64,000 bases of DNA, taken from assembly GCF_001542625.1 (NCBI RefSeq), contig NZ_CP016279.1, positions 1,488,001 to 1,552,000 on the forward strand. Direction: 5' to 3'. Source of the stretch: Streptomyces griseochromogenes (GTDB lineage Bacteria; Actinomycetota; Actinomycetes; Streptomycetales; Streptomycetaceae). Below the pieces are notes generated by a model that ran no database searches, was not told the origin of the DNA, and worked only from the letters and a program-made list of their open reading frames with translations. Both the position numbers and the translations under genes were made by a program. Numbering within the stretch: position 1 is the first letter of the stretch; each line of letters begins with the position of its first letter. This document shows positions 1 through 64,000 of this stretch, in pieces.

Positions 1-139
1 GTGGCTCCGGCCCGGCGCGCCCCGCACATCCCCACGTGTGCGGGGCGCGCCGCATGTCCCGCCCGCCGCTCCGCTCGGCCCGCCATGCGGAATCCCTCCT
101 CCCACTTCTCCCTGTCCGGGAAGTCGCCCCGGAAAGGAC

Positions 140-177
140 TTGCAACCACTACATTCGGAGTACTACAACTGCAGTAC
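140..177 (+). promoter_or_regulatory. Candidate promoter with an overlapping palindromic operator
   Basis: A -35-like TTGCAA (140-145) and -10-like TACAAC (164-169) are 18 bases apart. The -10 lies inside the inverted repeat GTACT-N8-AGTAC (160-177). A repressor bound there would block the promoter of the reductase gene starting at 231. Reductases of this family often sit beside HxlR/MarR-type regulators, which bind such repeats; the regulator would have to lie left of this window. The promoter and repeat are seen; the regulator is inferred. Confidence 0.45.
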
Positions 178-230
178 AAAATCCGAGGCGGTCGACCAGC
201 CGCCCCGCAACCGACGAAAAGAGACCAGGC

Positions 231-815
231 TTGCGCAAGCTCACGTACTTCATCGCCTGCTCGCTCGACGGCTTCATCGGTGACGAACACGGCGATGCCA
301 CCGCGATGCTCCGCTTCATGGACGAGGAGTACTTCGACTTCCTCAAGACGGAGTTCCCGGAGACCCTGCCCACCCACGGCCGCAGGCCGCTGGGCCTGGA
401 CCACCTGGAGAACCGGCGGTTCGACACCGTCGTCCAGGGCCGGGCCAGCTACGAGGTGGCCCTGAAGGAGGGCATCACCAGCCCCTACGCCCACCTGCGC
501 GAGTACGTCGCCTCGCGCACCCCGGGCCCCTCGCCCGACCCGCACGTCGAGATCATCGACGGCGATCTGACCGGCCGGATCCGCGAACTCAAGGCGGAGG
601 ACGGCGGGTTGGGCATCTACCTGTGCGGAGGCTCGAAGATCGCGGGGGCCCTGCTCGACGAGATCGACGAACTCGTCATCAAGACCTACCCGATCGTCTA
701 CGGCACGGGCATGCCGATGTTCGGCACCGGCCTCGACATCAAGGAGTTCGCCCTGGACTCGGTGCGCACCTTCGGCAACGGCGTGCTCGTGCGGACGTAC
801 CACAGGAAGCGCTGA
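231..815 (+). CDS. Dihydrofolate-reductase-like (RibD C-terminal domain) protein
   Basis: This 194-residue protein has the fold signature of the RibD C-terminal/DHFR superfamily: an opening strand (YFIACSLDGFIG), the GRASYEVAL segment, and the late GIYLCGGSKIAGALL nucleotide-binding segment near residue 125. Such stand-alone proteins are NAD(P)H-dependent reductases of unknown substrate and are not the housekeeping folate enzyme. I chose the TTG at 231 because homology begins there (RKLTYFIACS), an AGG lies just upstream, and the upstream extension of the frame is low complexity and crosses the promoter-like sequence. The gene appears monocistronic behind a palindromic operator. The family is clear; the substrate is not. 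Confidence 0.8.
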   Translation: MRKLTYFIACSLDGFIGDEHGDATAMLRFMDEEYFDFLKTEFPETLPTHGRRPLGLDHLENRRFDTVVQGRASYEVALKEGITSPYAHLREYVASRTPGPSPDPHVEIIDGDLTGRIRELKAEDGGLGIYLCGGSKIAGALLDEIDELVIKTYPIVYGTGMPMFGTGLDIKEFALDSVRTFGNGVLVRTYHRKR

Positions 816-841
816 CCCCCGGCCCGCCCTACCCTGAGGGC

Positions 842-1057
842 ATGGACAGCGAGGAACACGTCTGTCCCGCCTGCGGACAGCCCGTCGAAACGGTCGTCGG
901 ACGGCGCAAGACACTGGGCGCCTGGGTGCCGGTGTGGGGCGCCGGCCCGTGCCGCAACCCCGGCTGCGCGGCCTACGGGGAGCAGGCCGACCCCGACGGC
1001 ACGGCTTCCGGTCCCGCGAACCCGCACCCCGGGGAATCCGCCGCGGAAGAATCCTGA
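842..1057 (+). CDS. Small zinc-ribbon-like protein
   Basis: A 71-residue protein starts with ATG 26 bases after the reductase. It carries two cysteine pairs, VCPACGQ near residue 7 and CRNPGC near residue 38, a spacing typical of a small zinc ribbon. The C-terminal half is rich in Gly, Pro, Asp and Ser and is probably disordered. It could be a structural zinc protein or a nucleic-acid or protein-binding module; nothing identifies a partner. Close spacing suggests cotranscription with the reductase. Codon use fits the neighbours. I do not recognise a named family. Confidence 0.6.
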   Translation: MDSEEHVCPACGQPVETVVGRRKTLGAWVPVWGAGPCRNPGCAAYGEQADPDGTASGPANPHPGESAAEES

Positions 1058-1141
1058 GCCCGTGTCGAGTATCCAGGCCCGGCTCCGACGTCCCCTGTGG
1101 GAGCCGCCCGGAAGGGCGGCCCCGAGCCGAAGGAGCGGACC

Positions 1142-1564
1142 ATGAAGTACCTGGTGATGGTGCAGGGCACGCAGGCGGACTACGACGCGATGCGCGGCAA
1201 GCCCTCCGCGCGCTCCCCGGCCTGGACCGAGGCGCAGCTCAAGGCCATGTACCTGTACATGGGCGCGATCAGCGACGACCTCGCCGAGTCCGGCGAACTC
1301 GTCGACGCCCAGGGCCTGGCCGAGCCCGCCCGGACCCGGCTGGTCACCCGCGGCAAGGACGGTGAGACCGTGATCGCCGACGGGCCGTACGGCGAGACCG
1401 AGCAGCTGGTCGCCGGCTACTGGGTGGTGGACTGCGCGAGTCTGGAGCGGGTCACCGAGATCGCCGAGCGCGTCACCCGCTGCCCCGGCCCCGAGGGCCT
1501 GACCGAATACCCCGTGGTGATCCGGCCCATCATGGACGGCGCCGGGGACATCGGCGCCGAATGA
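1142..1564 (+). CDS. YCII-related (DGPF-type) protein
   Basis: This 140-residue protein is a YCII/DGPF-domain protein. It begins with MKYLVMVQG, has the characteristic DGPYGETEQLVAGYW segment at about residues 80-95, and ends with YPVVIRPI. Some YCII proteins are small enzymes or sensory partners; in actinobacteria they are usually encoded immediately upstream of an ECF-type sigma factor and are thought to regulate or accompany it. The start ATG has a strong AAGGAG about 7 bases upstream. The stop overlaps the next ATG (ATGA), as expected for such a pair, but here the downstream sigma gene seems decayed. Confidence 0.85.
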   Translation: MKYLVMVQGTQADYDAMRGKPSARSPAWTEAQLKAMYLYMGAISDDLAESGELVDAQGLAEPARTRLVTRGKDGETVIADGPYGETEQLVAGYWVVDCASLERVTEIAERVTRCPGPEGLTEYPVVIRPIMDGAGDIGAE

Positions 1565-1812
1565 CCGCCACCACCGGCGCGTCCGGCACCGGGGACCTGC
1601 TGCGCCTCGTCTCCAGCTGGACGCACCGACGCCCCCCGCGCCGCGCGCGGCGATCGCCGCCGTGCACGACAGGAGCGCGGGGGCCTGCGACCCTGCCCGC
1701 GACGCCTGGGCGCCGGCCGTCGCCGGGACGCTCGGCCTGCCCGGACGGCGCTGTTCGCACGAGGCCGGAACGGCGCTGTTCGCACGAGCGCGCGGCCCCG
1801 CTGAGGCCGTAG
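1561..1812 (+). pseudogene. Probable remnant of an ECF-family sigma factor gene
   Basis: The frame opens with an ATG overlapping the YCII stop, exactly where an ECF sigma factor is normally found. Its first 15 codons (MTATTGASGTGDLLR) resemble the start of that family, then similarity is lost. A second stretch in another frame (RAAIAAVHDRSAGACD, about 1650-1695) resembles the C-terminal part of the same family. A full gene would need about 1.2 kb and only 250 bases are present. I infer a large internal deletion plus a frameshift. A novel 83-residue Arg/Pro-rich protein is the alternative, but its composition looks like a shadow frame. Confidence 0.4.
1745..1788 (+). repeat. Tandem direct repeat of 19 bases
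   Basis: ACGGCGCTGTTCGCACGAG occurs at 1745-1763 and again at 1770-1788, a perfect repeat with a 25-base period. It lies in the decayed stretch between the YCII and DUF952 genes and may mark replication slippage or a deletion endpoint. Confidence 0.85.
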
Positions 1813-1821
1813 CGTGACCGC

Positions 1822-2154
1822 ATGCCGAAACTTCCGTACATCGTCCACATCACCGAACGCTCCCTGTGGGAGGCGGCCCGCGAGCGCGGCGCCTACGAGG
1901 TGTCCACCCGCGGCCGGACCCTCCAGGAGGAGGGGTTCGTCCACTTCTCCACCCGCGAGCAACTCCCGCGCATCGCGGCCTTCCTGTACGGCGACTACGA
2001 GGGCCCGGACGAACTGGTGGTGCTGGTCGTGGACCCGGTCAGGCTCGATGTCCCGCTGAAGTACGAGGCCATGCCGCCGAACGGCGAGGAGTTCCCGCAC
2101 GTGTACGGGCCGGTGCCGGTGGACGCCGTGGTGGACGTGGAGCCCTGGGGGTGA
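1822..2154 (+). CDS. DUF952 family protein
   Basis: A 110-residue protein of the DUF952 family. Its diagnostic segments are IVHITERSLWEAA at the N-terminus, GFVHFSTREQLPRIA near residue 36, and FPHVYGPVPVDAV near residue 93. DUF952 proteins are small soluble proteins with a conserved His-rich pocket; no biochemical activity is firmly established. The ATG follows the decayed sigma region by 9 bases. The stop overlaps a possible GTG start of a downstream small ORF. Confidence 0.85.
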   Translation: MPKLPYIVHITERSLWEAARERGAYEVSTRGRTLQEEGFVHFSTREQLPRIAAFLYGDYEGPDELVVLVVDPVRLDVPLKYEAMPPNGEEFPHVYGPVPVDAVVDVEPWG

Positions 2155-2456
2155 GCCGGCACGGGGGCGGGCGGCGGCGCCGGTGGTGGCGCTGGACCGC
2201 CTGCTCCCGGGCCGTGGTGGCGGCCGCCGGGGCCGGGCTCACTCCGTGGCTCCAGGACTCGGCCCGGCCGCGGGAGCCGTACGTCCGGGAGAACGGGGAC
2301 GGGGCGACACCGAGCGATCCGCGCGGCGGTACGCCCCGCCCGCTCCGCGCGTCGGACGCCGGCGGCCACGGGTGTCCGCCGAGCCCGGAGCCCGAGCCGG
2401 CGCCGCGGCCGACCCGGACGGCCGTCGTCTGCGACTACGCGCTCACGATTCCCTGA
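2151..2456 (+). CDS. Hypothetical small membrane-anchored protein
   Basis: A 101-residue frame starts with a GTG that overlaps the DUF952 stop (GTGA). An Arg/Trp-rich N-terminus (residues 6-16) is followed by a short hydrophobic segment (AVVAAAGAGL), then a Pro/Asp/Gly-rich tail with no recognisable domain. This would fit a single-pass anchored protein with an extracellular disordered tail. Its last 14 bases overlap the convergent VOC gene. Translational coupling supports it, but there is no family match, so it may be non-coding. Confidence 0.4.
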   Translation: MSRHGGGRRRRWWRWTACSRAVVAAAGAGLTPWLQDSARPREPYVRENGDGATPSDPRGGTPRPLRASDAGGHGCPPSPEPEPAPRPTRTAVVCDYALTIP

Positions 2457-3192
2457 CCGCCGCGGGCAGTGCGCCCGTCCCGGGGTCCCGGCCCGTCAGG
2501 CAGTACGTGCCGCCGGCCGGGTCGCGCATCACCGCCCAGTGCGGGCCCTGGTGGACGCGGACGGCGCCCAGACGCTCGTGCCGGGCCCGGGTCGCCGCGA
2601 TGTCCGCGCAGGCCAGGTCCAGGTGGGCGGAGGCCGGGCGGTCGTCGCCGAGCCGCTGGAGCAGGATCCGCACGGGCAGGCCCGCGGGCGGCCGGAGCAC
2701 CCGGAACTCCGGCAGGGAACCGTCCTGGAGGTCCCAGCCGGTCAGCGTGGCCCAGAAGGCGCTCTCGGTGTCGTACCGGGAGGGCGGGACGTCCAGGCAC
2801 ACCTGGTCCAGGCGGCCGCCCTCGACCACCGGCGGCCGTACCGTCTCGCCGTGCCACGGCACGGCGCAGAACAGCTGCCCGGCGGGCGAGCGCAGCACCG
2901 CCCAGTCGCCGTGGTCCGCGACCAGGCCCGCGCCGAGTTCCCGGGCCGCCCGGGCCAGGGCCGCCGGGTCGTCGACGCAGAGGTCGAGATGCGCCCCGCC
3001 CGCGCCCTCGGTGACTCCCTGGAGCTTCACGCAGGCGTCCGTCCCGTCGGACAGCAGCGTCATGAACTCGCCTTGTCCACCGCGCGGTTCGGAGGGCCGG
3101 GTGCCGGTGACGGCCGTCCAGAAGGCGCGGGCGTCGGCGAGGCGGGCGGCGGGGCGGTCGACGAAGGCGTAGGTCCAGCGGATGGTGTCCAT
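2443..3192 (-). CDS. VOC (glyoxalase-like) protein with two domains
   Basis: The protein is 249 residues with two tandem vicinal-oxygen-chelate repeats. The first (about residues 5-120) has HLDLCVDDPAALARAARELGA and the second (about 130-240) has AHLDLACADIAATRARHERLGA, each followed by an RDPAG/RSPAG turn. Two-domain VOC proteins act as dioxygenases, lyases or drug-binding resistance proteins; the sequence does not decide. The chosen ATG opens MDTIRWTYAFVDRPAA at the true start of the first domain; the longer frame runs into the neighbouring VOC gene in another frame. It ends convergently with the preceding small ORF. Confidence 0.8.
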   Translation of the reverse strand: MDTIRWTYAFVDRPAARLADARAFWTAVTGTRPSEPRGGQGEFMTLLSDGTDACVKLQGVTEGAGGAHLDLCVDDPAALARAARELGAGLVADHGDWAVLRSPAGQLFCAVPWHGETVRPPVVEGGRLDQVCLDVPPSRYDTESAFWATLTGWDLQDGSLPEFRVLRPPAGLPVRILLQRLGDDRPASAHLDLACADIAATRARHERLGAVRVHQGPHWAVMRDPAGGTYCLTGRDPGTGALPAAVRES

Positions 3193-3235
3193 GGCGGGGA
3201 TCGTAGGCAGCCGTCCCCGCCGCACCGGCGGAATT

Positions 3236-3652
3236 TCAGTCCGCGGGCCGCTGAAGGAACCGCAGCATGTTCCCGGCCGGGTCCCGGAAGGCGCAGTCGC
3301 GCACCCCGTAGGGCTGGTCCGTGGGCTCCTGGAGCACATCGCCGCCGGCCTCCCGGACCCGCTCGTACAGCGCGTCGCAGTCGGCGGTGGTGAAGATGAC
3401 ACCGCGCAGCAGGCCCTTGGCGAGCAACTCGGCGATCGCCTGCTTGTCGGCTGGGGAGATGTCCGGGCTCGCGCCCGGCGGCTCCAGCACGATCTCCACG
3501 TCCGGCTGGAGCGGCGAGCCCACGGTGACCCAGCGCATCCCCTCGAAGCCCACGTCGTTGCGGATCTCCATGCCGAGCACGTCACAGTAGAAGTGGAGCG
3601 CCTTGTCGTGGTCGTCCACGGCGATGAAGCACTGCTTGAGTTTCAGATCCAT
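3236..3652 (-). CDS. VOC family protein (single domain)
   Basis: A 138-residue single-domain VOC protein. The N-terminus (KQCFIAVDDHDKALHFYCDV) and the C-terminal CAFRDPAGNMLRFLQ are typical of glyoxalase/bleomycin-resistance-like dioxygenase domains. His, Glu and Tyr side chains that could chelate a metal are present, but the ligand set cannot be assigned by eye. It lies between an AraC-type regulator and the two-domain VOC gene on the same strand, so the three probably form one transcription unit. Substrate unknown. Confidence 0.85.
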   Translation of the reverse strand: MDLKLKQCFIAVDDHDKALHFYCDVLGMEIRNDVGFEGMRWVTVGSPLQPDVEIVLEPPGASPDISPADKQAIAELLAKGLLRGVIFTTADCDALYERVREAGGDVLQEPTDQPYGVRDCAFRDPAGNMLRFLQRPAD

Positions 3653-3700
3653 GGCTTCACGCTAGGCCCAGCCCGGCCGCCCTGCGCGGGAGCCGGTGCT

Positions 3701-4099
3701 TCAGTACGGCCTGCGGCGCGGGCGGGTGAACGAACGGGCCACACAGGAGGGGATCACCGCGCTCTCCTCGTGGGAGGCGGCCCGATAGGCGCTCGGGGTC
3801 TGGCCGACCAACTCGGTGAACCGGGAGCTGAAGGAGCCGAGGGAGGTGCAGCCGACGGCGAAGCACACCTCGGTCACGGTGAGGTCGCCGCGACGCAGCA
3901 GCGCCTTGGCCCGCTCGACCCGGCGCGTCATCAGATAGCTGTACGGCGTCTCCCCGTACGCCTTGCGGAAGCTGCGCTGGAAGTGACCCGGCGACATGTG
4001 GGCGCCCCGCGCCAGCTCGGTCATGTCGAGCGGCTCGGCGTACTCGCGGTCCATGCGGTCACGCACCCGCCGCAGCCGTACCAGGTCCTCCAGGGTCAT
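3701..4099 (-). CDS. AraC-family helix-turn-helix regulator (DNA-binding domain only)
   Basis: The 132-residue protein consists of little more than the AraC DNA-binding domain. The first HTH (LDMTELARGAHMSPGHFQRS, about residues 23-42) and the second (VTEVCFAVGCTSLGSFSSRF, about 74-93) are complete, with the QTPSAYR motif after the second. There is no N-terminal effector-binding domain, so it may respond to concentration or to a partner protein rather than a ligand. It leads the VOC genes on the minus strand and is divergent from the phosphate transporter, with 169 bases between. Confidence 0.88.
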   Translation of the reverse strand: MTLEDLVRLRRVRDRMDREYAEPLDMTELARGAHMSPGHFQRSFRKAYGETPYSYLMTRRVERAKALLRRGDLTVTEVCFAVGCTSLGSFSSRFTELVGQTPSAYRAASHEESAVIPSCVARSFTRPRRRPY

Positions 4100-4218
4100 T
4101 CCCCCAGCCTGGCACAGGGACTTTCACCCGGGCAGCGGACCGATCGCTTCCGCACGGACCGGGTATTGAACGCTTTCGCACAGGACCACACAACAGAGTC
4201 CGCCGAATTCGACACGCC

Positions 4219-4251
4219 GTTCGCCTTCGGTTAGCCCGGCATTGGCCCGTG
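4219..4251 (+). promoter_or_regulatory. Candidate PHO box (PhoP-binding direct repeats)
   Basis: Adjacent 11-base units GTTCGCCTTCG (4219-4229) and GTTAGCCCGGC (4230-4240) fit the Streptomyces PHO-box repeat (GTTCACC plus four variable bases) at 6 of 7 and 5 of 7 core positions. A weaker third unit follows (ATTGGCC, 4241-4247). The array lies about 30-50 bases before the pit start, so PhoR-PhoP control of this phosphate operon is likely. The repeats are seen; the regulator is inferred. Confidence 0.6.
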
Positions 4252-4268
4252 CTTGCTTTCCTCGGGGG

Positions 4269-5420
4269 ATGGACCACATCACGTTCCTCGTGGCGGTCGT
4301 CATCGTCACGGCGCTGGCCTTCGACTTCACCAATGGGTTCCACGACACGGCGAACGCGATGGCGACATCCATCGCGACGGGGGCGCTGAAACCACGGACG
4401 GCCGTTCTGGTGAGCGGCGTGCTGAACATCGTGGGTGCCTTCCTGTCCACCGAGGTCGCCAAGACGATCTCCGGCGGGATAGTGGACGACACACTGGTCA
4501 CCCCAGCGATGATCTTCGCCGGACTGGTCGGGGCGATCCTGTGGAACCTCGTGACCTGGCTCGCCGGGCTGCCCTCCAGCTCGTCGCACGCCCTGTTCGG
4601 CGGGCTCATCGGGGCCGTCTGGGTCGGTGCGGGGTCCGACGGTGTGCACTTCGACAAGGTTGTCGAGAAGGTGCTCATCCCCGCCGTGGCCTCGCCGATG
4701 GTGGCGGGCGTCGCGGCGCTGATCGCCACCTACCTCACCTACAAGCTCACCGAGCGGGCCCGCAAGGAGTCGGTCACCAAGGGCTTCCGGATCGGCCAGA
4801 TCGCCTCGGCCTCGCTGGTCTCGCTGGCGCACGGCACCAACGACGCGCAGAAGACGATGGGCGTCATCACCCTCACCCTCATCTCGGCGGGCGCCCTCGG
4901 GCACGAGGCGGGGCCGCCGGTCTGGGTGATCGGTGCGGCGGGCGTCGCCATCGGCCTCGGCACTTACCTGGGCGGCTGGCGGATCATCCGCACCATGGGC
5001 AAGGGCCTCACCGAGATCCAGTCCCCGCAGGGCTTCGCCGCCGAGACGGCCTCCACGACGGTGATCCTCACCTCCGCCCACCTGGGCTTCGCCCTGTCCA
5101 CCACCCAGGTTGCCTCAGGCTCCATCCTCGGCGCCGGTCTGGGCCGGCGCCTGGCGGAGGTCCGCTGGGGCGTCGCCGGCCGCATGGTGGCCGCCTGGCT
5201 GATCACCCTGCCCGCCGCCGCGCTGGTCGGCGGGCTCGCCGCGAGCGTGGTCAAGCACGGCGGCAACGTCGGTACGGCGGTGATCGCCCTGGTCGCGGTC
5301 GCCCTCGCGACGGTCATCGTCCTCGCCTCGCGCCGCAACCCGGTGCACGCGAACAACGTCAACGACGACCACGAGGTCACCCTCACCACCGCCCCGGCCC
5401 ACGTCGACACGGCCGCCTGA
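4269..5420 (+). CDS. pit: Inorganic phosphate transporter, Pit family
   Basis: A 383-residue polytopic membrane protein of the Pit (low-affinity, metal-phosphate:H+ symport) family. The duplicated Pit signatures are present: GFHDTANAMATSIATG near residue 22 and LAHGTNDAQKTMGVITL near residue 190. About ten hydrophobic helices span the chain, with a short His/Asp-containing C-terminal tail. The ATG at 4269 gives MDHITFLVAV, which places the first helix at once; the longer frame adds nine non-conserved residues. It heads an operon with a small membrane protein and PPK2, which fits import of phosphate and storage as polyphosphate. Confidence 0.93.
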   Translation: MDHITFLVAVVIVTALAFDFTNGFHDTANAMATSIATGALKPRTAVLVSGVLNIVGAFLSTEVAKTISGGIVDDTLVTPAMIFAGLVGAILWNLVTWLAGLPSSSSHALFGGLIGAVWVGAGSDGVHFDKVVEKVLIPAVASPMVAGVAALIATYLTYKLTERARKESVTKGFRIGQIASASLVSLAHGTNDAQKTMGVITLTLISAGALGHEAGPPVWVIGAAGVAIGLGTYLGGWRIIRTMGKGLTEIQSPQGFAAETASTTVILTSAHLGFALSTTQVASGSILGAGLGRRLAEVRWGVAGRMVAAWLITLPAAALVGGLAASVVKHGGNVGTAVIALVAVALATVIVLASRRNPVHANNVNDDHEVTLTTAPAHVDTAA

Positions 5421-5436
5421 GCCAAGGAGAGCCCCC

Positions 5437-5670
5437 ATGCATCTCGACTGGACCGCACTCGGCCAGGTCACCGCGGTGAGCATCGGCGTCACCGTCGCCG
5501 TGGTCGCCGTCTTCGCCCTCGGCGTCCTCGGCCTCGCCCGGATCGACGACCCCCGCGAACACGCCGACGGCGCCCGCGCCTTGGGCCTCACCCAGGCGGC
5601 GCTGTGCTTCCTGGCGTGCGCGGCGGTGGTGGCGTACGGGATCTATCTGATCGTTCCGCAGTTCCATTGA
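5437..5670 (+). CDS. Small two-helix membrane protein in the pit-ppk2 operon
   Basis: The protein has 77 residues and two predicted transmembrane helices, about residues 8-34 (VTAVSIGVTVAVVAVFALGV) and 52-72 (LCFLACAAVVAYGIYLIV). They are joined by a charged loop with an IDDPREHADGARAL stretch. A good AAGGAG precedes the ATG. The gene starts 16 bases after pit and ends 20 bases before ppk2, so it is part of the operon. Its position suggests a small accessory subunit of the Pit transporter, but no function is known to me. Confidence 0.75.
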   Translation: MHLDWTALGQVTAVSIGVTVAVVAVFALGVLGLARIDDPREHADGARALGLTQAALCFLACAAVVAYGIYLIVPQFH

Positions 5671-5690
5671 GGCAGCCGAAGGCGGACGCG

Positions 5691-6581
5691 ATGACCCCTC
5701 TGATGACGGAGGGCCTGCGGGTCGACTACACCGACCACGACGACCCCGTACTGATCAGGCCCGACGGCACTCCGGTGGACACCTGGCGGGAGAACTACCC
5801 GTACGGGCAGCGGATGGAGCGCAAGGAGTACGAGTGGCACAAGCGGCTCCAGCAGATCGAACTGCTGAAGCTGCAGGGCTGGATCAAGGAGACCGGCCGC
5901 CGGCTCGTCATCGTCTTCGAGGGACGGGACGCGGCGGGCAAGGGCGGCACCATCAAGCGGTTCACCGAGCATCTGAACCCGCGCGGCGCGCGCGTGGTGG
6001 CGCTGGAGAAGCCGACCGAACGCGAGCGCGGGCAGTGGTACTTCCAGCGGTACGTCGAACACCTGCCGACCGCCGGCGAGATCGTGCTCTTCGACCGCTC
6101 CTGGTACAACCGGGCCGGTGTGGAGCGGGTGATGGGTTTCTGCACGGACGACGAGTACCGCCGGTTCACCCGCCAGGCTCCGCTCTTCGAACGAATGCTG
6201 GTCGACGACGGAGTGGACCTGGTCAAGTTCTGGTTCTCGGTGTCCCAGGGCGAGCAGCGCACCCGCTTCACGATCCGTCAGGTCGACCCGGTACGGCAGT
6301 GGAAGCTCAGCCCGATGGACCTGGCCTCGCTGGACCGCTGGGACGACTACACCGCGGCGAAGGTCGCCATGTTCCGTGAGACGGACACCGACCACGCCCC
6401 CTGGACGGTGGTCAAGAGCAACGACAAGAAGCGGGCCCGGGTCGAGGCGATGCGCAGTGTGCTGGCGCGCTTCGCGTACGCCGACAAGGACGACGAGGTG
6501 GTCGGCACGCCCGACCCCCGCATCGTCGGCGCGGCGGCGGGCCTGCTGGAGGCCGGCGAGGACGACCGGGACGGGACGTAG
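5691..6581 (+). CDS. ppk2: Polyphosphate kinase 2 family protein
   Basis: The 296-residue protein is a PPK2-family phosphotransferase that moves phosphate between polyphosphate and nucleoside di- or monophosphates. It has the PPK2 Walker A loop GRDAAGKGG at about residues 77-85, Walker B and lid residues in VLFDRSWYNRAGVERVMGF near residue 135, and the conserved KFWFSVSQGEQRTRF region. The start ATG gives MTPLMTEGLRVDY; a second ATG four codons later is possible. Last gene of the phosphate operon. Length and the single domain point to the class that converts ADP and polyphosphate, but the subclass is not proven. Confidence 0.9.
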   Translation: MTPLMTEGLRVDYTDHDDPVLIRPDGTPVDTWRENYPYGQRMERKEYEWHKRLQQIELLKLQGWIKETGRRLVIVFEGRDAAGKGGTIKRFTEHLNPRGARVVALEKPTERERGQWYFQRYVEHLPTAGEIVLFDRSWYNRAGVERVMGFCTDDEYRRFTRQAPLFERMLVDDGVDLVKFWFSVSQGEQRTRFTIRQVDPVRQWKLSPMDLASLDRWDDYTAAKVAMFRETDTDHAPWTVVKSNDKKRARVEAMRSVLARFAYADKDDEVVGTPDPRIVGAAAGLLEAGEDDRDGT

Positions 6582-6898
6582 CGGCGGGCACCCTCGGGAT
6601 GAGCCGGCGCCCCGCGGTGACGGCTGCCGCGGGTCGCCGGCGCTTCCGCGTCGAAGTGCGCGGCCACTCCACGTGCGGTGAGTGAGCAGGCCGTTCCAGA
6701 GGCACTGAGCTCGGTGTTGTGCACCATGCCCGCGACCTTGAGGCAGTCGATGAGGGTGACCAGGCCATCACCGCCGGGGGGGATGCCAGAAAGGCTTGCG
6801 TGTCGCCGTTGGACTCCCCTGGAATGCTTGGTCGTGTCTCTCAACTCCGGTGGGGCATGAGGGGCTTCGCCGATGCTCGTAGACTCATGACGTGGCAT
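6582..6898 (-). other. Gap of about 300 bases with an unassigned minus-strand frame
   Basis: No clear gene lies between ppk2 and the methyltransferase leader. On the minus strand an open frame starts at 6898 and continues past 6582 into ppk2. Its middle part (GDGLVTLIDCLKVAGMVH, then NTELSASGTACSLTARGV) has protein-like composition but matches nothing I recognise. It may be a truncated gene fragment. GC content is slightly lower than in the flanks. Confidence 0.3.
6880..6885 (+). promoter_or_regulatory. Possible -10 element for the methyltransferase leader
   Basis: TAGACT fits the Streptomyces -10 pattern. Transcription from about 6892 would place the 9-codon leader ORF (6901) almost at the 5' end. 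No convincing -35 hexamer is visible. Confidence 0.35.
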
Positions 6899-6900
6899 TC

Positions 6901-6930
6901 ATGAGCACCCCGCACTGCTGCTTCCTGTGA
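6901..6930 (+). CDS. Putative leader peptide upstream of the rRNA methyltransferase
   Basis: A 10-codon frame encodes MSTPHCCFL and stops 13 bases before a strong hairpin. Tiny ORFs ahead of hairpins are the hallmark of ribosome-mediated attenuation, which controls many resistance methylases and ABC-F genes. The ORF has no good ribosome-binding site, consistent with near-leaderless translation from a start at about 6892. Two adjacent Cys codons could alternatively sense cysteine supply. Position and architecture are seen; function is inferred. A 5-codon ORF (6887-6904) overlaps its start. Confidence 0.4.
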   Translation: MSTPHCCFL

Positions 6931-6943
6931 TCGGAAGGCGTTG

Positions 6944-6969
6944 AGGGCGATGCCAGACGGCATCGCCCT
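6944..6969 (+). terminator. Hairpin, candidate attenuator
   Basis: A perfect 11-base-pair stem, AGGGCGATGCC (6944-6954) with GGCATCGCCCT (6959-6969), closes a 4-base loop. It has no T-run after it, which is common for actinomycete terminators. It stands 13 bases after the leader ORF stop and 81 bases before the methyltransferase start. Confidence 0.65.
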
Positions 6970-6975
6970 CCTTGG

Positions 6976-7017
6976 CGTGCCTGCTGCGTGAACGCTCTGA
7001 GCGCGCGTGCAGGCACG
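6976..7017 (+). promoter_or_regulatory. Second leader hairpin
   Basis: CGTGCCTGC (6976-6984) can pair with GCAGGCACG (7009-7017), with further short pairings inside. It lies between the first hairpin and the ribosome-binding site (CCAGGAG, about 7038-7044) and may be an alternative or anti-terminator structure. Pairing is seen; a switching role is speculation. Confidence 0.4.
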
Positions 7018-7050
7018 GTCTCTTCCCTTCATCCTTGCCAGGAGTGCCTC

Positions 7051-7902
7051 GTGCCCGTGTCGCTTCCCCCTGCCCTCGAACTGTCCCTCGACCTGCTGCG
7101 CTGCCCAACGTGCCGCACGCGTCACCTGCACCCCGACCACGGCGCACTGCGCTGCCCGGTGGGCCACACCTTCGACATCGCCCGCCACGGCTACGCCGGC
7201 CTGCTGACAGGCACCCGCGCCACCAGCGGTGACGATGCGGCCATGGTCCAGGCCCGGGACCGATTCCTGTCCACCGGCACTTACGCGCCCATCCGCCAAG
7301 TCGGGGCCGGCCTGGCGGCCGGCGCCGTGTCTGAGCAGGCCACGGTCGTGGACGTGGGGTGCGGCACCGGCTACTACCTGGCCGGCGTACTCGACCAGCT
7401 GCTCGGCGGCCGTGGTCTGGGTCTGGACACATCGGTGCGCGCGCTACGCTCGGCAGCCCGTGCGCACGACCGAGCCGCCGCGGTGGCCTGGGACGTCTTC
7501 CGTTCCTTCCCGCTGGCCGACGGGGTGGCCGATGTCGTGCTGAACGTGTTCGCCCCGCGCAACCCGGCCGAGTTCCACCGGGTGCTGCGCCCGACCGGCC
7601 GGTTGATCGTGATCCGTCCCACCGGGCGGCACCTGGCCGAGCTGCGCGGCCGGTTGCCTGCGACGGTCACGATCGACCCGGCCAAGGAACAGCGCCTGCA
7701 CCGGACGCTGGGCCCCTTCTTCGAGGCCGCCGTCACCGAACAGGTGGAGTACCCCGCGACCCTGACCAGGCTGGATGCCCTGGACCTGGTGGCGATGACG
7801 CCGAGCGCACGCCACGTGAGCCGTGCAGACCTGAACGATGACGGCCTCCTGCCCGATCAGGTCACCGTCTCCGTGCTGGCCACCGCCTACCAGCCTCGGT
7901 GA
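7051..7902 (+). CDS. 23S rRNA (guanine-N1) methyltransferase, RlmA/TlrB type
   Basis: This 283-residue protein matches the RlmA family, which methylates N1 of G745 (RlmA-I) or G748 (RlmA-II, TlrB) in helix 35 of 23S rRNA. TlrB-type enzymes confer tylosin-class macrolide resistance. The N-terminal zinc site is intact (C18, C21, C35, H39, with FDIARHGYAGLL after it). The SAM motif VVDVGCGTGYYL is at about residues 98-109. I chose the GTG at 7051 because CCAGGAG lies 6 bases upstream and homology starts there. It stands alone between two decayed stretches, behind a leader ORF and hairpins, so it could be inducible resistance acquired by transfer. Type I or II is not resolved. Confidence 0.85.
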   Translation: MPVSLPPALELSLDLLRCPTCRTRHLHPDHGALRCPVGHTFDIARHGYAGLLTGTRATSGDDAAMVQARDRFLSTGTYAPIRQVGAGLAAGAVSEQATVVDVGCGTGYYLAGVLDQLLGGRGLGLDTSVRALRSAARAHDRAAAVAWDVFRSFPLADGVADVVLNVFAPRNPAEFHRVLRPTGRLIVIRPTGRHLAELRGRLPATVTIDPAKEQRLHRTLGPFFEAAVTEQVEYPATLTRLDALDLVAMTPSARHVSRADLNDDGLLPDQVTVSVLATAYQPR

Positions 7903-8213
7903 CCACGAGCGGGCGCATGCGCCTGCTGAGCGACGAGCAGTGGCCTTCTGGTCCCGAGGCAGTCCCCAGCGGGAGATCTTGATGGCCAGGGCACCGAGGG
8001 CCTCCTTCTCGGGGCCGTGGATCGTGCGGATGCCGGCGAGCTGCTCGTCACGGGCGGCGGTGGGGTTGACGTTTGCCGGGCCTTCGCCGTCGAGCGTTCC
8101 CGCCCCGCGTACCCCAACTTCGAGGCCCAGTTGCGAGGTAGGGGCCGTGGTGGAGGCAGACGGCGGTCACCTGCGCGGCCTCTCGGTTGAGCGGGCCGTC
8201 CGCACCGCCCGGA
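7903..8213 (+). other. Stretch of gene scraps without an intact gene
   Basis: About 310 bases follow the methyltransferase with no intact gene. Short protein-like pieces in different frames are visible: MRLLSDEQW (7917-7943), which resembles the start of IS5-type transposases, and on the minus strand a segment around 7955-8046 (DEQLAGIRTIHGPEKEALGA) that I cannot assign. The mixture suggests repeated insertion and deletion. Confidence 0.4.
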
Positions 8214-8378
8214 CTCGGCCACGCGTCCGCCGTCATCACGCCGCGGATCTACGCCCATCTGTGGCCGGGGGAAGAAGACCGCACCCGGACCGTCATGGAC
8301 GCCGTGCTCGGCGGCCTGCGGACCGGGTGCGGACAGGTAGACACTGCAACGAAAGAAATCGCAGGTCAGAGGGCGTAA
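8214..8378 (+). pseudogene. C-terminal fragment of a tyrosine-recombinase (integrase)
   Basis: The frame encodes LGHASAVITPRIYAHLWPGE and then EDRTRTVMDAVLGG, the typical final segment of actinomycete phage/ICE integrases: the LGH box and the catalytic Tyr in the YAHLWP context, then the DRTR...DAVL tail. The whole N-terminal part with the first catalytic Arg is missing, so it cannot be active. It marks an old integrative element between the rRNA methyltransferase and sodN. No attachment site or tRNA gene is visible next to it. Confidence 0.7.
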
Positions 8379-8385
8379 AAGGAGA

Positions 8386-8781
8386 TCACGCCTTCTTGGT
8401 CTCCCAGAAGATGCGGTCGATCTCGGCGATGAGCTCCAGCGCCGCCTCGCCCGTCTTCGGGTCGGTCGACGCCTTGGCGGCCGACAGGGCCTTCAGGGTG
8501 TCGTTGACCAGCTGGTGCAGCTGCGGGTACTTCTCGAAGTGCGGGGGCTTGAAGTAGTCGCTCCAGAGCACGGAGACGTGGTGCTTGGCCAGCTCCGCGC
8601 GCTGCTCCTTGATGACGGTGGCACGCGCCTGGAAGTGCGGGTCGTCGTTGGCGGCCATCTTTTCCTGAACGGCCTTCACCGACTCCGCCTCGATGCGGGC
8701 CTGGGCCGGGTCGTACACGCCACAGGGCAGGTCGCAGTGGGCGCTGACCTTGACCTTGGGGGCAAACAGGCGGGAAAGCAT
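8386..8781 (-). CDS. sodN: Nickel superoxide dismutase
   Basis: A 131-residue precursor of Ni-containing superoxide dismutase, which converts superoxide to oxygen and hydrogen peroxide in the cytoplasm. The N-terminal leader (MLSRLFAPKVKVSA) is removed by SodX to expose His1 of the nickel hook HCDLPCGVYDPAQ, with both Cys ligands present. The rest is the four-helix bundle of the family. Length is standard. It is divergent from sodX. In S. coelicolor sodN is induced by nickel through Nur and an sodF-derived antisense RNA; whether that applies here cannot be read from this window. Confidence 0.97.
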   Translation of the reverse strand: MLSRLFAPKVKVSAHCDLPCGVYDPAQARIEAESVKAVQEKMAANDDPHFQARATVIKEQRAELAKHHVSVLWSDYFKPPHFEKYPQLHQLVNDTLKALSAAKASTDPKTGEAALELIAEIDRIFWETKKA

Positions 8782-8926
8782 GGAGCATTCCTTCCTCGTG
8801 ATCGTCTTCTCAGGTGGGACATTACTCCCTGAGGGACGGGTTTTCGCGAGTGCCCCCTAGGGCTTAGGACAAAAGTCCAGGGTCAGACTGAGACTGGTGG
8901 AGGAACGGACCGGGGAGGTGCCGGGG

Positions 8927-9361
8927 ATGCCGGAGCTGTCGCAGGAGACCGAGCGGGGGAGGGCGGGGGCGCTCTTCGGACTGGCCGAGGTGACCGGCCC
9001 GTCCATGGTGCCCACGCTGCGTCACGGGGACCGGCTGCTGGTGCAGTACGGGGCCGCGGCCAGGCCGGGGGGCATCGTCGTCCTGCGTCACCCCTTCCAG
9101 CAGGACCTGCTGGTCGTCAAGCGCGCCGTGGAGCGGCGCGAGGGCGGCTGGTGGGTGCTCGGGGACAACCCGTACGCGGGTGGGGACAGTACGGATTACG
9201 GAGTCGTGCCCGACGAGCTGATCCTCGGCAGGGCGCTGCTGAGGTACCGGCCGCTCGCCGGCGGTCAGCGCTCGCCGGCGGCGCTGGCGCGCTGGATCTT
9301 CTCGGCCGCGAGGCCGCTGCTGCCCGTCCGGTCGGCCTCCAGGCGCTTGCGGGCCCGGTAG
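8927..9361 (+). CDS. sodX: Nickel-type superoxide dismutase maturation protease
   Basis: The 144-residue protein is the S26-type peptidase that trims the SodN leader. The serine nucleophile is in TGPSMVPTL (about S26) and the general-base lysine in LLVVKRAVE (about K65); GDNPYAGGDSTDYG is the conserved C-terminal box. It lacks membrane helices, as expected for SodX. The ATG giving MPELSQETERG matches known family N-termini; the frame upstream is not conserved. It is divergent from sodN with about 145 bases between. Its last 97 bases overlap the convergent CGNR gene. Confidence 0.93.
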   Translation: MPELSQETERGRAGALFGLAEVTGPSMVPTLRHGDRLLVQYGAAARPGGIVVLRHPFQQDLLVVKRAVERREGGWWVLGDNPYAGGDSTDYGVVPDELILGRALLRYRPLAGGQRSPAALARWIFSAARPLLPVRSASRRLRAR

Positions 9362-9894
9362 GCGGCCACGTTGGCGCGGGTCGCACAGCGGTCCGAGCAG
9401 TAGCGCCGGGAGCGGTTCGTGGACGTGTCGAGATAGGCGTTGCGGCAGGGCGCCGCCTGGCACAGGCCCAGGCGGTCGACGCCGTATTCGGTCAGGTGGA
9501 ACGCCAGGCCCATCGCCGCGATCGCCGCGTAGCCGGCGGTGGCGTTGGACGGGTGGTCGGCCAGGTGCATGTGCCACAGGGGGCGGCCGTCGTCGTCCCG
9601 GTAGTCGTGCCCGGAGATCTGGGGGCTGACCGGGAACTCCAGGAGCAGTGAGTTGAGGAGGTCCACGGCGAGCGTCTCGTCACCCGTGTCCGCCGCCTCG
9701 AAGACCGCGCGCAGCCTGCCCCGTACCGAGCGGAAGCGCGTGACGTCGGCGTCGGTGGCGCGGCGGGCCGCCGACGCGTTGATGCCGAAGAGGTCGCGGA
9801 CGGCCTCGACCGAGGTCAGCGAGTCCTTGCCCCGGGCCGGTTCCTCGCTGTTCACGAGACGTACGGCGTAATCCGAGTAATAGGCCAGTTCCAC
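9265..9894 (-). CDS. CGNR zinc-finger family protein (ABATE domain)
   Basis: The 209-residue protein has the N-terminal ABATE-type domain (about residues 5-135) and a C-terminal zinc knuckle (about 142-190: CQAAPCRN, then RRYCSDRCATRANVAAYRAR). This architecture is common in actinobacteria and is presumed to be a transcription factor. The eponymous CGNR tetrad is CATR here, though all four zinc-ligand cysteines remain. Its 3' end overlaps sodX by 97 bases on the opposite strand, so both cannot be read to the end without antisense contact. A divergent promoter region lies upstream. Confidence 0.85.
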   Translation of the reverse strand: MELAYYSDYAVRLVNSEEPARGKDSLTSVEAVRDLFGINASAARRATDADVTRFRSVRGRLRAVFEAADTGDETLAVDLLNSLLLEFPVSPQISGHDYRDDDGRPLWHMHLADHPSNATAGYAAIAAMGLAFHLTEYGVDRLGLCQAAPCRNAYLDTSTNRSRRYCSDRCATRANVAAYRARKRLEADRTGSSGLAAEKIQRASAAGER

Positions 9895-9938
9895 TATTAG
9901 TCCTTACGGAGGCGCTCTATGGTCATGTCTGCGGTCGG

Positions 9939-9969
9939 GTAATAGCCGGTTGTGCTTCCAGGGTATTAC
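9939..9969. promoter_or_regulatory. Candidate face-to-face divergent promoters
   Basis: GTAATA (9939-9944) and TATTAC (9964-9969) form an inverted pair 19 bases apart. Each reads TATTAC as a -10-like element, one for the CGNR gene (minus) and one for the truncated methyltransferase (plus). The two promoters would overlap and compete, or share an operator. Confidence 0.35.
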
Positions 9970-9994
9970 GTGCCGGTGAGGAGGCGGGGATTCC

Positions 9995-10276
9995 ATGGCC
10001 ACCACGGCCGGAACCGACTGGGCCGCCTGGCCGGAGAGCTGGGACCGGCAGCAGGAGTGGTACATGCCGGACAGTGAGGAGCGGTTCACGATCATGCTCG
10101 ACATGGTCGAGGCGCTCGCCGGCACGGACCCGCGCGTGCTCGACCTCGCGTGCGGGACCTTCGAGGGCGACGAGCGCGTCTCCTTCGTCACCGCCGACCT
10201 CAAGGACCCGCGGTGGACGGCGGAACTGTTCAGCAACGGGTCTCAGCTTGCCATCGCCGGCCGCCTCGCCGGTTAG
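9995..10276 (+). pseudogene. Truncated class I SAM-dependent methyltransferase
   Basis: The frame starts like intact Streptomyces methyltransferases (WAAWPESWDRQQEWYMP, then RVLDLACGT). It jumps from the SAM motif directly to TFEGDERVSFVTADLKDP, which normally lies some 25 residues further on. The end is replaced by a short unrelated tail (LFSNGSQLAIAGRLAG). So there is an in-frame internal deletion removing the acidic SAM-ribose loop and a 3' truncation removing the substrate half. At 93 codons instead of about 250 it cannot be active. A start ATG with a GGAGG-like site remains. Confidence 0.75.
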
Positions 10277-10279
10277 CCG

Positions 10280-10732
10280 TCATGTTGTCGGCTCGGCTTC
10301 GTCAGATACCGCTGCTCCCTCCCCTGGCGGAAGACTTTCACGGGCGCGCACCATGTCGGCACGCGCATGAACAAGGAGAGCAAGTGCCTTCAGAACAGCT
10401 GCGATGCTGAGGCCAACGGCTGTCGTCAGCCCGCCGATCGCAGTAATGATCTGCGCGGTGTCCGACGGGCTGAACTGCCCGTGCTGGATGCTTTCCAGCA
10501 CGCTGCGTGTGGCAAAGGCCGAGATGACGTACCCGACCACCGCCAGGGCAAAGAGCCCAGCCACAGCGCAGGCTTCCGCCCTCCCGACGGCTTTGCGTAC
10601 TCGTCGGAGGCGCCGCACCCGCTCACGCTGCCTGGTCTGCTCCTCCTCCCGCTGTGCTTCACGATATTGGCGGGCTACAACGGCAGACCACACGAGATCG
10701 CCTGATCCTGACGGAAGGCTGAGCCATGTCAT
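10280..10732 (-). CDS. Hypothetical membrane protein with coiled coil and two helices
   Basis: A 150-residue reading from an ATG at 10732: a charged helical stretch at about residues 22-45 (YREAQREEEQTRQRERVRRL), then two hydrophobic segments (about 58-78 and 95-125) and an acidic tail. It resembles small phage- or element-borne membrane proteins but I recognise no family. No ribosome-binding site is seen. The same frame is open upstream into a histidine-kinase fragment, so the protein may be made as a fusion of about 297 residues from an ATG at 11173, or not at all. Confidence 0.45.
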   Translation of the reverse strand: MTWLSLPSGSGDLVWSAVVARQYREAQREEEQTRQRERVRRLRRVRKAVGRAEACAVAGLFALAVVGYVISAFATRSVLESIQHGQFSPSDTAQIITAIGGLTTAVGLSIAAVLKALALLVHARADMVRARESLPPGEGAAVSDEAEPTT

Positions 10733-10756
10733 GCCGTTTGACGACGCATCACCTTG

Positions 10757-11173
10757 GACGCGGTCCATCTCCAGCTCGACCTCCGTGCCGCCCTCCGGCA
10801 CCGCGCGCAGCCGCGCCGTGCCGCCGTTGCGCTGCATCCGGCCGATGATCGATTCTCTGACGCCCATGCGGTCGGCGGGTATCGAGTCGAGGTCGAAGCC
10901 CGGGCCGCGGTCACGGACGGACACGAAGACGGTCCTGCCCTCGACTTCCGCGTAGACCTGCACGGCGCCGCCCTTGCCACCGTGCTTGGCGGCGTTGGTC
11001 ATCGCCTCACACATGGCCTGCATCTGCGCATTGAGCTTCTCGTCCAGGACACAGTCACCGACGACCACGACCTCGATGGGGACGCCGTAGTGGCCCTCGA
11101 CCTCGGCGGCGAGCAGCCGCACCGCTTCGCCCAGCGTCTCCGGCCCCTCGCCCCGGCTTCCCATGCCGCCCAT
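10757..11173 (-). pseudogene. C-terminal ATPase fragment of a sensor histidine kinase
   Basis: The frame encodes the ATP-binding half of a PspC-type or NarL-partner histidine kinase. The N box is MQAMCEAMTNAAKHGG, the G1 box VRDRGPGFDLDSIPAD, and GVRESIIGRMQRNGGTARL follows. The sensor, membrane and His-phosphoacceptor parts are absent, and the first conserved residues are those just before GPETLGEAVRLLAAEVE. At the other end it runs in frame, without a stop, into an unrelated membrane protein. No response regulator is adjacent. I read this as a deletion junction rather than a designed fusion. Confidence 0.7.
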
Positions 11174-11442
11174 CATGCCGCTTGACCGTGACTGGTGGCA
11201 GCGGCCTTGAGCACCGTGACGAAAGGGCTCTTCCGCCCGGGTGTTCAGCGGAATTGGGCGATCTGACGCCCAGACAGCTGCAAGGTGACGTTGACCTGCA
11301 AGGACGCGAGTGGCCAGAGCGAATGCGCTGCAGTGGCTCTGTTCGCGAGATCGGGCAGGGAGGCGATGGCACGGAGCAACGCGATGTCCGATCTGCAACA
11401 GGGGTGCCGTGCAGGCCATGGCGGGCCTTGGTGACAGCACGG

Positions 11443-12015
11443 TCAGAAGCCGGGGGCGGAGCCGACGAAGAACCACAAGGCGGCTGTGTACCACAGCAGT
11501 GCGATGGCGGTGACCAAGGCGCCGCCGACGGCCGGAAGCGCCCAGCCGGGCAGTCGGCGGCTGCGTACCACCAGCACCTTGGCGACGAACACGCCGTACA
11601 GGACGCAGCCCGCGATGGAGTGCACCGCCACTCGGCTGTTCGTGAAGTCGACTCCGTAGGCGGTGATGCATTGGTAGGCGATGGGCAGCGACAGCAGAAA
11701 GGCAATAAGGCCGATGAGCCGGTGTGTGGGCGGCACCCGGTGCGGCGCGGCCCCCGCTCCCGGTAGGCGCCGGTACATCCACAGCCCGAGCAGCAGTTGG
11801 ACGACCGCGAGTGCCATCAGAGCGCTGCCCAGGCGCGCCTTGAGATCGACGACGGCGACGCCGTGCTCCCCGAACAGGCCCTTGGTGTAGTCGGGTGTGT
11901 GCGTGCGGCCGAACACATATACCCCCACCGTGACCGCGACCGGCAGCAAAGCAGCCAAAAGGACCGCCACCGTTCGTGTGGGGCGCCGCTTCTGCGCGCC
12001 CGTGTGCCCGGTCAT
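11443..12015 (-). CDS. DUF6529-like membrane protein
   Basis: The 190-residue protein has about five transmembrane helices and fits the DUF6529 family found in Streptomyces. Conserved-looking features are the His in HRLIGLIAFLLSLPIAYQC and the VDFTNSRVAVHSIAGCVLYG segment. The layout of His residues in helices resembles cytochrome b561-like proteins, so heme binding or electron transfer is possible but unproven. Such genes often follow a secreted redox protein. Here the upstream ORF ends by overlapping this start (ATGA). It sits among gene remnants but is itself intact. Confidence 0.7.
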   Translation of the reverse strand: MTGHTGAQKRRPTRTVAVLLAALLPVAVTVGVYVFGRTHTPDYTKGLFGEHGVAVVDLKARLGSALMALAVVQLLLGLWMYRRLPGAGAAPHRVPPTHRLIGLIAFLLSLPIAYQCITAYGVDFTNSRVAVHSIAGCVLYGVFVAKVLVVRSRRLPGWALPAVGGALVTAIALLWYTAALWFFVGSAPGF

Positions 12016-12362
12016 CAGTCCCCGATCGATCGGGTTCGACCTTGCTGCCGGATGCCTTTACGACGTACCACCGTGGCGCCGCACGTGATGCCGTTGGAGC
12101 GCTTCGAGGTGCTGAGTTGGCTGCTCCTGGCGAACGGGGCCGCCTTGGGGGTGCCGGAGGTGAGCGGCGGCGGCCAGCCACACGCGCATGCTCCGCCGCC
12201 GGCCGGTGCAGTCGACTCGATGCATACGGGAATGCCCGCTGACATCGCTCCGGACGTGGGCGTGGCGCAAGCGGACGAGGCCGTCCGGCTGGGACGGCCG
12301 CGTGCGGCAGCAAGCGGCACGGCGGAAACCGCCGGCACAATCGCCGCGGCCGTTCCTTTCAT
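12015..12362 (-). CDS. Hypothetical Cys/Ser-rich protein coupled to the DUF6529 gene
   Basis: A 115-residue frame with an ATG preceded by GGAG at a good distance and a stop that overlaps the next start by four bases, which implies translational coupling. The N-terminus (MKGTAAAIVPAVSAVPLAAA) resembles a signal peptide. The remainder is rich in Ser, Thr, Ala and Pro with five Cys (including ACACG) and a basic tail. I recognise no domain. It takes the place where a secreted redox partner of DUF6529 proteins might be expected, but it could be a decayed or frameshifted relic. Confidence 0.4.
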   Translation of the reverse strand: MKGTAAAIVPAVSAVPLAAARGRPSRTASSACATPTSGAMSAGIPVCIESTAPAGGGACACGWPPPLTSGTPKAAPFARSSQLSTSKRSNGITCGATVVRRKGIRQQGRTRSIGD

Positions 12363-12534
12363 GAGCACTCCATGCTGTCGGACGGCGCATCGGTGCAGCC
12401 GCGGGAAACGACCCCAGCGGACCTCTTCTCCCAGTTGGCCCCGGGTGCTCGGGGCCTGTCCACTCCAATTGGTCCGCCTGGGCAGTCGCTGCTCCATTGG
12501 TGAGGCCCCCGTCGCTGACGAGCGGCGCGACGCG

Positions 12535-12565
12535 AAGGGCGGTACGGAGAGCCCGTACCGCCCTT
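12535..12565 (-). terminator. Rho-independent-like terminator of the ABC operon
   Basis: A 13-base-pair perfect stem, AAGGGCGGTACGG (12535-12547) with CCGTACCGCCCTT (12553-12565), closes a 5-base loop 15 bases after the stop of the ATP-binding gene. Confidence 0.85.
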
Positions 12566-12579
12566 GTCACGGTCGAGAG

Positions 12580-13374
12580 TCAGAGCACCTTGGAGAGGAA
12601 GGCCTTCGTCCGGTCGTGCTGGGGATGGGCCAGTACCTCACGCGGATGGCCGGACTCCACGACCACGCCGTCGTCCATGAAGACCAGCGAGTCGCCGACC
12701 TCGCGGGCGAAGCCCATCTCGTGCGTGACGACGATCATCGTCATGCCGTCCTCCGCGAGGTCCCGCATGACGTCGAGCACCTCACCGACCAGCTCGGGGT
12801 CGAGCGCCGAGGTCGGCTCGTCGAAGAGCATCAGCTTGGGCTCCATCGCGAGGGCCCGGGCGATCGCCACGCGCTGCTGCTGGCCGCCGGACAGCTGGGC
12901 CGGGTAGTGGCCGGTCCGGTCACCCAGGCCCACACGGTCCAGCAGCCGCTGCGCGCGCTCCCGCGCGACGGCCCTGCTCTCCCGCCTGACCTGCACCGGC
13001 GCCTCCATGACGTTCTCCAGCGCCGTCATGTGCGGGAAGAGGTTGAAGCGCTGGAACACCATGCCGATGTCCCGCCGCTGCGCCGAGACCTCCTTCTCCT
13101 TCAGCTCGTAGAGCTTGTCGCCGTGCTGCCGGTAGCCGACCAGGCGGCCGTCCACGTACAGCCGGCCGGCGCTGATCTTCTCCAGATGGTTGATGCACCG
13201 GAGAAACGTGCTCTTGCCGGAACCGGACGGGCCGATCAGGCAGAACACCTCCCGCGGGTTCACCTCCAGGTCGATGCCCTTGAGGATGTGCGCGTGCCCG
13301 AACGACTTGTGCACGCCCTCGGCCCTGACCATCGGGTGGCCGCCGGGGACGACGTCCTTGGAGAACTTGGTCAT
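12580..13374 (-). CDS. Amino acid ABC transporter ATP-binding protein
   Basis: A 264-residue ATPase of the polar amino acid uptake group. Walker A is GPSGSGKST at about residues 49-57, the Q loop in [13 protein letters not shown], the signature [15 protein letters not shown] near 162, Walker [14 protein letters not shown] near 186, and the switch His in [11 protein letters not shown]. It energises import by the adjacent permease. The start overlaps the permease stop by four bases. Last gene of the operon before a strong hairpin. The family groups with GluA/GlnQ; the exact amino acid is not determined. Confidence 0.95.
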
Positions 13375-14291
13375 CGGGCCACCTCCGGGCGGCGGAACGA
13401 GCCGAAGATGCGGAGGTTCTTCCGGAACCGCTGCAGCGGGGTCGGCGGCAGGTTGCGCGACGAACCGCGGGCGTAACGGCGCTCGATGTAGTACTGGCCG
13501 ATGCTGAACACCGTGGTCAGGATCAGGTACCAGATGCAGGCCACGAAGTACATCTCGACGACCGCCAGCGAGGTGCTGGAGATGTCCGTGGCCTTCTTGA
13601 TCAGCTCGGGGAGCTGGACCGAGTAGGCCAGCGCCGAGGTCTTCAGCATGTTGATGAACTCGTTGCCGGTCGGCGGGACGATGACCCGCATGGCCTGCGG
13701 CAGGATCACCCGGCGCAGCGTCTGGGCCTGGGTCATGCCGAGCGCGTGCGAGGCCTCCGTCTGGCCCTCGTCGACCGACTGGATGCCGGCCCGGACGATC
13801 TCCGACATATAGGCGGCCTCGTTCAGGCCGAGTCCCAGCAGCGCCGTCAGGACCGGCGTCATCACCTGGTTCATCTCGTTCTTGTAGAACCCCAGGTTCA
13901 GGATGGGGAAGACGAGCGAGATGTTGTACCAGAGCAGCAGCTGGACCAGGACCGGGGTGCCGCGGAAGAACCAGATGTAGAACCAGGCCACCGTGCTGGT
14001 GACCGGGTTCGACGACAGCCGCATCACGGCGAGGATCACGCCGAGTACGACGCCGAGCACCATGGCCAGCACGGAGATGTACAGCGTGGTCCAGGCGCCG
14101 GAGACGATGTCCGGGTCGAAGACGTAGTCCGGGATGACGCTGTAATTGATCTTCGCGTTGGAGAAGGCGACCCCGATCAGCGCCACCAGGGCGAGGACCA
14201 CGGCGCCGGCCACCCAGCGGCCGTAGTGGCGCACCGGGATGGCCTTGATCTGCTCCGGCGGCGCCGGAGCCTTGTCGACGGTGTCGGTCAC
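13371..14291 (-). CDS. Amino acid ABC transporter permease
   Basis: The 306-residue inner-membrane permease is of the HisM/GlnP type. A cytoplasmic N-terminus is followed by about five helices. The EAA loop that docks the ATPase reads [20 protein letters not shown], then [21 protein letters not shown] fairly long C-terminal tail rich in Arg and Pro follows the last helix. Only one permease gene is present, so the channel is probably a homodimer. It lies 29 bases after the binding-protein gene and overlaps the ATPase gene by four bases. Confidence 0.93.
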
Positions 14292-14320
14292 GGTGACTGC
14301 CTTTCAGTGCCGCGCGAGGC

Positions 14321-15283
14321 TCAGGAGCCGCCGTTGATCTTCGACTCCGTCAGCGCGCCGTCCGTGACGTTCCACTTCTGCAGGATCTTGGTGTACTCGC
14401 CGTTCTTGATGATCGCGGCCATGGCGGCCTGGAGGGCGTCGCGCAGCTGGGTGTTGTCCTTGCTGACCGCGATGCCGTACGGACCCGCCTCGATCTGGTC
14501 GCCGACGACCTCGAAGTCCTTGCCGCCACCGGAGGTCTTCGCGTTGTAGGCGGCCACCGGGAAATCGTTCAGGTCGGCGACGGACGCGCCCTGCTTCAGA
14601 CGCAGCAGCGCCTCGGGGTCGGTGTCGAAGGTCTGCAGGTCGATGGCCTTCTTGCCGTCCTTGGTGCACTTCTTGCTCTGTGCCTTGGCGATGCCCTCGG
14701 ACGTGGTGCCCTTCTGCAGGGCCACGACCTTGCCGCACAGGTCGTCCAGGGACTTGACGCCCTTCGGGTTGCCCTTCTGGACGAGGATCGACGTACCGGC
14801 GGTGAAGTAGTCGACGAAGTCGACGCCGTTGCCGACCTTCTGGCCGTTGTCCGAGTTGATGCCGTTCTGGCGGTCCTTGGTGTCGTTCATCGCCGACATG
14901 ATCACCTGGAAGCGCTTGGCCTGCAGGCCCACGATCAGGTTGTCGAACTTGCCGTTCTGGAAGTCGAACGTCACGCCGAGCTGCTTGCCGAGGGCGTCCG
15001 CGAGGTCGGGGTCGATGCCGACGGCCTTGCCGTCCTTCATGTACTCGACCGGCGGGTAGGCGATGTCGGAGCCGACCTTGATGACGCCCGCCTTGCGGAT
15101 GTCCGCGGGCAGCTTGCCGGCCAGCGGGGCGGAGCCGGACGACGAGCTGGAGCCCGTGCCGCTGTTCTTGTCCGTGTGATCACCGCAGCCGGTGAGCAGC
15201 AGGGCGCCGGCGGCCGCGACGGCACCGACGGCGGCGAGCCGGGAGTGGGCGGCGGTCGTACGAGGCGTGGAGTTTACGGTCAT
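14321..15283 (-). CDS. Amino acid ABC transporter substrate-binding lipoprotein
   Basis: A 320-residue lipoprotein: signal peptide with lipobox LLTGC (lipidated Cys about residue 33), a Ser-rich linker, then a family 3 solute-binding fold ([40 protein letters not shown], then a hinge with [13 protein letters not shown]). It captures a polar amino acid, glutamate or similar judging by the family, outside the membrane and hands it to the permease. First gene of the three-gene operon. The promoter must lie in the 588-base region to its left on the plus map. Confidence 0.92.
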
Positions 15284-15871
15284 CGTGGTTCCTCCGACTG
15301 ATGGGAAGAGATGCCGATGGGTCGACGGAAACGCGCACCTTCGGGTGCCGCGACCTCGTGGGTTTACGGCATCTTGCCATTCGGGCTAGGCCATTCAGGG
15401 GCGTCGCTGTGTCAAAATCGCATAACGGGTGACCCCCGAATCGCAGTCAGGTCCCGCCAGGACGGGACCCCAGGACCGCAGATCTGCGGAAATCCATCAC
15501 TCAGGCCGGAAAATCTTCGGGCCATCTCACGATGTGGTCCATCGTTGCGGTCCATCGCCGCGCGCGCCGGACAACCGGTCGCGCGTCGCCGCCGGGTCAC
15601 GGCCGTGTCGCATCCATGTCAGCCGTGCGTCATCCGGGTGTGGCTTTCTGGTCCCGTGATGTGACCTTGCACCTAATGGACTCGTCGTGAGCGCCGTCCG
15701 TCCGGTAAGAAGGTTCTTTACACCCCTCATCCGGGGCTCAGGGCGCGTGTGCGGCGCGCCCGTCGCGTATGTGCTCGTACGTATCAGCAACCGGGCCGTA
15801 CGCGGTGCCCGCCCACCCCTCACCAGGAGTGGTCGACCCTCAAACCATGCATAGCTAAGGGGTAAAACAAA
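15284..15871. promoter_or_regulatory. Divergent intergenic region between the ABC operon and malic enzyme
   Basis: About 590 bases carry no convincing gene. Structures seen are the 14-base perfect palindrome CCGCAGATCTGCGG (15476-15489) and the hairpin-forming pair GGTCCCG (15450-15456)/CGGGACC (15463-15469). Both lie closer to the importer side and may be operators or a 5'-leader structure. A GTAAGAAGGTTC stretch near 15705 is unusually A/T-rich for this genome and may hold the malic enzyme promoter. No riboswitch class was recognised. Confidence 0.5.
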
Positions 15872-17095
15872 GTGGCAGCGGAGATCGTCAATCCTCGCAG
15901 CGACAGCAGTACGGATCAGGACGGCGGGGCCGAGCCCCTCGATTCCTTCGATCCGGTGTTCGCGCTGCACCGCGGCGGCAAGATGGCCGTGCAGGCCACC
16001 GTGCCGGTCCGTGACAAGGACGACCTTTCCCTCGCGTACACGCCCGGCGTCGCGCGCGTGTGCACCGCGATCGCGGAGCAGCCGGAGCTGGTCAACGACT
16101 ACACATGGAAGTCCTCGGTGGTCGCCGTCGTGACCGACGGCACGGCCGTGCTCGGGCTCGGGGACATCGGTCCCCAGGCCTCCCTCCCCGTGATGGAGGG
16201 CAAGGCGATCCTGTTCAAGCAGTTCGGCGGCGTGGACGCGGTGCCGATCGCGCTCGACTGCACGGACGTCGACGACATCGTCGAGACCGTGGTCCGGCTC
16301 GCTCCCTCCTTCGGCGGAGTGAACCTGGAGGACATCTCGGCACCCCGGTGCTTCGAGATCGAGCGCCGGCTGCAGGAGCGCCTCGACATCCCGGTCTTCC
16401 ACGACGACCAGCACGGTACGGCCGTCGTGACGCTGGCGGCGCTGCGCAACGCGGCGCGGCTCAGCCGACGAGAGATCGGGCAGCTGCGCGCCGTCATCTC
16501 GGGCGCCGGCGCGGCCGGTGTCGCCATCGCCAAGATGCTGGTCGAGGCCGGCATCGGGGACGTGGCGGTGGCGGACCGCAAGGGCGTCGTGTCCGCGGAC
16601 CGCGAGGACCTGACGCCGGTCAAGCGGGAGCTGGCCGGTTTCACCAACAAGGCGGGCATCACCGGCTCGCTGGAGAAGGCCCTCGCGGGCGCCGACGTCT
16701 TCATCGGCGTCTCCGGCGGTACGGTCCCGGAGGAGGCCGTCGCCTCCATGGCTGAGGGCGCCTTCGTGTTCGCGATGGCCAACCCGAACCCGGAGGTGCA
16801 CCCGGACGTCGCGCACAAGTACGCGGCGGTCGTCGCGACCGGGCGCTCGGACTTCCCGAACCAGATCAACAACGTGCTGGCCTTCCCCGGGATCTTCGCG
16901 GGCGCGCTGCAGGTGCGGGCCACGCGGATCACGGAGGGCATGAAGATCGCCGCCGCGGAGGCGCTGGCCGCTGTGGTCGGGGACGACCTCGCCGCCGACT
17001 ACGTCATTCCGTCGCCGTTCGACGAGCGGGTCGCTCCGGCCGTGACCGCGGCTGTGGCTGCTGCCGCTCGTGCCGAGGGCGTTGCGCGTCGCTGA
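15872..17095 (+). CDS. NAD(P)-dependent malic enzyme
   Basis: A 407-residue malic enzyme that decarboxylates malate to pyruvate while reducing NAD(P). The catalytic Tyr is in [12 protein letters not shown] (about residue 55), the catalytic Lys in [16 protein letters not shown] (near 110), and metal ligands are in the [10 protein letters not shown] and [11 protein letters not shown] segments. The Rossmann loop is [12 protein letters not shown] near 210, and [11 protein letters not shown] near 330 is diagnostic. The short bacterial form without a phosphotransacetylase domain. The start is a GTG with AAGG-type site upstream. A clean terminator follows. Cofactor preference is not assigned. Confidence 0.93.
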
Positions 17096-17105
17096 CGTTG
17101 CGCCG

Positions 17106-17140
17106 AATGGCCCCGTCCGTTCGGGCGGGGCCATTTTCTT
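17106..17140 (+). terminator. Terminator of the malic enzyme gene
   Basis: AATGGCCCCG (17106-17115) pairs with CGGGGCCATT (17126-17135), with extra CCG/CGG pairing inside, then TTTCTTT. It lies 11 bases after the stop. Confidence 0.9.
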
Positions 17141-17286
17141 TGCCCGCCCGCCCGTTCGAGTGCCGCGAGGGCGCCCTTGAGGGCGTGGGTGCCGGGCTGC
17201 GCCGCATGGGTGCCGTCACGCAAGAGGGCATGTGTCACAGCGCCGTGCGGTTCCGTCCGCTGCGCGGCGCACCTATCGTCGAGCCC

Positions 17287-18252
17287 ATGTTCGCTGTCTA
17301 CGCTGCCCGGATCGACCGCGACCAGCCGCTCTCCGGCCTTGAGTTGGGGGAGCGTCCGGCTCCCGAGGCCCGGCCCGGCTGGAGCACCGTCACCGTGCGG
17401 GCCGCCTCCCTCAATCACCACGACCTCTGGTCCCTGCGGGGCGTCGGGCTCCCGGAGGACCGGCTGCCGATGATCCTCGGCTGCGATGCCGCCGGGATCG
17501 ACGAGGACGGCAACGAGGTCGTCCTGCACTCCGTCATCGGCCAGAGCGGCCACGGCGTCGGCCCGAAGGAGCCCCGCTCCATCCTGACCGAGCGCTACCA
17601 GGGCACCTTCGCCGAGCAGGTCGCCGTGCCGACCTGGAACATCCTGCCCAAGCCGAAGGAGCTCTCCTTCGCGGAGGCCGCCTGCCTGCCGACGGCCTGG
17701 CTGACGGCGTACCGGATGCTGTTCACCAACGCCGGGGTGCGGCCCGGTGACTCGGTCCTCGTGCAGGGCGCGGGCGGCGGTGTCGCCACGGCCGCGATCG
17801 TGCTGGGCAAGGCGGCCGGCCTGCGGGTCTTCGCCACCAGCAGGGACGAGGCGAAGCGGAAGCGGGCGCTGGAGCTCGGGGCCGTCGAGGCGGTGGAGCC
17901 GGGGGCCCGGCTGCCGCAGCGCGTGGACGCCGTCATCGAGACCGTGGGTGCCGCCACCTGGTCGCACTCGGTGAAGTCCCTGCGGCCCGGCGGCACGATC
18001 GTCATCTCCGGCGCCACCAGCGGCGACCGTCCCTCGCACGCCGAGCTGACCCGGATCTTCTTCCTGGAACTGAAGGTCGTCGGCTCCACCATGGGCACCA
18101 AGGACGAGCTGGAGGACCTGCTCGCCTTCTGCGCCGCCACCGGTGTACGGCCCGTCATCGACGAAATGCTGCCCCTGGACCGGGCCCGCGAAGGCTTCGA
18201 ACGGCTCGCGTCCGGTGAGCAGTTCGGGAAGATCGTGCTCACCCATTCCTGA
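17287..18252 (+). CDS. Zinc-binding-type alcohol dehydrogenase / quinone oxidoreductase-like protein
   Basis: The 321-residue protein is a medium-chain dehydrogenase/reductase. It has the GroES-like N-terminal domain (SLNHHDLWSLRGVGLPEDRL near residue 38), the nucleotide-binding loop QGAGGGVATAAIVLGKAAG near 158, and a typical C-terminal DEMLPLDRAREGFERLASG. The four structural Cys of zinc alcohol dehydrogenases are absent, pointing to the quinone-oxidoreductase-like subgroup that uses NADPH. ATG at 17287 gives MFAVYAARID; upstream sequence in frame is not conserved. Monocistronic, with its own terminator. Confidence 0.88.
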   Translation: MFAVYAARIDRDQPLSGLELGERPAPEARPGWSTVTVRAASLNHHDLWSLRGVGLPEDRLPMILGCDAAGIDEDGNEVVLHSVIGQSGHGVGPKEPRSILTERYQGTFAEQVAVPTWNILPKPKELSFAEAACLPTAWLTAYRMLFTNAGVRPGDSVLVQGAGGGVATAAIVLGKAAGLRVFATSRDEAKRKRALELGAVEAVEPGARLPQRVDAVIETVGAATWSHSVKSLRPGGTIVISGATSGDRPSHAELTRIFFLELKVVGSTMGTKDELEDLLAFCAATGVRPVIDEMLPLDRAREGFERLASGEQFGKIVLTHS

Positions 18253-18275
18253 AGTCCCTTCGGGGGTGCGCCGAC

Positions 18276-18304
18276 GGCGGGTCCGGATGCCGGGCCCGCC
18301 TTTT
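18276..18304 (+). terminator. Strong intrinsic terminator
   Basis: GGCGGGTCCGG (18276-18286) pairs with CCGGGCCCGCC (18290-18300, one G-T pair) around a 3-base loop, followed by TTTT. It ends the oxidoreductase gene just before the HTH gene promoter. Confidence 0.9.
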
Positions 18305-18317
18305 CCGAACCCTTGGC

Positions 18318-18364
18318 GTCAACCAAGGTTGACATGACGCGAGGTGTCAACGTAAGTTGACACC
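18318..18364 (+). promoter_or_regulatory. Leaderless promoter with two palindromic operators
   Basis: Two inverted repeats share the half-site GTCAAC: GTCAACC-N2-GGTTGAC (18318-18333) and GGTGTCAAC-N4-GTTGACACC (18343-18364). A consensus -35 TTGACA (18329-18334) and a -10 TAAGTT (18353-18358), 18 bases apart, are embedded in them. The -10 lies 6 bases before the ATG at 18365, so the mRNA probably starts at the start codon. A repressor on either site would block the promoter; the HTH protein encoded next is the natural candidate. Confidence 0.75.
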
Positions 18365-18574
18365 ATGACCGAGGCAACGGATCTCGCCCAGCGTGCCGGT
18401 GACCGCGATCCGCGGGTCGGGCTGCGGGCCGTGGCCGCGCTCCGCAGGCTGCTGGAGCAGCTGGAGGCGGTACAGGTGCGCAGTGCGCGCAATCAGGGCT
18501 GGTCGTGGCAGGAGATCGCCGCGGAGCTGGGTGTCAGCAGGCAGGCCGTGCACAAGAAGTACGGGAGGCAGTGA
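18365..18574 (+). CDS. Small helix-turn-helix protein upstream of the Clp-N gene
   Basis: The 69-residue protein is essentially a single HTH domain: a helical N-terminal part (GLRAVAALRRLLEQLEAVQV) and the HTH WSWQEIAAELGVSRQAVHKK at about residues 47-66. It is typically paired with a Clp N-terminal-domain gene in Streptomyces. The ATG follows the operator directly and no Shine-Dalgarno sequence exists, consistent with a leaderless mRNA. The stop overlaps the next start by one base. It probably represses its own two-gene operon; the signal may come from the Clp-N protein. Confidence 0.88.
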   Translation: MTEATDLAQRAGDRDPRVGLRAVAALRRLLEQLEAVQVRSARNQGWSWQEIAAELGVSRQAVHKKYGRQ

Positions 18575-19137
18575 TGTTCGAACGCTTCACCAAGGACGCG
18601 CGAGACGTCGTACAGGGCGCTGTCGAGCACGGGGAACGCGAGGGGGCGCGGACCGTCGGTGCCGAGCATCTGCTGCTCGCCCTCCTCGACCGCGAGGCGA
18701 GCCGTGCCTCCTTCGCGCTGGCCGCGCTCGGTGTCGCGGAGCGCAAGGAGTCCGTACGGGAGGCACTGAGTGAGGCGCGGCGGCGGGGAGGCCTGTCCCG
18801 GGCCGAGGTGGACGCCCTCGCGGGACTCGGCATCGACGTCCCGGAGATCGTCTCCCGGGTCGAAGAGGCGCACGGTGCCGGGGCGATGACCGGCGATCGC
18901 CAGGGCAGGGGCCGGCGGCCGGGACGCCGTTCCTTCGGCCGGGGCGCCAAGGACGTCCTGGAAGGGGCGTTGCGCGCCGCCGTCGGCCGCCGTGACGGTC
19001 GCATCGGCGACGAGCACCTCTTGCTCGCCCTGACCGTGCGGCCCGGAGTGCCCGCCGAGGTGCTCGCCGACCACGGGGTGACCTACGAGTCCCTGCGACG
19101 CGTGCTGTACGGCGAGGGCACGGCTCAGGCCGGCTGA
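18574..19137 (+). CDS. Clp N-terminal domain protein without ATPase
   Basis: The 187-residue protein has two Clp-N repeats, one at the N-terminus (MFERFTKDARDVVQGAVEH, then GAEHLLLALLDREASRAS) and one at the C-terminus (AKDVLEGALRAAVGRRDGRI, then DEHLLLALTVRPG), joined by an Arg/Gly-rich linker (about residues 105-125). ClpC uses such repeats to bind adaptors or substrates; there is no AAA module here, so it may act as an adaptor, sensor or decoy. It is translationally linked to the HTH gene, which suggests a protein-quality-sensing regulatory pair. A hairpin follows. Confidence 0.88.
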   Translation: MFERFTKDARDVVQGAVEHGEREGARTVGAEHLLLALLDREASRASFALAALGVAERKESVREALSEARRRGGLSRAEVDALAGLGIDVPEIVSRVEEAHGAGAMTGDRQGRGRRPGRRSFGRGAKDVLEGALRAAVGRRDGRIGDEHLLLALTVRPGVPAEVLADHGVTYESLRRVLYGEGTAQAG

Positions 19138-19199
19138 CGGCCGCGGCGCCGGGAGACTCGGGCCGATGGTCCGCGTGGCCGGTCCGGGCGGACCGCTCC

Positions 19200-19234
19200 G
19201 GCGGTGCGCCTCCGTCGGGGGCGGGCGCACCGCC
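19200..19234. terminator. Bidirectional hairpin between convergent Clp-N and PadR genes
   Basis: GGCGGTGCGCC (19200-19210) pairs with GGCGCACCGCC (19224-19234). It stands 62 bases after the Clp-N stop and 13 bases after the stop of the minus-strand PadR gene. Confidence 0.75.
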
Positions 19235-19247
19235 GTTCCGGGACGGC

Positions 19248-20378
19248 TCAGACCTTCGGGCGGCGCAGTATCGCCCCGATGCGGGCCGCCGCCGACGACA
19301 GATGGCGGCGGGCGTCATCGAGCTGGTCGGTGCTGACGCCGTGGTCGCGGGCCGCGTCCCGGATGTCGTCGCGGAAGCGGTCGAGCAGGCGGTCCAGGTC
19401 ACGGGCCGGGTCGCCGGTGGGGTCCTCGTGGGCCCAGGCCGGCTCGTACTCCGCCGGGAAGTCCTCCGGGGTGGCGGAGTAGTCCGGGATGGTGGAGTGG
19501 TCCGGCGCGGCGGAGTGGTCCGGGGCGGTGGTGTGGTCCGGCTCCGCGGTGGGGGCGGACCCGGCGGGGCCCGGGGCCGGCTCTTCGGTGTGGCGGCCGA
19601 AGCCCCAGTCCTTGCCGAACCCCTTTCCGTAGTCCTTTCCGAACTCGCCGAACTCCTTGGCGAGTTCGGTCAGGCCCTCGCGTACACCGGTCGGCCAGTC
19701 GCCGCGGACGAAGTGGTCCTGGACCCGGTCCTGGACGTGGCGGGCGATGCGCTGCATCTCCTCCTGCGCCTGGGCCCGTGCCCGCGCCTGGGCCTCCTGG
19801 GCCTGATGGCGGGCCCGCTGGGCCTCCTCGCGGGCCCGGCGGCTCTCGTCCTTGGCGCGGCGGGCCTGCTCCTTCCACTCCTGCTTGACCCGGCGCATCT
19901 CCTCCTTGGCGGCCCGCCAGGCCTCCTTGTCGCCCAAGTCGCCGTGCTCCCCGACGGGGCCCGCCTCCCGGGCGCCGGCCCTGCCGCCGTTACGAGCCTC
20001 CGAGGCGGCCGCGCGCATCTCGCGGCGCAGGTCGCCGGCCGCGCCGCGCACATCGGCCCTTATCTCGGCGGCGAGTTCGGCGACGGACTCGCGGATCTCC
20101 AGCTCCAGGTCGGCCAGCTCGCCGCTGCGGTCGGCCAGTTCGGCCCGGCCGGCGTCCGTGATGGCGTACACCTTGCGGCCGCCCTCGGTGGTGTGCGTGA
20201 CCAGGCCCTCCGCCTCCAGCTTGGCCAGCCGGGGGTAGACCGTGCCCGCCGAGGGGGCGTACAGGCCCTGGAAGCGCTCTTCCAGGAGCCTGATCACCTC
20301 ATAGCCGTGGCGCGGGGCCTCGTCCAGCAGCTTGAGCAGATAGAGGCGGAGGCGGCCGTGGGCGAAGACGGGCGGCAT
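19248..20378 (-). CDS. PadR-family regulator with a long coiled-coil and repeat tail
   Basis: The 376-residue protein begins with a complete PadR winged helix (about residues 6-80: RLYLLKLLDEAPRHGYEVIR and TVYPRLAKLEAEGLV). After it come a charged coiled coil (about 95-230, Arg/Glu/Ala-rich), a glycine-rich patch, and an acidic region with PDHS-type hexapeptide repeats (about 285-310), ending in a short conserved domain. It is far longer than ordinary PadR proteins (about 110-180 residues). It lies directly after the DUF4097 gene (one base between stop and start) and likely represses that operon from the palindrome near 21390. Confidence 0.9.
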   Translation of the reverse strand: MPPVFAHGRLRLYLLKLLDEAPRHGYEVIRLLEERFQGLYAPSAGTVYPRLAKLEAEGLVTHTTEGGRKVYAITDAGRAELADRSGELADLELEIRESVAELAAEIRADVRGAAGDLRREMRAAASEARNGGRAGAREAGPVGEHGDLGDKEAWRAAKEEMRRVKQEWKEQARRAKDESRRAREEAQRARHQAQEAQARARAQAQEEMQRIARHVQDRVQDHFVRGDWPTGVREGLTELAKEFGEFGKDYGKGFGKDWGFGRHTEEPAPGPAGSAPTAEPDHTTAPDHSAAPDHSTIPDYSATPEDFPAEYEPAWAHEDPTGDPARDLDRLLDRFRDDIRDAARDHGVSTDQLDDARRHLSSAAARIGAILRRPKV

Positions 20379-20379
20379 G

Positions 20380-21324
20380 TCAGAGCACCTTCTTGTCGGT
20401 CGTACCGTCGGCCCGGGCGCCGGTGGCGTCGGCGTCCTGGCCGGAGACGGAATTGTCCCCCGGGCGGGCCTCGGCGCCGACGGGGGGCTCCGTCTCCCAC
20501 GGGGTGTCCTTCTCGTCCTCCCCCGGTGGGCGGCGCAGCAGGGCGATGGAGCCGGAGATCGTGGTGGCTCTGAGCCTGCCGTTGCCCGCGCCGAGCCGGC
20601 CGGTGATCTTGTGGGCGCCCCACTGGCCGTGCACCCGCAGGCCGTCGAAGGCGTTGGAGATCGTGCCGCTCGCGGTGTTCGCCTCCACGTCGGCGTCCGC
20701 CGGGTGCGGCATGCGGATCGCGATCTCGCCGGAGACGCTGGTCAGCTGGACATCGGTGGGGCCGTCCGGGTCAAGGTCGATGATCATGGAGCCGCTGAGG
20801 GAGTCGGCGTGGACCGACGAGCCCGAGCCCTCGACCACGGTCAGGTCGCCCGAGATCGAGTGGAACCGCAGGTCGCCCGTGACGGCCTGGGCCTCCAGGT
20901 TCCCGGACACGGTGTCGGCGCGGACCGGGCCGGAGAGGCCCACGAGGGTCGTGTCGCCGCTGACGCCCTTGACCGCCGAGGGGCCGCTGATGCCGGAGAC
21001 GACCGCGCCGGCGCTGACCACGCCGACCTCCACCCGCGTGTCGGCGGGGACCGCGAGGGAGACGACGGCGCCGCGCCGCCAGCCCTTGCGGTCGAGCCAC
21101 TTCAGGAAGCCCTTCCAGGGCAGGTCGTCGTAGGCCACGGTGAGGGTGCCGCCCTGCTGTGTGACGGTCAGGGGCGGGCCGTCGATCTCCGAGACCTCCA
21201 GGCGGGCGGAACCCTCGTCCGTGCCCACGACGTTGACTGTTCCGTCGACGATGCGTACGTGGAGGTCGCTCACGGGGGCTTCGAAGGTGAGCTTTCGGGG
21301 CTCGGCGACGGACCACTCGGGCAT
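20380..21324 (-). CDS. DUF4097 family beta-repeat protein
   Basis: A 314-residue protein built from short repeated strands of the DUF4097 (adhesin-like beta-helix) type, for example VSGDTTLVGLSGPVRADTVS, SISGDLTVVEGS and SVSGEIAIRM (roughly residues 115-260). No signal peptide or membrane helix is seen, so it is probably cytoplasmic or surface-associated by other means. The C-terminal 55 residues are acidic and low complexity. I chose the ATG giving MPEWSVAEPRKL because homologues start there. It is the first gene of a two-gene unit with the PadR regulator. Confidence 0.85.
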   Translation of the reverse strand: MPEWSVAEPRKLTFEAPVSDLHVRIVDGTVNVVGTDEGSARLEVSEIDGPPLTVTQQGGTLTVAYDDLPWKGFLKWLDRKGWRRGAVVSLAVPADTRVEVGVVSAGAVVSGISGPSAVKGVSGDTTLVGLSGPVRADTVSGNLEAQAVTGDLRFHSISGDLTVVEGSGSSVHADSLSGSMIIDLDPDGPTDVQLTSVSGEIAIRMPHPADADVEANTASGTISNAFDGLRVHGQWGAHKITGRLGAGNGRLRATTISGSIALLRRPPGEDEKDTPWETEPPVGAEARPGDNSVSGQDADATGARADGTTDKKVL

Positions 21325-21367
21325 GGGGGACCTCCTCGACCGGACGCGGCCGCGACGCCGCGACACG

Positions 21368-21418
21368 CCATATCGCGTCTTCTGTGAAACACGATATATC
21401 GTGGTCACGGAAAGTCAA
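21368..21418 (-). promoter_or_regulatory. Promoter and PadR-type operator of the DUF4097-padR operon
   Basis: A perfect palindrome CACGATATATCGTG (21390-21403) and a half-like CCATATCGCG (21368-21377) stand out by their AT content. On the minus strand a TTGACT -35 (complement of 21413-21418) is followed after 16 bases by TATCGT inside the palindrome. ATATCG-rich palindromes are typical PadR operators, so autorepression is likely. Confidence 0.6.
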
Positions 21419-21588
21419 GACACCCTTTCGTGGGGAGGGCGGGGGCCGGGTCGCTTCGACGGCCCGCGGCCGGGTGGGGTGGGGTGCGGTCGGACGCGGT
21501 GCCGCGGCGGCCCCTCGGTGGCGCGAGTGCGCATAGGCTGTCCCTGGATTCTTCATCCGCATGGACGTATACGCAGGAGAGGCAGCTC

Positions 21589-21768
21589 ATGTACTTCACC
21601 GACCGCGGTATCGAGGAGTTGGAGAAGCGGCGCGGCGAGGAAGAGGTCACCTTCGAGTGGCTTGCCGAGCAGCTGCGCACGTTCGTGGATCTCAACCCGG
21701 ACTTCGAGGTGCCCGTCGAGCGGCTCGCGACCTGGCTCGCCCGCCTCGACGACGAAGACGACGAGTAA
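21589..21768 (+). CDS. DUF6104-like small acidic protein
   Basis: A 59-residue acidic protein (MYFTDRGIEELEKRRGEEEV, then an E/D-rich C-terminus ending DDEDDE) that is conserved in Streptomyces as DUF6104. The helical pattern suggests a small soluble protein. The start is supported by AGGAGAGG about 10 bases upstream. It stands alone between the DUF4097 operon and kgd, followed by a large shared terminator. No function is known to me. Confidence 0.8.
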   Translation: MYFTDRGIEELEKRRGEEEVTFEWLAEQLRTFVDLNPDFEVPVERLATWLARLDDEDDE

Positions 21769-21785
21769 CTCCGCCGACCGCGCGA

Positions 21786-21831
21786 AAAGGGCCCGGCCCC
21801 GAGTTCCTGCGAACTCGGGGCCGGGCCCTTT
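21786..21831. terminator. Large bidirectional terminator
   Basis: A 21-base-pair perfect stem (21786-21806 with 21811-21831) closes the tetraloop CTGC. A-run and T-run flank it, so it can terminate both the DUF6104 gene and the convergent kgd gene. Confidence 0.95.
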
Positions 21832-21851
21832 CGTGTGCGGTGCCGGAGGCC

Positions 21852-24800
21852 TTACGCCTCGAACACCTCACGCACCAGCTGCTCCTGCTCGGCCTGGTGG
21901 CGCTTGGCGGAGCCCACGGCCGGGGACGAACCGTGCGGACGCGAGATGCGCCGCAGACGCTCGCCGTGCGGGACGTCCGGGCCGACCGCCAGGTCCAGGT
22001 GGTCGATCAGGTTGAGCGCGATGAACGGCCAGGCACCCTGGTTCGCCGGCTCCTCCTGGACCCACAGGTACTTCTCGGCGTTCGGGTACTTGTTGACCTC
22101 CGCCTGGATCTCCGCACCCGGCAGCGGGTACAGACGCTCGAGGCGGATGATCGCCGTGTCCGTGGCGCCGCGCTTCTGACGCTCGGCCTCCAGGTCGTAG
22201 TAGACCTTGCCCGCGCAGAAGACGACCTTCTTCACGGCCGCCGCGTCGGTGATCGACGCGTCGCCGATGACCGGGCGGAACTCGCCGCTCGTGAACTCCT
22301 CCGCCTTCGAGGCCGCCGCCTTCAGACGCAGCATCGACTTCGGGGTGAAGACGATCAGCGGCTTGTGGTGCGGGTTGTGCACCTGCCAGCGCAGGAGGTG
22401 GAAGTAGTTCGACGGGAGCGTGGGCATCGCGACCGTCATGTTGTTCTGCGCGCAGAGCTGCAGGAAGCGCTCGACACGGGCCGAGGAGTGGTCCGGGCCC
22501 TGGCCCTCGTAGCCGTGCGGGAGGAGGAGGGTGACGCCGGACGTCTGGCCCCACTTCTGCTCCGCCGCCGAGATGTACTCGTCGACCACCGTCTGCGCAC
22601 CGTTGACGAAGTCGCCGAACTGCGCCTCCCACATCACGAGCGCGTCGGGACGGGCCAGCGAGTAGCCGTACTCGAAGCCCATGACCGCGTACTCGGACAG
22701 GAGGGAGTTGTAGACGTTGTACCGCGCCTGCTCCTCGGCGAGGTACATCAGCGGCGTGAACTCCTCGCCCGTCTCGCGGTCGATGAGGACCGCGTGGCGC
22801 TGGCCGAAGGTGCCGCGCTGGGAGTCCTGGCCGGACAGGCGGACCGGGGTGCCCTCCAGCAGCAGGGAGCCGACGGCCAGGGTCTCGCCCATGCCCCAGT
22901 CGATCGTGCCGTCCTCGACCATCGTCGTCCGGCGCTGCAGCTGCGGCAGCAGACGCGGGTGGACGGTGAACTGGTCGGGGATGTTGACCTGGGACTCGGC
23001 GATGCGCTTGACGACCTCCGAGGAGATCGCGGTCGGGACCGCGACCGGGAAGCCGTCCTGCGGCGCCTGGACGTCTGCGGCGGTCGGCTGGGACGTGGCC
23101 TCGCGGACCTCGGTGAAGACCTTCTCCAGCTGGCCCTGGTAGTCCTGCAGCGCCTGCTCGGCCTCTTCCAGGGTGATGTCGCCGCGACCGATCAGGGACT
23201 CGGTGTAGAGCTTGCGCACCGAGCGCTTCTTGTCGATCAGGTCGTACATCAGCGGCTGGGTGAAGGCCGGGTTGTCCGACTCGTTGTGACCGCGGCGGCG
23301 GTAGCAGATGAGGTCGATCACCACGTCCTTGTTGAACGCCTGGCGGAACTCGAAGGCGAGCCGCGCGACGCGGACCACGGCCTCCGGGTCGTCGCCGTTC
23401 ACGTGGAAGATCGGGGCCTCGATCATGCGGGCCACGTCCGTCGCGTACATGGAGGAACGCGAGGACTCGGGGGCCGCGGTGAAGCCGACCTGGTTGTTGA
23501 TGACGATGTGGACCGTGCCGCCGGTGCGGTAGCCGCGCAGCTGCGACATGTTCAGGGTCTCGGCCACCACGCCCTGGCCCGCGAAGGCCGCGTCGCCGTG
23601 CAGCGCGACCGGCAGGACGGTGAAGTCCGTGCCGCCCTTGTTGATGATGTCCTGCTTGGCGCGGGCGATGCCCTCGATGACCGGGTCGACCGTCTCCAGG
23701 TGGGACGGGTTGGCGGCCAGCGAGACCGTGATCTGCTCGCCGTCCAGGCCGGTGAAGGTGCCCTGGGCGCCCAGGTGGTACTTCACGTCGCCGGAGCCGT
23801 GCATCGACTTCGGGTCGAGGTTGCCCTCGAACTCGCGGAAGATCTGCGCGTACGACTTGCCGACGATGTTGGCGAGGACGTTCAGACGGCCGCGGTGGGC
23901 CATGCCGATGACGACCTCGTCCAGGCGCGACTCGGCGGCGCTGTCGATGACCGCGTCAAGCAGCGGGATGACGGATTCGCCGCCCTCCAGCGAGAAGCGC
24001 TTCTGGCCGACGTACTTCGTCTGCAGGAAGGTTTCGAAGGCCTCGGCGGCGTTCAGCCGGCGCAGGATGCGCAGCTGCTCCTCGCGCTCCGGCTTGGTGT
24101 GCGGGCGCTCGACGCGGTCCTGGATCCACTTGCGCTGCTTGGGGTCCTGGATGTGCATGAACTCGATGCCGATGGTGCGGCAGTACGAGTCGCGCAGGAC
24201 ACCGAGGATGTCGCGCAGCTTCATCAGGGACTTGCCGGAGAAGCCGCCGACGGCGAACTCGCGCTCCAGGTCCCACAGGGTGAGGCCGTGCTCGGTGATG
24301 TCCAGGTCGGGGTGCTTGCGCTGGCGGTACTCCAGCGGGTCGGTGTCGGCCATGACGTGGCCGCGGACCCGGTAGGAGTGGATCAGCTCGAAGACGCGGG
24401 CGGCCTTGGTGACGTCGTCGTCGTGCGAGGCGTCGATGTCCTTGAGCCAGCGGACCGGCTCGTAGGGGATGCGCAGCGCCTTGAAGATGTCGTCGTAGAA
24501 GCCGTTCTCGCCCAGCAGCAGGTTCGAGACCTGGCGCAGGAACTCGCCGGAGGCGGCGCCCTGGATCACCCGGTGGTCGTAGGTCGACGTGAGCGTCATG
24601 ACCTTCGAGATGCCGAGCTTGTTCAGGGTGTCCTGGCTGGTGCCCTGGAACTCCGCCGGGTAGTCCATGGAGCCGACGCCCATGATCACGGACTGGCCGG
24701 GCATCAGCCGCGGCACGGAGTGGACGGTGCCGAGGCCGCCGGGGTTGGTCAGGGAGACCGTGACACCGGTGAAGTCGTCCATCGTCAGCTTGCCGTCGCG

Positions 24801-25658
24801 GGCGCGGCGGACGATGTCCTCGTAGGCCTGCCAGAACTCGAAGAAGTTCAGCGTCTCGGCCTTCTTGATGGCGGCCACGACGAGCTGGCGGTCACCGTTC
24901 GGCTTGACCAGGTCGATGGCCAGGCCGAGGTTGACGTGCGCCGGCTTGACGAGGGTCGGCTTGCCGTCCTTCTCGCCGAACGACCAGTTCATCGACGGCA
25001 TGGCCTTGATGGCCTGCACCATCGCGAAGCCGATCAGGTGCGTGAAGGAGATCTTCCCGCCCCGGGCGCGCTTCAGGTGGTTGTTGATGACGATCCGGTT
25101 GTCGAACAGCAGCTTCACCGGGACCGCGCGGACCGAGGTGGCCGTCGGCAGCTCCAGGGAGGCGTTCATGTTCTTCGCGACCGCGGCGGCCGGGCCGCGC
25201 AGCGTGATCAGCTCGGGGCCCTCCGGGGCCGCCGCGGCGGCGGGTGCGGCGGGCGCGGCCTTCGCCTTCGGCTGAGCGGGCGCCTGTGCGGGCGTCGCCG
25301 GCTTGGCCGGGGCGGGAGCGGGAGCCTTCGCGGGCGCCGGGGCCGGAGCGGCCGCCGCGGGCTTCGGAGCCGCGGGAGCCGGTGCCGGGGCCGCCGGTGC
25401 CGGGGCCGCCGGAGCCGCGGGCTGGGCCTGCGGAGCCGTGGTGGCGGTCTCTGCGGCCCCCGCGGCCGCAGCCGGCGCACCCGGCTTGTAATCGGCGAAG
25501 AAGTCCCACCAGGCACGGTCTACCGAATTCGGGTCCTGGAGGTACTGCTGATAGATCTCGTCGACGAGCCACTCGTTGGGACCGAACGCAGCAGCGGGGT
25601 TCTTCCCGGCTTGGTCATCGGTCGAGATGCTCGAGTTACTGGGGGACTGTGGCGACAC
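21852..25658 (-). CDS. kgd: Multifunctional 2-oxoglutarate dehydrogenase / decarboxylase (E2-E1 fusion)
   Basis: The 1268-residue actinobacterial enzyme combines an E2-type succinyltransferase domain and a thiamine-diphosphate E1 domain in one chain. After an N-terminal segment ([17 protein letters not shown]) comes an Ala/Pro-rich linker (about residues 55-150), the acyltransferase with the catalytic HRVIQGA motif (near 370), then E1 with [20 protein letters not shown] near 690 and [16 protein letters not shown] near 790. It runs the oxoglutarate step of the TCA cycle with lipoyl E2/E3 supplied elsewhere; GarA-type FHA control is known for the family. I chose GTG 25658 (SPQSPSNSS) over the GTG at 25685 from the usual N-terminus and an AAGAGG upstream. 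Confidence 0.95.
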
Positions 25659-25949
25659 GGCGGCAACCGCCCTCTTCCGCTTCACAAGGTGATGGACAGC
25701 GGAAATAAAGGCTACGCCCCCAAGAGCGTGAAGGTCAGGTCAGGCCGGTTCATCGTCGCGTAAGTCACATCAGAAATCTTGTTTCAGGGCTTGATATGGC
25801 GGGAAACAAGCGTGGTTCCGCATGTGTGCCGAGGTGTGTGGGATCGCCGAGCGGGGCCCGGCGCGACGGCGACCCGGGCCTGTCCCTGATCACACGTGTC
25901 CGACTGCGCGGACGTCTGTGGATCTTGTGGCTCCGGTTCGGACTTTACG

Positions 25950-27071
25950 TCAACCTGGGACGGAAGTCAGTCCCGGGAGAGTGACGATGATCCGGCAGCC
26001 CCGGTCGGATTCGGCCACGCCGATCCGGCCGCCGTGCAGATCCACCGCCCAGCGGGCGATCGCCAGGCCGAGCCCCGTACCGCCGTCGCTGCCCGGCCCG
26101 TGCGGCCGGGTCACCGCGCCGCGGTTGAACCGCTCGAACACCCGGTGCCAGTCGGACCGGGGGATTCCGGGGCCCTCGTCCAGGACCTCCAGCACCAGGG
26201 ACTCCGGCTGCGGCCCGCGCCGCGCCTTCACGGTCACGCGCCCGTGCGGCGGGCTGTGCTTGACGGCGTTGTCGATCAGGTTGGCGACGACCTGGTGGAT
26301 GCGCTCCGGGTCCGCGTGCGCGGTGAGCTCCGGCGGGGACACGTCGAGGTGCAGATGGACGTCCGTACGCGTGTGGCTGCCGGATCCGGACGCTATGCCC
26401 GCGCGCGCGGAGGCGACCATGTTGGCCTCCTTCAGCACGCCCGAGAGGTACGGCCACACCTCGAAGCGGCGCATCTTCAGCGGTACGACGCCGTTGTCGA
26501 GCCGGGAAAGGTCCAGCAGGGTCTCCACCAGGCGGCCGAGCCGCTCGGTCTGCTTGAGGGCCGTCCGCATGGTCTCCGGGTCGGCCTCGGTGACCCCGTC
26601 GACGATGTTCTCCAGCACCGCGCGCAGCCCCGCGATCGGAGTGCGCAGCTCGTGCGAGACGTTCGCCACCAGCTCTTTTCGCTGCTGGTCCTGTGCTTCC
26701 AGCTCGTCGGCCATGACGTTGATCGTCTGGGCCAGGTCGCCCAGCTCGTCGCGGCGGTTCTCGCGTACGCGGCGTGTGTAGTCGCCCTGCGCGATCGAGC
26801 GGGCCACCGCGTTCATCTCGTCCAGCGGCGAGGTGAGTGAATGCGCCACGAACTGCGTAATCAGGAGTGTGGCGATCATCGAGAAGACCGTGATGAAGCG
26901 GAGCTCCGTCTTGGTGTGCACCGCGATCATCGACAGACCGGTGGTGATCAGCACCGAGATGACGACCAGCGTGCCCAGCTTGGTCTTGATCGAGAACGGC
27001 CGTACGCCGCCCCAGGGGTCCTCTCCGAGGGTCCCGGGGCTCCTCCGTGCGGCCTCCCGCCCCTCGATCAT
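25950..27071 (-). CDS. Sensor histidine kinase (HAMP, HisKA, HATPase)
   Basis: A 373-residue membrane sensor kinase. Two helices (about residues 25-65, with a very short external loop) precede HAMP (about 65-115), the HisKA box ANVSHELRTPIAG (His about 139), N box VVANLIDNAVKHSPP, and G boxes LDEGPGIP and GGTGLGLAIARW. The extracellular loop is too short for ligand binding, so it likely senses the membrane or a partner. The start overlaps the response-regulator stop by four bases. I used the ATG giving MIEGREAA; longer frames cover the regulator gene. Confidence 0.93.
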   Translation of the reverse strand: MIEGREAARRSPGTLGEDPWGGVRPFSIKTKLGTLVVISVLITTGLSMIAVHTKTELRFITVFSMIATLLITQFVAHSLTSPLDEMNAVARSIAQGDYTRRVRENRRDELGDLAQTINVMADELEAQDQQRKELVANVSHELRTPIAGLRAVLENIVDGVTEADPETMRTALKQTERLGRLVETLLDLSRLDNGVVPLKMRRFEVWPYLSGVLKEANMVASARAGIASGSGSHTRTDVHLHLDVSPPELTAHADPERIHQVVANLIDNAVKHSPPHGRVTVKARRGPQPESLVLEVLDEGPGIPRSDWHRVFERFNRGAVTRPHGPGSDGGTGLGLAIARWAVDLHGGRIGVAESDRGCRIIVTLPGLTSVPG

Positions 27072-27808
27072 GGCGTCGGTGTCTCCAGCGCGTAGCCCAC
27101 ACCGTGCACGGTGCGGATCCGCTCGGCGCCGATCTTCCGGCGCAGCGCCTTGATGTGGCTGTCGACGGTCCGGGTGCCGGAGGCGTCCGCCCAGTCCCAC
27201 ACCTCGGCCAGCAGCTGCTCACGGGAGAGCACCGCGCGCGGGGTGTTCGCCAGGCACACCAGCAGGTCGAACTCGGTCGGCGTCAGGTGGACGTCCTCGG
27301 ACTTCACCCGGACCCGGCGCTGTGCGTGGTCGATCTCCAGCTCGCCGAGCCGCAGGATGCCGGAGCGGGGCGTGGACGCGGCGACGACCGCGCGCTCCAC
27401 GCGCCGCAGCAGGACGTGCACCCGCGCGGCCAGCTCGCGCATCGAGAACGGCTTGGTCATGTAGTCGTCGGCGCCGACGCCGAGCCCGACCAGCATGTCG
27501 GTCTCGTCGTCCCGGGCGGTGAGCATCAGCACCGGCACCGGCCGCTGCGCCTGCACCCGTCGGCACACTTCGAGTCCGTCGAAGCCCGGCAGCATGATGT
27601 CGAGGATGAGCAGGTCGGGCTGCCAGGCCTCGGCCGTGTCGACCGCGGCCGGACCGTCGGACGCGGTCTGCACGAGGAAACCCTCGGCGCGCAGCCGGGC
27701 CGCGATGGCATCGACGATCGTGGGGTCGTCCTCGACGACCAGCACCCGGCGCTGTGCGCCCTGGGTGTTCGTGGCCGCGCCGCTCTGGGAGGTGTGTGTC
27801 TGCTCCAT
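27068..27808 (-). CDS. Response regulator, OmpR/PhoB type
   Basis: A 246-residue regulator with a receiver domain (about residues 20-135: acidic pair EDD at 26-28, phosphoacceptor D70 in LLILDIMLPG, Lys in MTKPF) and a winged-helix DNA-binding domain (about 150-243: LTPTEFDLLVCLANTPRAVL and RTVDSHIKALRRKIG). First gene of the pair with the sensor kinase. An N-terminal extension of 20 residues is low complexity. Target genes are not evident from this window. Confidence 0.94.
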   Translation of the reverse strand: MEQTHTSQSGAATNTQGAQRRVLVVEDDPTIVDAIAARLRAEGFLVQTASDGPAAVDTAEAWQPDLLILDIMLPGFDGLEVCRRVQAQRPVPVLMLTARDDETDMLVGLGVGADDYMTKPFSMRELAARVHVLLRRVERAVVAASTPRSGILRLGELEIDHAQRRVRVKSEDVHLTPTEFDLLVCLANTPRAVLSREQLLAEVWDWADASGTRTVDSHIKALRRKIGAERIRTVHGVGYALETPTP

Positions 27809-27917
27809 CGCCCGCCCCTGTTGCTTTCCGGAACCAGTGGGGTGATCCCATGACTGCGATTGACGCTTGAATGATCCGCGTCAGGGCAGCACATTACGGG
27901 GACTCACCGTGCCGTCG

Positions 27918-28595
27918 CTATCCAGGGCGGACGGCGAGGTGCACGGCGTCCGGAACGCCCCGGGCAACGGCCACCTCTTCGGTACGCACCTGCCGGAACC
28001 CGGCATTCCGCAAGGATCCTTCAAATTCCGGAGAGGGCTCGGCCGACCATACCGCCAATACCCCGCCGGGTCTCAACACCCTTGCGCAGGAGGCGAGTCC
28101 GCCCGGCGCGTAGAGGCCGTCGTTGCCCTCGGTGACGGTCCAGGCGGGCCCGTTGTCGATATCGAGACACAGGGCGTCGAACGTGTCAGATGTCTCATTG
28201 ACGTAGGTCACGAGATCCATTTCGACGATCTCGGTCCGCGGATCGGCGAACGCGCCGCGGGACAGCTCCGCCAGGGGGCCGGTCCGGTGCCAGTCGATGA
28301 CGGCGGGCTCGCGCTCGACGACCGTGATCCGCCCCCATCTGCGGTCCGCCGTCGCATGTGCAAGCGAGAATCCCACGCCCAGCCCTCCGATCAGCACATC
28401 CGGCGCCGGACGCCCGTCCAGTGCGTCGTGCGCGGCGTCGACCAGCAGCTGCTCCGAGCGTCCGTCGGACGTGTCCATCAGGAAGCAGCCGTTGGCGATG
28501 ATCTGCAACAGGGCACCGTGCCTGCGCAGCACCACCTCTCCGTACGGGCCTTCGCGACGGTCCAGGACCACGGGAGAGTCGTACGCGGCAGTCAT
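27918..28595 (-). CDS. Spermidine synthase-like methyltransferase-fold protein
   Basis: A 225-residue protein with a Rossmann-like fold of the spermidine synthase superfamily: GGLGVGFSLAHA (about residue 75), acidic loop VVEREPAVIDW, and LDIDNGPAW near 145. It lacks the tetramerisation domain of true spermidine synthases, and such short forms are usually annotated as spermine/spermidine synthase-like with unknown substrate. The ATG giving MTAAYDSPVVLD was chosen because the longer frame adds a non-conserved N-terminus. It lies 109 bases behind the response-regulator start on the same strand. Confidence 0.8.
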   Translation of the reverse strand: MTAAYDSPVVLDRREGPYGEVVLRRHGALLQIIANGCFLMDTSDGRSEQLLVDAAHDALDGRPAPDVLIGGLGVGFSLAHATADRRWGRITVVEREPAVIDWHRTGPLAELSRGAFADPRTEIVEMDLVTYVNETSDTFDALCLDIDNGPAWTVTEGNDGLYAPGGLASCARVLRPGGVLAVWSAEPSPEFEGSLRNAGFRQVRTEEVAVARGVPDAVHLAVRPG

Positions 28596-28971
28596 GCACC
28601 CATCTTGGTGGAACGGAGAGTGGGGTTCACGGGAATTCACGGAGAAGGAGAGGGGGACGGGGGGATCGTGAAGGACGGTCCGGTCGGTGCCGCGCGCCGG
28701 GGCCGCCGCGGCGCGCGCCGTCTCCGTGCGCCTCGCGCTCCGCGCCGGTGGGCCGAACGGCCGTGCGGCGGCGCGCGTCCCGTCGGCGGTCGGTCCCCGG
28801 ACAACAGGCCGCGCACGCCCGGGAGGTGGGCCCGCCGCGGTCGTGGACCGGGCCCGGCCGGACGCGTAAGGACGTTCTGAGGTTGCTATGAATCCGCTCT
28901 CGCGTGGCGTCGGTCATAGACAGCGGCCCCGGGAACACGAAGGGTGGGGCGCAACGGAAGGAGCGCCTCAC
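28596..28971. promoter_or_regulatory. Divergent intergenic region
   Basis: About 375 bases between the spermidine-synthase-like gene (minus) and the rhomboid-like gene (plus). The sequence is Arg-codon-rich in every frame and no frame looks coding. It should hold both promoters; no convincing -35/-10 pair or palindrome was found. An ATG at 28888 is in frame with the rhomboid-like gene, but the GTG at 28972 with AAGGAG is preferred. Confidence 0.4.
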
Positions 28972-29793
28972 GTGGAACGGATCGTGACCGGCCCTGCGAC
29001 GGCCGCGTCCCCGCCCCTGGGCACGCCTTTTCCCACCGGTTCCCTGCCGGACGTCGCCGGACTGCTCGACGGTGTCCCACGCCAACGCGAGCTGCCCGCC
29101 CCGGCCGTTCCGGCCCCGGCCCCGGCCGCCGCCGCGCCGGCCCCGGCCAGGACCCGCTTCTCCTTCCGGCCCTGGCACCTGCTGCCCGGCCCCGTCCGCA
29201 CGCCGTTCACGTTCGCCTACACGGCCGTCCTCGCCGTCACCTCCCTGATCGCCGCCTACGCCGCACCCGGCCTCATGTACGCGCTGTACCAGGACTCCAG
29301 CACCGACGTCGCCCACCTGGTGCGCACGCCCGTGCTGGTGCTGCTGGCGAGCGCGCTGTGGATCGCGGGCGGGGTCCTCTCGCCGTACGCGGTCGCCTTC
29401 GTGCTGGTGCTGACCGCGCTGGAGCGGCGGATAGGCGGGGCACGGGCGGCCTGTGTCTTTCTGACCGGGCATGTTCTGGCCACCCTCGCGACCGAGGTGC
29501 CGGTGGGCCTCGCGGTCCTGTTCGGCCATCTGCCCACCACCTCGCTGCACCGCCTGGACTACGGCATCAGCTTCGGCGTCGCCGCCAGCGTCGGCGCCCT
29601 GGCCGGCCTGCTCACCCCCTGGGTCCGCTGGCCCGTGCTCGCCCTGGCCGCGGGCATGCTCGTGAACGACCTGATCGCCTTCCAGGACCCGATGACCAAC
29701 TGGGGTCATCTGATCGCCCTCGGCCTCGGCGTCGCCGGCTGGCCGCTGGTACGGAGCTGGCGGCTTCCGGCGCTTTCCCCTGTTTCCGTGTGA
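28972..29793 (+). CDS. Rhomboid-like membrane protein
   Basis: The 273-residue protein has a Pro/Ala-rich N-terminal segment (about residues 1-65) followed by six hydrophobic helices. The rhomboid core is recognisable: a Ser-containing helix (FGVAASVGALAGLL, near residue 205) and a later His in NWGHLIALGLGV (near 248). The canonical GxSG is not exact here, so it may be an inactive rhomboid-like protein. The GTG start has AAGGAG nine bases upstream. Next to a TIGR03086 protein; no operon evidence. Confidence 0.75.
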   Translation: MERIVTGPATAASPPLGTPFPTGSLPDVAGLLDGVPRQRELPAPAVPAPAPAAAAPAPARTRFSFRPWHLLPGPVRTPFTFAYTAVLAVTSLIAAYAAPGLMYALYQDSSTDVAHLVRTPVLVLLASALWIAGGVLSPYAVAFVLVLTALERRIGGARAACVFLTGHVLATLATEVPVGLAVLFGHLPTTSLHRLDYGISFGVAASVGALAGLLTPWVRWPVLALAAGMLVNDLIAFQDPMTNWGHLIALGLGVAGWPLVRSWRLPALSPVSV

Positions 29794-29865
29794 ACGCCCC
29801 GCCGATGGTGTAGCGATGAACCCGGCCGCGGCACGGGGTCACGGCCGGGGAACGGGGAGGTCGTC

Positions 29866-30438
29866 ATGACCGGTGTGGTGGCACGGATCGAACGGGCGGT
29901 GGAGGTCACCGGCCGCGTCGTGAACGGCGTGAGCGACACCGGGTGGAGGACCGCGACGCCCTGTGCGCCGTGGGATGTCCACACCGTCCTCAACCACGTG
30001 GTGGGCGGCATGCACATCGTCGCGGCTCTGCTGAACGGTGCCGATCCGGGCCGCGCGCACGAGGACGACTGGCTGGGCGAGGACCCCGAGGCGGCCTACG
30101 CGGCGGCGGCCGAGGCCGACCTCGCGGCCTGGACCCGGCCCGGCGCCCTGGACGCCACCGTCCGCCTCTCGTTCGGCGCGCTGCCGGGCCCCTTCGCGGC
30201 GCTGGTCCACCTCACCGAGGTCTGTGTCCACGGAGCCGACATCGCGGTCGCCACCGGCGCCCAGTCCCTCCTGGACGAGGACCTGTGCGACCACCTCCTG
30301 ACGGCGATGCGCAACACGCCCGGGTTCGATTCCTTCCGGGCGCCGGGATTCTTCGGCCCGGAGACTCCCGCACCGGCGGACGCCCCACCGCACACCCGCC
30401 TGCTGGCCTTCCTCGGCCGCCCGGCCGGCGCCGGCTGA
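29866..30438 (+). CDS. TIGR03086 family metal-binding protein (DinB/MDMPI-like)
   Basis: The 190-residue protein belongs to the mycothiol-dependent maleylpyruvate isomerase-like/DinB superfamily, TIGR03086. The N-terminal bundle has TPCAPWDVHTVLNHVVGGMH (near residue 31) with the metal-ligand His, and LVHLTEVCVHGADIAVA near 110 carries further His ligands. These enzymes are thought to use mycothiol or to be thiol-dependent transferases; the substrate is unknown. A good GGGGAGG precedes the ATG. Confidence 0.85.
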   Translation: MTGVVARIERAVEVTGRVVNGVSDTGWRTATPCAPWDVHTVLNHVVGGMHIVAALLNGADPGRAHEDDWLGEDPEAAYAAAAEADLAAWTRPGALDATVRLSFGALPGPFAALVHLTEVCVHGADIAVATGAQSLLDEDLCDHLLTAMRNTPGFDSFRAPGFFGPETPAPADAPPHTRLLAFLGRPAGAG

Positions 30439-30448
30439 GCCGACCCGA

Positions 30449-30553
30449 GGCGCGGGGCCGTATCGAGATGCGGCTCCGCCGCGCGGGCGCGACCGGCCAC
30501 GCGAGACCCGCACCCGCGCACGATCCGCGCCCCATCCCCCTCAGGCGCCCCTG
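30449..30553. repeat. Interspersed intergenic repeat, copy A
   Basis: This element shares the core GGCGCGGGGCCGTATCGA and a following TGCGGCTCCGCCG with a second copy at 53791-53882. It sits in the gap between the TIGR03086 gene and lon. Related elements are scattered in intergenic DNA of many Streptomyces genomes (recalled, not checked). Its ends (GAGGCGC... and ...AGGCGCCCC) suggest a degenerate inverted repeat. Confidence 0.7.
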
Positions 30554-30583
30554 CCTGCGCAAACACACCGGTCACCACCTGAT

Positions 30584-30597
30584 CGCTCACAGCGAAC
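30584..30597 (-). promoter_or_regulatory. ClgR-type operator upstream of lon
   Basis: Read on the minus strand the site is GTTCGC-N5-GCG, exactly the motif reported for the ClgR activator of clp and lon genes. It is 75-88 bases before the lon start. The motif match is seen; binding is inferred from the family. Confidence 0.65.
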
Positions 30598-30629
30598 GAA
30601 GACCTGGGAACAACAGCGGAGCGCCGTGC

Positions 30630-30650
30630 ATTGAGTCGGCATAGCTCAAG
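30630..30650 (+). promoter_or_regulatory. HAIR-like HspR operator upstream of lon
   Basis: ATTGAGT-N7-GCTCAAG differs from the HAIR element (CTTGAGT-N7-ACTCAAG) by one base in each arm. It lies 22-42 bases before the lon start, overlapping the presumed promoter, as expected for HspR repression. Confidence 0.75.
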
Positions 30651-30671
30651 TTGACTGCCTAAGGGGAGATC

Positions 30672-33101
30672 ATGGCTGCTGAGTCCACGGCGTTCACGCT
30701 CGTGCTGCCCGTGCTGCCGCTCGACGACGAGGTCGTGCTGCCCGGGATGGTGGTTCCGCTGGATCTGAGCGACGCCGAGGTGCGCGCCGCGGTGGAGGCC
30801 GCACAGGCCGCCGCCCGGTCCGAGCCGGGCAAGCCCAGGGTCCTGCTGGTGCCGCGCATCGACGGCACCTACGCCAAGACCGGTGTGCTCGGTACGGTCG
30901 AGCAGGTCGGCCGGCTGGCCGACGGTGACCCGGGGGCCCTGATCCGCGGCCGCGGCCGGGTGCGGATCGGTGCCGGTACGACGGGTCCGGGCGCGGCGCT
31001 GTGGGTCGAGGGCGCGCGGGTCGAGGAGACCGTGCCGGAACCACTGCCCGGCCAGGTCGCCGAGCTCGTCAAGGAGTACAAGGCCCTCGCCACCAACTGG
31101 CTGAAGAAGCGCGGCGCCTGGCAGGTCGTCGACCGTGTCCAGGCCATCGACGGCGTCTCCGCGCTCGCCGACAACTCCGGCTACTCGCCCTTCCTCACCA
31201 TCGAGCAGAAGGTCGAACTGCTGGAGACCGCCGACCCGGTGGACCGCCTCAAGCTCGCCGCGCAGCAGCTGCGTGACCATCTCGCCGAGCAGGACGTGGC
31301 CGAGACCATCGCCAAGGACGTCCAGGAGGGCGTCGACAAGCAGCAGCGCGAGTTCCTGCTGCGCCGCCAGCTGGAGGCCGTGCGCAAGGAGCTGCGCGAG
31401 CTGAACGGCGAGCAGGAGGGCGAGGAGTCCGACGACTACCGGGCCCGGGTCGAGGCCGCCGACCTGCCGGAGAAGGTGCGCGAGGCCGCCCTGAAGGAGG
31501 TCGACAAGCTGGAGCGCGCCTCCGACCAGTCGCCCGAGGGCTCCTGGATCAGGACCTGGCTGGACACGGTCCTGGAGATGCCGTGGAACGAGCGGACCGA
31601 TGACAGCGCCTCCGCCTACGACATCCAGGGCGCCAAGGCGATCCTGGACGCCGAGCACGCGGGCCTTGAGGACGTCAAGGAACGCATCACCGAGTACCTG
31701 GCCGTGCGCAAGCGGCGCGGCGACCGGGGGCTGGGCGTCATCGGCGGACGGCGCGGCGGTGCCGTGCTGGCCCTGGTCGGGCCGCCCGGCGTCGGAAAGA
31801 CCAGCCTGGGGGAGAGCGTCGCGCACGCCATGGGGCGCAAGTTCGTCCGGGTCGCGCTCGGCGGCGTCCGGGACGAGGCGGAGATCCGCGGCCACCGGCG
31901 TACCTACGTCGGCGCGCTGCCCGGCCGTGTCGTGCGTGCCATCAAGGAGGCGGGGTCGATGAACCCCGTGGTCCTGCTGGACGAGATCGACAAGGTGGGC
32001 TCCGACTTCCGCGGCGACCCGTCCGCGGCCCTGCTGGAGGTGCTGGACCCCGCGCAGAACCACACCTTCCGGGACCACTACCTGGAGGTGGAGCTGGACC
32101 TGTCCGACGTGGTCTTCCTCGCCACCGCCAATGTCCTGGAGGCCATCCCGGAGGCGCTGGCCGACCGCATGGAGATCGTCCGCCTGGACGGCTACACCGA
32201 GGACGAGAAGATCGTCATCGCCCGGGACCACCTGCTGCCGCGCCAGCTGGAGCGGGCCGGCCTGGCCGAGGACGAGCTCACGATCGACGAGGGCGCGCTG
32301 CGCAAGCTCGCCGGCGAGTACACCCGCGAGGCGGGCGTGCGCACCCTGGAGCGGTCCATCGCACGGCTGCTGCGCAAGGTCGCGGCCCAGCACGAACTCG
32401 GCGAGCGGGAGTTGCCGTTCACCGTCCGTGACGAGGACCTGCGCGCGCTGATCGGGCGCCCGCACCACGTGCCCGAGTCCGCCCAGGACCCGGCCGAGCG
32501 CCGTACGTCCGTCCCGGGCGTGGCGACCGGCCTCGCGGTCACCGGAGCCGGCGGCGACGTGCTCTTCGTCGAGGCGTCCCTCGCGGACCCCGAGACGGGC
32601 GGGGCCGGCCTGACCCTGACCGGTCAGCTGGGCGATGTGATGAAGGAGTCCGCGCGGATCGCGCTGAGCTTCCTGCGCAGCCACGGTGCCGAACTGGAGC
32701 TGCCGGTGGCCGATCTGAAGGACCGGGGCGTGCACATCCACTTCCCGGCGGGCGCGGTCCCCAAGGACGGCCCGAGCGCGGGCGTCACGATGACCACGGC
32801 CCTCGCCTCCCTGCTCTCCGGGCGGCTGGTGCGCACGGACGTGGCGATGACCGGCGAGGTCTCGCTGACCGGCCGCGTCCTGCCCATCGGCGGCGTGAAG
32901 CAGAAGCTGCTCGCCGCCCAGCGTGCCGGGGTGACCACCGTGATCATCCCCAAGCGCAACGAACCCGACCTGGACGACGTCCCGGCCGAGGTGCTGGACA
33001 AGCTCGACGTCCACACCGTGACCGACGTCCGCCAGGTCCTGGAGCTGGCGCTCGCGCCCGCCGTCAACGGCGCGGCGCCGGAGGTTCCGGTGGCGGCGTG
33101 A
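30672..33101 (+). CDS. lon: ATP-dependent protease Lon
   Basis: The 809-residue protein is a LonA protease. It has an N-terminal substrate-binding domain (about 1-210), the AAA module with Walker A GPPGVGKTS (about residue 374) and Walker B VVLLDEIDKVG, then the proteolytic domain with catalytic Ser in PKDGPSAGVTM (near 701) and Lys in GGVKQKLLAAQRAG (near 743). It degrades unfolded and regulatory proteins. Start ATG has AAGGGGAG. HspR- and ClgR-type sites in the 90 bases upstream suggest heat-shock repression and ClgR activation, as described in Streptomyces. A terminator follows. Confidence 0.97.
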   Translation: MAAESTAFTLVLPVLPLDDEVVLPGMVVPLDLSDAEVRAAVEAAQAAARSEPGKPRVLLVPRIDGTYAKTGVLGTVEQVGRLADGDPGALIRGRGRVRIGAGTTGPGAALWVEGARVEETVPEPLPGQVAELVKEYKALATNWLKKRGAWQVVDRVQAIDGVSALADNSGYSPFLTIEQKVELLETADPVDRLKLAAQQLRDHLAEQDVAETIAKDVQEGVDKQQREFLLRRQLEAVRKELRELNGEQEGEESDDYRARVEAADLPEKVREAALKEVDKLERASDQSPEGSWIRTWLDTVLEMPWNERTDDSASAYDIQGAKAILDAEHAGLEDVKERITEYLAVRKRRGDRGLGVIGGRRGGAVLALVGPPGVGKTSLGESVAHAMGRKFVRVALGGVRDEAEIRGHRRTYVGALPGRVVRAIKEAGSMNPVVLLDEIDKVGSDFRGDPSAALLEVLDPAQNHTFRDHYLEVELDLSDVVFLATANVLEAIPEALADRMEIVRLDGYTEDEKIVIARDHLLPRQLERAGLAEDELTIDEGALRKLAGEYTREAGVRTLERSIARLLRKVAAQHELGERELPFTVRDEDLRALIGRPHHVPESAQDPAERRTSVPGVATGLAVTGAGGDVLFVEASLADPETGGAGLTLTGQLGDVMKESARIALSFLRSHGAELELPVADLKDRGVHIHFPAGAVPKDGPSAGVTMTTALASLLSGRLVRTDVAMTGEVSLTGRVLPIGGVKQKLLAAQRAGVTTVIIPKRNEPDLDDVPAEVLDKLDVHTVTDVRQVLELALAPAVNGAAPEVPVAA

Positions 33102-33121
33102 CGGACGCCGCCGGATGAGGC

Positions 33122-33155
33122 AAGGCCCGGGCCCCGTGAGGGAGACCCGGGCCTT
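33122..33155 (+). terminator. Terminator after lon
   Basis: AAGGCCCGGG (33122-33131) pairs with CCCGGGCCTT (33146-33155) around a 14-base loop, 20 bases after the lon stop. Confidence 0.85.
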
Positions 33156-33194
33156 CGCCATGCGGTGCGCGGGTGCGCGGATGGATCAACTGGA

Positions 33195-33206
33195 TAGAAT
33201 TCGGGC
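33195..33206 (+). promoter_or_regulatory. Leaderless promoter element of the Ser/Thr kinase gene
   Basis: A near-consensus -10 TAGAAT (33195-33200) ends 6 bases before the GTG at 33207, and no Shine-Dalgarno sequence exists. The transcript probably begins at the start codon. No clear -35 is visible. Confidence 0.55.
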
Positions 33207-34193
33207 GTGAGCGGGCAGATGGTGCACCCCTCCGCCCTGATCGGGACGGAGATCGCCGGCTACCGGGTGGAGGGCGAGCTGGGCCGAGGCGGCATGGCCG
33301 TCGTGTACCGCGCGAAGGACCTGCGTCTCGGCCGCACCGTCGCCCTCAAACTGCTCGCCCCCGAGTACACCCGCAACGACGCCTTCCGCCGCCGCTTCGT
33401 CCAGGAGTCCCGGGTGGCCGCCGCCATCGAGCACCCGCACATCGTGCCGGTCTTCGAGGCCGGCGAGACCGACGGGATCCTGTACATCGCCATGTGCTAC
33501 GTCACCGGGCAGGACCTGCGTGCCCTGCTGGACCGGAACGGTCCGCTCCCGGTGCCGGCCGCGCTGCGCATCGCCGGCCAGCTGGCGTCCGCGCTCGACG
33601 CCGCCCACGAGCACGATCTGGTGCACCGGGACGTCAAGCCCGCCAACGTCCTGGTCGCCAGAGGCGTCGACGGCGACCACCCCGAGCACGTGTACCTCAC
33701 GGACTTCGGGATCGCGAAGAAGTCCCTGTCGCTCACCGGGTTCACCAGGGCGGGCGAGTTCGTCGGCACCCTCGACTACGTGGCGCCGGAGCGGATCACG
33801 GGCCGCCCCGTGGACGGCAGATCCGATCTCTACAGCATGGCCTGTGTCGTCCACGAGACCCTCACGGGCGCCCCGCCCTTCCGGCGGGACGACGACCTCG
33901 AACTGCTGTGGGCCCACCAGTACGACCCGCCGCCCGCGCTGAGCGTCGAGCGGCCCGGAATCCCGGCGGCCGCCGACGAGGTCCTGAGGAAGGCGCTGGC
34001 GAAGACGCCGGACGACCGTTACGGCTCCTGCCTGGAGTTCGTCGCGGCGCTGCGCACCGCCATGGCCGAGGCGGGCCCGCGCGGCCGCACGCCGACGCTG
34101 GTGGATCCCCACGTGCCTGGCGCCCTCCCCGCCGCCGGTCCGGTGCCCGACCCGCCGGCCTGGGCGGGCCCGGTCCTCGGGGGACCGGCGTGA
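33207..34193 (+). CDS. Soluble serine/threonine protein kinase
   Basis: A 328-residue kinase with all key motifs: glycine loop GELGRGGMAVVYRA (near residue 25), VAIK-type Lys in VALKLLAPE, HRDVKPANVL (near 140), DFGIAKK, APE, and DLYSMACVVHE. The kinase domain fills residues 15-285; the tail is Pro/Ala-rich. There is no transmembrane helix or PASTA domain, so it is a cytoplasmic kinase with unknown input. It ends 15 bases before the convergent SpoIIE-type phosphatase gene, suggesting opposing kinase/phosphatase functions, but that is inference. Confidence 0.92.
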   Translation: MSGQMVHPSALIGTEIAGYRVEGELGRGGMAVVYRAKDLRLGRTVALKLLAPEYTRNDAFRRRFVQESRVAAAIEHPHIVPVFEAGETDGILYIAMCYVTGQDLRALLDRNGPLPVPAALRIAGQLASALDAAHEHDLVHRDVKPANVLVARGVDGDHPEHVYLTDFGIAKKSLSLTGFTRAGEFVGTLDYVAPERITGRPVDGRSDLYSMACVVHETLTGAPPFRRDDDLELLWAHQYDPPPALSVERPGIPAAADEVLRKALAKTPDDRYGSCLEFVAALRTAMAEAGPRGRTPTLVDPHVPGALPAAGPVPDPPAWAGPVLGGPA

Positions 34194-34208
34194 TTCCGGG
34201 CGTCTTTG

Positions 34209-36578
34209 TCAGGCGACAGGCAGTGACTGCTCGGCCCACACGGTCTTGCCGACGCGGTCGTGCCGGGTGCCCCAGCGCTCGGCGAGCTGGGCGACCAGGA
34301 GCAGGCCCCGGCCCCCTTCGTCGAAGATCCGGGCGCGCCGCATGTGCGGGGTGGTGCCGCTGGCGTCGTAGACCTCGCAGATCAGGGCGGAGCCCCGGTG
34401 GATGAGGCGCAGCCGGATGGGCGGCCGGCCGTAGCGGATGGCGTTGGTGACCAGCTCACTGACCATCAGCTCGGTGGCGAACGCGGCCTCGTCCAGCCCC
34501 CACGCGGCCAGCTGGTCGCCCGTGTGCTTGCGGGCCCGGGCCACCACGGTGAGCTCGCTGCCCAGCTCCCACACGGCGACCCGGTCGGCGTGCAGCGCCC
34601 GGGTGCGGGCGACGAGCAGGGCGATGTCGTCGTCGAGGTGGTGGCTCAGCAGCTCGGAGAGCACCCGGTCGCACACCGAGTCCAGCGTCGGCGCGGGGCG
34701 GCTCAGCGCGGCGAACAGCTTGTCCAGGGCCTCGTCTATGTCGTGGTCGCGGGCTTCGAGCAGTCCGTCGGTGTAGAGGGCGAGCAGGCTGCCCTCGGGC
34801 AGTTCGGTCTCGAAGGCCTCGAAGGGCAGTCCGCCGAGCCCCAGGGGCGGGCCGGCGGGCACGTCGAGGAAGCGGACGGCGCCGTCGGGGGTGACCACGG
34901 CGGGCGGCGGATGGCCGGCCCGGGCGAGCGTGCACCGGCACGAGACCGGGTCGTAGACCGCGTACAGACAGGTGGTGCCGATGCCGCCGGCGGTCTCGGC
35001 GGCGGGGTCCCCGCTGCCCTCGTCGGCGGCCAGCCGCAGGACGAGGTCGTCGAGGTGGGTGAGCAGTTCGTCGGCGGGCAGGTCGACGTCGGCCAGCGTC
35101 CGCACCGCCGTGCGCAGCCGGCCCATGGTGGCGGAGGCGCGGATGCCGTGGCCGACGACGTCACCGACGACGAGGGCCACCCGGGCGCCGGACAACGGGA
35201 TCACATCGAACCAGTCGCCGCCCACGCCGGCCTTGCCGGCGGCGGGCAGATAGCGGGTGGCGATCTCCAGCGCGTCCTGGGCGGGCAGGGTGTGCGGGAG
35301 CAGGCTGCGCTGCAGGGCCATGGTGGTGGTGCGGGCCAGGGAGTACCGGCGGACGCTGTGCAGGCCGGCGGCCGCCCTCGTCGTGAGGTCCTCGGCGAGC
35401 CGGAGATCCTCCGGGCCGAACGGCTCCGGGCGCCGGTGGCGGCCGAACAGGGCGATCCCGAGCGTGCAGCCCTCGGCGAGCATCGGCACCACCATCAGCG
35501 AGTGAGTGCCGTACGCGCGCAGCCAGGCGGCGGCCCGGTCCACGGCCGCCCACCCCGCGACCACGGGATCCGTGACGTCGTACAGGACCGACTGGCCCGA
35601 GACCAGGCAGCCGGCCGGCGGTGAACCCGGCTCGTAGGCGACGGCCTCGCCCACCCGGGCCCCGGCCTCGGAGCCCTCGCCGCCCCGGGCGGTCCGTAGC
35701 GCGGCGCGGCGCAGGACGACCGGGCTCGCCGTGGTGTCGGACGGGCCGGGCGGACCGGTCGTGTTCCGGGGGGAGTCGAGCAGGTCCACGGCGATGAAGT
35801 CGGCGAGCCGGGGGACCACGGCATCGGCGAGTTCCCGTGCGATCCCCCTGAGGTCCGAGGCCGGGCCCGCGCGCGAGTCCGTCTCGTCCGGAGGGCGCTG
35901 CTCGGCGGCGGAATCCTGGGCGCGTCGGTTCGTGGCGAGGCAGACGGCGCGCACCCTGCCGGTGCCGTCCTTGAGCGGGGTGAGGACGGCGGACGGGCCG
36001 AGGTCCGGGCCGAGGCCGCCCTGGACCTCCCGGGGCGCACCGCTCTCCAGCACCCGGCGCATCGTCCGGTCGGCCTCCTCGCTCGCGGGGCCGGGCACGA
36101 TGTACGGCAGGCGCAGCCCGCGCATCGCCGACTCCGGCAGGGAGAGCGCCCGTTCCAGGCGGCTGTTGGCGCGGATCAGGCGCAGCTCGCCGTCGAAGAC
36201 GGCCAGCGGGAAGGGGGACTGGATGAACGCCCATTCCTCCAGCGGTTCGCCCCGGGGCGGCTGGGGCCGGTCCGCGACGGCGGTCACCACGAGCCAGTCG
36301 GTGCCGCCGGTGCGCGAGGTCCGGCGGTGGGCGAGCAGTCCCAGCTCCAGACACCGGCCGTCCCGGTGCCGCAGCGGTACGGTGCCGTGCCAGCGGTCCC
36401 GGGCGGCCAGGGTCCGCCGTACCGCCCCGGCGTCGGCGGCGAGCAGAGCGGCGGCGGGCCGTCCGACGACCTGCGAGGCCTCGTGGCCGAGCAGCCGCCG
36501 GGCGCCTTCGCTCCAGCCGGTCAGGATGCCCTGCTCGTCGATGGTGGCCGTGGCTGTGTACGTCGACTGTCGCTCCAT
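34209..36578 (-). CDS. PAS/GAF SpoIIE-type phosphatase with C-terminal anti-sigma-like ATPase
   Basis: The 789-residue protein has, in order, a PAS domain (about 5-110), a second PAS-like domain (about 125-220), a GAF domain (about 240-430), a PP2C/SpoIIE phosphatase (about 455-660, with GGDWFDVIPLSGARVALVVG and LYTDGLLEARDHDID), and a HATPase_c_2 domain (about 670-785, ELMVSELVTNAIRYG and DEGGRGLLLVAQL). Proteins of this plan in Streptomyces sense a signal and control anti-anti-sigma factors. ATG at 36578 is chosen; an ATG two codons upstream (36584) is equally possible. Upstream, 250 bases separate it from the muramidase. Confidence 0.92.
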   Translation of the reverse strand: MERQSTYTATATIDEQGILTGWSEGARRLLGHEASQVVGRPAAALLAADAGAVRRTLAARDRWHGTVPLRHRDGRCLELGLLAHRRTSRTGGTDWLVVTAVADRPQPPRGEPLEEWAFIQSPFPLAVFDGELRLIRANSRLERALSLPESAMRGLRLPYIVPGPASEEADRTMRRVLESGAPREVQGGLGPDLGPSAVLTPLKDGTGRVRAVCLATNRRAQDSAAEQRPPDETDSRAGPASDLRGIARELADAVVPRLADFIAVDLLDSPRNTTGPPGPSDTTASPVVLRRAALRTARGGEGSEAGARVGEAVAYEPGSPPAGCLVSGQSVLYDVTDPVVAGWAAVDRAAAWLRAYGTHSLMVVPMLAEGCTLGIALFGRHRRPEPFGPEDLRLAEDLTTRAAAGLHSVRRYSLARTTTMALQRSLLPHTLPAQDALEIATRYLPAAGKAGVGGDWFDVIPLSGARVALVVGDVVGHGIRASATMGRLRTAVRTLADVDLPADELLTHLDDLVLRLAADEGSGDPAAETAGGIGTTCLYAVYDPVSCRCTLARAGHPPPAVVTPDGAVRFLDVPAGPPLGLGGLPFEAFETELPEGSLLALYTDGLLEARDHDIDEALDKLFAALSRPAPTLDSVCDRVLSELLSHHLDDDIALLVARTRALHADRVAVWELGSELTVVARARKHTGDQLAAWGLDEAAFATELMVSELVTNAIRYGRPPIRLRLIHRGSALICEVYDASGTTPHMRRARIFDEGGRGLLLVAQLAERWGTRHDRVGKTVWAEQSLPVA

Positions 36579-36714
36579 CGCCATTTCGCCCTTGCTCAGC
36601 AGGCTCCCCCGACCAGCATCGTCCTGGGCGGCGCGGAGCACCAACGCAGGCATCCGCCCGGAAACGGCGGCCGCCCGCAGCGGACGGCCGCCGCACACAC
36701 ACCCTCGGTGCCGG

Positions 36715-36877
36715 CCGTCGACGAGTGCCCGCACCCGGTCCAGCGCCTCGTTGTCGCTGTGCCTGTCCGGGGCATCGCAGCCGACAGCGGCCTCCGGCCG
36801 CGGGCCGGACCCCCGGCCGGATGCGCGCCGAGCTAGCCGTCGGCCAGTGCCCGCACCCGGTCCAGTGCCCCGTTGAA
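36715..36877. repeat. Duplicated 3' end of the muramidase gene
   Basis: About 40 bases at the 3' end of the muramidase gene (36837-36877) recur 122 bases further on (36715-36755), for example AGTGCCCGCACCCGGTCCAG at 36846 and 36724. The copies translate on the minus strand as GALDRVRALADG and EALDRVRALVDG. The outer copy belongs to no gene and looks like the tail of a second, lost muramidase. Confidence 0.7.
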
Positions 36878-37657
36878 CTTGTCGTGGTCGCCGACGGTCG
36901 GGCCGGAGGACGTGTACTGCCACATCGTGTAGTACGGCCATCCCGCGGGCAGCGTCCCGGGATCCGAGGCGTAGCGGGCGATCCACAGCGGGTTGTTCGC
37001 GGCGAAACCGCCGTAGTTGCCGGTGCACTGGGTCCACCAGCTGGAGGCCGTGTAGATCACGGCGTCCCGGCCGGTACGCGCCTTGTAGGTGTTCAGGAAG
37101 TCGGCGATCCAGCCGGCCAGCGCACTGGCCGACTTGCCGTAGCAGGCGGCGCCGTAGGGGTTCCACTCGATGTCGAGCGCGCCGGGCAGGGTCTTGCCGT
37201 CCCGGGACCAGCCGCCGCCGTGGTCGACGAAGTAGTTGGCCTGGGTGGCGCCGCTCGTGGTGTTCGGCGTCGCGAAGTGGTACGCGCCGCGGATCATGCC
37301 GACGTTGTAGGAGCCGTTGTACTGCTGGGCGAAGTACGGGTTGGTGTAGTACGTGCCTTCCGTGGCCTTCGTGTACGCCCAGCGGACGCCGCTGCTCCAC
37401 AGCGTGCTCCAGGAGACGTTGCCCTGGTAGGCGGAGACGTCGACGCCCTCGGTCTGGGTGACGTCACTGGTGCTGGGGGTGCCGCTTCGGCCGTCGTGGG
37501 CGAGGACACCCATGCCCATGCGGGCGGAGCCGCGGGTGGGGGTGGTCGCGGCGTGGGCGGTGGTGAGGGGAAGAGAGAAGGAGAGCGCGGCGAGCAGGGC
37601 CGCGGCGAGGACGGCGAGGGGACGCGGGCGGATGGAACCGGGTCTGTGCACGGGCAT
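36833..37657 (-). CDS. Secreted GH25 muramidase
   Basis: The 274-residue protein is a glycoside hydrolase family 25 lysozyme (N-acetylmuramidase). A signal peptide (about residues 1-36, ending TTAHAATTP) is followed by a Ser/Thr-rich segment and the GH25 barrel: EGVDVSAYQGNVSW with the first catalytic Asp, and LPGALDIEWNPYG with Asp and Glu. It cleaves the glycan strand of peptidoglycan outside the cell. The ATG has GGAGG 7 bases upstream; the longer frame has a non-signal N-terminus. Length is normal for GH25 without cell-wall-binding domains. Confidence 0.93.
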   Translation of the reverse strand: MPVHRPGSIRPRPLAVLAAALLAALSFSLPLTTAHAATTPTRGSARMGMGVLAHDGRSGTPSTSDVTQTEGVDVSAYQGNVSWSTLWSSGVRWAYTKATEGTYYTNPYFAQQYNGSYNVGMIRGAYHFATPNTTSGATQANYFVDHGGGWSRDGKTLPGALDIEWNPYGAACYGKSASALAGWIADFLNTYKARTGRDAVIYTASSWWTQCTGNYGGFAANNPLWIARYASDPGTLPAGWPYYTMWQYTSSGPTVGDHDKFNGALDRVRALADG

Positions 37658-37890
37658 GACGTGCCTCCGAGGAGTTCCGAGGAGTGAGGTGGGGGGAACC
37701 ACGGATGACCCACATGGGCGTGGGCATGCCATTCATTGCCTGCTAAAGAAGCTACGCACGTAGATGACGGCGTGGGAAGGGGGTCCGGATGCTGCCGTTG
37801 GTCTACGCCTGCGAAATACTTACAGAGCTGCGGCAATGACGTCGTTTGACAGAAACTTTCAGGACCGCGAAACCGATCAGGGGTGCTGAC

Positions 37891-38382
37891 GTGCACGAGG
37901 ACGAGAACGGCGACCGACATCATGTCGCCGCTCAGGTGACACCGAGTGGTGCAGACCAGGAATTCCTGGCGCTGGAGCGCGAGTTGACCGTGCTGCTCAG
38001 GCGTGCCCGGGCCAACCAGGGCGAGATGGCCCGCGAGGTCCACCCCGATCTGGAGTCCGCCGCGTACGGCCTGCTCATCCGCCTCGACGAACTCGGTGGC
38101 CAGCGCGCCACGGAACTCGCCGGCTACATCGGCGTCGGCAAGGCCACCATGTCCCGCCAGCTGCGCGCCCTGGAGGAGCTGGGCCTGATCGCCCGCGAGC
38201 CCGATCCGGCCGACGGCCGCGCCTGGCTGGTGACCCTGACCGACGAGGGCCGCTTCCGCGTCGGCAAGGTCCGCGAGGCCCGCCGCGCCCGCTACGTCAG
38301 CCAGCTCGCCCACTGGGACCGCCGCGAGGTGGCCGAACTGGCCCGGCTGCTGAACCAGTTGAACCGGGTCATGGAGAAGTAG
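37891..38382 (+). CDS. MarR-family transcriptional regulator
   Basis: The 163-residue protein is a MarR regulator. The winged helix spans about 75-130 (ATELAGYIGVGKATMSRQLR, then REPDPADGRAWLVTLTDEG). A His/Asp/Glu-rich N-terminus of about 20 residues precedes the dimerisation helix. I used the GTG with AGGGG 8 bases upstream; a TTG further upstream (37846) would add 15 non-conserved residues. The only near gene is the PP2C phosphatase on the opposite strand, 20 bases away and convergent. Its target is not evident. Confidence 0.88.
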   Translation: MHEDENGDRHHVAAQVTPSGADQEFLALERELTVLLRRARANQGEMAREVHPDLESAAYGLLIRLDELGGQRATELAGYIGVGKATMSRQLRALEELGLIAREPDPADGRAWLVTLTDEGRFRVGKVREARRARYVSQLAHWDRREVAELARLLNQLNRVMEK

Positions 38383-38401
38383 GCCGAGCCTCCCGGAAGA
38401 G

Positions 38402-39193
38402 TCACAGCTCCACGTGCACCACCGTGGCGTCGTCATGGGTCTTGCTGCGGCCCAGGAACGCCCGCTCCTCGCGGTCCGCCGTCTCCAGCTCCCTCACCCG
38501 GTCGACCAGACGGCGGGCGCCCTCCTTGGCGACCAGGTCGAACAGGGCTGTCCAGTCGCCCTCGTGGAACTTCTCCGTCCAGCGGGTCGCACCGTCCGTC
38601 AGTGCGGCCAGGGCGCGCACCTCGCGGCGGGGGAGGGCGCCGGTCACCGCGCGGGCGGCGACCGCGGGGTCGGCGGCGGCCGTGAAGAACCCGCCGTCCT
38701 TGTTGCGTAGACGGGCGTCGATCAGGGCGTCGGTGGCCAGGGCGGAGCGGGGCAGGCGGGCGAGCCGGTCGTCCTGGACGGCGCTGACCGTGCCGTCGGG
38801 GGAGCGCAGGAGCAGTGTGGAGTCGGACAGGACCAGGTACTCCACGGTGTCTGCTGACCAGCGGGTCAGGACGACGGTCGCCTGAGGGGTGCGTGGGTGA
38901 GAAAGCTCACAGGTTTGAGCGTGGGTCTCGGCGGTTCGTGCGATCGCCCGCGCAAGGATCTCCGAGAGTGTCAGATCTCGGCCGGAAACGGTCAGTTCGG
39001 TCAACGTGCCGCCGAGCCGCGCGGTGAACCAGGGGACGGAATGCAGACACCCCGTCGCCCCGTCCCGCGGCGGTGTCACCCCGTCCAGCAAGATCACGCA
39101 ACCTCCCTGACCGGAGGCGGGTAGTCCGACACCGGCGAAGTCCTCGTTGGGGCGGGTCGTGTCGCCGGGTTCCGTAACGAGATCAGTGCGCAT
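38402..39193 (-). CDS. PP2C-type protein phosphatase
   Basis: A 263-residue PP2C-like phosphatase. The metal-binding Asp residues of the fold are visible in CVILLDGVTPPRDGATG (near residue 32), ALAALTDGATRWTE near 200, and KTHDDATVVHVEL at the C-terminus. The chain is short and has no sensor or membrane domain. It would dephosphorylate Ser/Thr-phosphorylated proteins; a Ser/Thr kinase and a SpoIIE-type phosphatase are encoded 4-5 kb away. A 384-base gap separates it from the divergent conservon. Confidence 0.82.
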   Translation of the reverse strand: MRTDLVTEPGDTTRPNEDFAGVGLPASGQGGCVILLDGVTPPRDGATGCLHSVPWFTARLGGTLTELTVSGRDLTLSEILARAIARTAETHAQTCELSHPRTPQATVVLTRWSADTVEYLVLSDSTLLLRSPDGTVSAVQDDRLARLPRSALATDALIDARLRNKDGGFFTAAADPAVAARAVTGALPRREVRALAALTDGATRWTEKFHEGDWTALFDLVAKEGARRLVDRVRELETADREERAFLGRSKTHDDATVVHVEL

Positions 39194-39577
39194 CCGGCCA
39201 GTCTGCACGATGCCTTCACAGGCTCCGCCAAAGGCTGGCAAGCGCCGCCGAATTGGCACGCTCCCCCTGGTCAGGCGCCTGGTTTGGGGGTAAATGAGGC
39301 ACTCCGGGAAGGCGTGGTGGCGAATACTGCCAAAGCCTGCCGCGCGCGTCCAACCGGCCCGCCGTACAGGGGCGCCGCACGCGCCAGAGGAACTTGCCCG
39401 CCAACTCCCCTCCGATGTTCACTCCTTCGGGTGGCGGGTCAGGTGATGCGCGACCACTGCCCACCGGCGCTGGGAGGGTCGGGAACCGTACGAACCGGGT
39501 GTACGCACCACTTGGCACCAAGACCACGGGGCGCCACCCGGGCCCTCGGGTAGACGAGTTCAGGATTGCGAGCACCG
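39194..39577. promoter_or_regulatory. Divergent intergenic region upstream of the conservon
   Basis: About 385 bases hold no credible gene. It must contain the conservon promoter and the PP2C promoter. A/T-richer patches (GGGGTAAATGAGG near 39287 and GGCGAATACTGCC near 39319) are the likeliest promoter positions, but I cannot define hexamers. No strong palindrome is visible. Confidence 0.4.
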
Positions 39578-42500
39578 GTGCAGAAGAAGCGGCCTCGGCG
39601 CACAGGCAGGCAGACGGCCCCCGAGGGGGCCGCCGAGCAGACCCCCGTGGGCAGCGGCCGTCGCACCCATGTGCGCACCCGGCTGATCGTCGCCGTGGCC
39701 GTGGTGGCCGCGGCCATCGCCGGAGCGGGGGCACCCGCGCTGCTGACCGCCTCCCAGGACCTGAGCGACTCGCAGGACCTGGTGACGCTGGCCGCCCGCA
39801 CCCAGGACGCGATCGCGCTCGCCCACTCGCTGGCCGACGAGCGCGACGAGGTCACCTCCTACGTCGCCGCCGGCCGGCCCAAGTCCAAGGCCCCCTCCGA
39901 GCAGCGCAGCGCCCGGGTCGACCGTCAGGTCCAGGACCTGCGCGCCGAGAGCGACACCCCGGCCGGGCTGCGCGGCGACCTCGACGGGATCTCCGCCGTC
40001 CGCCGCGCCGCCCTCACCGGCAAGACGAACGCGCTCCAGGCCCACCAGGCCTACTCCGCCACGATCACCGAGCTGCACCGGCTCGCCGACGACCTGGCCG
40101 AGCAACTGCCCCCGCGGGCCGGCTCGGGCGTCCACGCGCTCGCCGAACTGGACTCCGCCGTCCAGCAGTCCGCCGCCGCGCGGGGCCTGCTGCTTGCCGC
40201 GCTCAACATCCCGGCCACCACCCGGACGGTGGTCAACCCCGTCACCGGCCTGCCCACCACGACCAGCGCCCCGAGCGAGGCCGACCGCAAGCAGCGCGAC
40301 GCGCTCACCGCCGCCGCCCAGCAGGCCCGGCTGCGCGCCGACGCGGCCCTCGCCGACTTCCGGGACACCGCGCCCAAGGCGGCCGTCGACTCCTACGACT
40401 CCACGGTCACCGGACCCGAGGTCAACTCCGCCGAGCAGTACCTCGCGTCCCTCACCGACCAGCCGACGTTCACCGACGGCGAGGCCGGCACCAGCGCCAA
40501 GAAGCTGGACGCGGCCCTGTCCGCCCGTGTGGACCTCATGCGGGGCGCGGAGTCGGCCCTCTACGACCACCGCGGCAAGGACCTCGAAAAGCTCCGGGAC
40601 GACGACGTCACCGCCCTGGAGATCCGGATCGCCGTCCTCGGCGCCCTGATGCTGGCCGCCGTCGGCATCGCCACCGCCATGGCCCGCACCCTCACCCGAC
40701 CGCTCTCCGTCCTGCGGCGCGGCTCGGCCCGCCTGGCCGAGGCGGCGGACCCGACGGCCCAGGAGCCGATCACCTTCACCGGCCGCAACGACGAGTTCGC
40801 CCAGGTAGTCCGCTCGGTCAACGCCCTGCACACGCACGCCGTCGCCCTGCACGAGCGCGTGACCACCCTGGAGACCGACCGCAAGCACCTGGTCGGCCAG
40901 CGGCAGAAGATGGCCGACGCCCGCGAGGAACTGCGTGCCGAGCTCGATGCGTCGGCCGCCCATCTCGAACGGCTGCGCACCAGCATCGGCGGCACGTTCG
41001 TCAACCTCGCGCTGCGCACCCTGGGACTGGTCGAGCGCCAGCTGGCCGTCATCGAGGGCCTGGAGGAGCGCGAACAGGACCCCGACCGCCTGGCCACGCT
41101 CTTCAAACTCGACCACTTCGCCACGGTCATGCGCCGCCACAGCGAGAACCTCCTGGTCCTCGCCGGCACCGAGCACGTCCAGCAGCACCACGGCCCGGTC
41201 CCGCTGGTCGACGTGGTCCGCGCGGCGGTCAGCGAGATCGAGCGCTACGAGCGTGTCCGCATCGCCGCCCTGCCCCCGCACGCCCACGTGGCGGGCTTCG
41301 CGGCCGACGACCTCTCCCATCTCCTCGCCGAACTCATGGAGAACGCCACCTCGTTCTCCCCGCCGGACCTGCCGGTGGAGGTCTCCGGCTGGCTGCTGGA
41401 GAGCGGTGAGGTGATGCTGTCGGTCCAGGACGAGGGCATCGGTATGGCGGCGGACCGCCTCGACCGTCTCAACTCCCGCCTGACCGCGTTCGATCCGGAG
41501 TCGCCGTACGACCAAGAGGGCGAGGCAGGTCTCGGCCTCGGCCTGTACGTCGTGGCCCGCCTGGCCCACCGCCACGGCGTCCGCGTCCGGCTGCGCGCAC
41601 AGAAGCAGGGCGGAGTGGCGGCGGTCGTCGTCCTCCCCCAGCCCCTCCTCACCGAGGCCGCACCCGTCACGCCCCCGCCCGCCGTCGTCCTCTCCGAGAC
41701 CACCCAGACCTTCACCCTCCCCGGCGCCGACGCCGAGGCCAACTCCAACGTCCTCCATCCCCGCCCGAAGCACCGGGACCCCTTGGTGGCCCTGGCCGAG
41801 AAGACGGCCCGCGAGGCGGAGAACAAGGCCCCGGAGACAGAACGGACCACCCCGGAGCCCGAGGGCGACACACCACAGCCGGATCCCGCCGACACCGAGC
41901 CGCCCCTCGACAGCACCGCACCGCAGGCAGAGGCCGGCGTGGCCGGGCTGGACTTCGAGAGCGCCGCGCCGTGGGCCCAGTCAGTTGCGGATGTCCCGGA
42001 GTCCGGGAACAGCGAGCCGCATGCCGAGGCGCCTGCGGCCGGGCTGGACCACCGCACGGGGACGCACCCCGACACAGGTCCGGACGGGCTGGAGTCCTGG
42101 GGTGCCAGGACGCACAGCGACGCGGGTCTGGGCGGGCCGGAGCCCGGGGAGGCCGAGACGCACGTCCGGGCGGAGGCCCCGGAGCTGGGCGTGGTGGAGT
42201 CGCCGACCCGGCCGAAGGAACCGGCGGAGACCTTCCCCGAGACGGCGATGGAGCCGGTGCAGTCCTTCGCCGAGACGGTGAAGGAGCCGGTGGAGTTCTT
42301 CGCCGAGACGGCGATGGAGCCCGTGGAGACCCTTGCCGAGACCACGATGGAGCTGTTGCTTCCGGAGGTCTTGACGGAGGCCGCGGTCGCCGACGGCGGG
42401 GACGCCCCACAGGGGCCACCCGCACCCGGCGACGAGAGCCGCACGGGTGGTGCGGGTGGGAGCGAAGACGCCGAAGGCGAAGCCGAGGCGGTCACCAGCA

Positions 42501-42706
42501 AGGGCCTCCCCAAGCGCACTCCCAGGATCACCACGCCCACCGCCCCGCCCCGCCAGCGCAGCGCAGGCGTGGACGCGGAAGCCCTCCGCCGCAGACTGGG
42601 CGGCTTCCGCCAAGGAGCCCAGGCCGGCTACCGCGACGTAGAGGCAGAGATCTCAGCACGCACCGAACCAGCCACGGGGGGCACAGCCGAGGAGGCAAGC
42701 AGTTGA
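39578..42706 (+). CDS. cvnA: Conservon sensor kinase-like protein CvnA
   Basis: The 1042-residue membrane protein of the cvn (conservon) type. The first helix (about 30-52) is followed by a long extracellular nitrate-sensor-like domain, a second helix (about 350-372), HAMP, and an ATPase with N box LLAELMENATSFS (near 586) and G1 box SVQDEGIGMA. There is no His phosphoacceptor of classic kinases. The C-terminal 330 residues are acidic, Pro/Glu-rich and contain an 11-residue tandem repeat. CvnA works with CvnB, C and D in a eukaryote-like G-protein complex at the membrane. Start GTG 39578 is chosen from the family N-terminus (QKKRPRR); a TTG lies four codons upstream. Confidence 0.92.
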   Translation: MQKKRPRRTGRQTAPEGAAEQTPVGSGRRTHVRTRLIVAVAVVAAAIAGAGAPALLTASQDLSDSQDLVTLAARTQDAIALAHSLADERDEVTSYVAAGRPKSKAPSEQRSARVDRQVQDLRAESDTPAGLRGDLDGISAVRRAALTGKTNALQAHQAYSATITELHRLADDLAEQLPPRAGSGVHALAELDSAVQQSAAARGLLLAALNIPATTRTVVNPVTGLPTTTSAPSEADRKQRDALTAAAQQARLRADAALADFRDTAPKAAVDSYDSTVTGPEVNSAEQYLASLTDQPTFTDGEAGTSAKKLDAALSARVDLMRGAESALYDHRGKDLEKLRDDDVTALEIRIAVLGALMLAAVGIATAMARTLTRPLSVLRRGSARLAEAADPTAQEPITFTGRNDEFAQVVRSVNALHTHAVALHERVTTLETDRKHLVGQRQKMADAREELRAELDASAAHLERLRTSIGGTFVNLALRTLGLVERQLAVIEGLEEREQDPDRLATLFKLDHFATVMRRHSENLLVLAGTEHVQQHHGPVPLVDVVRAAVSEIERYERVRIAALPPHAHVAGFAADDLSHLLAELMENATSFSPPDLPVEVSGWLLESGEVMLSVQDEGIGMAADRLDRLNSRLTAFDPESPYDQEGEAGLGLGLYVVARLAHRHGVRVRLRAQKQGGVAAVVVLPQPLLTEAAPVTPPPAVVLSETTQTFTLPGADAEANSNVLHPRPKHRDPLVALAEKTAREAENKAPETERTTPEPEGDTPQPDPADTEPPLDSTAPQAEAGVAGLDFESAAPWAQSVADVPESGNSEPHAEAPAAGLDHRTGTHPDTGPDGLESWGARTHSDAGLGGPEPGEAETHVRAEAPELGVVESPTRPKEPAETFPETAMEPVQSFAETVKEPVEFFAETAMEPVETLAETTMELLLPEVLTEAAVADGGDAPQGPPAPGDESRTGGAGGSEDAEGEAEAVTSKGLPKRTPRITTPTAPPRQRSAGVDAEALRRRLGGFRQGAQAGYRDVEAEISARTEPATGGTAEEASS
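42239..42352 (+). repeat. 33-base tandem repeat inside cvnA
   Basis: Three and a half units of 33 bases (starting 42239, 42272, 42305, 42338) encode the 11-residue motif ET(A/V/T)(M/K)EPV(Q/E)xxA. They expand the acidic C-terminal tail of CvnA. The number of copies is likely to differ between strains. Confidence 0.8.
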
Positions 42707-43200
42707 CCGCGCCCAGTACCTACGGCCTGAGCAGTGAAGCCCGCAATCTGCACTGGCTGCTGACCAACCTGGTCGAGGAAGTACCCGGCATCCAGTCCGT
42801 CGCGGTCGTCTCCTCCGACGGCCTGCTCCTGCTCTCCTCCGACCCCGCACGCACCGCGGAGTCGAGGGAGAGGCGCCGCCCCAAGGGCCCCCGAGGCTCC
42901 TCCGCCGACCTCGCCACCATCGTCTCCGGCATCGGCAGCCTCACCGTCGGCGCCGCCCGGCTGATGGAGTTCGGCGGGGTCAAGCACACGATGATCGCGA
43001 TGGACGAGGGCAGCCTCTTCGTGATGTCGATCAGCGACGGCTCACTGCTCGGCGTACACGGCTCCGCGGAGTGCGACATGAGCGTGGTGGCGTACCACAT
43101 GGCACTGTTCGTCGGCCGCGCCGGCCACGTCCTGACCCCGGAACTCCGCAGCGAGCTGCGGAAGTCCATGGAGGCCGAGTCGACCCGGAGCGCCCGATGA
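42703..43200 (+). CDS. cvnB: Conservon roadblock/LC7 protein CvnB
   Basis: The 165-residue protein is of the roadblock/LC7 type: LHWLLTNLVEEVPGIQSVAV near residue 14 and MAMDEGSLFVMSISDGSLLGV-like strands later. Roadblock proteins in conservons act on or scaffold the GTPase CvnD. The start is TTG at 42703, overlapping the cvnA stop and preceded by GGAGG at 8 bases. The stop overlaps the cvnC start (ATGA). An insertion rich in Arg/Pro (SRERRRPKGPRGSS) lies at about residues 54-67. Confidence 0.92.
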   Translation: MTAPSTYGLSSEARNLHWLLTNLVEEVPGIQSVAVVSSDGLLLLSSDPARTAESRERRRPKGPRGSSADLATIVSGIGSLTVGAARLMEFGGVKHTMIAMDEGSLFVMSISDGSLLGVHGSAECDMSVVAYHMALFVGRAGHVLTPELRSELRKSMEAESTRSAR

Positions 43201-43625
43201 GCGGCCCGGCTGCCGGCAGGCAGCAGCTCCCCGTGCGCGGCGGCGACCGCAAGCCCGCCCGCGTCCGCCCCTACTCGCTCACCGGTGGCCGTACCCGCTT
43301 CGGCCACGTTCTCCTCGTGGAGACGTTCGTGTCCAGCACGGCCGCGCTGGAGGCTCCCGAGGAGCGCAAGGAGCTGACGAACAGCTCTCCGACGACCCGG
43401 GTCATGCCGGAGATGAGGGCCATCGTCGAACTGTGCCGCCGTATGCGCACGGTGGCCGAGATAGCCGCGCTGCTGAGAATGCCGCTCGGCGTGGTCCGCG
43501 TCCTGCTGAGCGATCTCGCGGACCAGGGAAAGATCCGTGTGTACGGCACCGGGACCGGTCACGGCACCGGCCGCCCGGACCGCGCTCTGCTGGAAAGGGT
43601 GCTCAGTGGACTCCGCCGTCTCTGA
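43197..43625 (+). CDS. cvnC: Conservon DUF742 protein CvnC
   Basis: A 142-residue DUF742 protein: a basic N-terminus, RVRPYSLTGGRTRFGHVLLV, and a winged-helix-like C-terminal half (ELCRRMRTVAEIAALLRMPL, then VRVLLSDLADQGKI). It is the third conserved member of every conservon and is thought to bridge roadblock protein and GTPase. Start overlaps cvnB stop by four bases; the 3' end overlaps cvnD by 20 bases. Confidence 0.93.
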   Translation: MSGPAAGRQQLPVRGGDRKPARVRPYSLTGGRTRFGHVLLVETFVSSTAALEAPEERKELTNSSPTTRVMPEMRAIVELCRRMRTVAEIAALLRMPLGVVRVLLSDLADQGKIRVYGTGTGHGTGRPDRALLERVLSGLRRL

Positions 43626-44253
43626 CGTCACCGGCGTCACCCCTCTCGTCTCCGGTTTCGCCGAGCCCGACGAGGACCTGAAGGCCTGGCAGCTGGACCG
43701 CAACCGGGCCCCCGTCGCCACGAAGATCGTGGTCGCGGGCGGCTTCGGCGTCGGCAAGACCACCTTGGTCACGACCGTCTCGGAGATCACGCCGCTGCAG
43801 ACCGAGGCGCTGATGACCGAGGCGAGCGAGGGCACCGACGACCTCTCCGCCACACCGGGCAAGCTGACCACCACGGTGGCCATGGACTACGGCCGCCTCA
43901 CGCTCGACGACGATCTGGTGCTCTACCTGTTCGGCACGCCGGGCCAGCAGCGGTTCTGGTTCATGTGGGACGACCTGGTGCGCGGCGCGATCGGCGCCGT
44001 CGTCCTCGCCGACACCCGCCGGCTGAAGGACTGTTTCCCCGCACTGGACTACTTCGAGAGCTGCGGGCTGCCGTACGTCGTCGCGGTCAACCACTTCGAC
44101 GGCAGCGAGCTGTTCGAGCCGGAGGACGTGCGCGAGGCACTGACGATCCCCGCGCACATCCCTGTCATGATCATGGACGCGCGGCGCCGGATCTCGGCGA
44201 TCGAGACCCTCCTGGCCCTGGTGGGTCACGCGCTGGACGAAACCCCCGAGTAG
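43606..44253 (+). CDS. cvnD: Conservon small GTPase CvnD
   Basis: The 215-residue protein is a Ras-like GTPase. The P loop is GGFGVGKTT at about residues 45-52, switch II is LFGTPGQQRFWFMWDDLV, and the NKxD position reads AVNHFDG (NHFD), as is common in this bacterial subfamily. It hydrolyses GTP and is the output of the conservon. The GTG at 43606 sits 20 bases inside cvnC with AAAGGG upstream. A flavoprotein monooxygenase gene follows after 28 bases. Confidence 0.93.
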   Translation: MDSAVSDVTGVTPLVSGFAEPDEDLKAWQLDRNRAPVATKIVVAGGFGVGKTTLVTTVSEITPLQTEALMTEASEGTDDLSATPGKLTTTVAMDYGRLTLDDDLVLYLFGTPGQQRFWFMWDDLVRGAIGAVVLADTRRLKDCFPALDYFESCGLPYVVAVNHFDGSELFEPEDVREALTIPAHIPVMIMDARRRISAIETLLALVGHALDETPE

Positions 44254-44281
44254 TCCCCAGCCCCGTAGGAGAAACACCCGT

Positions 44282-45535
44282 ATGCGGAAGATACTCGTCG
44301 TCGGAGCCGGCCAGTCCGGACTCCAGCTCGCCCTCGGCCTGCAGTCGCACGGCTACGAGGTCACCCTGATGTCGAACCGGACCGCGGACGAGATCCGCTC
44401 CGGCCGCGTCATGTCGACGCAGTGCATGTTCGACACGGCCCTGGAGCACGAGCGCGATCTCCAGCTGAACTTCTGGGAGTCCCAGGCCCCGAAGATCGAA
44501 GGACTCGGCGTCTCGGTCGCGGCCCCCGGCTCGCACGACCCCGGTCCGACCCAGCGGGCGATCGACTGGGTGGGCAGGCTCGACGGGTACGCGCAGTCGG
44601 TCGACCAGCGGGTGAAGATGGCCGGCTGGATGGAGACCTTCGCCGAGCGCGGCGGCCAGCTGGTCATCCACGGCGCGGCGGTGGGCGACCTCGACTACTT
44701 CTCCCGCACCTACGACCTCGTCCTGGTCGCGGCGGGCAAGGGCGAACTGGTGTCGATGTTCGCCCGTGACCCGGAGCGCTCCCCGTACACCGAGCCGCAG
44801 CGCGCTCTCGCGGTGGCGTACGTGCACGGACTCGGCCCGCGCGCCGAGCACCCGGACTTCCACGCGGTGCGCTGCAACGTGGTGCCCGGCGTCGGTGAGC
44901 TGTTCATCATGCCGACGCTCACCACCTCCGGGCCGGCCGACATCCTCTTCTGGGAGGGCATACCCGGCGGCCCGCTCGATGTCTTCAACGGCGTCAAGGA
45001 CCCGGCGGAGCACCTCTCCCTGACCCTGGAACTCATGGAGAAGTTCACTCCCTGGGAGTATGCGCGGGCGTCGAAGGTCGAACTGACGGACGCCGGTGGC
45101 ACCTTGGCCGGCCGCTACGCCCCGACCGTCCGCAACCCCATCGGCCGGCTGCCCTCCGGCGGGCTGGTCCTCGGCGTGGCCGACGTGGTCGTCGCCAACG
45201 ACCCGATCACCGGGCAGGGTTCCAACTCCGCGTCCAAGTGCGCGGCCGCCTACCTCGCCTCGATCCTGGAGCGGGAGGACAAGCCGTTCGACGAGGAGTG
45301 GATGGACAGCACCTTCGAGCGGTACTGGGCCACGGCACAGCACGTCACCAAGTGGACCAACGCGATGCTGGCACCGCCGCCGGAGCATGTGCTGAACCTC
45401 CTCGGCGCGGCGGGGCAGCTGCCGACGGTGGCCGACCGTTTCGCCAATGCGTTCAACGACCCCTCCGACTTCGAGAACTTCTTCTACGACCCGGAGAAGA
45501 CAGCCGCCTACCTGGCCTCGGTCGCCGGCGCGTGA
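44282..45535 (+). CDS. Styrene/indole monooxygenase-family flavoprotein
   Basis: The 417-residue protein resembles StyA-type external flavoprotein monooxygenases that epoxidise styrene or indole with FADH2 from a reductase partner. The FAD-binding GxGxxG is VVGAGQSGLQLALGL at the N-terminus; a GD-like motif is GLVLGVADVVVANDPITGQG (near residue 297) and the SNSASKCA helix follows. No StyB-type flavin reductase is adjacent. It is in line with the conservon, 28 bases after cvnD and with AGGAG before the ATG, so it is probably part of that operon. Some conservons carry a cytochrome P450 (CvnE) here; this may be an analogous output enzyme. Confidence 0.85.
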   Translation: MRKILVVGAGQSGLQLALGLQSHGYEVTLMSNRTADEIRSGRVMSTQCMFDTALEHERDLQLNFWESQAPKIEGLGVSVAAPGSHDPGPTQRAIDWVGRLDGYAQSVDQRVKMAGWMETFAERGGQLVIHGAAVGDLDYFSRTYDLVLVAAGKGELVSMFARDPERSPYTEPQRALAVAYVHGLGPRAEHPDFHAVRCNVVPGVGELFIMPTLTTSGPADILFWEGIPGGPLDVFNGVKDPAEHLSLTLELMEKFTPWEYARASKVELTDAGGTLAGRYAPTVRNPIGRLPSGGLVLGVADVVVANDPITGQGSNSASKCAAAYLASILEREDKPFDEEWMDSTFERYWATAQHVTKWTNAMLAPPPEHVLNLLGAAGQLPTVADRFANAFNDPSDFENFFYDPEKTAAYLASVAGA

Positions 45536-45619
45536 CAGGCCCCTGACCTGCGGTCGGGCTCTCGTTGTCGGTCGTCGTCGGCGCTGTGGCTGGTCGCGCC
45601 CGCGCGGCGGAACCGCATG

Positions 45620-46675
45620 TCAAGCGGGGTCCTGCCTCCCTGAGTGGTTGTCCGGACGTACGGCGCCGAGTACCGGAAACGACGCCAGAGGTGAGAGCTT
45701 GATCTTCTCGCCCGTTCTGGGGGCCTGTACGACCTCTCCGTCGCCCACGTACATCGCCACGTGGGTGGCCTCGGGGAAGTAGATGATCAGGTCGCCGGGG
45801 CGCAGGGTGCTCAGGGGGACTCTCTTGAGCTGAGCCCATTGTTCCTGGCTGGTGCGGGGGATCGGGGTGCCCGCGTGGTCCCAGGCCTGGGAGGTCAGGC
45901 CCGAGCAGTCGTAGGAGCCGGGGCCCTGAGCGCCCCACTGGTACGGCTTGCCGATCTGGTCCATGGCGTAGCGGACCGCACGGTTCCCCTCGGGGGTCGG
46001 GGGCCGGCCGTCGTCGCCCAGGGCGCCCGAGGCCGTCAGCTTCTGCTGGGCGTCGGCGACCCCCTGCCGCTCCAGCCCGGTCACCGCGCTCATCTGTTCC
46101 GGAGTGAGGGCGGCGAGGAGCCGTTCGACGCCGGAGAGCCTGGCCCTGACGTCGTCGCGCTCCTTCTTCTGCCGGTCGGCGAGGGCGAGCTGCGCGTCCA
46201 GGACCTTGCGGGCCGACCTGGCCAGCGCGTCCTTCTTCTTCTCCGCGCCGGTCAGCCGGGCCACCGTCTCGACGCGCTCGCGGGCCAGCCGTCCGATGAC
46301 ATGGCCCTCGTCCAGCGCGTGCTGCGGGTCGCGGGCGAGCAGCAGCCGGACGTAGGGGGAGAGTTCGGTGCTGTTCTGGTACTGCTGCCGGGCCAGGCGT
46401 CCGGCCTGGATGCGGCTGTCCTGCAGGGCCAGCCGGGCGCGGGCCAGTTCGCCGTCGACGCGGGTCACTTCGGCCCGCCGGCGCTTGAGCTGCTCCGCGG
46501 TGGCGTTGTAGGTCTCGGTGGCCTGCTCGGCCTGCCGGTACAGCTGTTGAAGGTCCGTCAGCAGCTGGGCGACGGACCGCTGCGGCACGGGTGCGGCCGT
46601 GGCGGGTACGGGTGCGAGGACGGCCTGGGCCGCCACCGTGGCCGTACACGCCAGGCGCAGCAGCACTCCTGACAC
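45620..46675 (-). CDS. Secreted NlpC/P60 peptidase with coiled coil
   Basis: The 351-residue protein has a signal peptide (about 1-30, GVLLRLACTATVAAQAVLAP), a long coiled coil (about 35-200, RRRAEVTRVDGELARARLAL and similar), and a C-terminal NlpC/P60 domain (about 225-345) with catalytic Cys in SYDCSGLTSQAWDHAG and His in EATHVAMYVGDGEVVQA. It is a D,L-endopeptidase of the RipA/PcsB style that cuts peptidoglycan stems. Start GTG with GGAGG 7 bases upstream; a strong hairpin lies just before the site. Confidence 0.93.
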   Translation of the reverse strand: MSGVLLRLACTATVAAQAVLAPVPATAAPVPQRSVAQLLTDLQQLYRQAEQATETYNATAEQLKRRRAEVTRVDGELARARLALQDSRIQAGRLARQQYQNSTELSPYVRLLLARDPQHALDEGHVIGRLARERVETVARLTGAEKKKDALARSARKVLDAQLALADRQKKERDDVRARLSGVERLLAALTPEQMSAVTGLERQGVADAQQKLTASGALGDDGRPPTPEGNRAVRYAMDQIGKPYQWGAQGPGSYDCSGLTSQAWDHAGTPIPRTSQEQWAQLKRVPLSTLRPGDLIIYFPEATHVAMYVGDGEVVQAPRTGEKIKLSPLASFPVLGAVRPDNHSGRQDPA

Positions 46676-46682
46676 GTCATCA

Positions 46683-46726
46683 CCTCCGATGCGGGGCGAG
46701 CGGACCCTCCGCCCGCCTTCGCATCG
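46683..46726 (-). promoter_or_regulatory. 5'-leader hairpin abutting the ribosome-binding site of the NlpC/P60 gene
   Basis: On the minus strand a long stem (CGATGCG 46687-46693 with CGCATCG 46720-46726, extended inside by about eight G-C pairs) ends at the GGAGG (46683-46687) of the peptidase gene. It could limit translation or be a regulator-binding structure. It does not match the c-di-AMP riboswitch known ahead of some NlpC/P60 genes. Confidence 0.5.
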
Positions 46727-46787
46727 TGATAATCAGACGTGTCCCCGCGGTGTGCGCAGCATCGATGCGCCGTCCGGCGCAACCTTC

Positions 46788-47117
46788 TCACCCGGTCGGG
46801 TCATCCGACTTGCGGGACTTCGTATTGTCGGGCTTGGACCAGGGCCACCTGACGCGCCCGCCTCGGCCCCCCGTGTCGCCCTCGGCGGCATACTGGTACT
46901 TCCACCCCTGCACCAGGCCCAGCTTGCCGCTGTGCCCCCTCGGCACACGGCGATAGACCAGCACGGTGGGCGGGCCGCCGGCCGCGTCCGGGACGGGGAT
47001 GCGGTACGTCTTCGGGGGGTGGCCGGTCATGCCCAGCAGCACGGGCAGCACGCGCCCGTCCATGGGGCCGCCCTCGAAGGGGGTGTCCTGACTCTTCACG
47101 GTCTCAGTCTCGGCCAT
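46788..47117 (-). CDS. Hypothetical conserved Streptomyces protein
   Basis: The 109-residue protein has no signal peptide or membrane helix. It contains TPFEGGPMDGRVLPVLLGMT, a Pro-rich middle with PPKTYRIPVPDAA, and a short hydrophobic/aromatic C-terminal portion (LGLVQGWKYQYAAEG) followed by a basic tail. This looks like a family of small actinobacterial proteins with no known function. The ATG is 14 bases inside the TetR gene's 3' end, so translation is probably coupled. Confidence 0.7.
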   Translation of the reverse strand: MAETETVKSQDTPFEGGPMDGRVLPVLLGMTGHPPKTYRIPVPDAAGGPPTVLVYRRVPRGHSGKLGLVQGWKYQYAAEGDTGGRGGRVRWPWSKPDNTKSRKSDDPTG

Positions 47118-47760
47118 CCTCGGTGAGCTCGCCGACGAGGGCTGCCGTCTGCGGGTCGCGGGCCGCGGTCACCGTGAGGACGGCCACGAACTGCTCGACC
47201 AGCCAGTCGCGCAGCTCCTCGGCCGGGGGCTGCTTGTCCTCGTCCAGCCAGATCAGGGAGGCCGCCTCCACCGCCGTGATCCACATCCGTACGGTCATCC
47301 GCAGCCGCGGGCCCGGCTCCGAGACGCCGAGATGGCTGAAGATGTGCTCGGCGGCGGCCCGGCGCACCCCGTCCACCGTGGCCGTGGTCCGGGACGTCTC
47401 CACCACACTGCCGCCCTGGAGCAGCGCGCTGAAGCCGGTGTCGTGCTCGTCCACGAAGGCCAGATAGCGGTCGAGGGCGTGGGACAGGCGGGGCAGCGGG
47501 GGGCCCTCGCGGGGCTCGTCGAAGCACTGGCGCAGTTCCTCGGCGGCCGAGCTCAGAGCGGCTTCGTACAGCTGCTGCTTGCCGCCGGGAAAGTACCGGT
47601 ACACCAGCGGACGGGAGACTCCGGCCGCCTCCGCCACGTCGTCCAGGGACACGTCCTCCGGTGCGCGGTGCGCGAAGAGAGTGAGCGCGGCGTCGAGGAG
47701 CTGACTTCGTCGCTCCTCGACGCTGAGCCGACGGTAGGCGGGGGAGGCGGCCGGGGTCAT
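47104..47760 (-). CDS. TetR-family transcriptional regulator
   Basis: A 218-residue TetR regulator. The N-terminal HTH is complete (about 15-62: RRSQLLDAALTLFAHRAPED, then VSLDDVAEAAGVSRPLVYRYF). The ligand-binding half (65-215) is helical and non-descript. The ATG giving MTPAASPAYRRLSVEE was chosen. It lies 62 bases downstream of a diiron oxygenase on the same strand; the likely operator is in the divergent region 48762-48884, but no clear palindrome was found there. Confidence 0.92.
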   Translation of the reverse strand: MTPAASPAYRRLSVEERRSQLLDAALTLFAHRAPEDVSLDDVAEAAGVSRPLVYRYFPGGKQQLYEAALSSAAEELRQCFDEPREGPPLPRLSHALDRYLAFVDEHDTGFSALLQGGSVVETSRTTATVDGVRRAAAEHIFSHLGVSEPGPRLRMTVRMWITAVEAASLIWLDEDKQPPAEELRDWLVEQFVAVLTVTAARDPQTAALVGELTEDGRD

Positions 47761-47822
47761 GGCCAGCAGCCTAATCGCCGTGGGGGTCCGGGGTGGCGGC
47801 CCACGACCGCTCGCGGCCCGTG

Positions 47823-48761
47823 TCAGGCCAGCAGCCCCGACGCCCTCCACAGCCGCCGTCCCACTCCCCTGAGCACCCCGATGTCGTCCAGGAAGTCGGT
47901 CAACCGCTTCGCGCCGTTCTGCATGACCTCCCGCCGGTGCCCGCTCGCCTTCACCTGGGCCATCGCCTCCCGCTTGTCGAGGCCCACGTTGGTGTACACC
48001 TCGGGATTGACGAAGGCGACCGAGAACACCCGGGCGAACTCGCCGGACGTGACCCGGGTGAACTCCTGCGACCACTTCGGGGCCGTCAGCATCTGGCGGC
48101 GCAGTTCCTCGCGGGCGTAGCGGACGTGCCGGGCCTCCTCGACCACGTGGATGCGGGTGACGCCGCGGACCAGGGGCTGTATCCGCTCGTCAGGGAAGGT
48201 CAGCCGCTGCATCCAGTCCAGGACCTCCTCGCCGAGCAGGGTGGCCGTGAAGGAGCCGGGAGTGGTCGAGACGGTCTTGAACAGACGGCCCAGGTTCCGG
48301 TGGGCGCGGCTCACCGGGTACCACGGGGCGTCACCCCGTGCGATCAGCCGCGCGAACATCTTCGAGTGCCGGCACTCGTCCTCGATCTCGGTCAGGGCGT
48401 ACCGGACGTGCGCGCTCGTCGCGGCCTTGTCGTAGATGTGCCGGACCAGCAACTGCATCAGGATGATCTCGAACCAGATGCCGAGCGAGGCCAGCGCGGC
48501 CGACTCGTGCTGGGAGAGCAGGATCCGCTGCTCCTCGCCCATCCGCCGCCACAGCGGAGTGTCGTAGAGCGAGACCAGTTCCGGCGGCCAGAACCACTTG
48601 CCCTCCTCGAAGGGCGCCTCCCAGTCCAGTTCCTCGTCCGGGTCGAAGGAGTGCTTGGCGGAAGAGGCGAGCAGTCGCTCGGCCACCTGTTCGCGGTCCT
48701 TGAGCAGACCGAGCGCGTCGCGCAGTCCCTCCAGCGCGTCCGCTTCCGTCAGGGTCGTCAT
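47823..48761 (-). CDS. AurF-like diiron oxygenase
   Basis: The 312-residue protein matches the AurF (p-aminobenzoate N-oxygenase) diiron family. Iron ligands are in the helices with SQHESAALASLGIWFE (near residue 85), EIEDECRHSKMFARL (near 127), LLGEEVLDWMQ (near 175) and VVEEARHVRYAREEL (near 210). Such enzymes use O2 at a carboxylate-bridged diiron centre to oxidise amines or related groups. It is divergent from another diiron protein and followed by TetR. No biosynthetic cluster surrounds it, so a core metabolic or detoxifying role is possible. Confidence 0.88.
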   Translation of the reverse strand: MTTLTEADALEGLRDALGLLKDREQVAERLLASSAKHSFDPDEELDWEAPFEEGKWFWPPELVSLYDTPLWRRMGEEQRILLSQHESAALASLGIWFEIILMQLLVRHIYDKAATSAHVRYALTEIEDECRHSKMFARLIARGDAPWYPVSRAHRNLGRLFKTVSTTPGSFTATLLGEEVLDWMQRLTFPDERIQPLVRGVTRIHVVEEARHVRYAREELRRQMLTAPKWSQEFTRVTSGEFARVFSVAFVNPEVYTNVGLDKREAMAQVKASGHRREVMQNGAKRLTDFLDDIGVLRGVGRRLWRASGLLA

Positions 48762-48884
48762 GGCTCCCTCACCTCGTTACCCGGCGGTACAGATTCCGCT
48801 CCTTATGAGACTGCCTGTCAGCAAGCTCGTCAATCCCTTGCACATGACTTGTTGACTCGGCGTCTACGTGTGAGCCTGCGAGGT

Positions 48885-49994
48885 ATGCCGACCTATGACC
48901 TGTACGCCAACGAGCCCCAGGACTCCCCCTGGCAGGTGCCCGCGAGCGGCGCGGCCCGGTTCAGCTGGGAGTACGACGAGGGCCGTGACCGCCTGCTCGC
49001 CCTGTACCAGAAGGGCAAGGACAAGCAGTGGGACGGGCAGAAGCGCATCGACTGGGACCTGGAGGTCGACCCGTACGACCCGCTCGGCACCCCCGACGAG
49101 TCGATGGCGCTCTACGGCACCCCGTACTGGGCCAAGCTCACCGACAAGGACAAGGGCGACCTGCGCCGGCACTACGCCTCCTGGCAGTTCAGCCAGTTCC
49201 TGCACGGCGAGCAGGGCGCGATGATCTGCGCGGCGCGGATCGTGGAGTCGGTGCCCGACATGGACGCCAAGTTCTACTCGGCGACCCAGACGATGGACGA
49301 GGCCCGGCACGCCGAGATCTACGGCCGCTTCCTGCACGAGAAGGTCGGGATGCTCTACCCGATCAACGACAACCTGCAGTCCCTCCTCGGCGACACGCTC
49401 CGCGACAGCCGCTGGGACATGCCCTATCTGGGCATGCAGGTCCTGATCGAGGGGCTGGCCCTCGCCGCGTTCGGCATGATCCGCGACACCACCACCAAGC
49501 CGCTGCCCAAGCAGATCCTCGCCTACATCATGCAGGACGAGGCCCGGCACGTGGCCTTCGGTCGCATGGCGCTGCGCGACTACTACCAGCAGCTCACCGA
49601 CGCCGAACTGCGTGAGCGCGAGGAGTTCGTGATCGAGGGCTGCTACCTGATGCGCGACCGGCTGCGCGGCGTCGAGGTCCTGGAGAACTTCGGCATCCCG
49701 AAGGCGGAGGCCGGGCAGCTCAGCGAGAACTCCGAGTTCCTCCAGCTCTTCCGGCGCCTCCTGTTCAGCCGCATCGTGCCCTGTGTGAAGGACATCGGCC
49801 TGTGGGGCAAGCGGCTCCAGGAGGCCTATGTCGACATGGGCGTCTTCGAGATGGGCGACTCCAACCTGGATCTGCTGATGGCCCAGGACGAGGAGATAGC
49901 CGAGCAACTGGACGCGGAGCGGTTCGCGGCGGAGGAGCGGGAGCGGGTGGCGGAGGTGCGGGAGGCGATCGAGTCGGGGGCGGCCGAGGCCTGA
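48885..49994 (+). CDS. Ferritin-like diiron protein
   Basis: A 369-residue protein of the ferritin-like/R2-like superfamily. Two ExxH-type pairs are plain: FLHGEQGAMICAARI and QTMDEARHAEIYGRF (about residues 108-150), then LIEGLALAAFGMI and QDEARHVAFGRMAL (about 190-235). The repeated DEARH is the hallmark. Function is unassigned; similar proteins are annotated as diiron oxygenases or long-chain fatty-acid-type desaturase-like enzymes. The ATG gives MPTYDLYANE. It is divergent from the AurF-like gene, 123 bases apart, so the two may be co-regulated by TetR and act together. Confidence 0.85.
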   Translation: MPTYDLYANEPQDSPWQVPASGAARFSWEYDEGRDRLLALYQKGKDKQWDGQKRIDWDLEVDPYDPLGTPDESMALYGTPYWAKLTDKDKGDLRRHYASWQFSQFLHGEQGAMICAARIVESVPDMDAKFYSATQTMDEARHAEIYGRFLHEKVGMLYPINDNLQSLLGDTLRDSRWDMPYLGMQVLIEGLALAAFGMIRDTTTKPLPKQILAYIMQDEARHVAFGRMALRDYYQQLTDAELREREEFVIEGCYLMRDRLRGVEVLENFGIPKAEAGQLSENSEFLQLFRRLLFSRIVPCVKDIGLWGKRLQEAYVDMGVFEMGDSNLDLLMAQDEEIAEQLDAERFAAEERERVAEVREAIESGAAEA

Positions 49995-50023
49995 GTGTCA
50001 CTGATGTGCAGTAACGTGCTGGC

Positions 50024-50860
50024 GTGTCCATGCCTCCGCCGCCACAGCAGCCGCAGTACCCGTACGCTCAGCAGCCTCCGCAGGCTCCGGGACCGTACGG
50101 GCAGCAGCCACCGGGTCCGTACGGCTCCCCCTACCCCCAGCAGCAGCCGTACCCCGCGCAGCCGTACCCCCCGCAGCCCTATCCGCAGCAGCCCTACCCT
50201 GCGTGGGGCATGCCGCCCATGGGACCGCCGCCGAAGAAGAGGCGGGTCGGGCTGGTGCTCGGGATCGTGGGCGGTGTCGTGACCGTCGGCGTCGCGGGCC
50301 TGGTGCTGATCGGGGTGCTGGTCGAGAGCGGCTTCCCCGCGGCGAAGTCGAAGCTCACGCTGCCCCACACGTTGGTGGACGAGGAGTACGTGTTCGCCGA
50401 GGACCTCTCCGCCTCCCAGCGCCAGAAGATCGAGAACGACGCCAACAGCGACCTGAACGCCAAGGACGTCCACGCCGTGGCGGGCCGCTACAGCCCGGGC
50501 GGCGACAGCACCAAGGGCACGCTGCTGGTGTCGGGCATGTACGGCCGCTTCAAGAACCTCGGGACGGTACGCAGCGACATGCTCGAGGGTGCCGCCGACG
50601 TCTCCGACGTGACGGTGGACGAACCCGCGAAGGACGTCACCCCGTCCGGCGCCGGTACAACCGTCAGCTGTGAGGTGCTCACCCAGAAGCGGGCCCTGGT
50701 GACGCTGACCTATCCGGTCTGCGCCTGGGCGGACGGCAACACGGCGGCCGTGGTCGCCGAGGTCGACGCGTCGACGACCGATTCCGCCGACGTGGACCTC
50801 AAGGCCGCAGCCGAGCACACACTCAAGGCCCGCTCCGAGATGATCAAGCCGATCGGCTGA
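50024..50860 (+). CDS. Pro/Gln/Tyr-rich membrane-anchored protein
   Basis: The 278-residue protein begins with about 65 residues of Pro/Gln/Tyr repeats (QQPYPAQPYPPQPYPQ-like), has one membrane helix at about 74-98 (GLVLGIVGGVVTVGVAGLVLI), and a 180-residue extracellular domain of no recognised family. Such PQY-rich anchored proteins are common in Streptomyces with unknown roles. A TAACGT at 50012-50017 lies 6 bases before the GTG at 50024, so the mRNA may be leaderless. An ATG two codons on is the alternative start. Confidence 0.7.
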   Translation: MSMPPPPQQPQYPYAQQPPQAPGPYGQQPPGPYGSPYPQQQPYPAQPYPPQPYPQQPYPAWGMPPMGPPPKKRRVGLVLGIVGGVVTVGVAGLVLIGVLVESGFPAAKSKLTLPHTLVDEEYVFAEDLSASQRQKIENDANSDLNAKDVHAVAGRYSPGGDSTKGTLLVSGMYGRFKNLGTVRSDMLEGAADVSDVTVDEPAKDVTPSGAGTTVSCEVLTQKRALVTLTYPVCAWADGNTAAVVAEVDASTTDSADVDLKAAAEHTLKARSEMIKPIG

Positions 50861-50886
50861 TCGTCAGGCGGCCGGCGCGACCCGTC

Positions 50887-52371
50887 TCACAACCCGAGAA
50901 CGGCCCGCATCACGTTCTTCGCGATCGGTGCCGCGTCCCCGCCGCCGCTGATCTCGCCCCGGTCCGCCGAGGCGTCCTCCACCACCACCGCGACCGCGAC
51001 CTTCGGTTCCAGGTCGGCGTCGGCCTGCGCCCAGGAGACGAACCAGGCGTAGGGCACACCGGAGTTGCCGAGGCCGTGCTGGGCGGTGCCGGTCTTGCCG
51101 CCGACCGTGGCACCGCGGATGGCCGCGTTGGCGCCGGTGCCCTCGCGGACCACGTCGGTCATCAGCTCCCTCAGCCGTACGGCCGTCGACGGACGCATCA
51201 CCTGCCGGTCGGGCCGCACCCCGTCGCCGGTGAGCGTCTCGCCGCCCTGGCGGACGGTCCGCTCCACCAGGTACGGCGTCCGCAGCCGGCCGCCATTGGC
51301 CACGGCCGCCGCGACCATCGCCATCTGCAGCGGGGTCGCCCGCGTGTTGTACTGCCCGATCGAGGACAGTGCCAGCTGCGCCCGGTCCACATGGGTGTCG
51401 AAGGTGCTGGGGGAGACGGAGAACGGGATCCGCAGCCGGTTGTCGTTGAAACCGAACGCCTCGGCGGTGGCCGACATGCCGGCCACCCCGACGTCCACGC
51501 CCAGCTTGGCGAACACCGTGTTGCACGACCACTCGAAGGCGTCCCGCACGGAGGTGTCGCGGCAGCCGTCGCCCTCGTTGGTCAGCCGGGTGGTGGTGCC
51601 GGGCAGCCGGTAGGGATCGGGGGAGTCGGTGCGCGCGTCCAGATCCCTGACCACACCCGCGTCCAGCGCCGCCGCCGCGGTGACCACCTTGAACGTCGAC
51701 CCCGGCGGATAGGTCTGGCGTACCGCCCGGTTGAGCATCGGCTTCTCCGGGTCGTGGTTGAGCCGCTCCCACGCCGAGGCGGTCGCCTCGCTGTTGCCGG
51801 ACAGCGCGGCCGGATCGTACGACGGCGTCGACACCAGGGCGAGGACGCGGCCGGTGGCCGGCTCGATCGCGGCCACCGCGCCCTTGCGCCCGGCCAGCGC
51901 CTGGTACGCCGCCCGCTGCGCGTTCTTGTCCAGCGTGGTGACCACGTCCCCGCCCGGGCTGGGCCCCCGCGTCACGTCGTTCCACAGGGGGAAGGGCGTG
52001 AGCATCGGGTCGCTGCCGGAGAGCACCCCGTCCTCCGCGTCCTCCAGGAGCGTGGTGCCGTACATCTGCGAGGAGAAGCCGGTGACCGGGGCGTACAACG
52101 GGCCGTCCCGGTAGGTGCGTTCGTAGCGCAGCTGCTCGCGGGTGTCCGTGGAGCCGGTGACCGGCTCGCCGCCGACCAGGATGTCGCCGCGCGGCTGGTG
52201 GTAACGGGCGATCGTGGGGCGGCGGTTGGCCGGGTTGGCGTCGTAGGAGCCGGACTGGACGATCTGTACGCGGGCGGCGTTGACGAGGAGGGCCACCAGC
52301 AGCAGGGCGCAGAACGCCCAGGCGCGCCGGATGTACCCGGCCATCGGCCGGCCGTTCCCGTACTCGGTCAC
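50887..52371 (-). CDS. Penicillin-binding protein, class B (transpeptidase)
   Basis: The 494-residue bitopic protein has an N-terminal helix (about 14-32), a dimerisation region and a transpeptidase domain with YPPGSTFKVV (catalytic Ser in STFK, near residue 225), EWSCNTVFAKLG (SxN) and VGGKTGTAQ (KTG). It crosslinks peptidoglycan. No PASTA domains. Start GTG with GGAGG 5 bases upstream overlaps the FtsW/RodA stop (GTGA). The pair FtsW/RodA plus class B PBP is the standard glycan polymerase/crosslinker module; whether for division, elongation or sporulation is not resolved. Confidence 0.93.
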   Translation of the reverse strand: MTEYGNGRPMAGYIRRAWAFCALLLVALLVNAARVQIVQSGSYDANPANRRPTIARYHQPRGDILVGGEPVTGSTDTREQLRYERTYRDGPLYAPVTGFSSQMYGTTLLEDAEDGVLSGSDPMLTPFPLWNDVTRGPSPGGDVVTTLDKNAQRAAYQALAGRKGAVAAIEPATGRVLALVSTPSYDPAALSGNSEATASAWERLNHDPEKPMLNRAVRQTYPPGSTFKVVTAAAALDAGVVRDLDARTDSPDPYRLPGTTTRLTNEGDGCRDTSVRDAFEWSCNTVFAKLGVDVGVAGMSATAEAFGFNDNRLRIPFSVSPSTFDTHVDRAQLALSSIGQYNTRATPLQMAMVAAAVANGGRLRTPYLVERTVRQGGETLTGDGVRPDRQVMRPSTAVRLRELMTDVVREGTGANAAIRGATVGGKTGTAQHGLGNSGVPYAWFVSWAQADADLEPKVAVAVVVEDASADRGEISGGGDAAPIAKNVMRAVLGL

Positions 52372-53726
52372 GGGGCCTCCCGCCCGTCGTACTGGCGGCG
52401 GGCCGAGTCGCTCACCCGGATCAGCAGGGCCACGATCGCCCAGTTGGTGACGACCGAGGAGCCGCCCTGGGCGAGGAAGGGCATCGCCATGCCGGTCAGC
52501 GGGATCAGGCCGGTGACCCCGCCCGCGATCACGAACACCTGGAGCGCGAGGATCGAGGCGAGCCCGACGGCGAGGAGCCGGCCGAAGGGCTCGCGCAGGG
52601 CGAGGCCCGCGCGGTAGCCGCGCTCCACGAGCAGGGCGTAGAGCAGGAAGATCGCCGCGAGACCGGCCAGGCCCAGTTCCTCGCCCGCCGTCGCGAGGAT
52701 GAAGTCCGACTTGGTGGCGAAGCCGATGAGGATGGAGTGGCCGAGCCCCAGCCCGGTGCCGAGGACACCGCCCGCCGCGAAGGCGAACAGCGACTGGGAG
52801 AGCTGGTTGGGGCCGAGACCGGCCTCGATCGTCGCGAAGGGGTGCAGCCAGTCCTGGATCCGGCCGCCCACGTGCGGCTCCAGGTGGCCGACGGCCACGG
52901 CGCCGAGCGTGGCGAGCACCAGTCCGACCGCGATCCAGCCGGTGCGGCCGGTGGCGACGTACAGCAGCACCACGAACAGCCCGAAGTACAGCAGCGAGGT
53001 GCCGAGGTCCCGCTCCAGGACCAGCACCCCGACGCTCAGCAGCCAGATCGTCACGATCGGGCCCAGCACCCGCCCGGTCGGGAACTGCATCCGCCACAGC
53101 CGGCGGCCCGTGTACGCCAGCGCGTTGCGGTTGGCGGCCAGATAGGCGGCGAAGAACACCGCGAGCAGCACCTTCGCGAACTCGCTCGGCTGGATGGAGA
53201 ATCCGGCGATCCGGATCCAGATGCGGGCGCCGTTGACCGCCGGGAACAGGATCGGCAGCAGGAGCAGGACGAGGGCCGCGACCACACAGACGTAGGAGTA
53301 GCGCTGGAGCACCCGGTGGTCGCGCAGCAGCAGGACGACGATGATGAACAGGCCCACCCCGAGCGTGGACCACACCAGTTGGGTGGGGGCCGCCCGCTCG
53401 CCCGGCGTCTCCAGGTCCAGCCGGTAGATCAGCACCAGACCGAGGCCGTTGAGCAGCACGCCGATGGGCAGCGGGAGGGGGTCGCCGTACGGTGCCCGCA
53501 GCCGCACCGCGCCGTGCGCGAGCAGGGCGAGCACCCCGAGCCCGGCGCCGTAACCGGCGGCACCGGGCGGGACGGTGCCGGTCCGCGCCAGGCCCACCGC
53601 GCAGTAGCCGTACACGGACAGCAGGACGGCCAGCACGATCAGGGCGAGCTCGATGCCGCGGCGCCGGCGCAGGCGTACGGCGGGAGCGGACGCCTGCGCC
53701 GCCGTGACGGTTCCGGCCTTGGTCAT
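52368..53726 (-). CDS. FtsW/RodA/SpoVE-family lipid II polymerase
   Basis: A 452-residue membrane protein with about 10-11 helices and SEDS motifs: SIQPSEFAKVLLAVFFAAYL (near residue 177), the GLGLGHSILIGFATKSDFI and EELGLAGLAAIFL loops near 320-345, and GMAMPFLAQGGSS near 418. It polymerises lipid II into glycan strands. Followed directly, with a four-base overlap, by its partner PBP. The N-terminal 20 residues are basic and cytoplasmic. Confidence 0.94.
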   Translation of the reverse strand: MTKAGTVTAAQASAPAVRLRRRRGIELALIVLAVLLSVYGYCAVGLARTGTVPPGAAGYGAGLGVLALLAHGAVRLRAPYGDPLPLPIGVLLNGLGLVLIYRLDLETPGERAAPTQLVWSTLGVGLFIIVVLLLRDHRVLQRYSYVCVVAALVLLLLPILFPAVNGARIWIRIAGFSIQPSEFAKVLLAVFFAAYLAANRNALAYTGRRLWRMQFPTGRVLGPIVTIWLLSVGVLVLERDLGTSLLYFGLFVVLLYVATGRTGWIAVGLVLATLGAVAVGHLEPHVGGRIQDWLHPFATIEAGLGPNQLSQSLFAFAAGGVLGTGLGLGHSILIGFATKSDFILATAGEELGLAGLAAIFLLYALLVERGYRAGLALREPFGRLLAVGLASILALQVFVIAGGVTGLIPLTGMAMPFLAQGGSSVVTNWAIVALLIRVSDSARRQYDGREAP

Positions 53727-53790
53727 GTCCGGAACCTACCCAAACAGGGCAGTCCAGCTGGGCAGGCGCCCCGGGCGCACGGAGCGCCTC

Positions 53791-53882
53791 GAGGGGCGCG
53801 GGGCCGTATCGATGTGCGGCTCCGCCGGGTGGGCGCGGCCGGCCGTACACGACCGGCACCGCACGGATCACCCGCGGCCCCG
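53791..53882. repeat. Interspersed intergenic repeat, copy B
   Basis: Second copy of the element at 30449-30553, sharing GGCGCGGGGCCGTATCGA and TGCGGCTCCGCCG. It lies in the gap between the FtsW/RodA gene start and the sensor kinase 3' end, again outside genes. Confidence 0.75.
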
Positions 53883-53886
53883 AGCT

Positions 53887-55140
53887 CTAGGCGCGCTCCT
53901 GCGTCAGGGGCAACGTCAGGGTCGCCACCGCCCCGCCGTCCGCCGCGTTGGAGAAGTACAACCGCGCCCCCAGAACCTCCGCCTGCCCCAGCGCGATGGT
54001 CAGCCCCAGCCCGTGCCCCCTGGACCCGCCCTCCGTGCGGAACCGCTGCGGCCCGTGAGCCACCAGATACTCCGGATACCCGCCCCCGTGATCCTGCACG
54101 GTCACCACGGGTCCGTTCACCGTCACCACCACCGGAGGGCTCCCGTGCTTGTGCGCGTTGGCCACCAGATTCCCCAGCACCCGCTCCAGGCGCCGCCGGT
54201 CCGTCTCCACCCGCACGTCCCGCACGATCCGCACCTCGGTGTCCGTGCCCGAGGCCCGCACCACCCGCTGGGCCAGCGCACCCAGCTCCTCGTTGTCCAC
54301 GGCCGGCTTCTCCCGGCCGGTGTCCAGCCGGGAGATCTCCAGCAGGTCCTCGGTGAGTGTGCGCAGCGCCGCCACCCGGTCCCGCACCAGCTCGGTCGGC
54401 CGCCCCGGCGGCAGCAGCTCGGCCGCCGCGTGCAGCCCGGTCAACGGGGTGCGCAGCTCATGCGCCACGTCCGCGGTGAACCGCTGTTCGCTCAGCAGCT
54501 TGCTCTGCAGCGTCGAGGCCATGGTGTCCAGCGCGGCCGCCACCGAGGCCACCTCGTCCTGGGGGCGGGTCCGGTCCTTGGTCCGGGGGTCGTCCACCCG
54601 GGCGTCCAGATCGCCCGCGCTGATCCGCCGGGCCACCTGCGCGGTGCCGCGCAGCCGGCGTGTCACCCGGGTCACCGCGAACGCGCCGACCAGCACCGTC
54701 GCCCCGATCGCCAGCCCCGCCGACCAGAGGATCGAGTGGTCGAGACCGGCGATCGTGCCGGACTGCTGCGAGTAGTCGACCTCCACCGCGAGCGCCCGGC
54801 GGTCCTCGGCCGGGCCCGCCGCCCACATGGTCGGGCGGCCCTGGTGCGAGGAGACCATCGTGCCGCGCTTCCCGGCCACCGCGAGCGCCCGCAGCGGCGT
54901 GGGCAGTCCCTCGGGGTCCACCCCGGCGCCCTGCTGCAGCGCGTCCCCGGCCTCGTACGCCGCGGTGGCGTCCTGCAGCCGGGACAGCGCCAGGTCACGG
55001 GCCTGGCCGACGGTCTGGTTGGTCACCGACACATGTACCAGGACGCCGAGCAGCGCGGCCAGGGCGCAGCACATCACCGTGATGAACGTGGCGGCCTTCA
55101 CCGCGAGCGTCCCGGTCCACCGGGGCACCGTGAACCTCAT
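53887..55140 (-). CDS. Sensor histidine kinase (CseC-like plan)
   Basis: A 417-residue kinase with two membrane helices (about 15-38 and 143-165), an extracellular domain of about 105 residues, HAMP (about 166-215), HisKA with ADVAHELRTPLTG (His about 226), N box VLGNLVANAHKHG and G box GGSRGHGLGLTIALG. No response regulator gene is adjacent. It overlaps the upstream lipoprotein gene by four bases. The order lipoprotein then kinase recalls cseA-cseC of the sigE envelope-stress system but without cseB; relationship is inferred from layout, not measured. Confidence 0.9.
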   Translation of the reverse strand: MRFTVPRWTGTLAVKAATFITVMCCALAALLGVLVHVSVTNQTVGQARDLALSRLQDATAAYEAGDALQQGAGVDPEGLPTPLRALAVAGKRGTMVSSHQGRPTMWAAGPAEDRRALAVEVDYSQQSGTIAGLDHSILWSAGLAIGATVLVGAFAVTRVTRRLRGTAQVARRISAGDLDARVDDPRTKDRTRPQDEVASVAAALDTMASTLQSKLLSEQRFTADVAHELRTPLTGLHAAAELLPPGRPTELVRDRVAALRTLTEDLLEISRLDTGREKPAVDNEELGALAQRVVRASGTDTEVRIVRDVRVETDRRRLERVLGNLVANAHKHGSPPVVVTVNGPVVTVQDHGGGYPEYLVAHGPQRFRTEGGSRGHGLGLTIALGQAEVLGARLYFSNAADGGAVATLTLPLTQERA

Positions 55141-55889
55141 GGCGTGCTCGCGGAGGGCGTCGTGGAGGGCGACGGCGTCGTGGACGGCGACGGGGACGGT
55201 GTGTGACCGCGCGGGCCCTTGCCGGTGCGCAGGAACTCGTCGCGGGAGAAGACCATGGCGCGCTGGTCCGGGTCCCAGGTCCAGGTGGTGCGGTACTCGT
55301 AGCCGACGATCCCGGCCGGAGAGCGCTCGATCAGGGCCCGGCCGGCCAGCTCCACCCCGATGATCGCGTCGTTGTCGGCCAGCACCTGGACCAGCTTGTG
55401 CTTCTCGACCGTGTAGACCCGCACGGCCGTCTGGTTGGTCGGGTAGAGCCGGAAGCCGAGCGTCATGTCGTCCCGGCCGTCCCCGGTCAGGTCACGGTAG
55501 TACGCCTTCAGCAGCGGGCACCGCGCCCGGTTCCCGCCCGGACCGCACTCCTTCATCCGGTCCACGGTCGCGTGGTACGCCCCCTTCGAGCCGTAGTCGT
55601 CCGGATGCGCGGCGATCTCGGCCTCCACCACGTCCACCGGATCGACCTTCCGGATGTCGTCGCCGGGCACGGTCACGCCCTTGACGGTCTCCCTGGTCGC
55701 CACGTCGTAGGGATAGGCCGGGCTGGACGCCGGCCTCAGGTCCGGCCAGAGCTTCGCGGGGCTGATCGCGGTCGGGGTCGACCCGGCCCCCTCCAGGCCG
55801 CCCGCGTCCCCGCAGGCCGCGGCCGTCGCCCAGAGCAGGGCGACGGCGGCCGCGACGAGGGCGGTGCGCACGGGGCGACGGGCTGACAC
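55137..55889 (-). CDS. Lipoprotein linked to the sensor kinase
   Basis: A 250-residue secreted lipoprotein: the signal peptide ends at a lipobox-like TAAAC (Cys about residue 26), then a soluble domain without a recognised family (DLTGDGRDDMTLGFRLYPTN is its most conserved-looking patch), and a Ser/Thr/Pro repeat tail (TTPSPSTTPSAS). GTG start. Overlap with the kinase gene implies co-translation, so it probably modulates the kinase outside the membrane, as CseA is proposed to do for CseC. Confidence 0.75.
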   Translation of the reverse strand: MSARRPVRTALVAAAVALLWATAAACGDAGGLEGAGSTPTAISPAKLWPDLRPASSPAYPYDVATRETVKGVTVPGDDIRKVDPVDVVEAEIAAHPDDYGSKGAYHATVDRMKECGPGGNRARCPLLKAYYRDLTGDGRDDMTLGFRLYPTNQTAVRVYTVEKHKLVQVLADNDAIIGVELAGRALIERSPAGIVGYEYRTTWTWDPDQRAMVFSRDEFLRTGKGPRGHTPSPSPSTTPSPSTTPSASTP

Positions 55890-55982
55890 GGTGCTCCTGG
55901 GGCTTCGGGGACGTTCGCGGCCCCGTACACCTTATTCGTAGGGAAGTCCTTTTTGCGCATCAAGGAGGTGCTGGAGCAGAGG

Positions 55983-56552
55983 CTACTCGGCCAGTTCCTC
56001 GAGCAGACGGGCGGTGGCCAGTCCCGCGCGCAGATAGTCGACGAACAGCTCGTTGTGCAGCGCCCAGGGGGAGCGCCTGGCCCGGATCAGGGCGATCGCC
56101 TCCTCGGGGGTGCGGCCCCGCCGGACCAGGGCGTGCGCCACCACCAGACCCGAACGGTTGTACCCGTGGTAGCAGCGCACCAGGACGGAGCGGCCGCAGT
56201 CCAGCGCCTCGTTCGCCGCCCGTGCCAGCCGCATGACCCCGGCGAGCTGCGTCCCGTCCAGCGGGCCGTCCGGAATCGGCCAGACATGGTGCTCGGCCCT
56301 CGGGCCGGGCCCGTACCCGGGCAGCCGCAGCAGCGTCTGGACCACATCGAACTCATCTCGTACGAGGGCGAACTCCAGCCGTCCCGAACGGCCCCGGAAC
56401 TTGTGCCCGCCCATCCACAGGCCGGGCTCGATCTCGCTCCACGGGCGGTCCGGAGCCGGTACACGGTGCTGCTGTTCGTGGGTCCGCAACGCTGCCTCCC
56501 CAACTCCCCCTGTACAGGGCCACCCTCCAAAGTAACGGGGTTCTTGCCCCAT
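55983..56552 (-). CDS. Dual-specificity/tyrosine protein phosphatase-like protein
   Basis: The 189-residue protein has the Cys-x5-Arg signature RSVLVRCYHGYNRSGLVVAH (near residue 135), a general-acid Asp candidate upstream (PIPDGPLDG), and a short helical tail. These are eukaryote-like phosphatases acting on phosphotyrosine, phosphoserine or a phosphoinositide. The ATG is supported by AGGAGGGG 6 bases upstream; the longer frame covers the NERD gene on the other strand. Divergent from the NERD gene with 40 bases between. Confidence 0.85.
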   Translation of the reverse strand: MGQEPRYFGGWPCTGGVGEAALRTHEQQHRVPAPDRPWSEIEPGLWMGGHKFRGRSGRLEFALVRDEFDVVQTLLRLPGYGPGPRAEHHVWPIPDGPLDGTQLAGVMRLARAANEALDCGRSVLVRCYHGYNRSGLVVAHALVRRGRTPEEAIALIRARRSPWALHNELFVDYLRAGLATARLLEELAE

Positions 56553-56592
56553 GAGCACCCCTCCTGTTCCCATGGTCGAGGGGTGATGGCGC

Positions 56593-57396
56593 ATGAGCGG
56601 ACTGCGCGTGGTGCCGACCTTTCGGCACGGCCGGGAACGGCTGTACGTCTGCGGCCCGGACGGAGGCAATCTCGCCTGGTACGACCGTGAGACCTGCCGG
56701 GTCAACCTGATCGGCGAGGACCGCCGGGAGGACGTGCTCGAGGCCCTGAAGCCGTTCCTGACCGGCCCGGTGACCGTGGGGCCGCCACCGGTGCCCACCC
56801 CCGCCGAACTGGCCCGGCTGACCCTGCACCCGGACGACGACCTCGCGCCCAACCGGCCCGGCGAGGCGCTGATCGTCGCCCTGGACCGCGACCCGGGCCC
56901 CGCGCACCGGCTCCGCCCCGACCCGCGCCGGCGCGCCCTGAGCGCCGAGCAGACCGTCGGCGAGGCGCTGGACGGGCTGGAGGGGGCGGGCTGGCACACC
57001 CTGCACTCCGTCCCCCTCTCCGGCGGGGACCGCGTCCACCATCTGCTCATCGGGCCCGGCGGCCTCTTCGCCGTCCACGCGCTGTACGCCCGCAAACAGC
57101 GGGTCCTGGTGGCCGACCCGATGGTCACCGTGGGCCGCCGCGAGGCCGAGCCGCTGCTGCGCCGCGTGCGCGCCGCCGCCGACCGCGCCTCCTACGCCCT
57201 GACCGCCGAGGTCCACCCGGTCCTGGCGCTGGCGGGCCCGGCCGATCTGAGGATCACGGCCGCCCCCCGCGGCGTACGCGTCCTCCAGGACCCGGAGCTG
57301 CCGTCTCTCGCCCGGCCGGGCGGCGTACTGAAGCCGGCGGACGTGGAGGCGCTGCACGCGATGGCGAGGGACCGGAACACATGGGGGAGGGTGTAG
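56593..57396 (+). CDS. NERD domain protein
   Basis: A 267-residue protein with a NERD (nuclease-related) domain at about 120-225: AEQTVGEALDGLEGAGWHTL, then GGDRVHHLLIGPGGLFAVHA and YARKQRVLVAD, holding the conserved Glu, Asp and Lys-type positions. The N-terminal 115 residues are family-specific. NERD domains are predicted nucleases or nucleic-acid-binding modules. It lies between the phosphatase gene and LigD/Ku; a DNA-repair role is tempting but unproven. Confidence 0.85.
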   Translation: MSGLRVVPTFRHGRERLYVCGPDGGNLAWYDRETCRVNLIGEDRREDVLEALKPFLTGPVTVGPPPVPTPAELARLTLHPDDDLAPNRPGEALIVALDRDPGPAHRLRPDPRRRALSAEQTVGEALDGLEGAGWHTLHSVPLSGGDRVHHLLIGPGGLFAVHALYARKQRVLVADPMVTVGRREAEPLLRRVRAAADRASYALTAEVHPVLALAGPADLRITAAPRGVRVLQDPELPSLARPGGVLKPADVEALHAMARDRNTWGRV

Positions 57397-57400
57397 GAGC

Positions 57401-58282
57401 TCAGGGGAGCGGCGCCGTCCGTCCGGGATCCAGCAGTCCCGCCAGCAGGTCTCCATGGTCCTGGACCCGGGGCGCGATGTCCTCGGCCAGGAACTCCAGC
57501 TGCCCCGGAGCCCGGCAGTCCCCGACCTCCTCCCACGTCACCGGGGTCGAGACCAGGGGGACCCGGCGGGCGCGCAGCGTGTAGGGCGCCGCGGTCGTCT
57601 TGCGCCCGGCGTTCTGGCTCCAGTCGACAAACACCTTCCCCGGCCTCAGACTCCTCGTCATCCGGTGCACCACCAGCCGCGGCATCGCCCGCTCGGCCTC
57701 GACCGCGAGCGCCTTCGCGTACTCGCTCGTCCGCTCGGACGAACTCCCGCGCACGGCCGCCAGCAGATGCAGCCCCTTCGACCCGGCCGTCTTCGCGTAC
57801 GCCTCGATCCCGTCCGCCGCGAGCCGCTCACGCAGCCACAGGGCGACCTCGCAGCAGTGGACGATCGTCGCGGGCGCCCCGGGATCGAGGTCGAAGACCA
57901 GCCGGTCGGCCTCGTCCGGCGACCCGACGAGCCACTGGTGGGTGTGGAACTCGGTCACCAGATTGGCCGCCCAGACCAGACTCGGCAGGTCCTGCACGAC
58001 CACCATCCGGGCCGGCCCCTCGGACCGCGCGACCTCGGCCGTCGTCACCCACTCGGGCGTGCCCGGCGGCACGTTCTTGGTGAAGAACACCTGTCCGTCC
58101 GGCCCGTCCGGATAGCGCAGGAAGGACACGGCGCGGTCCCGCAGATGCGGCAGCAGCACCCCGGCGGTGGTCGCGTAGTAGTGCAGCAGCTCCCCCTTGG
58201 TGAAGCCGCTCTCCGGATACAGCACCTTCTCCAGGTTGCTGAGCGCGACCCGCTGCCCCTCCACCTCTGTGATAGGCGTCAT
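57401..58282 (-). CDS. LigD polymerase (PrimPol-like) domain protein
   Basis: A 293-residue protein equal to the LigD polymerase domain alone, without ligase or nuclease domains. Key features are LSNLEKVLYPESGFTKGELL at the N-terminus, catalytic Asp residues in ADRLVFDLDPG (near residue 130), and KTAGSKGLHLLAAV (near 165). It adds or fills nucleotides at ends held by Ku in bacterial non-homologous end joining. Divergent from ku with 83 bases between, so the pair shares a promoter region. The separate ligase domain must be elsewhere in the genome. Confidence 0.94.
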   Translation of the reverse strand: MTPITEVEGQRVALSNLEKVLYPESGFTKGELLHYYATTAGVLLPHLRDRAVSFLRYPDGPDGQVFFTKNVPPGTPEWVTTAEVARSEGPARMVVVQDLPSLVWAANLVTEFHTHQWLVGSPDEADRLVFDLDPGAPATIVHCCEVALWLRERLAADGIEAYAKTAGSKGLHLLAAVRGSSSERTSEYAKALAVEAERAMPRLVVHRMTRSLRPGKVFVDWSQNAGRKTTAAPYTLRARRVPLVSTPVTWEEVGDCRAPGQLEFLAEDIAPRVQDHGDLLAGLLDPGRTAPLP

Positions 58283-58365
58283 AGGATGACAATCTCAGAC
58301 ATTCGCCGATGTAACACCAGAAATTGACCAAGTAATGCCGGAAACCGGAAGGAAGGCCGCTGCAC

Positions 58366-59493
58366 GTGCGATCCATTTGGAACGGCGCCATCTCCTTCGG
58401 TCTCGTCAGCATCCCGATCAAGCTGGTGAACGCCACCGAGAGCCACTCGATCTCCTTCCGCCAGATCCACACCGAGGACAACGGCCGCATCCGCTACCGC
58501 AAGGTGTGCGAACTGGAGGACCGTGAGGTGAGCCAGGCGGAGATCGGCAAGGGGTACGAGGACGCGGACGGCACGATCATCCCGATCACCGACGAGGACC
58601 TCGCCCACCTCCCGATCCCGACCGCCCGCACGATCGAGATCGTCGCCTTCGTGCCGGCCGACCGGATCGACCCGCTCCAGATGGACGCGGCCTACTACCT
58701 CGCCGCGACCGGAGCCCCCGCAGCCAAGCCGTACACCCTGCTGCGCGAGGCCCTCAAGCGCAGCAACAAGGTCGCCATCGCCAAATACGCGCTGCGCGGC
58801 CGGGAACGCCTCGGCATGCTGCGTGTGGTCGGCGACGCGATCGCCATGCACGGCCTGCTGTGGCCGGACGAGGTACGCGCACCCGAAGGCGTGGCGCCGG
58901 ACGTGGACGTCACCGTCCGCGACAAGGAACTGGATCTCGCGGACGCCCTGATGGACACCCTCGGCGAGGTCGACCTGGACGATCTGCACGACGAGTACCG
59001 CGAGGCGCTGGGGGAGGTCATCGCCGCGAAGGCGGCCGGTGAGGCCCCGCCCGAGCTGCCCGAGCCCGCCGCCGGGGGCAAGGTGCTCGATCTGATGGCG
59101 GCCCTGGAGAGCAGCGTGCGCGCGGCCCGGGAGTCCCGCGGCGCGGAACCGGGCAAGGAGGCCGAGGTCAGGACCCTGGCCCGGAGCCGTACCACCCCCA
59201 AGGAGACGGGCGGGAAGAAGACGACGTCCGCGGCGGCGAAGAAGGCCGCCGCCAAGAAGACCGCGACCCCCAGGAAGTCGACGGCCGCCAAGCAGACCCT
59301 GCATCGGACGACGGCCAAGACGACGGCCAAGACGACGGCCAAGACGACGGCCAAGACGACGGCCAAGACGACGGCGAAGACGGCCGGCAAGACGGCGGCG
59401 GCCGCGAAGACGACGGCGAAGGCGACGGCGAAGAAGGCGGGGGAGAAGAAGACGGCCGCGAAGAAGACGGCGGCGCGCAAGCGCTCGGCGTGA
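58366..59493 (+). CDS. ku: Ku protein of non-homologous end joining
   Basis: The 375-residue Ku homologue. The core (about residues 1-255) starts with RSIWNGAISFGLVSIPIKLV and holds the ring-forming beta barrel. The C-terminal tail (about 285-375) is a Lys/Ala/Thr-rich run with at least six TTAK-type repeats and histone H1-like composition; it likely grips DNA nonspecifically. Ku binds double-strand breaks and recruits LigD. GTG start. The tail is longer than in many Ku proteins and its repeat number is probably variable. Confidence 0.96.
   Translation: MRSIWNGAISFGLVSIPIKLVNATESHSISFRQIHTEDNGRIRYRKVCELEDREVSQAEIGKGYEDADGTIIPITDEDLAHLPIPTARTIEIVAFVPADRIDPLQMDAAYYLAATGAPAAKPYTLLREALKRSNKVAIAKYALRGRERLGMLRVVGDAIAMHGLLWPDEVRAPEGVAPDVDVTVRDKELDLADALMDTLGEVDLDDLHDEYREALGEVIAAKAAGEAPPELPEPAAGGKVLDLMAALESSVRAARESRGAEPGKEAEVRTLARSRTTPKETGGKKTTSAAAKKAAAKKTATPRKSTAAKQTLHRTTAKTTAKTTAKTTAKTTAKTTAKTAGKTAAAAKTTAKATAKKAGEKKTAAKKTAARKRSA
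59308..59379 (+). repeat. 12-base tandem repeat in ku
   Basis: Six consecutive units of ACGACGGCCAAG (last one with a C to G change) from 59308 to 59379 encode the TTAK repeat of the Ku tail. Slippage could vary tail length. Confidence 0.85.
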
Positions 59494-59560
59494 GCGGGGG
59501 GTGCGTCACGAGCCCGGAATTCCCGCCACTGAAGTGCGGTGATTCGGGCACGATGAGGGG

Positions 59561-60631
59561 GTGACATACGTGGTGACCGTGGCCATGGCCCCTCCCAAGG
59601 GCACACCGGAACTCGACGTGCTGCAGCGGGAGGGCGTGATCTTCCTGCTGCGGAAGGGGTTCGACTCGCTGGAGGCGATCGAGGGACCCGACGGGATGGA
59701 GATCGAGTTGATGGACGACGTCATCGCCGCCCATCCCGGAGGAGTCCTGCTGAAACTCTTCGTGGACGCACCGGCACTGGAATTCGCGGAGGGCGCCGCC
59801 CGCGAGGTGGTGGCCGAACTCCTGGAACGAACCGAACCGCTCACCGACTGGCAGATCACCCGCTGCGCGGTCGAACTCAACTCCGAACTGCTCCAGGAGA
59901 GCCTGGACGCGGCCGACGGCCCCGACGCCCCGCCCTCCGACCCGGCGGAGCGCGCACGGCGCCATGCGGCGGCGCCCCCCGCGGCGCCCGGTGGCCCGGA
60001 CGCGGCCGAGGCGCAGGCCATGCGCGCCACCCTCCGCGCGCTGGCCCCGAGCCTGCGGGCCTTCCCCCTGGACGCCTTCGGCCACTCCTCGGTCCCCGAG
60101 CAGCAGGCCGTCGGCCGGGAGGCGGCGGAAGTCGCGGCCGGTGCCGTCATCTATGCCATCGACCTGCTGATCGACGAACTCTTCACGGACCTGGCCGCAC
60201 TGGAGGAGGAGGGTCCGACGGTCGCGGACAGCGACACCGCCTTCATGATCCTGGACGATCTGCCGCCGCAGTTCGCCGTCGAGTACACCGTCCTGTTCGT
60301 CCGCCGCCTGGTGGTCACCGCGGTGTCCCTGACGGGCCGCCTCACCCAGCCGCAGTTCGGCCAGGTGAACTGTGTGGCCGAGGAACTGCTGCTGGGGCTC
60401 CTGCTCACGCAGGCCGAGGTGACCGCCGACATGTACGGCCTGCTCACCGACGAGGTCACCGTCGCCCTGGAAACCTTCGCGGACGGCGTGCACGAGAACA
60501 CGGCCCTCGACGACCTGGATGTCGTACCCACACGGGCGGGGGACTGGTTCACCCCCCTCGACGACGAACGATCCGTCCATCCGTACGCCGCGAACGAGGA
60601 GGAGGAGTCGCTCCAGGGACTCGCGGAGTAG
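59561..60631 (+). CDS. Hypothetical conserved protein
   Basis: A 356-residue cytoplasmic-looking protein: GVIFLLRKGFDSLEAIEGPD and an Asp/Glu-rich N-terminus, a Pro/Ala linker (about 125-160), and a helical C-terminal half (VIYAIDLLIDELFTDLAALE, then TGRLTQPQFGQVNCVAEELL). No signal peptide, membrane helix or catalytic motif recognised. It follows ku by 68 bases on the same strand. GTG start with a GAGGGG immediately upstream, which is close for a ribosome-binding site. Its tail is acidic. Function unknown. Confidence 0.7.
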   Translation: MTYVVTVAMAPPKGTPELDVLQREGVIFLLRKGFDSLEAIEGPDGMEIELMDDVIAAHPGGVLLKLFVDAPALEFAEGAAREVVAELLERTEPLTDWQITRCAVELNSELLQESLDAADGPDAPPSDPAERARRHAAAPPAAPGGPDAAEAQAMRATLRALAPSLRAFPLDAFGHSSVPEQQAVGREAAEVAAGAVIYAIDLLIDELFTDLAALEEEGPTVADSDTAFMILDDLPPQFAVEYTVLFVRRLVVTAVSLTGRLTQPQFGQVNCVAEELLLGLLLTQAEVTADMYGLLTDEVTVALETFADGVHENTALDDLDVVPTRAGDWFTPLDDERSVHPYAANEEEESLQGLAE

Positions 60632-61078
60632 CGCGCACGGCAAGAAGAGCGGGCCGGCGCGCGCTGTCGGGCCGACCCGACCCGACCATGCCGTCCACCG
60701 CCCGTACGGTGACCGTCCGCGCGTCGGCAGGCGCGAGGAGGAGGGCGAGTTCGCGGTCCCGGCCCGTGAAGTCGCCTGTTTCGACGGGCAGTTCATGGCG
60801 CACCCGGCCGGCCGCGGCACGGGAGTGCCGCGGCCCCGGACGGCCTGATCCCGAACCGGGCCGAGCAGAGCGAATCGAAGCTGTGGATGCGCGTCCGTGG
60901 ACAACTCGCGGATCATCGGCCCGCGGGGAGCCCAGAGGAATTCCGCCCACCGGCGGCGACCGCCACAGGGCCTGCGCCCGTCGCGTACGGCGGCCCCACA
61001 TGCTCGCTGTTTCGGGCATGCGGGGGACATGCCTGGACAGAGCCGTGCCTTTCGATTTTCCCGATCGTTACGGTGGGC
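60632..61078. other. Gap with no intact gene
   Basis: Apart from the regulator fragment on the minus strand (60680-60806) I see nothing coding in these 447 bases. A TTTTCCCGATCGTTACG stretch just before 61079 is the likeliest promoter region for the small secreted protein gene. Confidence 0.4.
60680..60806 (-). pseudogene. Fragment of an AfsR/SARP-type STAND regulator
   Basis: On the minus strand the frame encodes VRHELPVETGDFTGRDRELA followed by a stretch ending RTVTVRAVDGMVG, which resembles the segment leading into the nucleotide-binding loop of AfsR-like STAND regulators. The loop itself and all domains on either side are missing. The surrounding 447-base gap holds no intact gene, so I read it as a relic. 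Confidence 0.45.
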
Positions 61079-61291
61079 ATGCGAAAGATCATCATCACCG
61101 CCGCGGCCGCCCTGGCCACCATGGCCATGGCCGCGCCCGCCCACGCCGACAACGTCTCCAACATCGCAGGTGCCGTCACCACGGCCAACAACTGGGAGTT
61201 CAACCCGGGCTCCGTCTGCCTCGAAAACGCCGTCACGGTGCCCGTGGTGCCCGTCCTGAGCGCCCTCGCCCACTACCCCAACGCCTGCTGA
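61079..61291 (+). CDS. Small secreted protein
   Basis: A 70-residue precursor: signal peptide at about 1-23 (RKIIITAAAALATMAMAAPA, cleavage after AHA), then a mature part of about 47 residues with two Cys (GSVCLEN and PNAC) that could form one disulfide and hydrophobic Val/Ala/Leu patches. Size and hydrophobicity recall surface-active secreted proteins of sporulating Streptomyces, but it lacks the chaplin motif. The ATG has no good ribosome-binding site; a leaderless mRNA is possible. A hairpin (61318-61372) follows. Confidence 0.7.
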   Translation: MRKIIITAAAALATMAMAAPAHADNVSNIAGAVTTANNWEFNPGSVCLENAVTVPVVPVLSALAHYPNAC

Positions 61292-61317
61292 AACGGCAGC
61301 GCCCTCCCCAGCTCCCT

Positions 61318-61372
61318 CCCGTACGCCATGGGCCGCATCCGCTCGGCTCCGCCCGGGGCGATGGCGTACGGG
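61318..61372. terminator. Hairpin and possible divergent repeat copy
   Basis: CCCGTACGCCAT (61318-61329) pairs with ATGGCGTACGGG (61361-61372), a 12-base-pair stem with a 31-base loop. The loop (GGGCCGCATCCG... GGCTCCGCC) resembles the core of the intergenic repeat at 30449 and 53791, so this may be a diverged third copy acting as terminator. Confidence 0.5.
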
Positions 61373-61749
61373 ACGGGAGCATCCGCGCGCGCTGCTACGT
61401 CGGCCCGGCGCGCCCGCGAGGCACGGCAGGGCGCCGCATCAGATCCGACTCGGCCCACGGATCGCCGCCCTTCGGGCCGTGACCACACAGCACTGCGACC
61501 AGGCAGCCGCGGCCGTTCGAATGCGCGCAGCCGGTGCCCGACGCGGCACCGGCGGGACGCGACCCGGTCTCGCGGGCCCAACCGGCGCCCACTCTCACTG
61601 ATCTGACGCCGCACCACCCGCCGTGCGGAGATCCGCACCGATGGCGCGCCGCGCGCGATGGCCGGGAACCCGGGTGCGGGGGACGGATGCCGGGCCCACC
61701 GTTTTCCGGACCGTCGAATGGTGAGCCCCGGCGCACCGCCGGACGACTG
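61373..61749. other. Gap without recognisable gene
   Basis: About 375 bases before the tatA stop. All frames are Arg/Pro/Ala-rich and look non-coding. No promoter or repeat stands out. Confidence 0.4.
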
Positions 61750-62022
61750 TCAGTCGGGGAGTACTTCCCGCCCCTTCCCGGTGGCCTCCGCGGCAACGGT
61801 GCGCGGCCTCGACGACGCCTCGGCCTTCGTGAGCATGGGCGGCTCGGCCGACGTGGACGCCCCTTCCTGCGCCGCCTCTTCACGTCCGGCGCGGGTCTCG
61901 GCCTTGAGGATGCGCAGCGATCTCCCCAATGAGCGCGCCGTGTCCGGCAGCCGCTTCGCTCCGAACAGAACCATGACGACCAGAGCGATGATGATGATTT
62001 CGAGCAGACGGTTTTCCAGCAT
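61750..62022 (-). CDS. tatA: Twin-arginine translocase subunit TatA/E
   Basis: The 90-residue protein has the TatA plan: one N-terminal membrane helix ([20 protein letters not shown]), the hinge [20 protein letters not shown] with conserved FG and LP, an amphipathic helix, and a charged disordered tail. It forms the Tat pore for folded exported proteins. I chose the ATG at 62022 (MLENRLLEI) because of AAGAAGG 5 bases upstream and family length; a longer frame from 62085 would add 21 residues. Streptomyces have several tatA paralogues; this one lacks tatC next to it. Confidence 0.88.
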
Positions 62023-62192
62023 CACGACCTTCTTCGGCTGGGCGGACGAATCGTTCTCGCGACGCGACGGCATGTTCACCGTCACATGTGCCGGGGTTCT
62101 ACCCGGTTGACCGGCGACCGCTGGGTGCGGTTCACCTGTTGGATGCAGGGCAGGTCAGGTGCACTCTTTCGGCGGATCAAGACAACGCCAAG

Positions 62193-62236
62193 TTGCCCCG
62201 AGGCTATTAGCCGCAATACATAAAGCGCTGGAGGGG
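62193..62236 (+). promoter_or_regulatory. Candidate promoter and ribosome-binding site of the DUF1702 gene
   Basis: TTGCCC (62193-62198) and TACATA (62217-62222) are separated by 18 bases. GGAGGGG (62230-62236) lies 8 bases before the GTG at 62245. This is one of the more AT-rich stretches nearby. Confidence 0.5.
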
Positions 62237-62244
62237 AAACAATC

Positions 62245-63342
62245 GTGCCGTTCTTGGTCCCAGGCGCCGGAACGTCGGCAGCAACCTGCGGCGGGCTGCG
62301 TTCTCGTGTCGCCCGGACGATGCAACAGGACCTGCGGCAGGTTGATTTCGGAGTACGCCGGTTCAGGCTCCGCTCGGGCCCCGCCCGAAATCGTCTCGAG
62401 GATTCCGGAAGAGCTTTTCTCGAGGGATTCAACCACTCGGTGGATGCCCGGAATACGGATGCGCTCGGCGCGGCACTCGACGGTGTCGCCGAAGAACTCA
62501 GGGGGTTCGCCTTCGAAGGCGCGGGCATGGGCTGCGCGCTGCTCGATCTGCTGACCCTGTCCCGGGGACGCAGGCTGCGCGAACTCCTCGAAGGAGCCGG
62601 TGCCGACTATCCGCATCTCATCCATGTGGGTGCCGGCTGGGCCTTCGGCAAACTGCGCCTGCGCCCCTGGCACGCACTGCGCGCGGGCGATCCCCTGCTG
62701 CACTGGCTCGCCTGGGACGGATTCGGCTTCCACCAGGGGTTCTTCGACTCGGATCGCGTCGTGGCGGGGCAGCGGTGGGAGCGGGGCCTCGATGCGCGGC
62801 AGCGTGCCGTGCGGGACCAGGGGCTCGGGCGGTGCCTGTGGTTCCACGAATGCGCGGAGCCCGAGGCGCTGGGCCTCAGGGTGGCCGAGTTCCCGCCGTG
62901 GCGGCGGGCGGACCTGTGGAGCGGGATCGGCCTCGCGGCGGCGTACGCGGGGGGTGCGGACCAGGACGAACTGCGCGCGCTGGCCGAGGCCGCGGAAGGC
63001 CACCGGGCCCACCTCGCCCAGGGCGCGGCCTTCGCCTGCGCGGCCCGGCTGCGCGCCCCTACGCCCCTGCCCGAGCACTGTGGCAGTGCGGCCCTGGCCC
63101 TCACGGGGGTGCCGCCCGAGACCGCGGCCGACTGGACCGACACCGCACTCGCGGACCTGGGTCCCGGCCCTCACACGGAACAGCACTACGAGCGGTGGCG
63201 GGCCGGGATCAGGCGGCTGTGGGCGGCCCACCACGGCTGCGACTCGACCGGTGACCCCGCGCGGCAGCCCGCCGAGGGCTCCTGGACCACCGAGGCCGCC
63301 GAGGTCGCCGAGGCCGCGCCCCGCTCCCGGAGGAGCCGATGA
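62245..63342 (+). CDS. DUF1702 family protein (enediyne UnbU-associated type)
   Basis: The 365-residue protein matches the DUF1702 family: AFLEGFNHSVDARNTDALGA (near residue 57), ELRGFAFEGAGMGCALLDLL, and YPHLIHVGAGWAFGKLRLRP. Such genes are conserved accessory genes in enediyne and related polyketide clusters and also occur alone with a CRTAC1/UnbV-type partner, which is the case here. Biochemical role unknown. GTG start with GGAGGGG. The C-terminus is Glu/Ala/Arg-rich. The stop overlaps the next start (ATGA). Confidence 0.82.
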   Translation: MPFLVPGAGTSAATCGGLRSRVARTMQQDLRQVDFGVRRFRLRSGPARNRLEDSGRAFLEGFNHSVDARNTDALGAALDGVAEELRGFAFEGAGMGCALLDLLTLSRGRRLRELLEGAGADYPHLIHVGAGWAFGKLRLRPWHALRAGDPLLHWLAWDGFGFHQGFFDSDRVVAGQRWERGLDARQRAVRDQGLGRCLWFHECAEPEALGLRVAEFPPWRRADLWSGIGLAAAYAGGADQDELRALAEAAEGHRAHLAQGAAFACAARLRAPTPLPEHCGSAALALTGVPPETAADWTDTALADLGPGPHTEQHYERWRAGIRRLWAAHHGCDSTGDPARQPAEGSWTTEAAEVAEAAPRSRRSR

Positions 63343-64000
63343 ACTCCCTCGCCCGTCATCTGAGGGCGCACGCCGCCAAGGCCGCGGCGCTGTGCTGCTG
63401 TCTCACGGCCTTCTCCCTGGCCCAGCCGGACGCGGTGTCCGCGGACGGCCGGTCGCGGGCGGCCGCGCCCTTCCACTTCACCGCACACCCGCTGAACGCA
63501 CCGGACCGGCCGGGCGAGCGCCGGGTGCGCCCGGTGGCGCCGGCCTACGCCCACATCCGGTCGTGGATCTCCTCGGTCGGGGCCGGCGCCGGGCTGTTCG
63601 CCGCGGACGGCGGGACGGTCTCGCACGACGTGTGCCTGGTCGACCCGCGCACGGACTCCGTCACCGTCCGGCCGGCACCCGGCACCGGGAATCGCTACCG
63701 TCCCTTCGCCCTTGAGGCGAAGAGCCTGTCCATGCCGTCGTACGCGGCCCCGATGGGCTGTATGCCGGCCGACCTGAACCAGGACGGCCGGCAGGACGTG
63801 GTGGTCTACTACTGGGGCCGCTCGCCCGTGCTCTTCCTGCGCCGGCCCGGTGCCGCACCCTCCCGGGCCGCCTTCGTGGCGCGGGAACTGGTGCCCGGCC
63901 ACCCGGTGTGGAGCACCAACGCCATGACCCTGGGCGACTACGACGGTGACGGTCACCCGGACCTGGTGGTGGGAAACTACTTCCCCGACGGCGCACGGGT
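63339..64000 (+). CDS. VCBS/FG-GAP repeat protein of the CRTAC1/UnbV type (cut by window end)
   Basis: The frame opens with an ATG overlapping the DUF1702 stop and continues to the window end without a stop (220 codons seen). A signal peptide (about 1-35, AAKAAALCCCLTAFSLAQPD) is followed by beta-propeller repeats with calcium-binding D-x-N/D-x-D-G motifs: ADLNQDGRQDVVVYYWG (near 145) and LGDYDGDGHPDLVVGNYFPD (near 193). ASPIC/UnbV proteins of this form pair with DUF1702 proteins in enediyne loci. The C-terminal ASPIC domain, if present, lies outside the window. Confidence 0.85.
   Translation, partial: MNSLARHLRAHAAKAAALCCCLTAFSLAQPDAVSADGRSRAAAPFHFTAHPLNAPDRPGERRVRPVAPAYAHIRSWISSVGAGAGLFAADGGTVSHDVCLVDPRTDSVTVRPAPGTGNRYRPFALEAKSLSMPSYAAPMGCMPADLNQDGRQDVVVYYWGRSPVLFLRRPGAAPSRAAFVARELVPGHPVWSTNAMTLGDYDGDGHPDLVVGNYFPDGAR

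Follow-up and report, generated by a model that had tools for sequence, protein, structure and literature searches.

A conserved leader ORF and two conserved stems upstream of an RlmA/TlrB-type rRNA methyltransferase gene in Streptomyces: a candidate translation attenuator

Introduction

How might an rRNA methyltransferase gene in a Streptomyces chromosome be controlled by the short stretch of DNA that precedes it? We address this question for a 23S rRNA methyltransferase gene of the RlmA/TlrB type (hereafter MT) in Streptomyces griseochromogenes. The window, that is, the whole stretch of DNA analysed, comprises 64,000 nucleotides (G000:C1:1488001-1552000) of a 10.76 Mb genome, and positions are numbered within it unless another locus is named. 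A first-pass annotation had placed a leader peptide and an attenuator-like hairpin ahead of MT, and had read them as an attenuator that responds either to a macrolide or to cysteine.

Several known systems offer models for such control. In ermC-type attenuators, a ribosome stalled by a drug within a leader ORF releases a ribosome-binding site (RBS) that is otherwise sequestered; ermC itself relies on a switch between two separate hairpins, and its leader ORF carries its own Shine-Dalgarno (SD) sequence. Passages of PMC6851288 describe tlrB (yxjB), the RlmA(II) gene of Bacillus subtilis, as tylosin-inducible by way of a leader peptide that carries an RYR motif, in a leader that contains an SD-sequestering hairpin, a NusA-dependent T-tract terminator and a NusG pause. 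For Streptomyces, passages of PMC12421871 present the ABCF leaders are5sc and tiaA, whose upstream ORFs (uORFs) encode MLV, MRS and MVGDDDISG. These are explained there by start-codon stalling in response to a lincosamide, streptogramin A or pleuromutilin, within a terminator/antiterminator model, and lmrC is mentioned as a further ABCF resistance leader (PMC12421871).

The methyltransferase gene and its surroundings

Close matches to MT come from Streptomyces. The encoded protein scores above the cut-offs for Methyltransf_11/25 (SAM methyltransferase domain) and for the RlmA zinc ribbon PF21302 (33.6 bits, cut-off 27), and it matches the RlmA structure 1p91 (1.1e-29). Its best NCBIfam matches are the G748 enzymes MyrA (187 bits), TlrB/Erm(32) (178 bits) and ChrB (178 bits). 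The RlmA/TlrB-type assignment made in the first-pass annotation is borne out by these Pfam, PDB and NCBIfam matches. The three NCBIfam scores nonetheless lie far under the curated cut-offs of 625, 550 and 620 bits, respectively, and judged by its sequence the protein is a relative, rather than a member, of these named resistance enzymes. Its target in 23S rRNA is probably G748.

The features of the locus are collected in Table 1. Just 3′ of MT, positions 8238-8330 (+), read by eye, encode TPRIYAHLWPGEEDRTRTVMDAVLGGL, which resembles the C-terminal end of tyrosine recombinases of the phage type. An integrase remnant in this place, if it is one, would suggest mobility of the locus.

Table 1. Features of the MT locus, with window positions and the basis of each assignment
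Feature	Positions	Strand	Basis
Polyphosphate kinase 2 gene, 5′ neighbour of MT	5691-6578		
-10-like hexamer TAGACT, 6 nt ahead of uORF start	6880-6885	+	TANNNT in 110 of 118 motif-bearing upstreams
uORF, GTG start at 6892, peptide MAFMSTPHCCFL, stop TGA at 6928-6930	6892-6930	+	conserved start, PH and FL; in-frame length changes
MSTPHCCFL ORF, last 9 codons of uORF	6901-6930	+	sequence
Stem I, 12 bp, loop AGAC	6943-6970 (6943-6954/6959-6970)	+	compensatory changes
Stem II, 9 bp, inner hairpin of variable size	6976-7017 (6976-6984/7009-7017)	+	compensatory changes
RBS-sequestering helix, predicted 5′ arm (uORF + 8 nt)	6892-6938	+	folds of window leader and 88-sequence consensus
RBS-sequestering helix, predicted 3′ arm (pre-SD stretch, SD, start codon, first MT codons)	7021-7063	+	pairs with 6892-6938
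Helix near MT start, predicted	6892-6898 with 7057-7063		
Start-codon helix, predicted	6900-6905 with 7048-7053		
SD helix, predicted	6912-6916 with 7043-7047; 6918-6920 with 7039-7041		
uORF-end and post-stop helices, predicted	6927-6930 with 7029-7032; 6933-6938 with 7021-7026		
AGGAG, SD of MT	7040-7044	+	sequence and alignment
MT, RlmA/TlrB-type 23S rRNA methyltransferase gene, 283 aa, GTG start at 7051	7051-7902	+	Pfam, NCBIfam and PDB matches
Nickel superoxide dismutase gene, 3′ neighbour of MT	8386-8781	-	

Distribution of the leader and its link to MT

DNA of positions 6850-7100 was matched in 13 of 100 genomes: its own, 11 of the 60 other genomes of the genus, and one of another family, where the match spans 42 nt and was taken as chance. 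With E limited to 1e-40, 92 of 392 same-genus genomes contain homologues of MT; a scan of genome contigs, from which the best 80 of 197 MT relatives were kept, partly overlaps these 392. The first-pass annotation had suggested comparing the leader ORF and stem across related genomes, and both proved to be conserved. The uORF motif is present in 118 of 151 distinct MT upstream regions (117 after L166, a false match of the motif beside a tRNA gene, was removed by hand), and the stems covary, as described below. Grouped by identity to MT, the leader is found in 106 of the 115 upstreams at 63% or more, in 11 of 19 at 49-58%, and in none of 17 below 49%. The genes nearest to the enzymes of known producers, namely L170 and L177 (381-387 bits to TlrB/ChrB) and L172 (573 bits to ChrB), have no such leader. 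Within a phylum-wide sample, an E limit of 1e-45 gave MT homologues in 18 of 296 genomes, and the uORF was absent from all 17 loci examined there in addition to the window; one of these loci belongs to the same genus, and one has just 32 nt of upstream sequence.

A covariance model of the uORF plus stem I (R1, 43 sequences) was run on the 392 genomes and gave 60 full-length matches at E up to 1.1e-11; weaker matches, which were either incomplete or echoes of stem I on the reverse strand, were left uncounted. An MT coding region adjoins 56 of the 60, although some of these genes are partial, broken or at a contig end. The other four were inspected by eye: three keep short MT remnants, and in one none was recognised. 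Among these strong matches in the 392 genomes, no other gene was seen under the leader, and the comparison shows the leader to be linked exclusively to MT.

A number of individual loci deserve record. In L241, L230 and L231 the leader is left behind, with MT deleted or reduced to remnants. At L235 (~601-693) there is a leader of the IPH type defined below, read by eye as MALACNALPHCFL, with MT absent from the 1.8 kb listed downstream. A record named Pseudonocardiaceae bacterium (L122, 2325-2520) holds an MT at 72% identity with an MWTPHHQGY leader, possibly reflecting transfer outside Streptomyces or a misplaced genome. In three genomes, tRNA-Ala (GGC) sits just 5′ of a more distant MT homologue of 47-48% identity (L163 1168-1241, -; L164 412-485, +; L166 322-395, +), a position typical of integration or of expression by read-through. 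Two MT loci each are present in Streptomyces fuscichromogenes and Streptomyces sp. NEAU-Y11 (L057 and L069; L109 and L119). The locus also occurs in S. coelicoflavus and S. antibioticus (L067 and L100).

A short uORF with a putative leaderless start

Both the -10-like hexamer and the 9-residue ORF that the first-pass annotation had marked are present, and it is the start of the ORF that has to be moved. The conserved ORF begins three codons earlier, at a GTG, and the ATG chosen before is its codon 4, which is not conserved: in 16 of the 82 aligned 12-codon uORFs this codon is ACG, CTG, ATC or ACA. The first codon of the same 82 is GTG in 72 and ATG in 10.

The spacing of the promoter element points to the same start. 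Among the 118 motif-bearing upstreams, TANNNT stands 6 nt ahead of the start in 110 and 7 nt ahead in 3, with a background of 0.0022 per position. A spacing of 15 nt, seen in 68 cases, arises when the distance of this hexamer is counted to the ATG at codon 4. A consensus -35 was looked for ahead of TAGACT and not found. The uORF is most likely translated leaderless, with its start codon as the first base of the transcript, because 6 nt is the distance expected between a -10 element and the first transcribed base.

Changes in length respect the reading frame. In A2, an alignment of 96 of the 111 leaders selected for analysis, all of them are in frame (-3 nt in five rows, +9 in one), and the stop is TGA in 102 and TAA in 9 of the 111. 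In L030 and L072 the start codon or the -10 is altered, yet MT matches at full length. The selected peptides form three groups: MAF (88), MWT (13, for example MWTQHTQAL and MRTPHDQAL) and the distant IPH group (10), whose peptides have 11 or 13 residues. In the MWT group the start lies three codons further in, and the -10 is shifted along by 9 nt.

Selection of the 111 demanded the 6-nt spacing and certain peptide endings, and counts of peptide endings are therefore biased. The 41 loci skipped include truncated loci and homologues, at identities up to about 53%, in which no leader was clear. Also skipped were L072, L063, L137, L148 and L030, whose peptide is MAF or related but whose -10, spacing or start is altered; L123, where an apparent GTG uORF lacks TANNNT; and the broken copies L144 and L095. 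Two short ORFs that lie 7 nt after TANNNT and upstream of an MT homologue, MAFSSCPQVSG in L155 and MARDGNAPAFL in L159, are possible diverged members of the same leader.

Two covarying stems and the question of a terminator

The segment 6890-7060 folds more stably than 200 of 200 dinucleotide shuffles (z -4.13). The hairpins described in the first-pass annotation are there, with small corrections. The first is perfect as claimed, but has 12 bp rather than 11 and follows the uORF stop after 12 nt (6931-6942) rather than 13; the 9-bp second hairpin and the GTG start of MT with its good RBS stand unchanged. Across the 96 sequences of A2, 97.3% of cells in stems I and II are paired, compared with 33-58% for slid versions, and 7 pairs and 15 cells are changed on both sides, a level reached by 0 of 500 shuffles. 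Comparison thus shows a conserved uORF and two conserved stems. A2 leaves out the 10 IPH leaders, which are too diverged, and five MAF leaders (L075, L093, L117, L129 and L139) with rearranged leaders, a partial gene or unusual lengths; these five are included in the 88-sequence MAF analyses. A further pairing, between the 3′ strand of stem II (GCAGGCAC) and GTGCCT beside the MT start, is possible in most sequences and was not adopted; at two of its pairs, 7 and 10 of 96 rows have uncompensated A-C mismatches.

Could these stems act on transcription? The first-pass annotation had supposed that a stalled ribosome relieves a terminator, and this part of its reading fails: 6781-7100 contains 0 terminator-like sites, and stem I is followed by CTTGG, with no T run. 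Transcription attenuation might still operate if stem I were an I-shaped terminator without a T tract and the position of the ribosome on the uORF selected the fold. Stem I is very stable, and its distance from the uORF stop is constant at 12 nt in 96 of 101 MAF plus MWT leaders, which would suit such a role. Precedents exist in the genus, since passages of PMC8914203 report structured 3′ ends without a T motif in S. griseus, called likely I-shaped terminators, and the Streptomyces ABCF leaders described in passages of PMC12421871 use terminators. The consensus folds, however, show no conserved antiterminator, and a ribosome at the uORF stop would not reach stem I. Together with the lack of terminator-like sites, this makes transcription attenuation an unlikely account of the leader.

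Predicted pairing between the uORF and the MT ribosome-binding site

The consensus fold of the 88 MAF leaders joins the uORF to the RBS region of MT in a long imperfect helix, with most pairs at P >0.9. Pairing of the SD and start with the uORF arm has a mean P of 0.79 in 103 of the 111 leaders, the 8 without a recognised SD being left out. By group it is 0.83 in MAF, 0.51 in MWT and 0.81 in IPH (10 leaders, with corrected MT starts and differing sequences).

The specificity of the arm was assessed by permutation and by swapping, using 20 of the 88 MAF leaders and with the MT start misplaced in several IPH leaders. The native uORF hybridises better than codon-permuted versions in 19 of 20 MAF, 9 of 10 IPH and 6 of 13 MWT leaders. 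Hybrid gain with the leader's own arm is -10.6 kcal/mol in MAF, against -8.5 and -9.1 with foreign arms, and -12.6 kcal/mol in IPH, against -7.9 and -6.8. MWT leaders show no preference (own -7.8 kcal/mol; MAF arm -7.0; IPH arm -9.5). The preference for the own arm is thus modest, and in MWT it is absent.

In the 88 MAF leaders, the start-codon and SD helices are 94-95% paired, with covariation not beyond that of shuffles. The post-stop helix does covary (20 cells changed on both sides vs 10.9; 0 of 500 shuffles). We regard the pairing of uORF and RBS as a well-supported prediction rather than proof, because coding and RBS constraints alone could keep these sequences constant.

Where a ribosome on the uORF would open the site

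A first occupancy model placed the stop codon in the A site. With the ribosome there, mean RBS accessibility in MAF leaders moves from 0.14 to 0.16, rising in 47 of 87. This model was replaced by a scan over all P-site positions, in which the ribosome footprint was masked codon by codon in 23 of the 88 MAF leaders. Opening the RBS costs 15.9 kcal/mol in the free MAF leader, about 10.9 with a ribosome at the uORF start codon, 8.6-9.6 with codons 3-9 in the P site (8.6-9.3 for codons 4-9), and 13.4 with the last codon there. In IPH leaders the cost is 12.1 kcal/mol when free; a ribosome whose P site holds the residue ahead of Pro lowers it to 7.7, and one with Pro there to 8.7. MWT leaders give their best release at the end of the uORF. 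The plateau of release is broad, and therefore no single codon is picked out in the MAF group.

Such a profile would also suit a uORF that is translated constitutively in a structured 5′ UTR, serving basal expression, stability or coupling, with no sensing of a drug. RBS pairing and the stems would account for the conservation without any stall, and occupancy at most codons lowers the opening cost. What this explanation leaves aside is the peptide: the core [T/I/V]PHx(x)[F/A]L, followed directly by the stop, is common to the MAF and IPH groups despite their differing RNA. The target gene class is, moreover, drug-inducible in B. subtilis, according to passages of PMC6851288. We consider a purely constitutive role improbable.

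The peptide core and a candidate drug-held ribosome

Pro is present in 101 of the 111 peptides and PH in 99, and Pro is missing from 8 of the 13 MWT peptides. The RXR arrest motif (R/K-X-R/K) occurs in 0 of the 111. The cysteine sensing entertained in the first-pass annotation, which would work through starvation for codons of cysteine (or of another amino acid) and could appeal to Cys at codon 10 in all 82 and at codon 9 in 64 of the 82 aligned 12-codon uORFs, is highly improbable, given that 14 of 111 peptides lack Cys, including all 13 MWT, that 4 of 10 IPH peptides have R, F or V directly ahead of FL, and that the gene has no link to sulfur metabolism.

According to the occupancy scan, a ribosome held at the conserved [T/I/V]-Pro-His would be positioned to free the RBS and spare stem I. 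Passages of PMC6238534 identify XP(X), with Pro in the P site, as an erythromycin-dependent arrest motif by inverse toeprinting, and those of a review (PMC13410324) likewise give X-Pro-X as an erythromycin arrest motif. With Pro7 of the uORF in the P site, the nascent chain would be 7 residues long. From the release position and the XP(X) motif we infer an inducer and a stall, and we therefore propose translation attenuation by a drug-held ribosome. By analogy with these arrest motifs, macrolide induction of MT through the conserved X-Pro-X is possible.

Proposed mechanism

The proposed attenuator builds on a predicted leaderless start, a predicted RBS pairing and a modelled release position. 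The transcript would begin at the first base of the 12-codon uORF. When free of ribosomes, the uORF would pair with the SD and start of MT, forming a long imperfect helix over the two apical stems, and in this closed state MT would be little translated. A drug in the exit tunnel would hold a ribosome within the uORF, the most plausible inducer being a macrolide that acts at [T/I/V]-Pro-(His) when Pro7 occupies the P site. The held ribosome would cover the sequestering strand but not stem I, opening the RBS so that MT is made. The enzyme would then methylate 23S rRNA, presumably at the site proposed above, and ribosomes methylated in this way may stall less, closing a feedback loop.

Overall, we think it rather likely that the leader is a drug-responsive translation attenuator in which the strand that sequesters the RBS is the uORF itself, leaderless and encoding a peptide without RXR. 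Leader-peptide control of an rRNA methylase is what endures of the attenuation reading in the first-pass annotation, once its start codon, terminator and cysteine are given up. The MWT group is the weak point of the attenuator reading, as these 13 of 111 leaders fit it poorly. More tentatively, we speculate that [T/I/V]PHx(x)FL is an undescribed arrest peptide, translated leaderless, that senses a macrolide-like compound, with the uORF serving as both sensor and antisense lock on the RBS. On this more specific proposal, the promoter of the MWT group shifted by 9 nt in a way that kept the leaderless start, while its peptide became shorter and altered in sequence, perhaps to respond to a different drug.

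Comparison with known leaders and significance

In the window, Rfam 15 gives no match above gathering score (best sub-threshold match 23.2 bits vs 80 required). No report of such a leader was found in searches of the open-licence PMC literature, and it was not found in the passages of a candidate RNA motif survey that includes Streptomyces (PMC11109978). It differs from ermC in that the RBS is predicted to pair with the uORF itself. Set beside the passages on tlrB in PMC6851288, it shares an RlmA(II)-type methyltransferase, a short leader peptide and a predicted hairpin that holds the SD and start, and the leaders have similar dimensions (177 nt in tlrB, 159 nt here). By analogy, it would work like the tlrB leader of B. 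subtilis. It is nevertheless not of the tlrB type, because neither an RXR motif, which tlrB has as RYR at the C terminus of its peptide, nor a T-tract terminator was found. The tlrB leader ORF is led by an SD, whereas the uORF here has none because it is probably leaderless; and where tlrB has its terminator and NusG pause, this leader has two covarying apical stems. The ABCF leaders, as described in passages of PMC12421871, resemble it in belonging to Streptomyces resistance genes and in their short regulatory uORFs, and differ in gene class.

If our proposal is true, many Streptomyces have in their chromosomes a switch by which compounds that target the ribosome are sensed and rRNA is methylated in response. 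The design would be an economical one, with the opening codons of the transcript doing double duty as sensor and lock. Comparison within the family of leaders would then allow tests of Pro-dependent macrolide arrest on actinobacterial ribosomes and of the control of leaderless translation. It would also carry the Bacillus tlrB paradigm into the phylum that makes the drugs.
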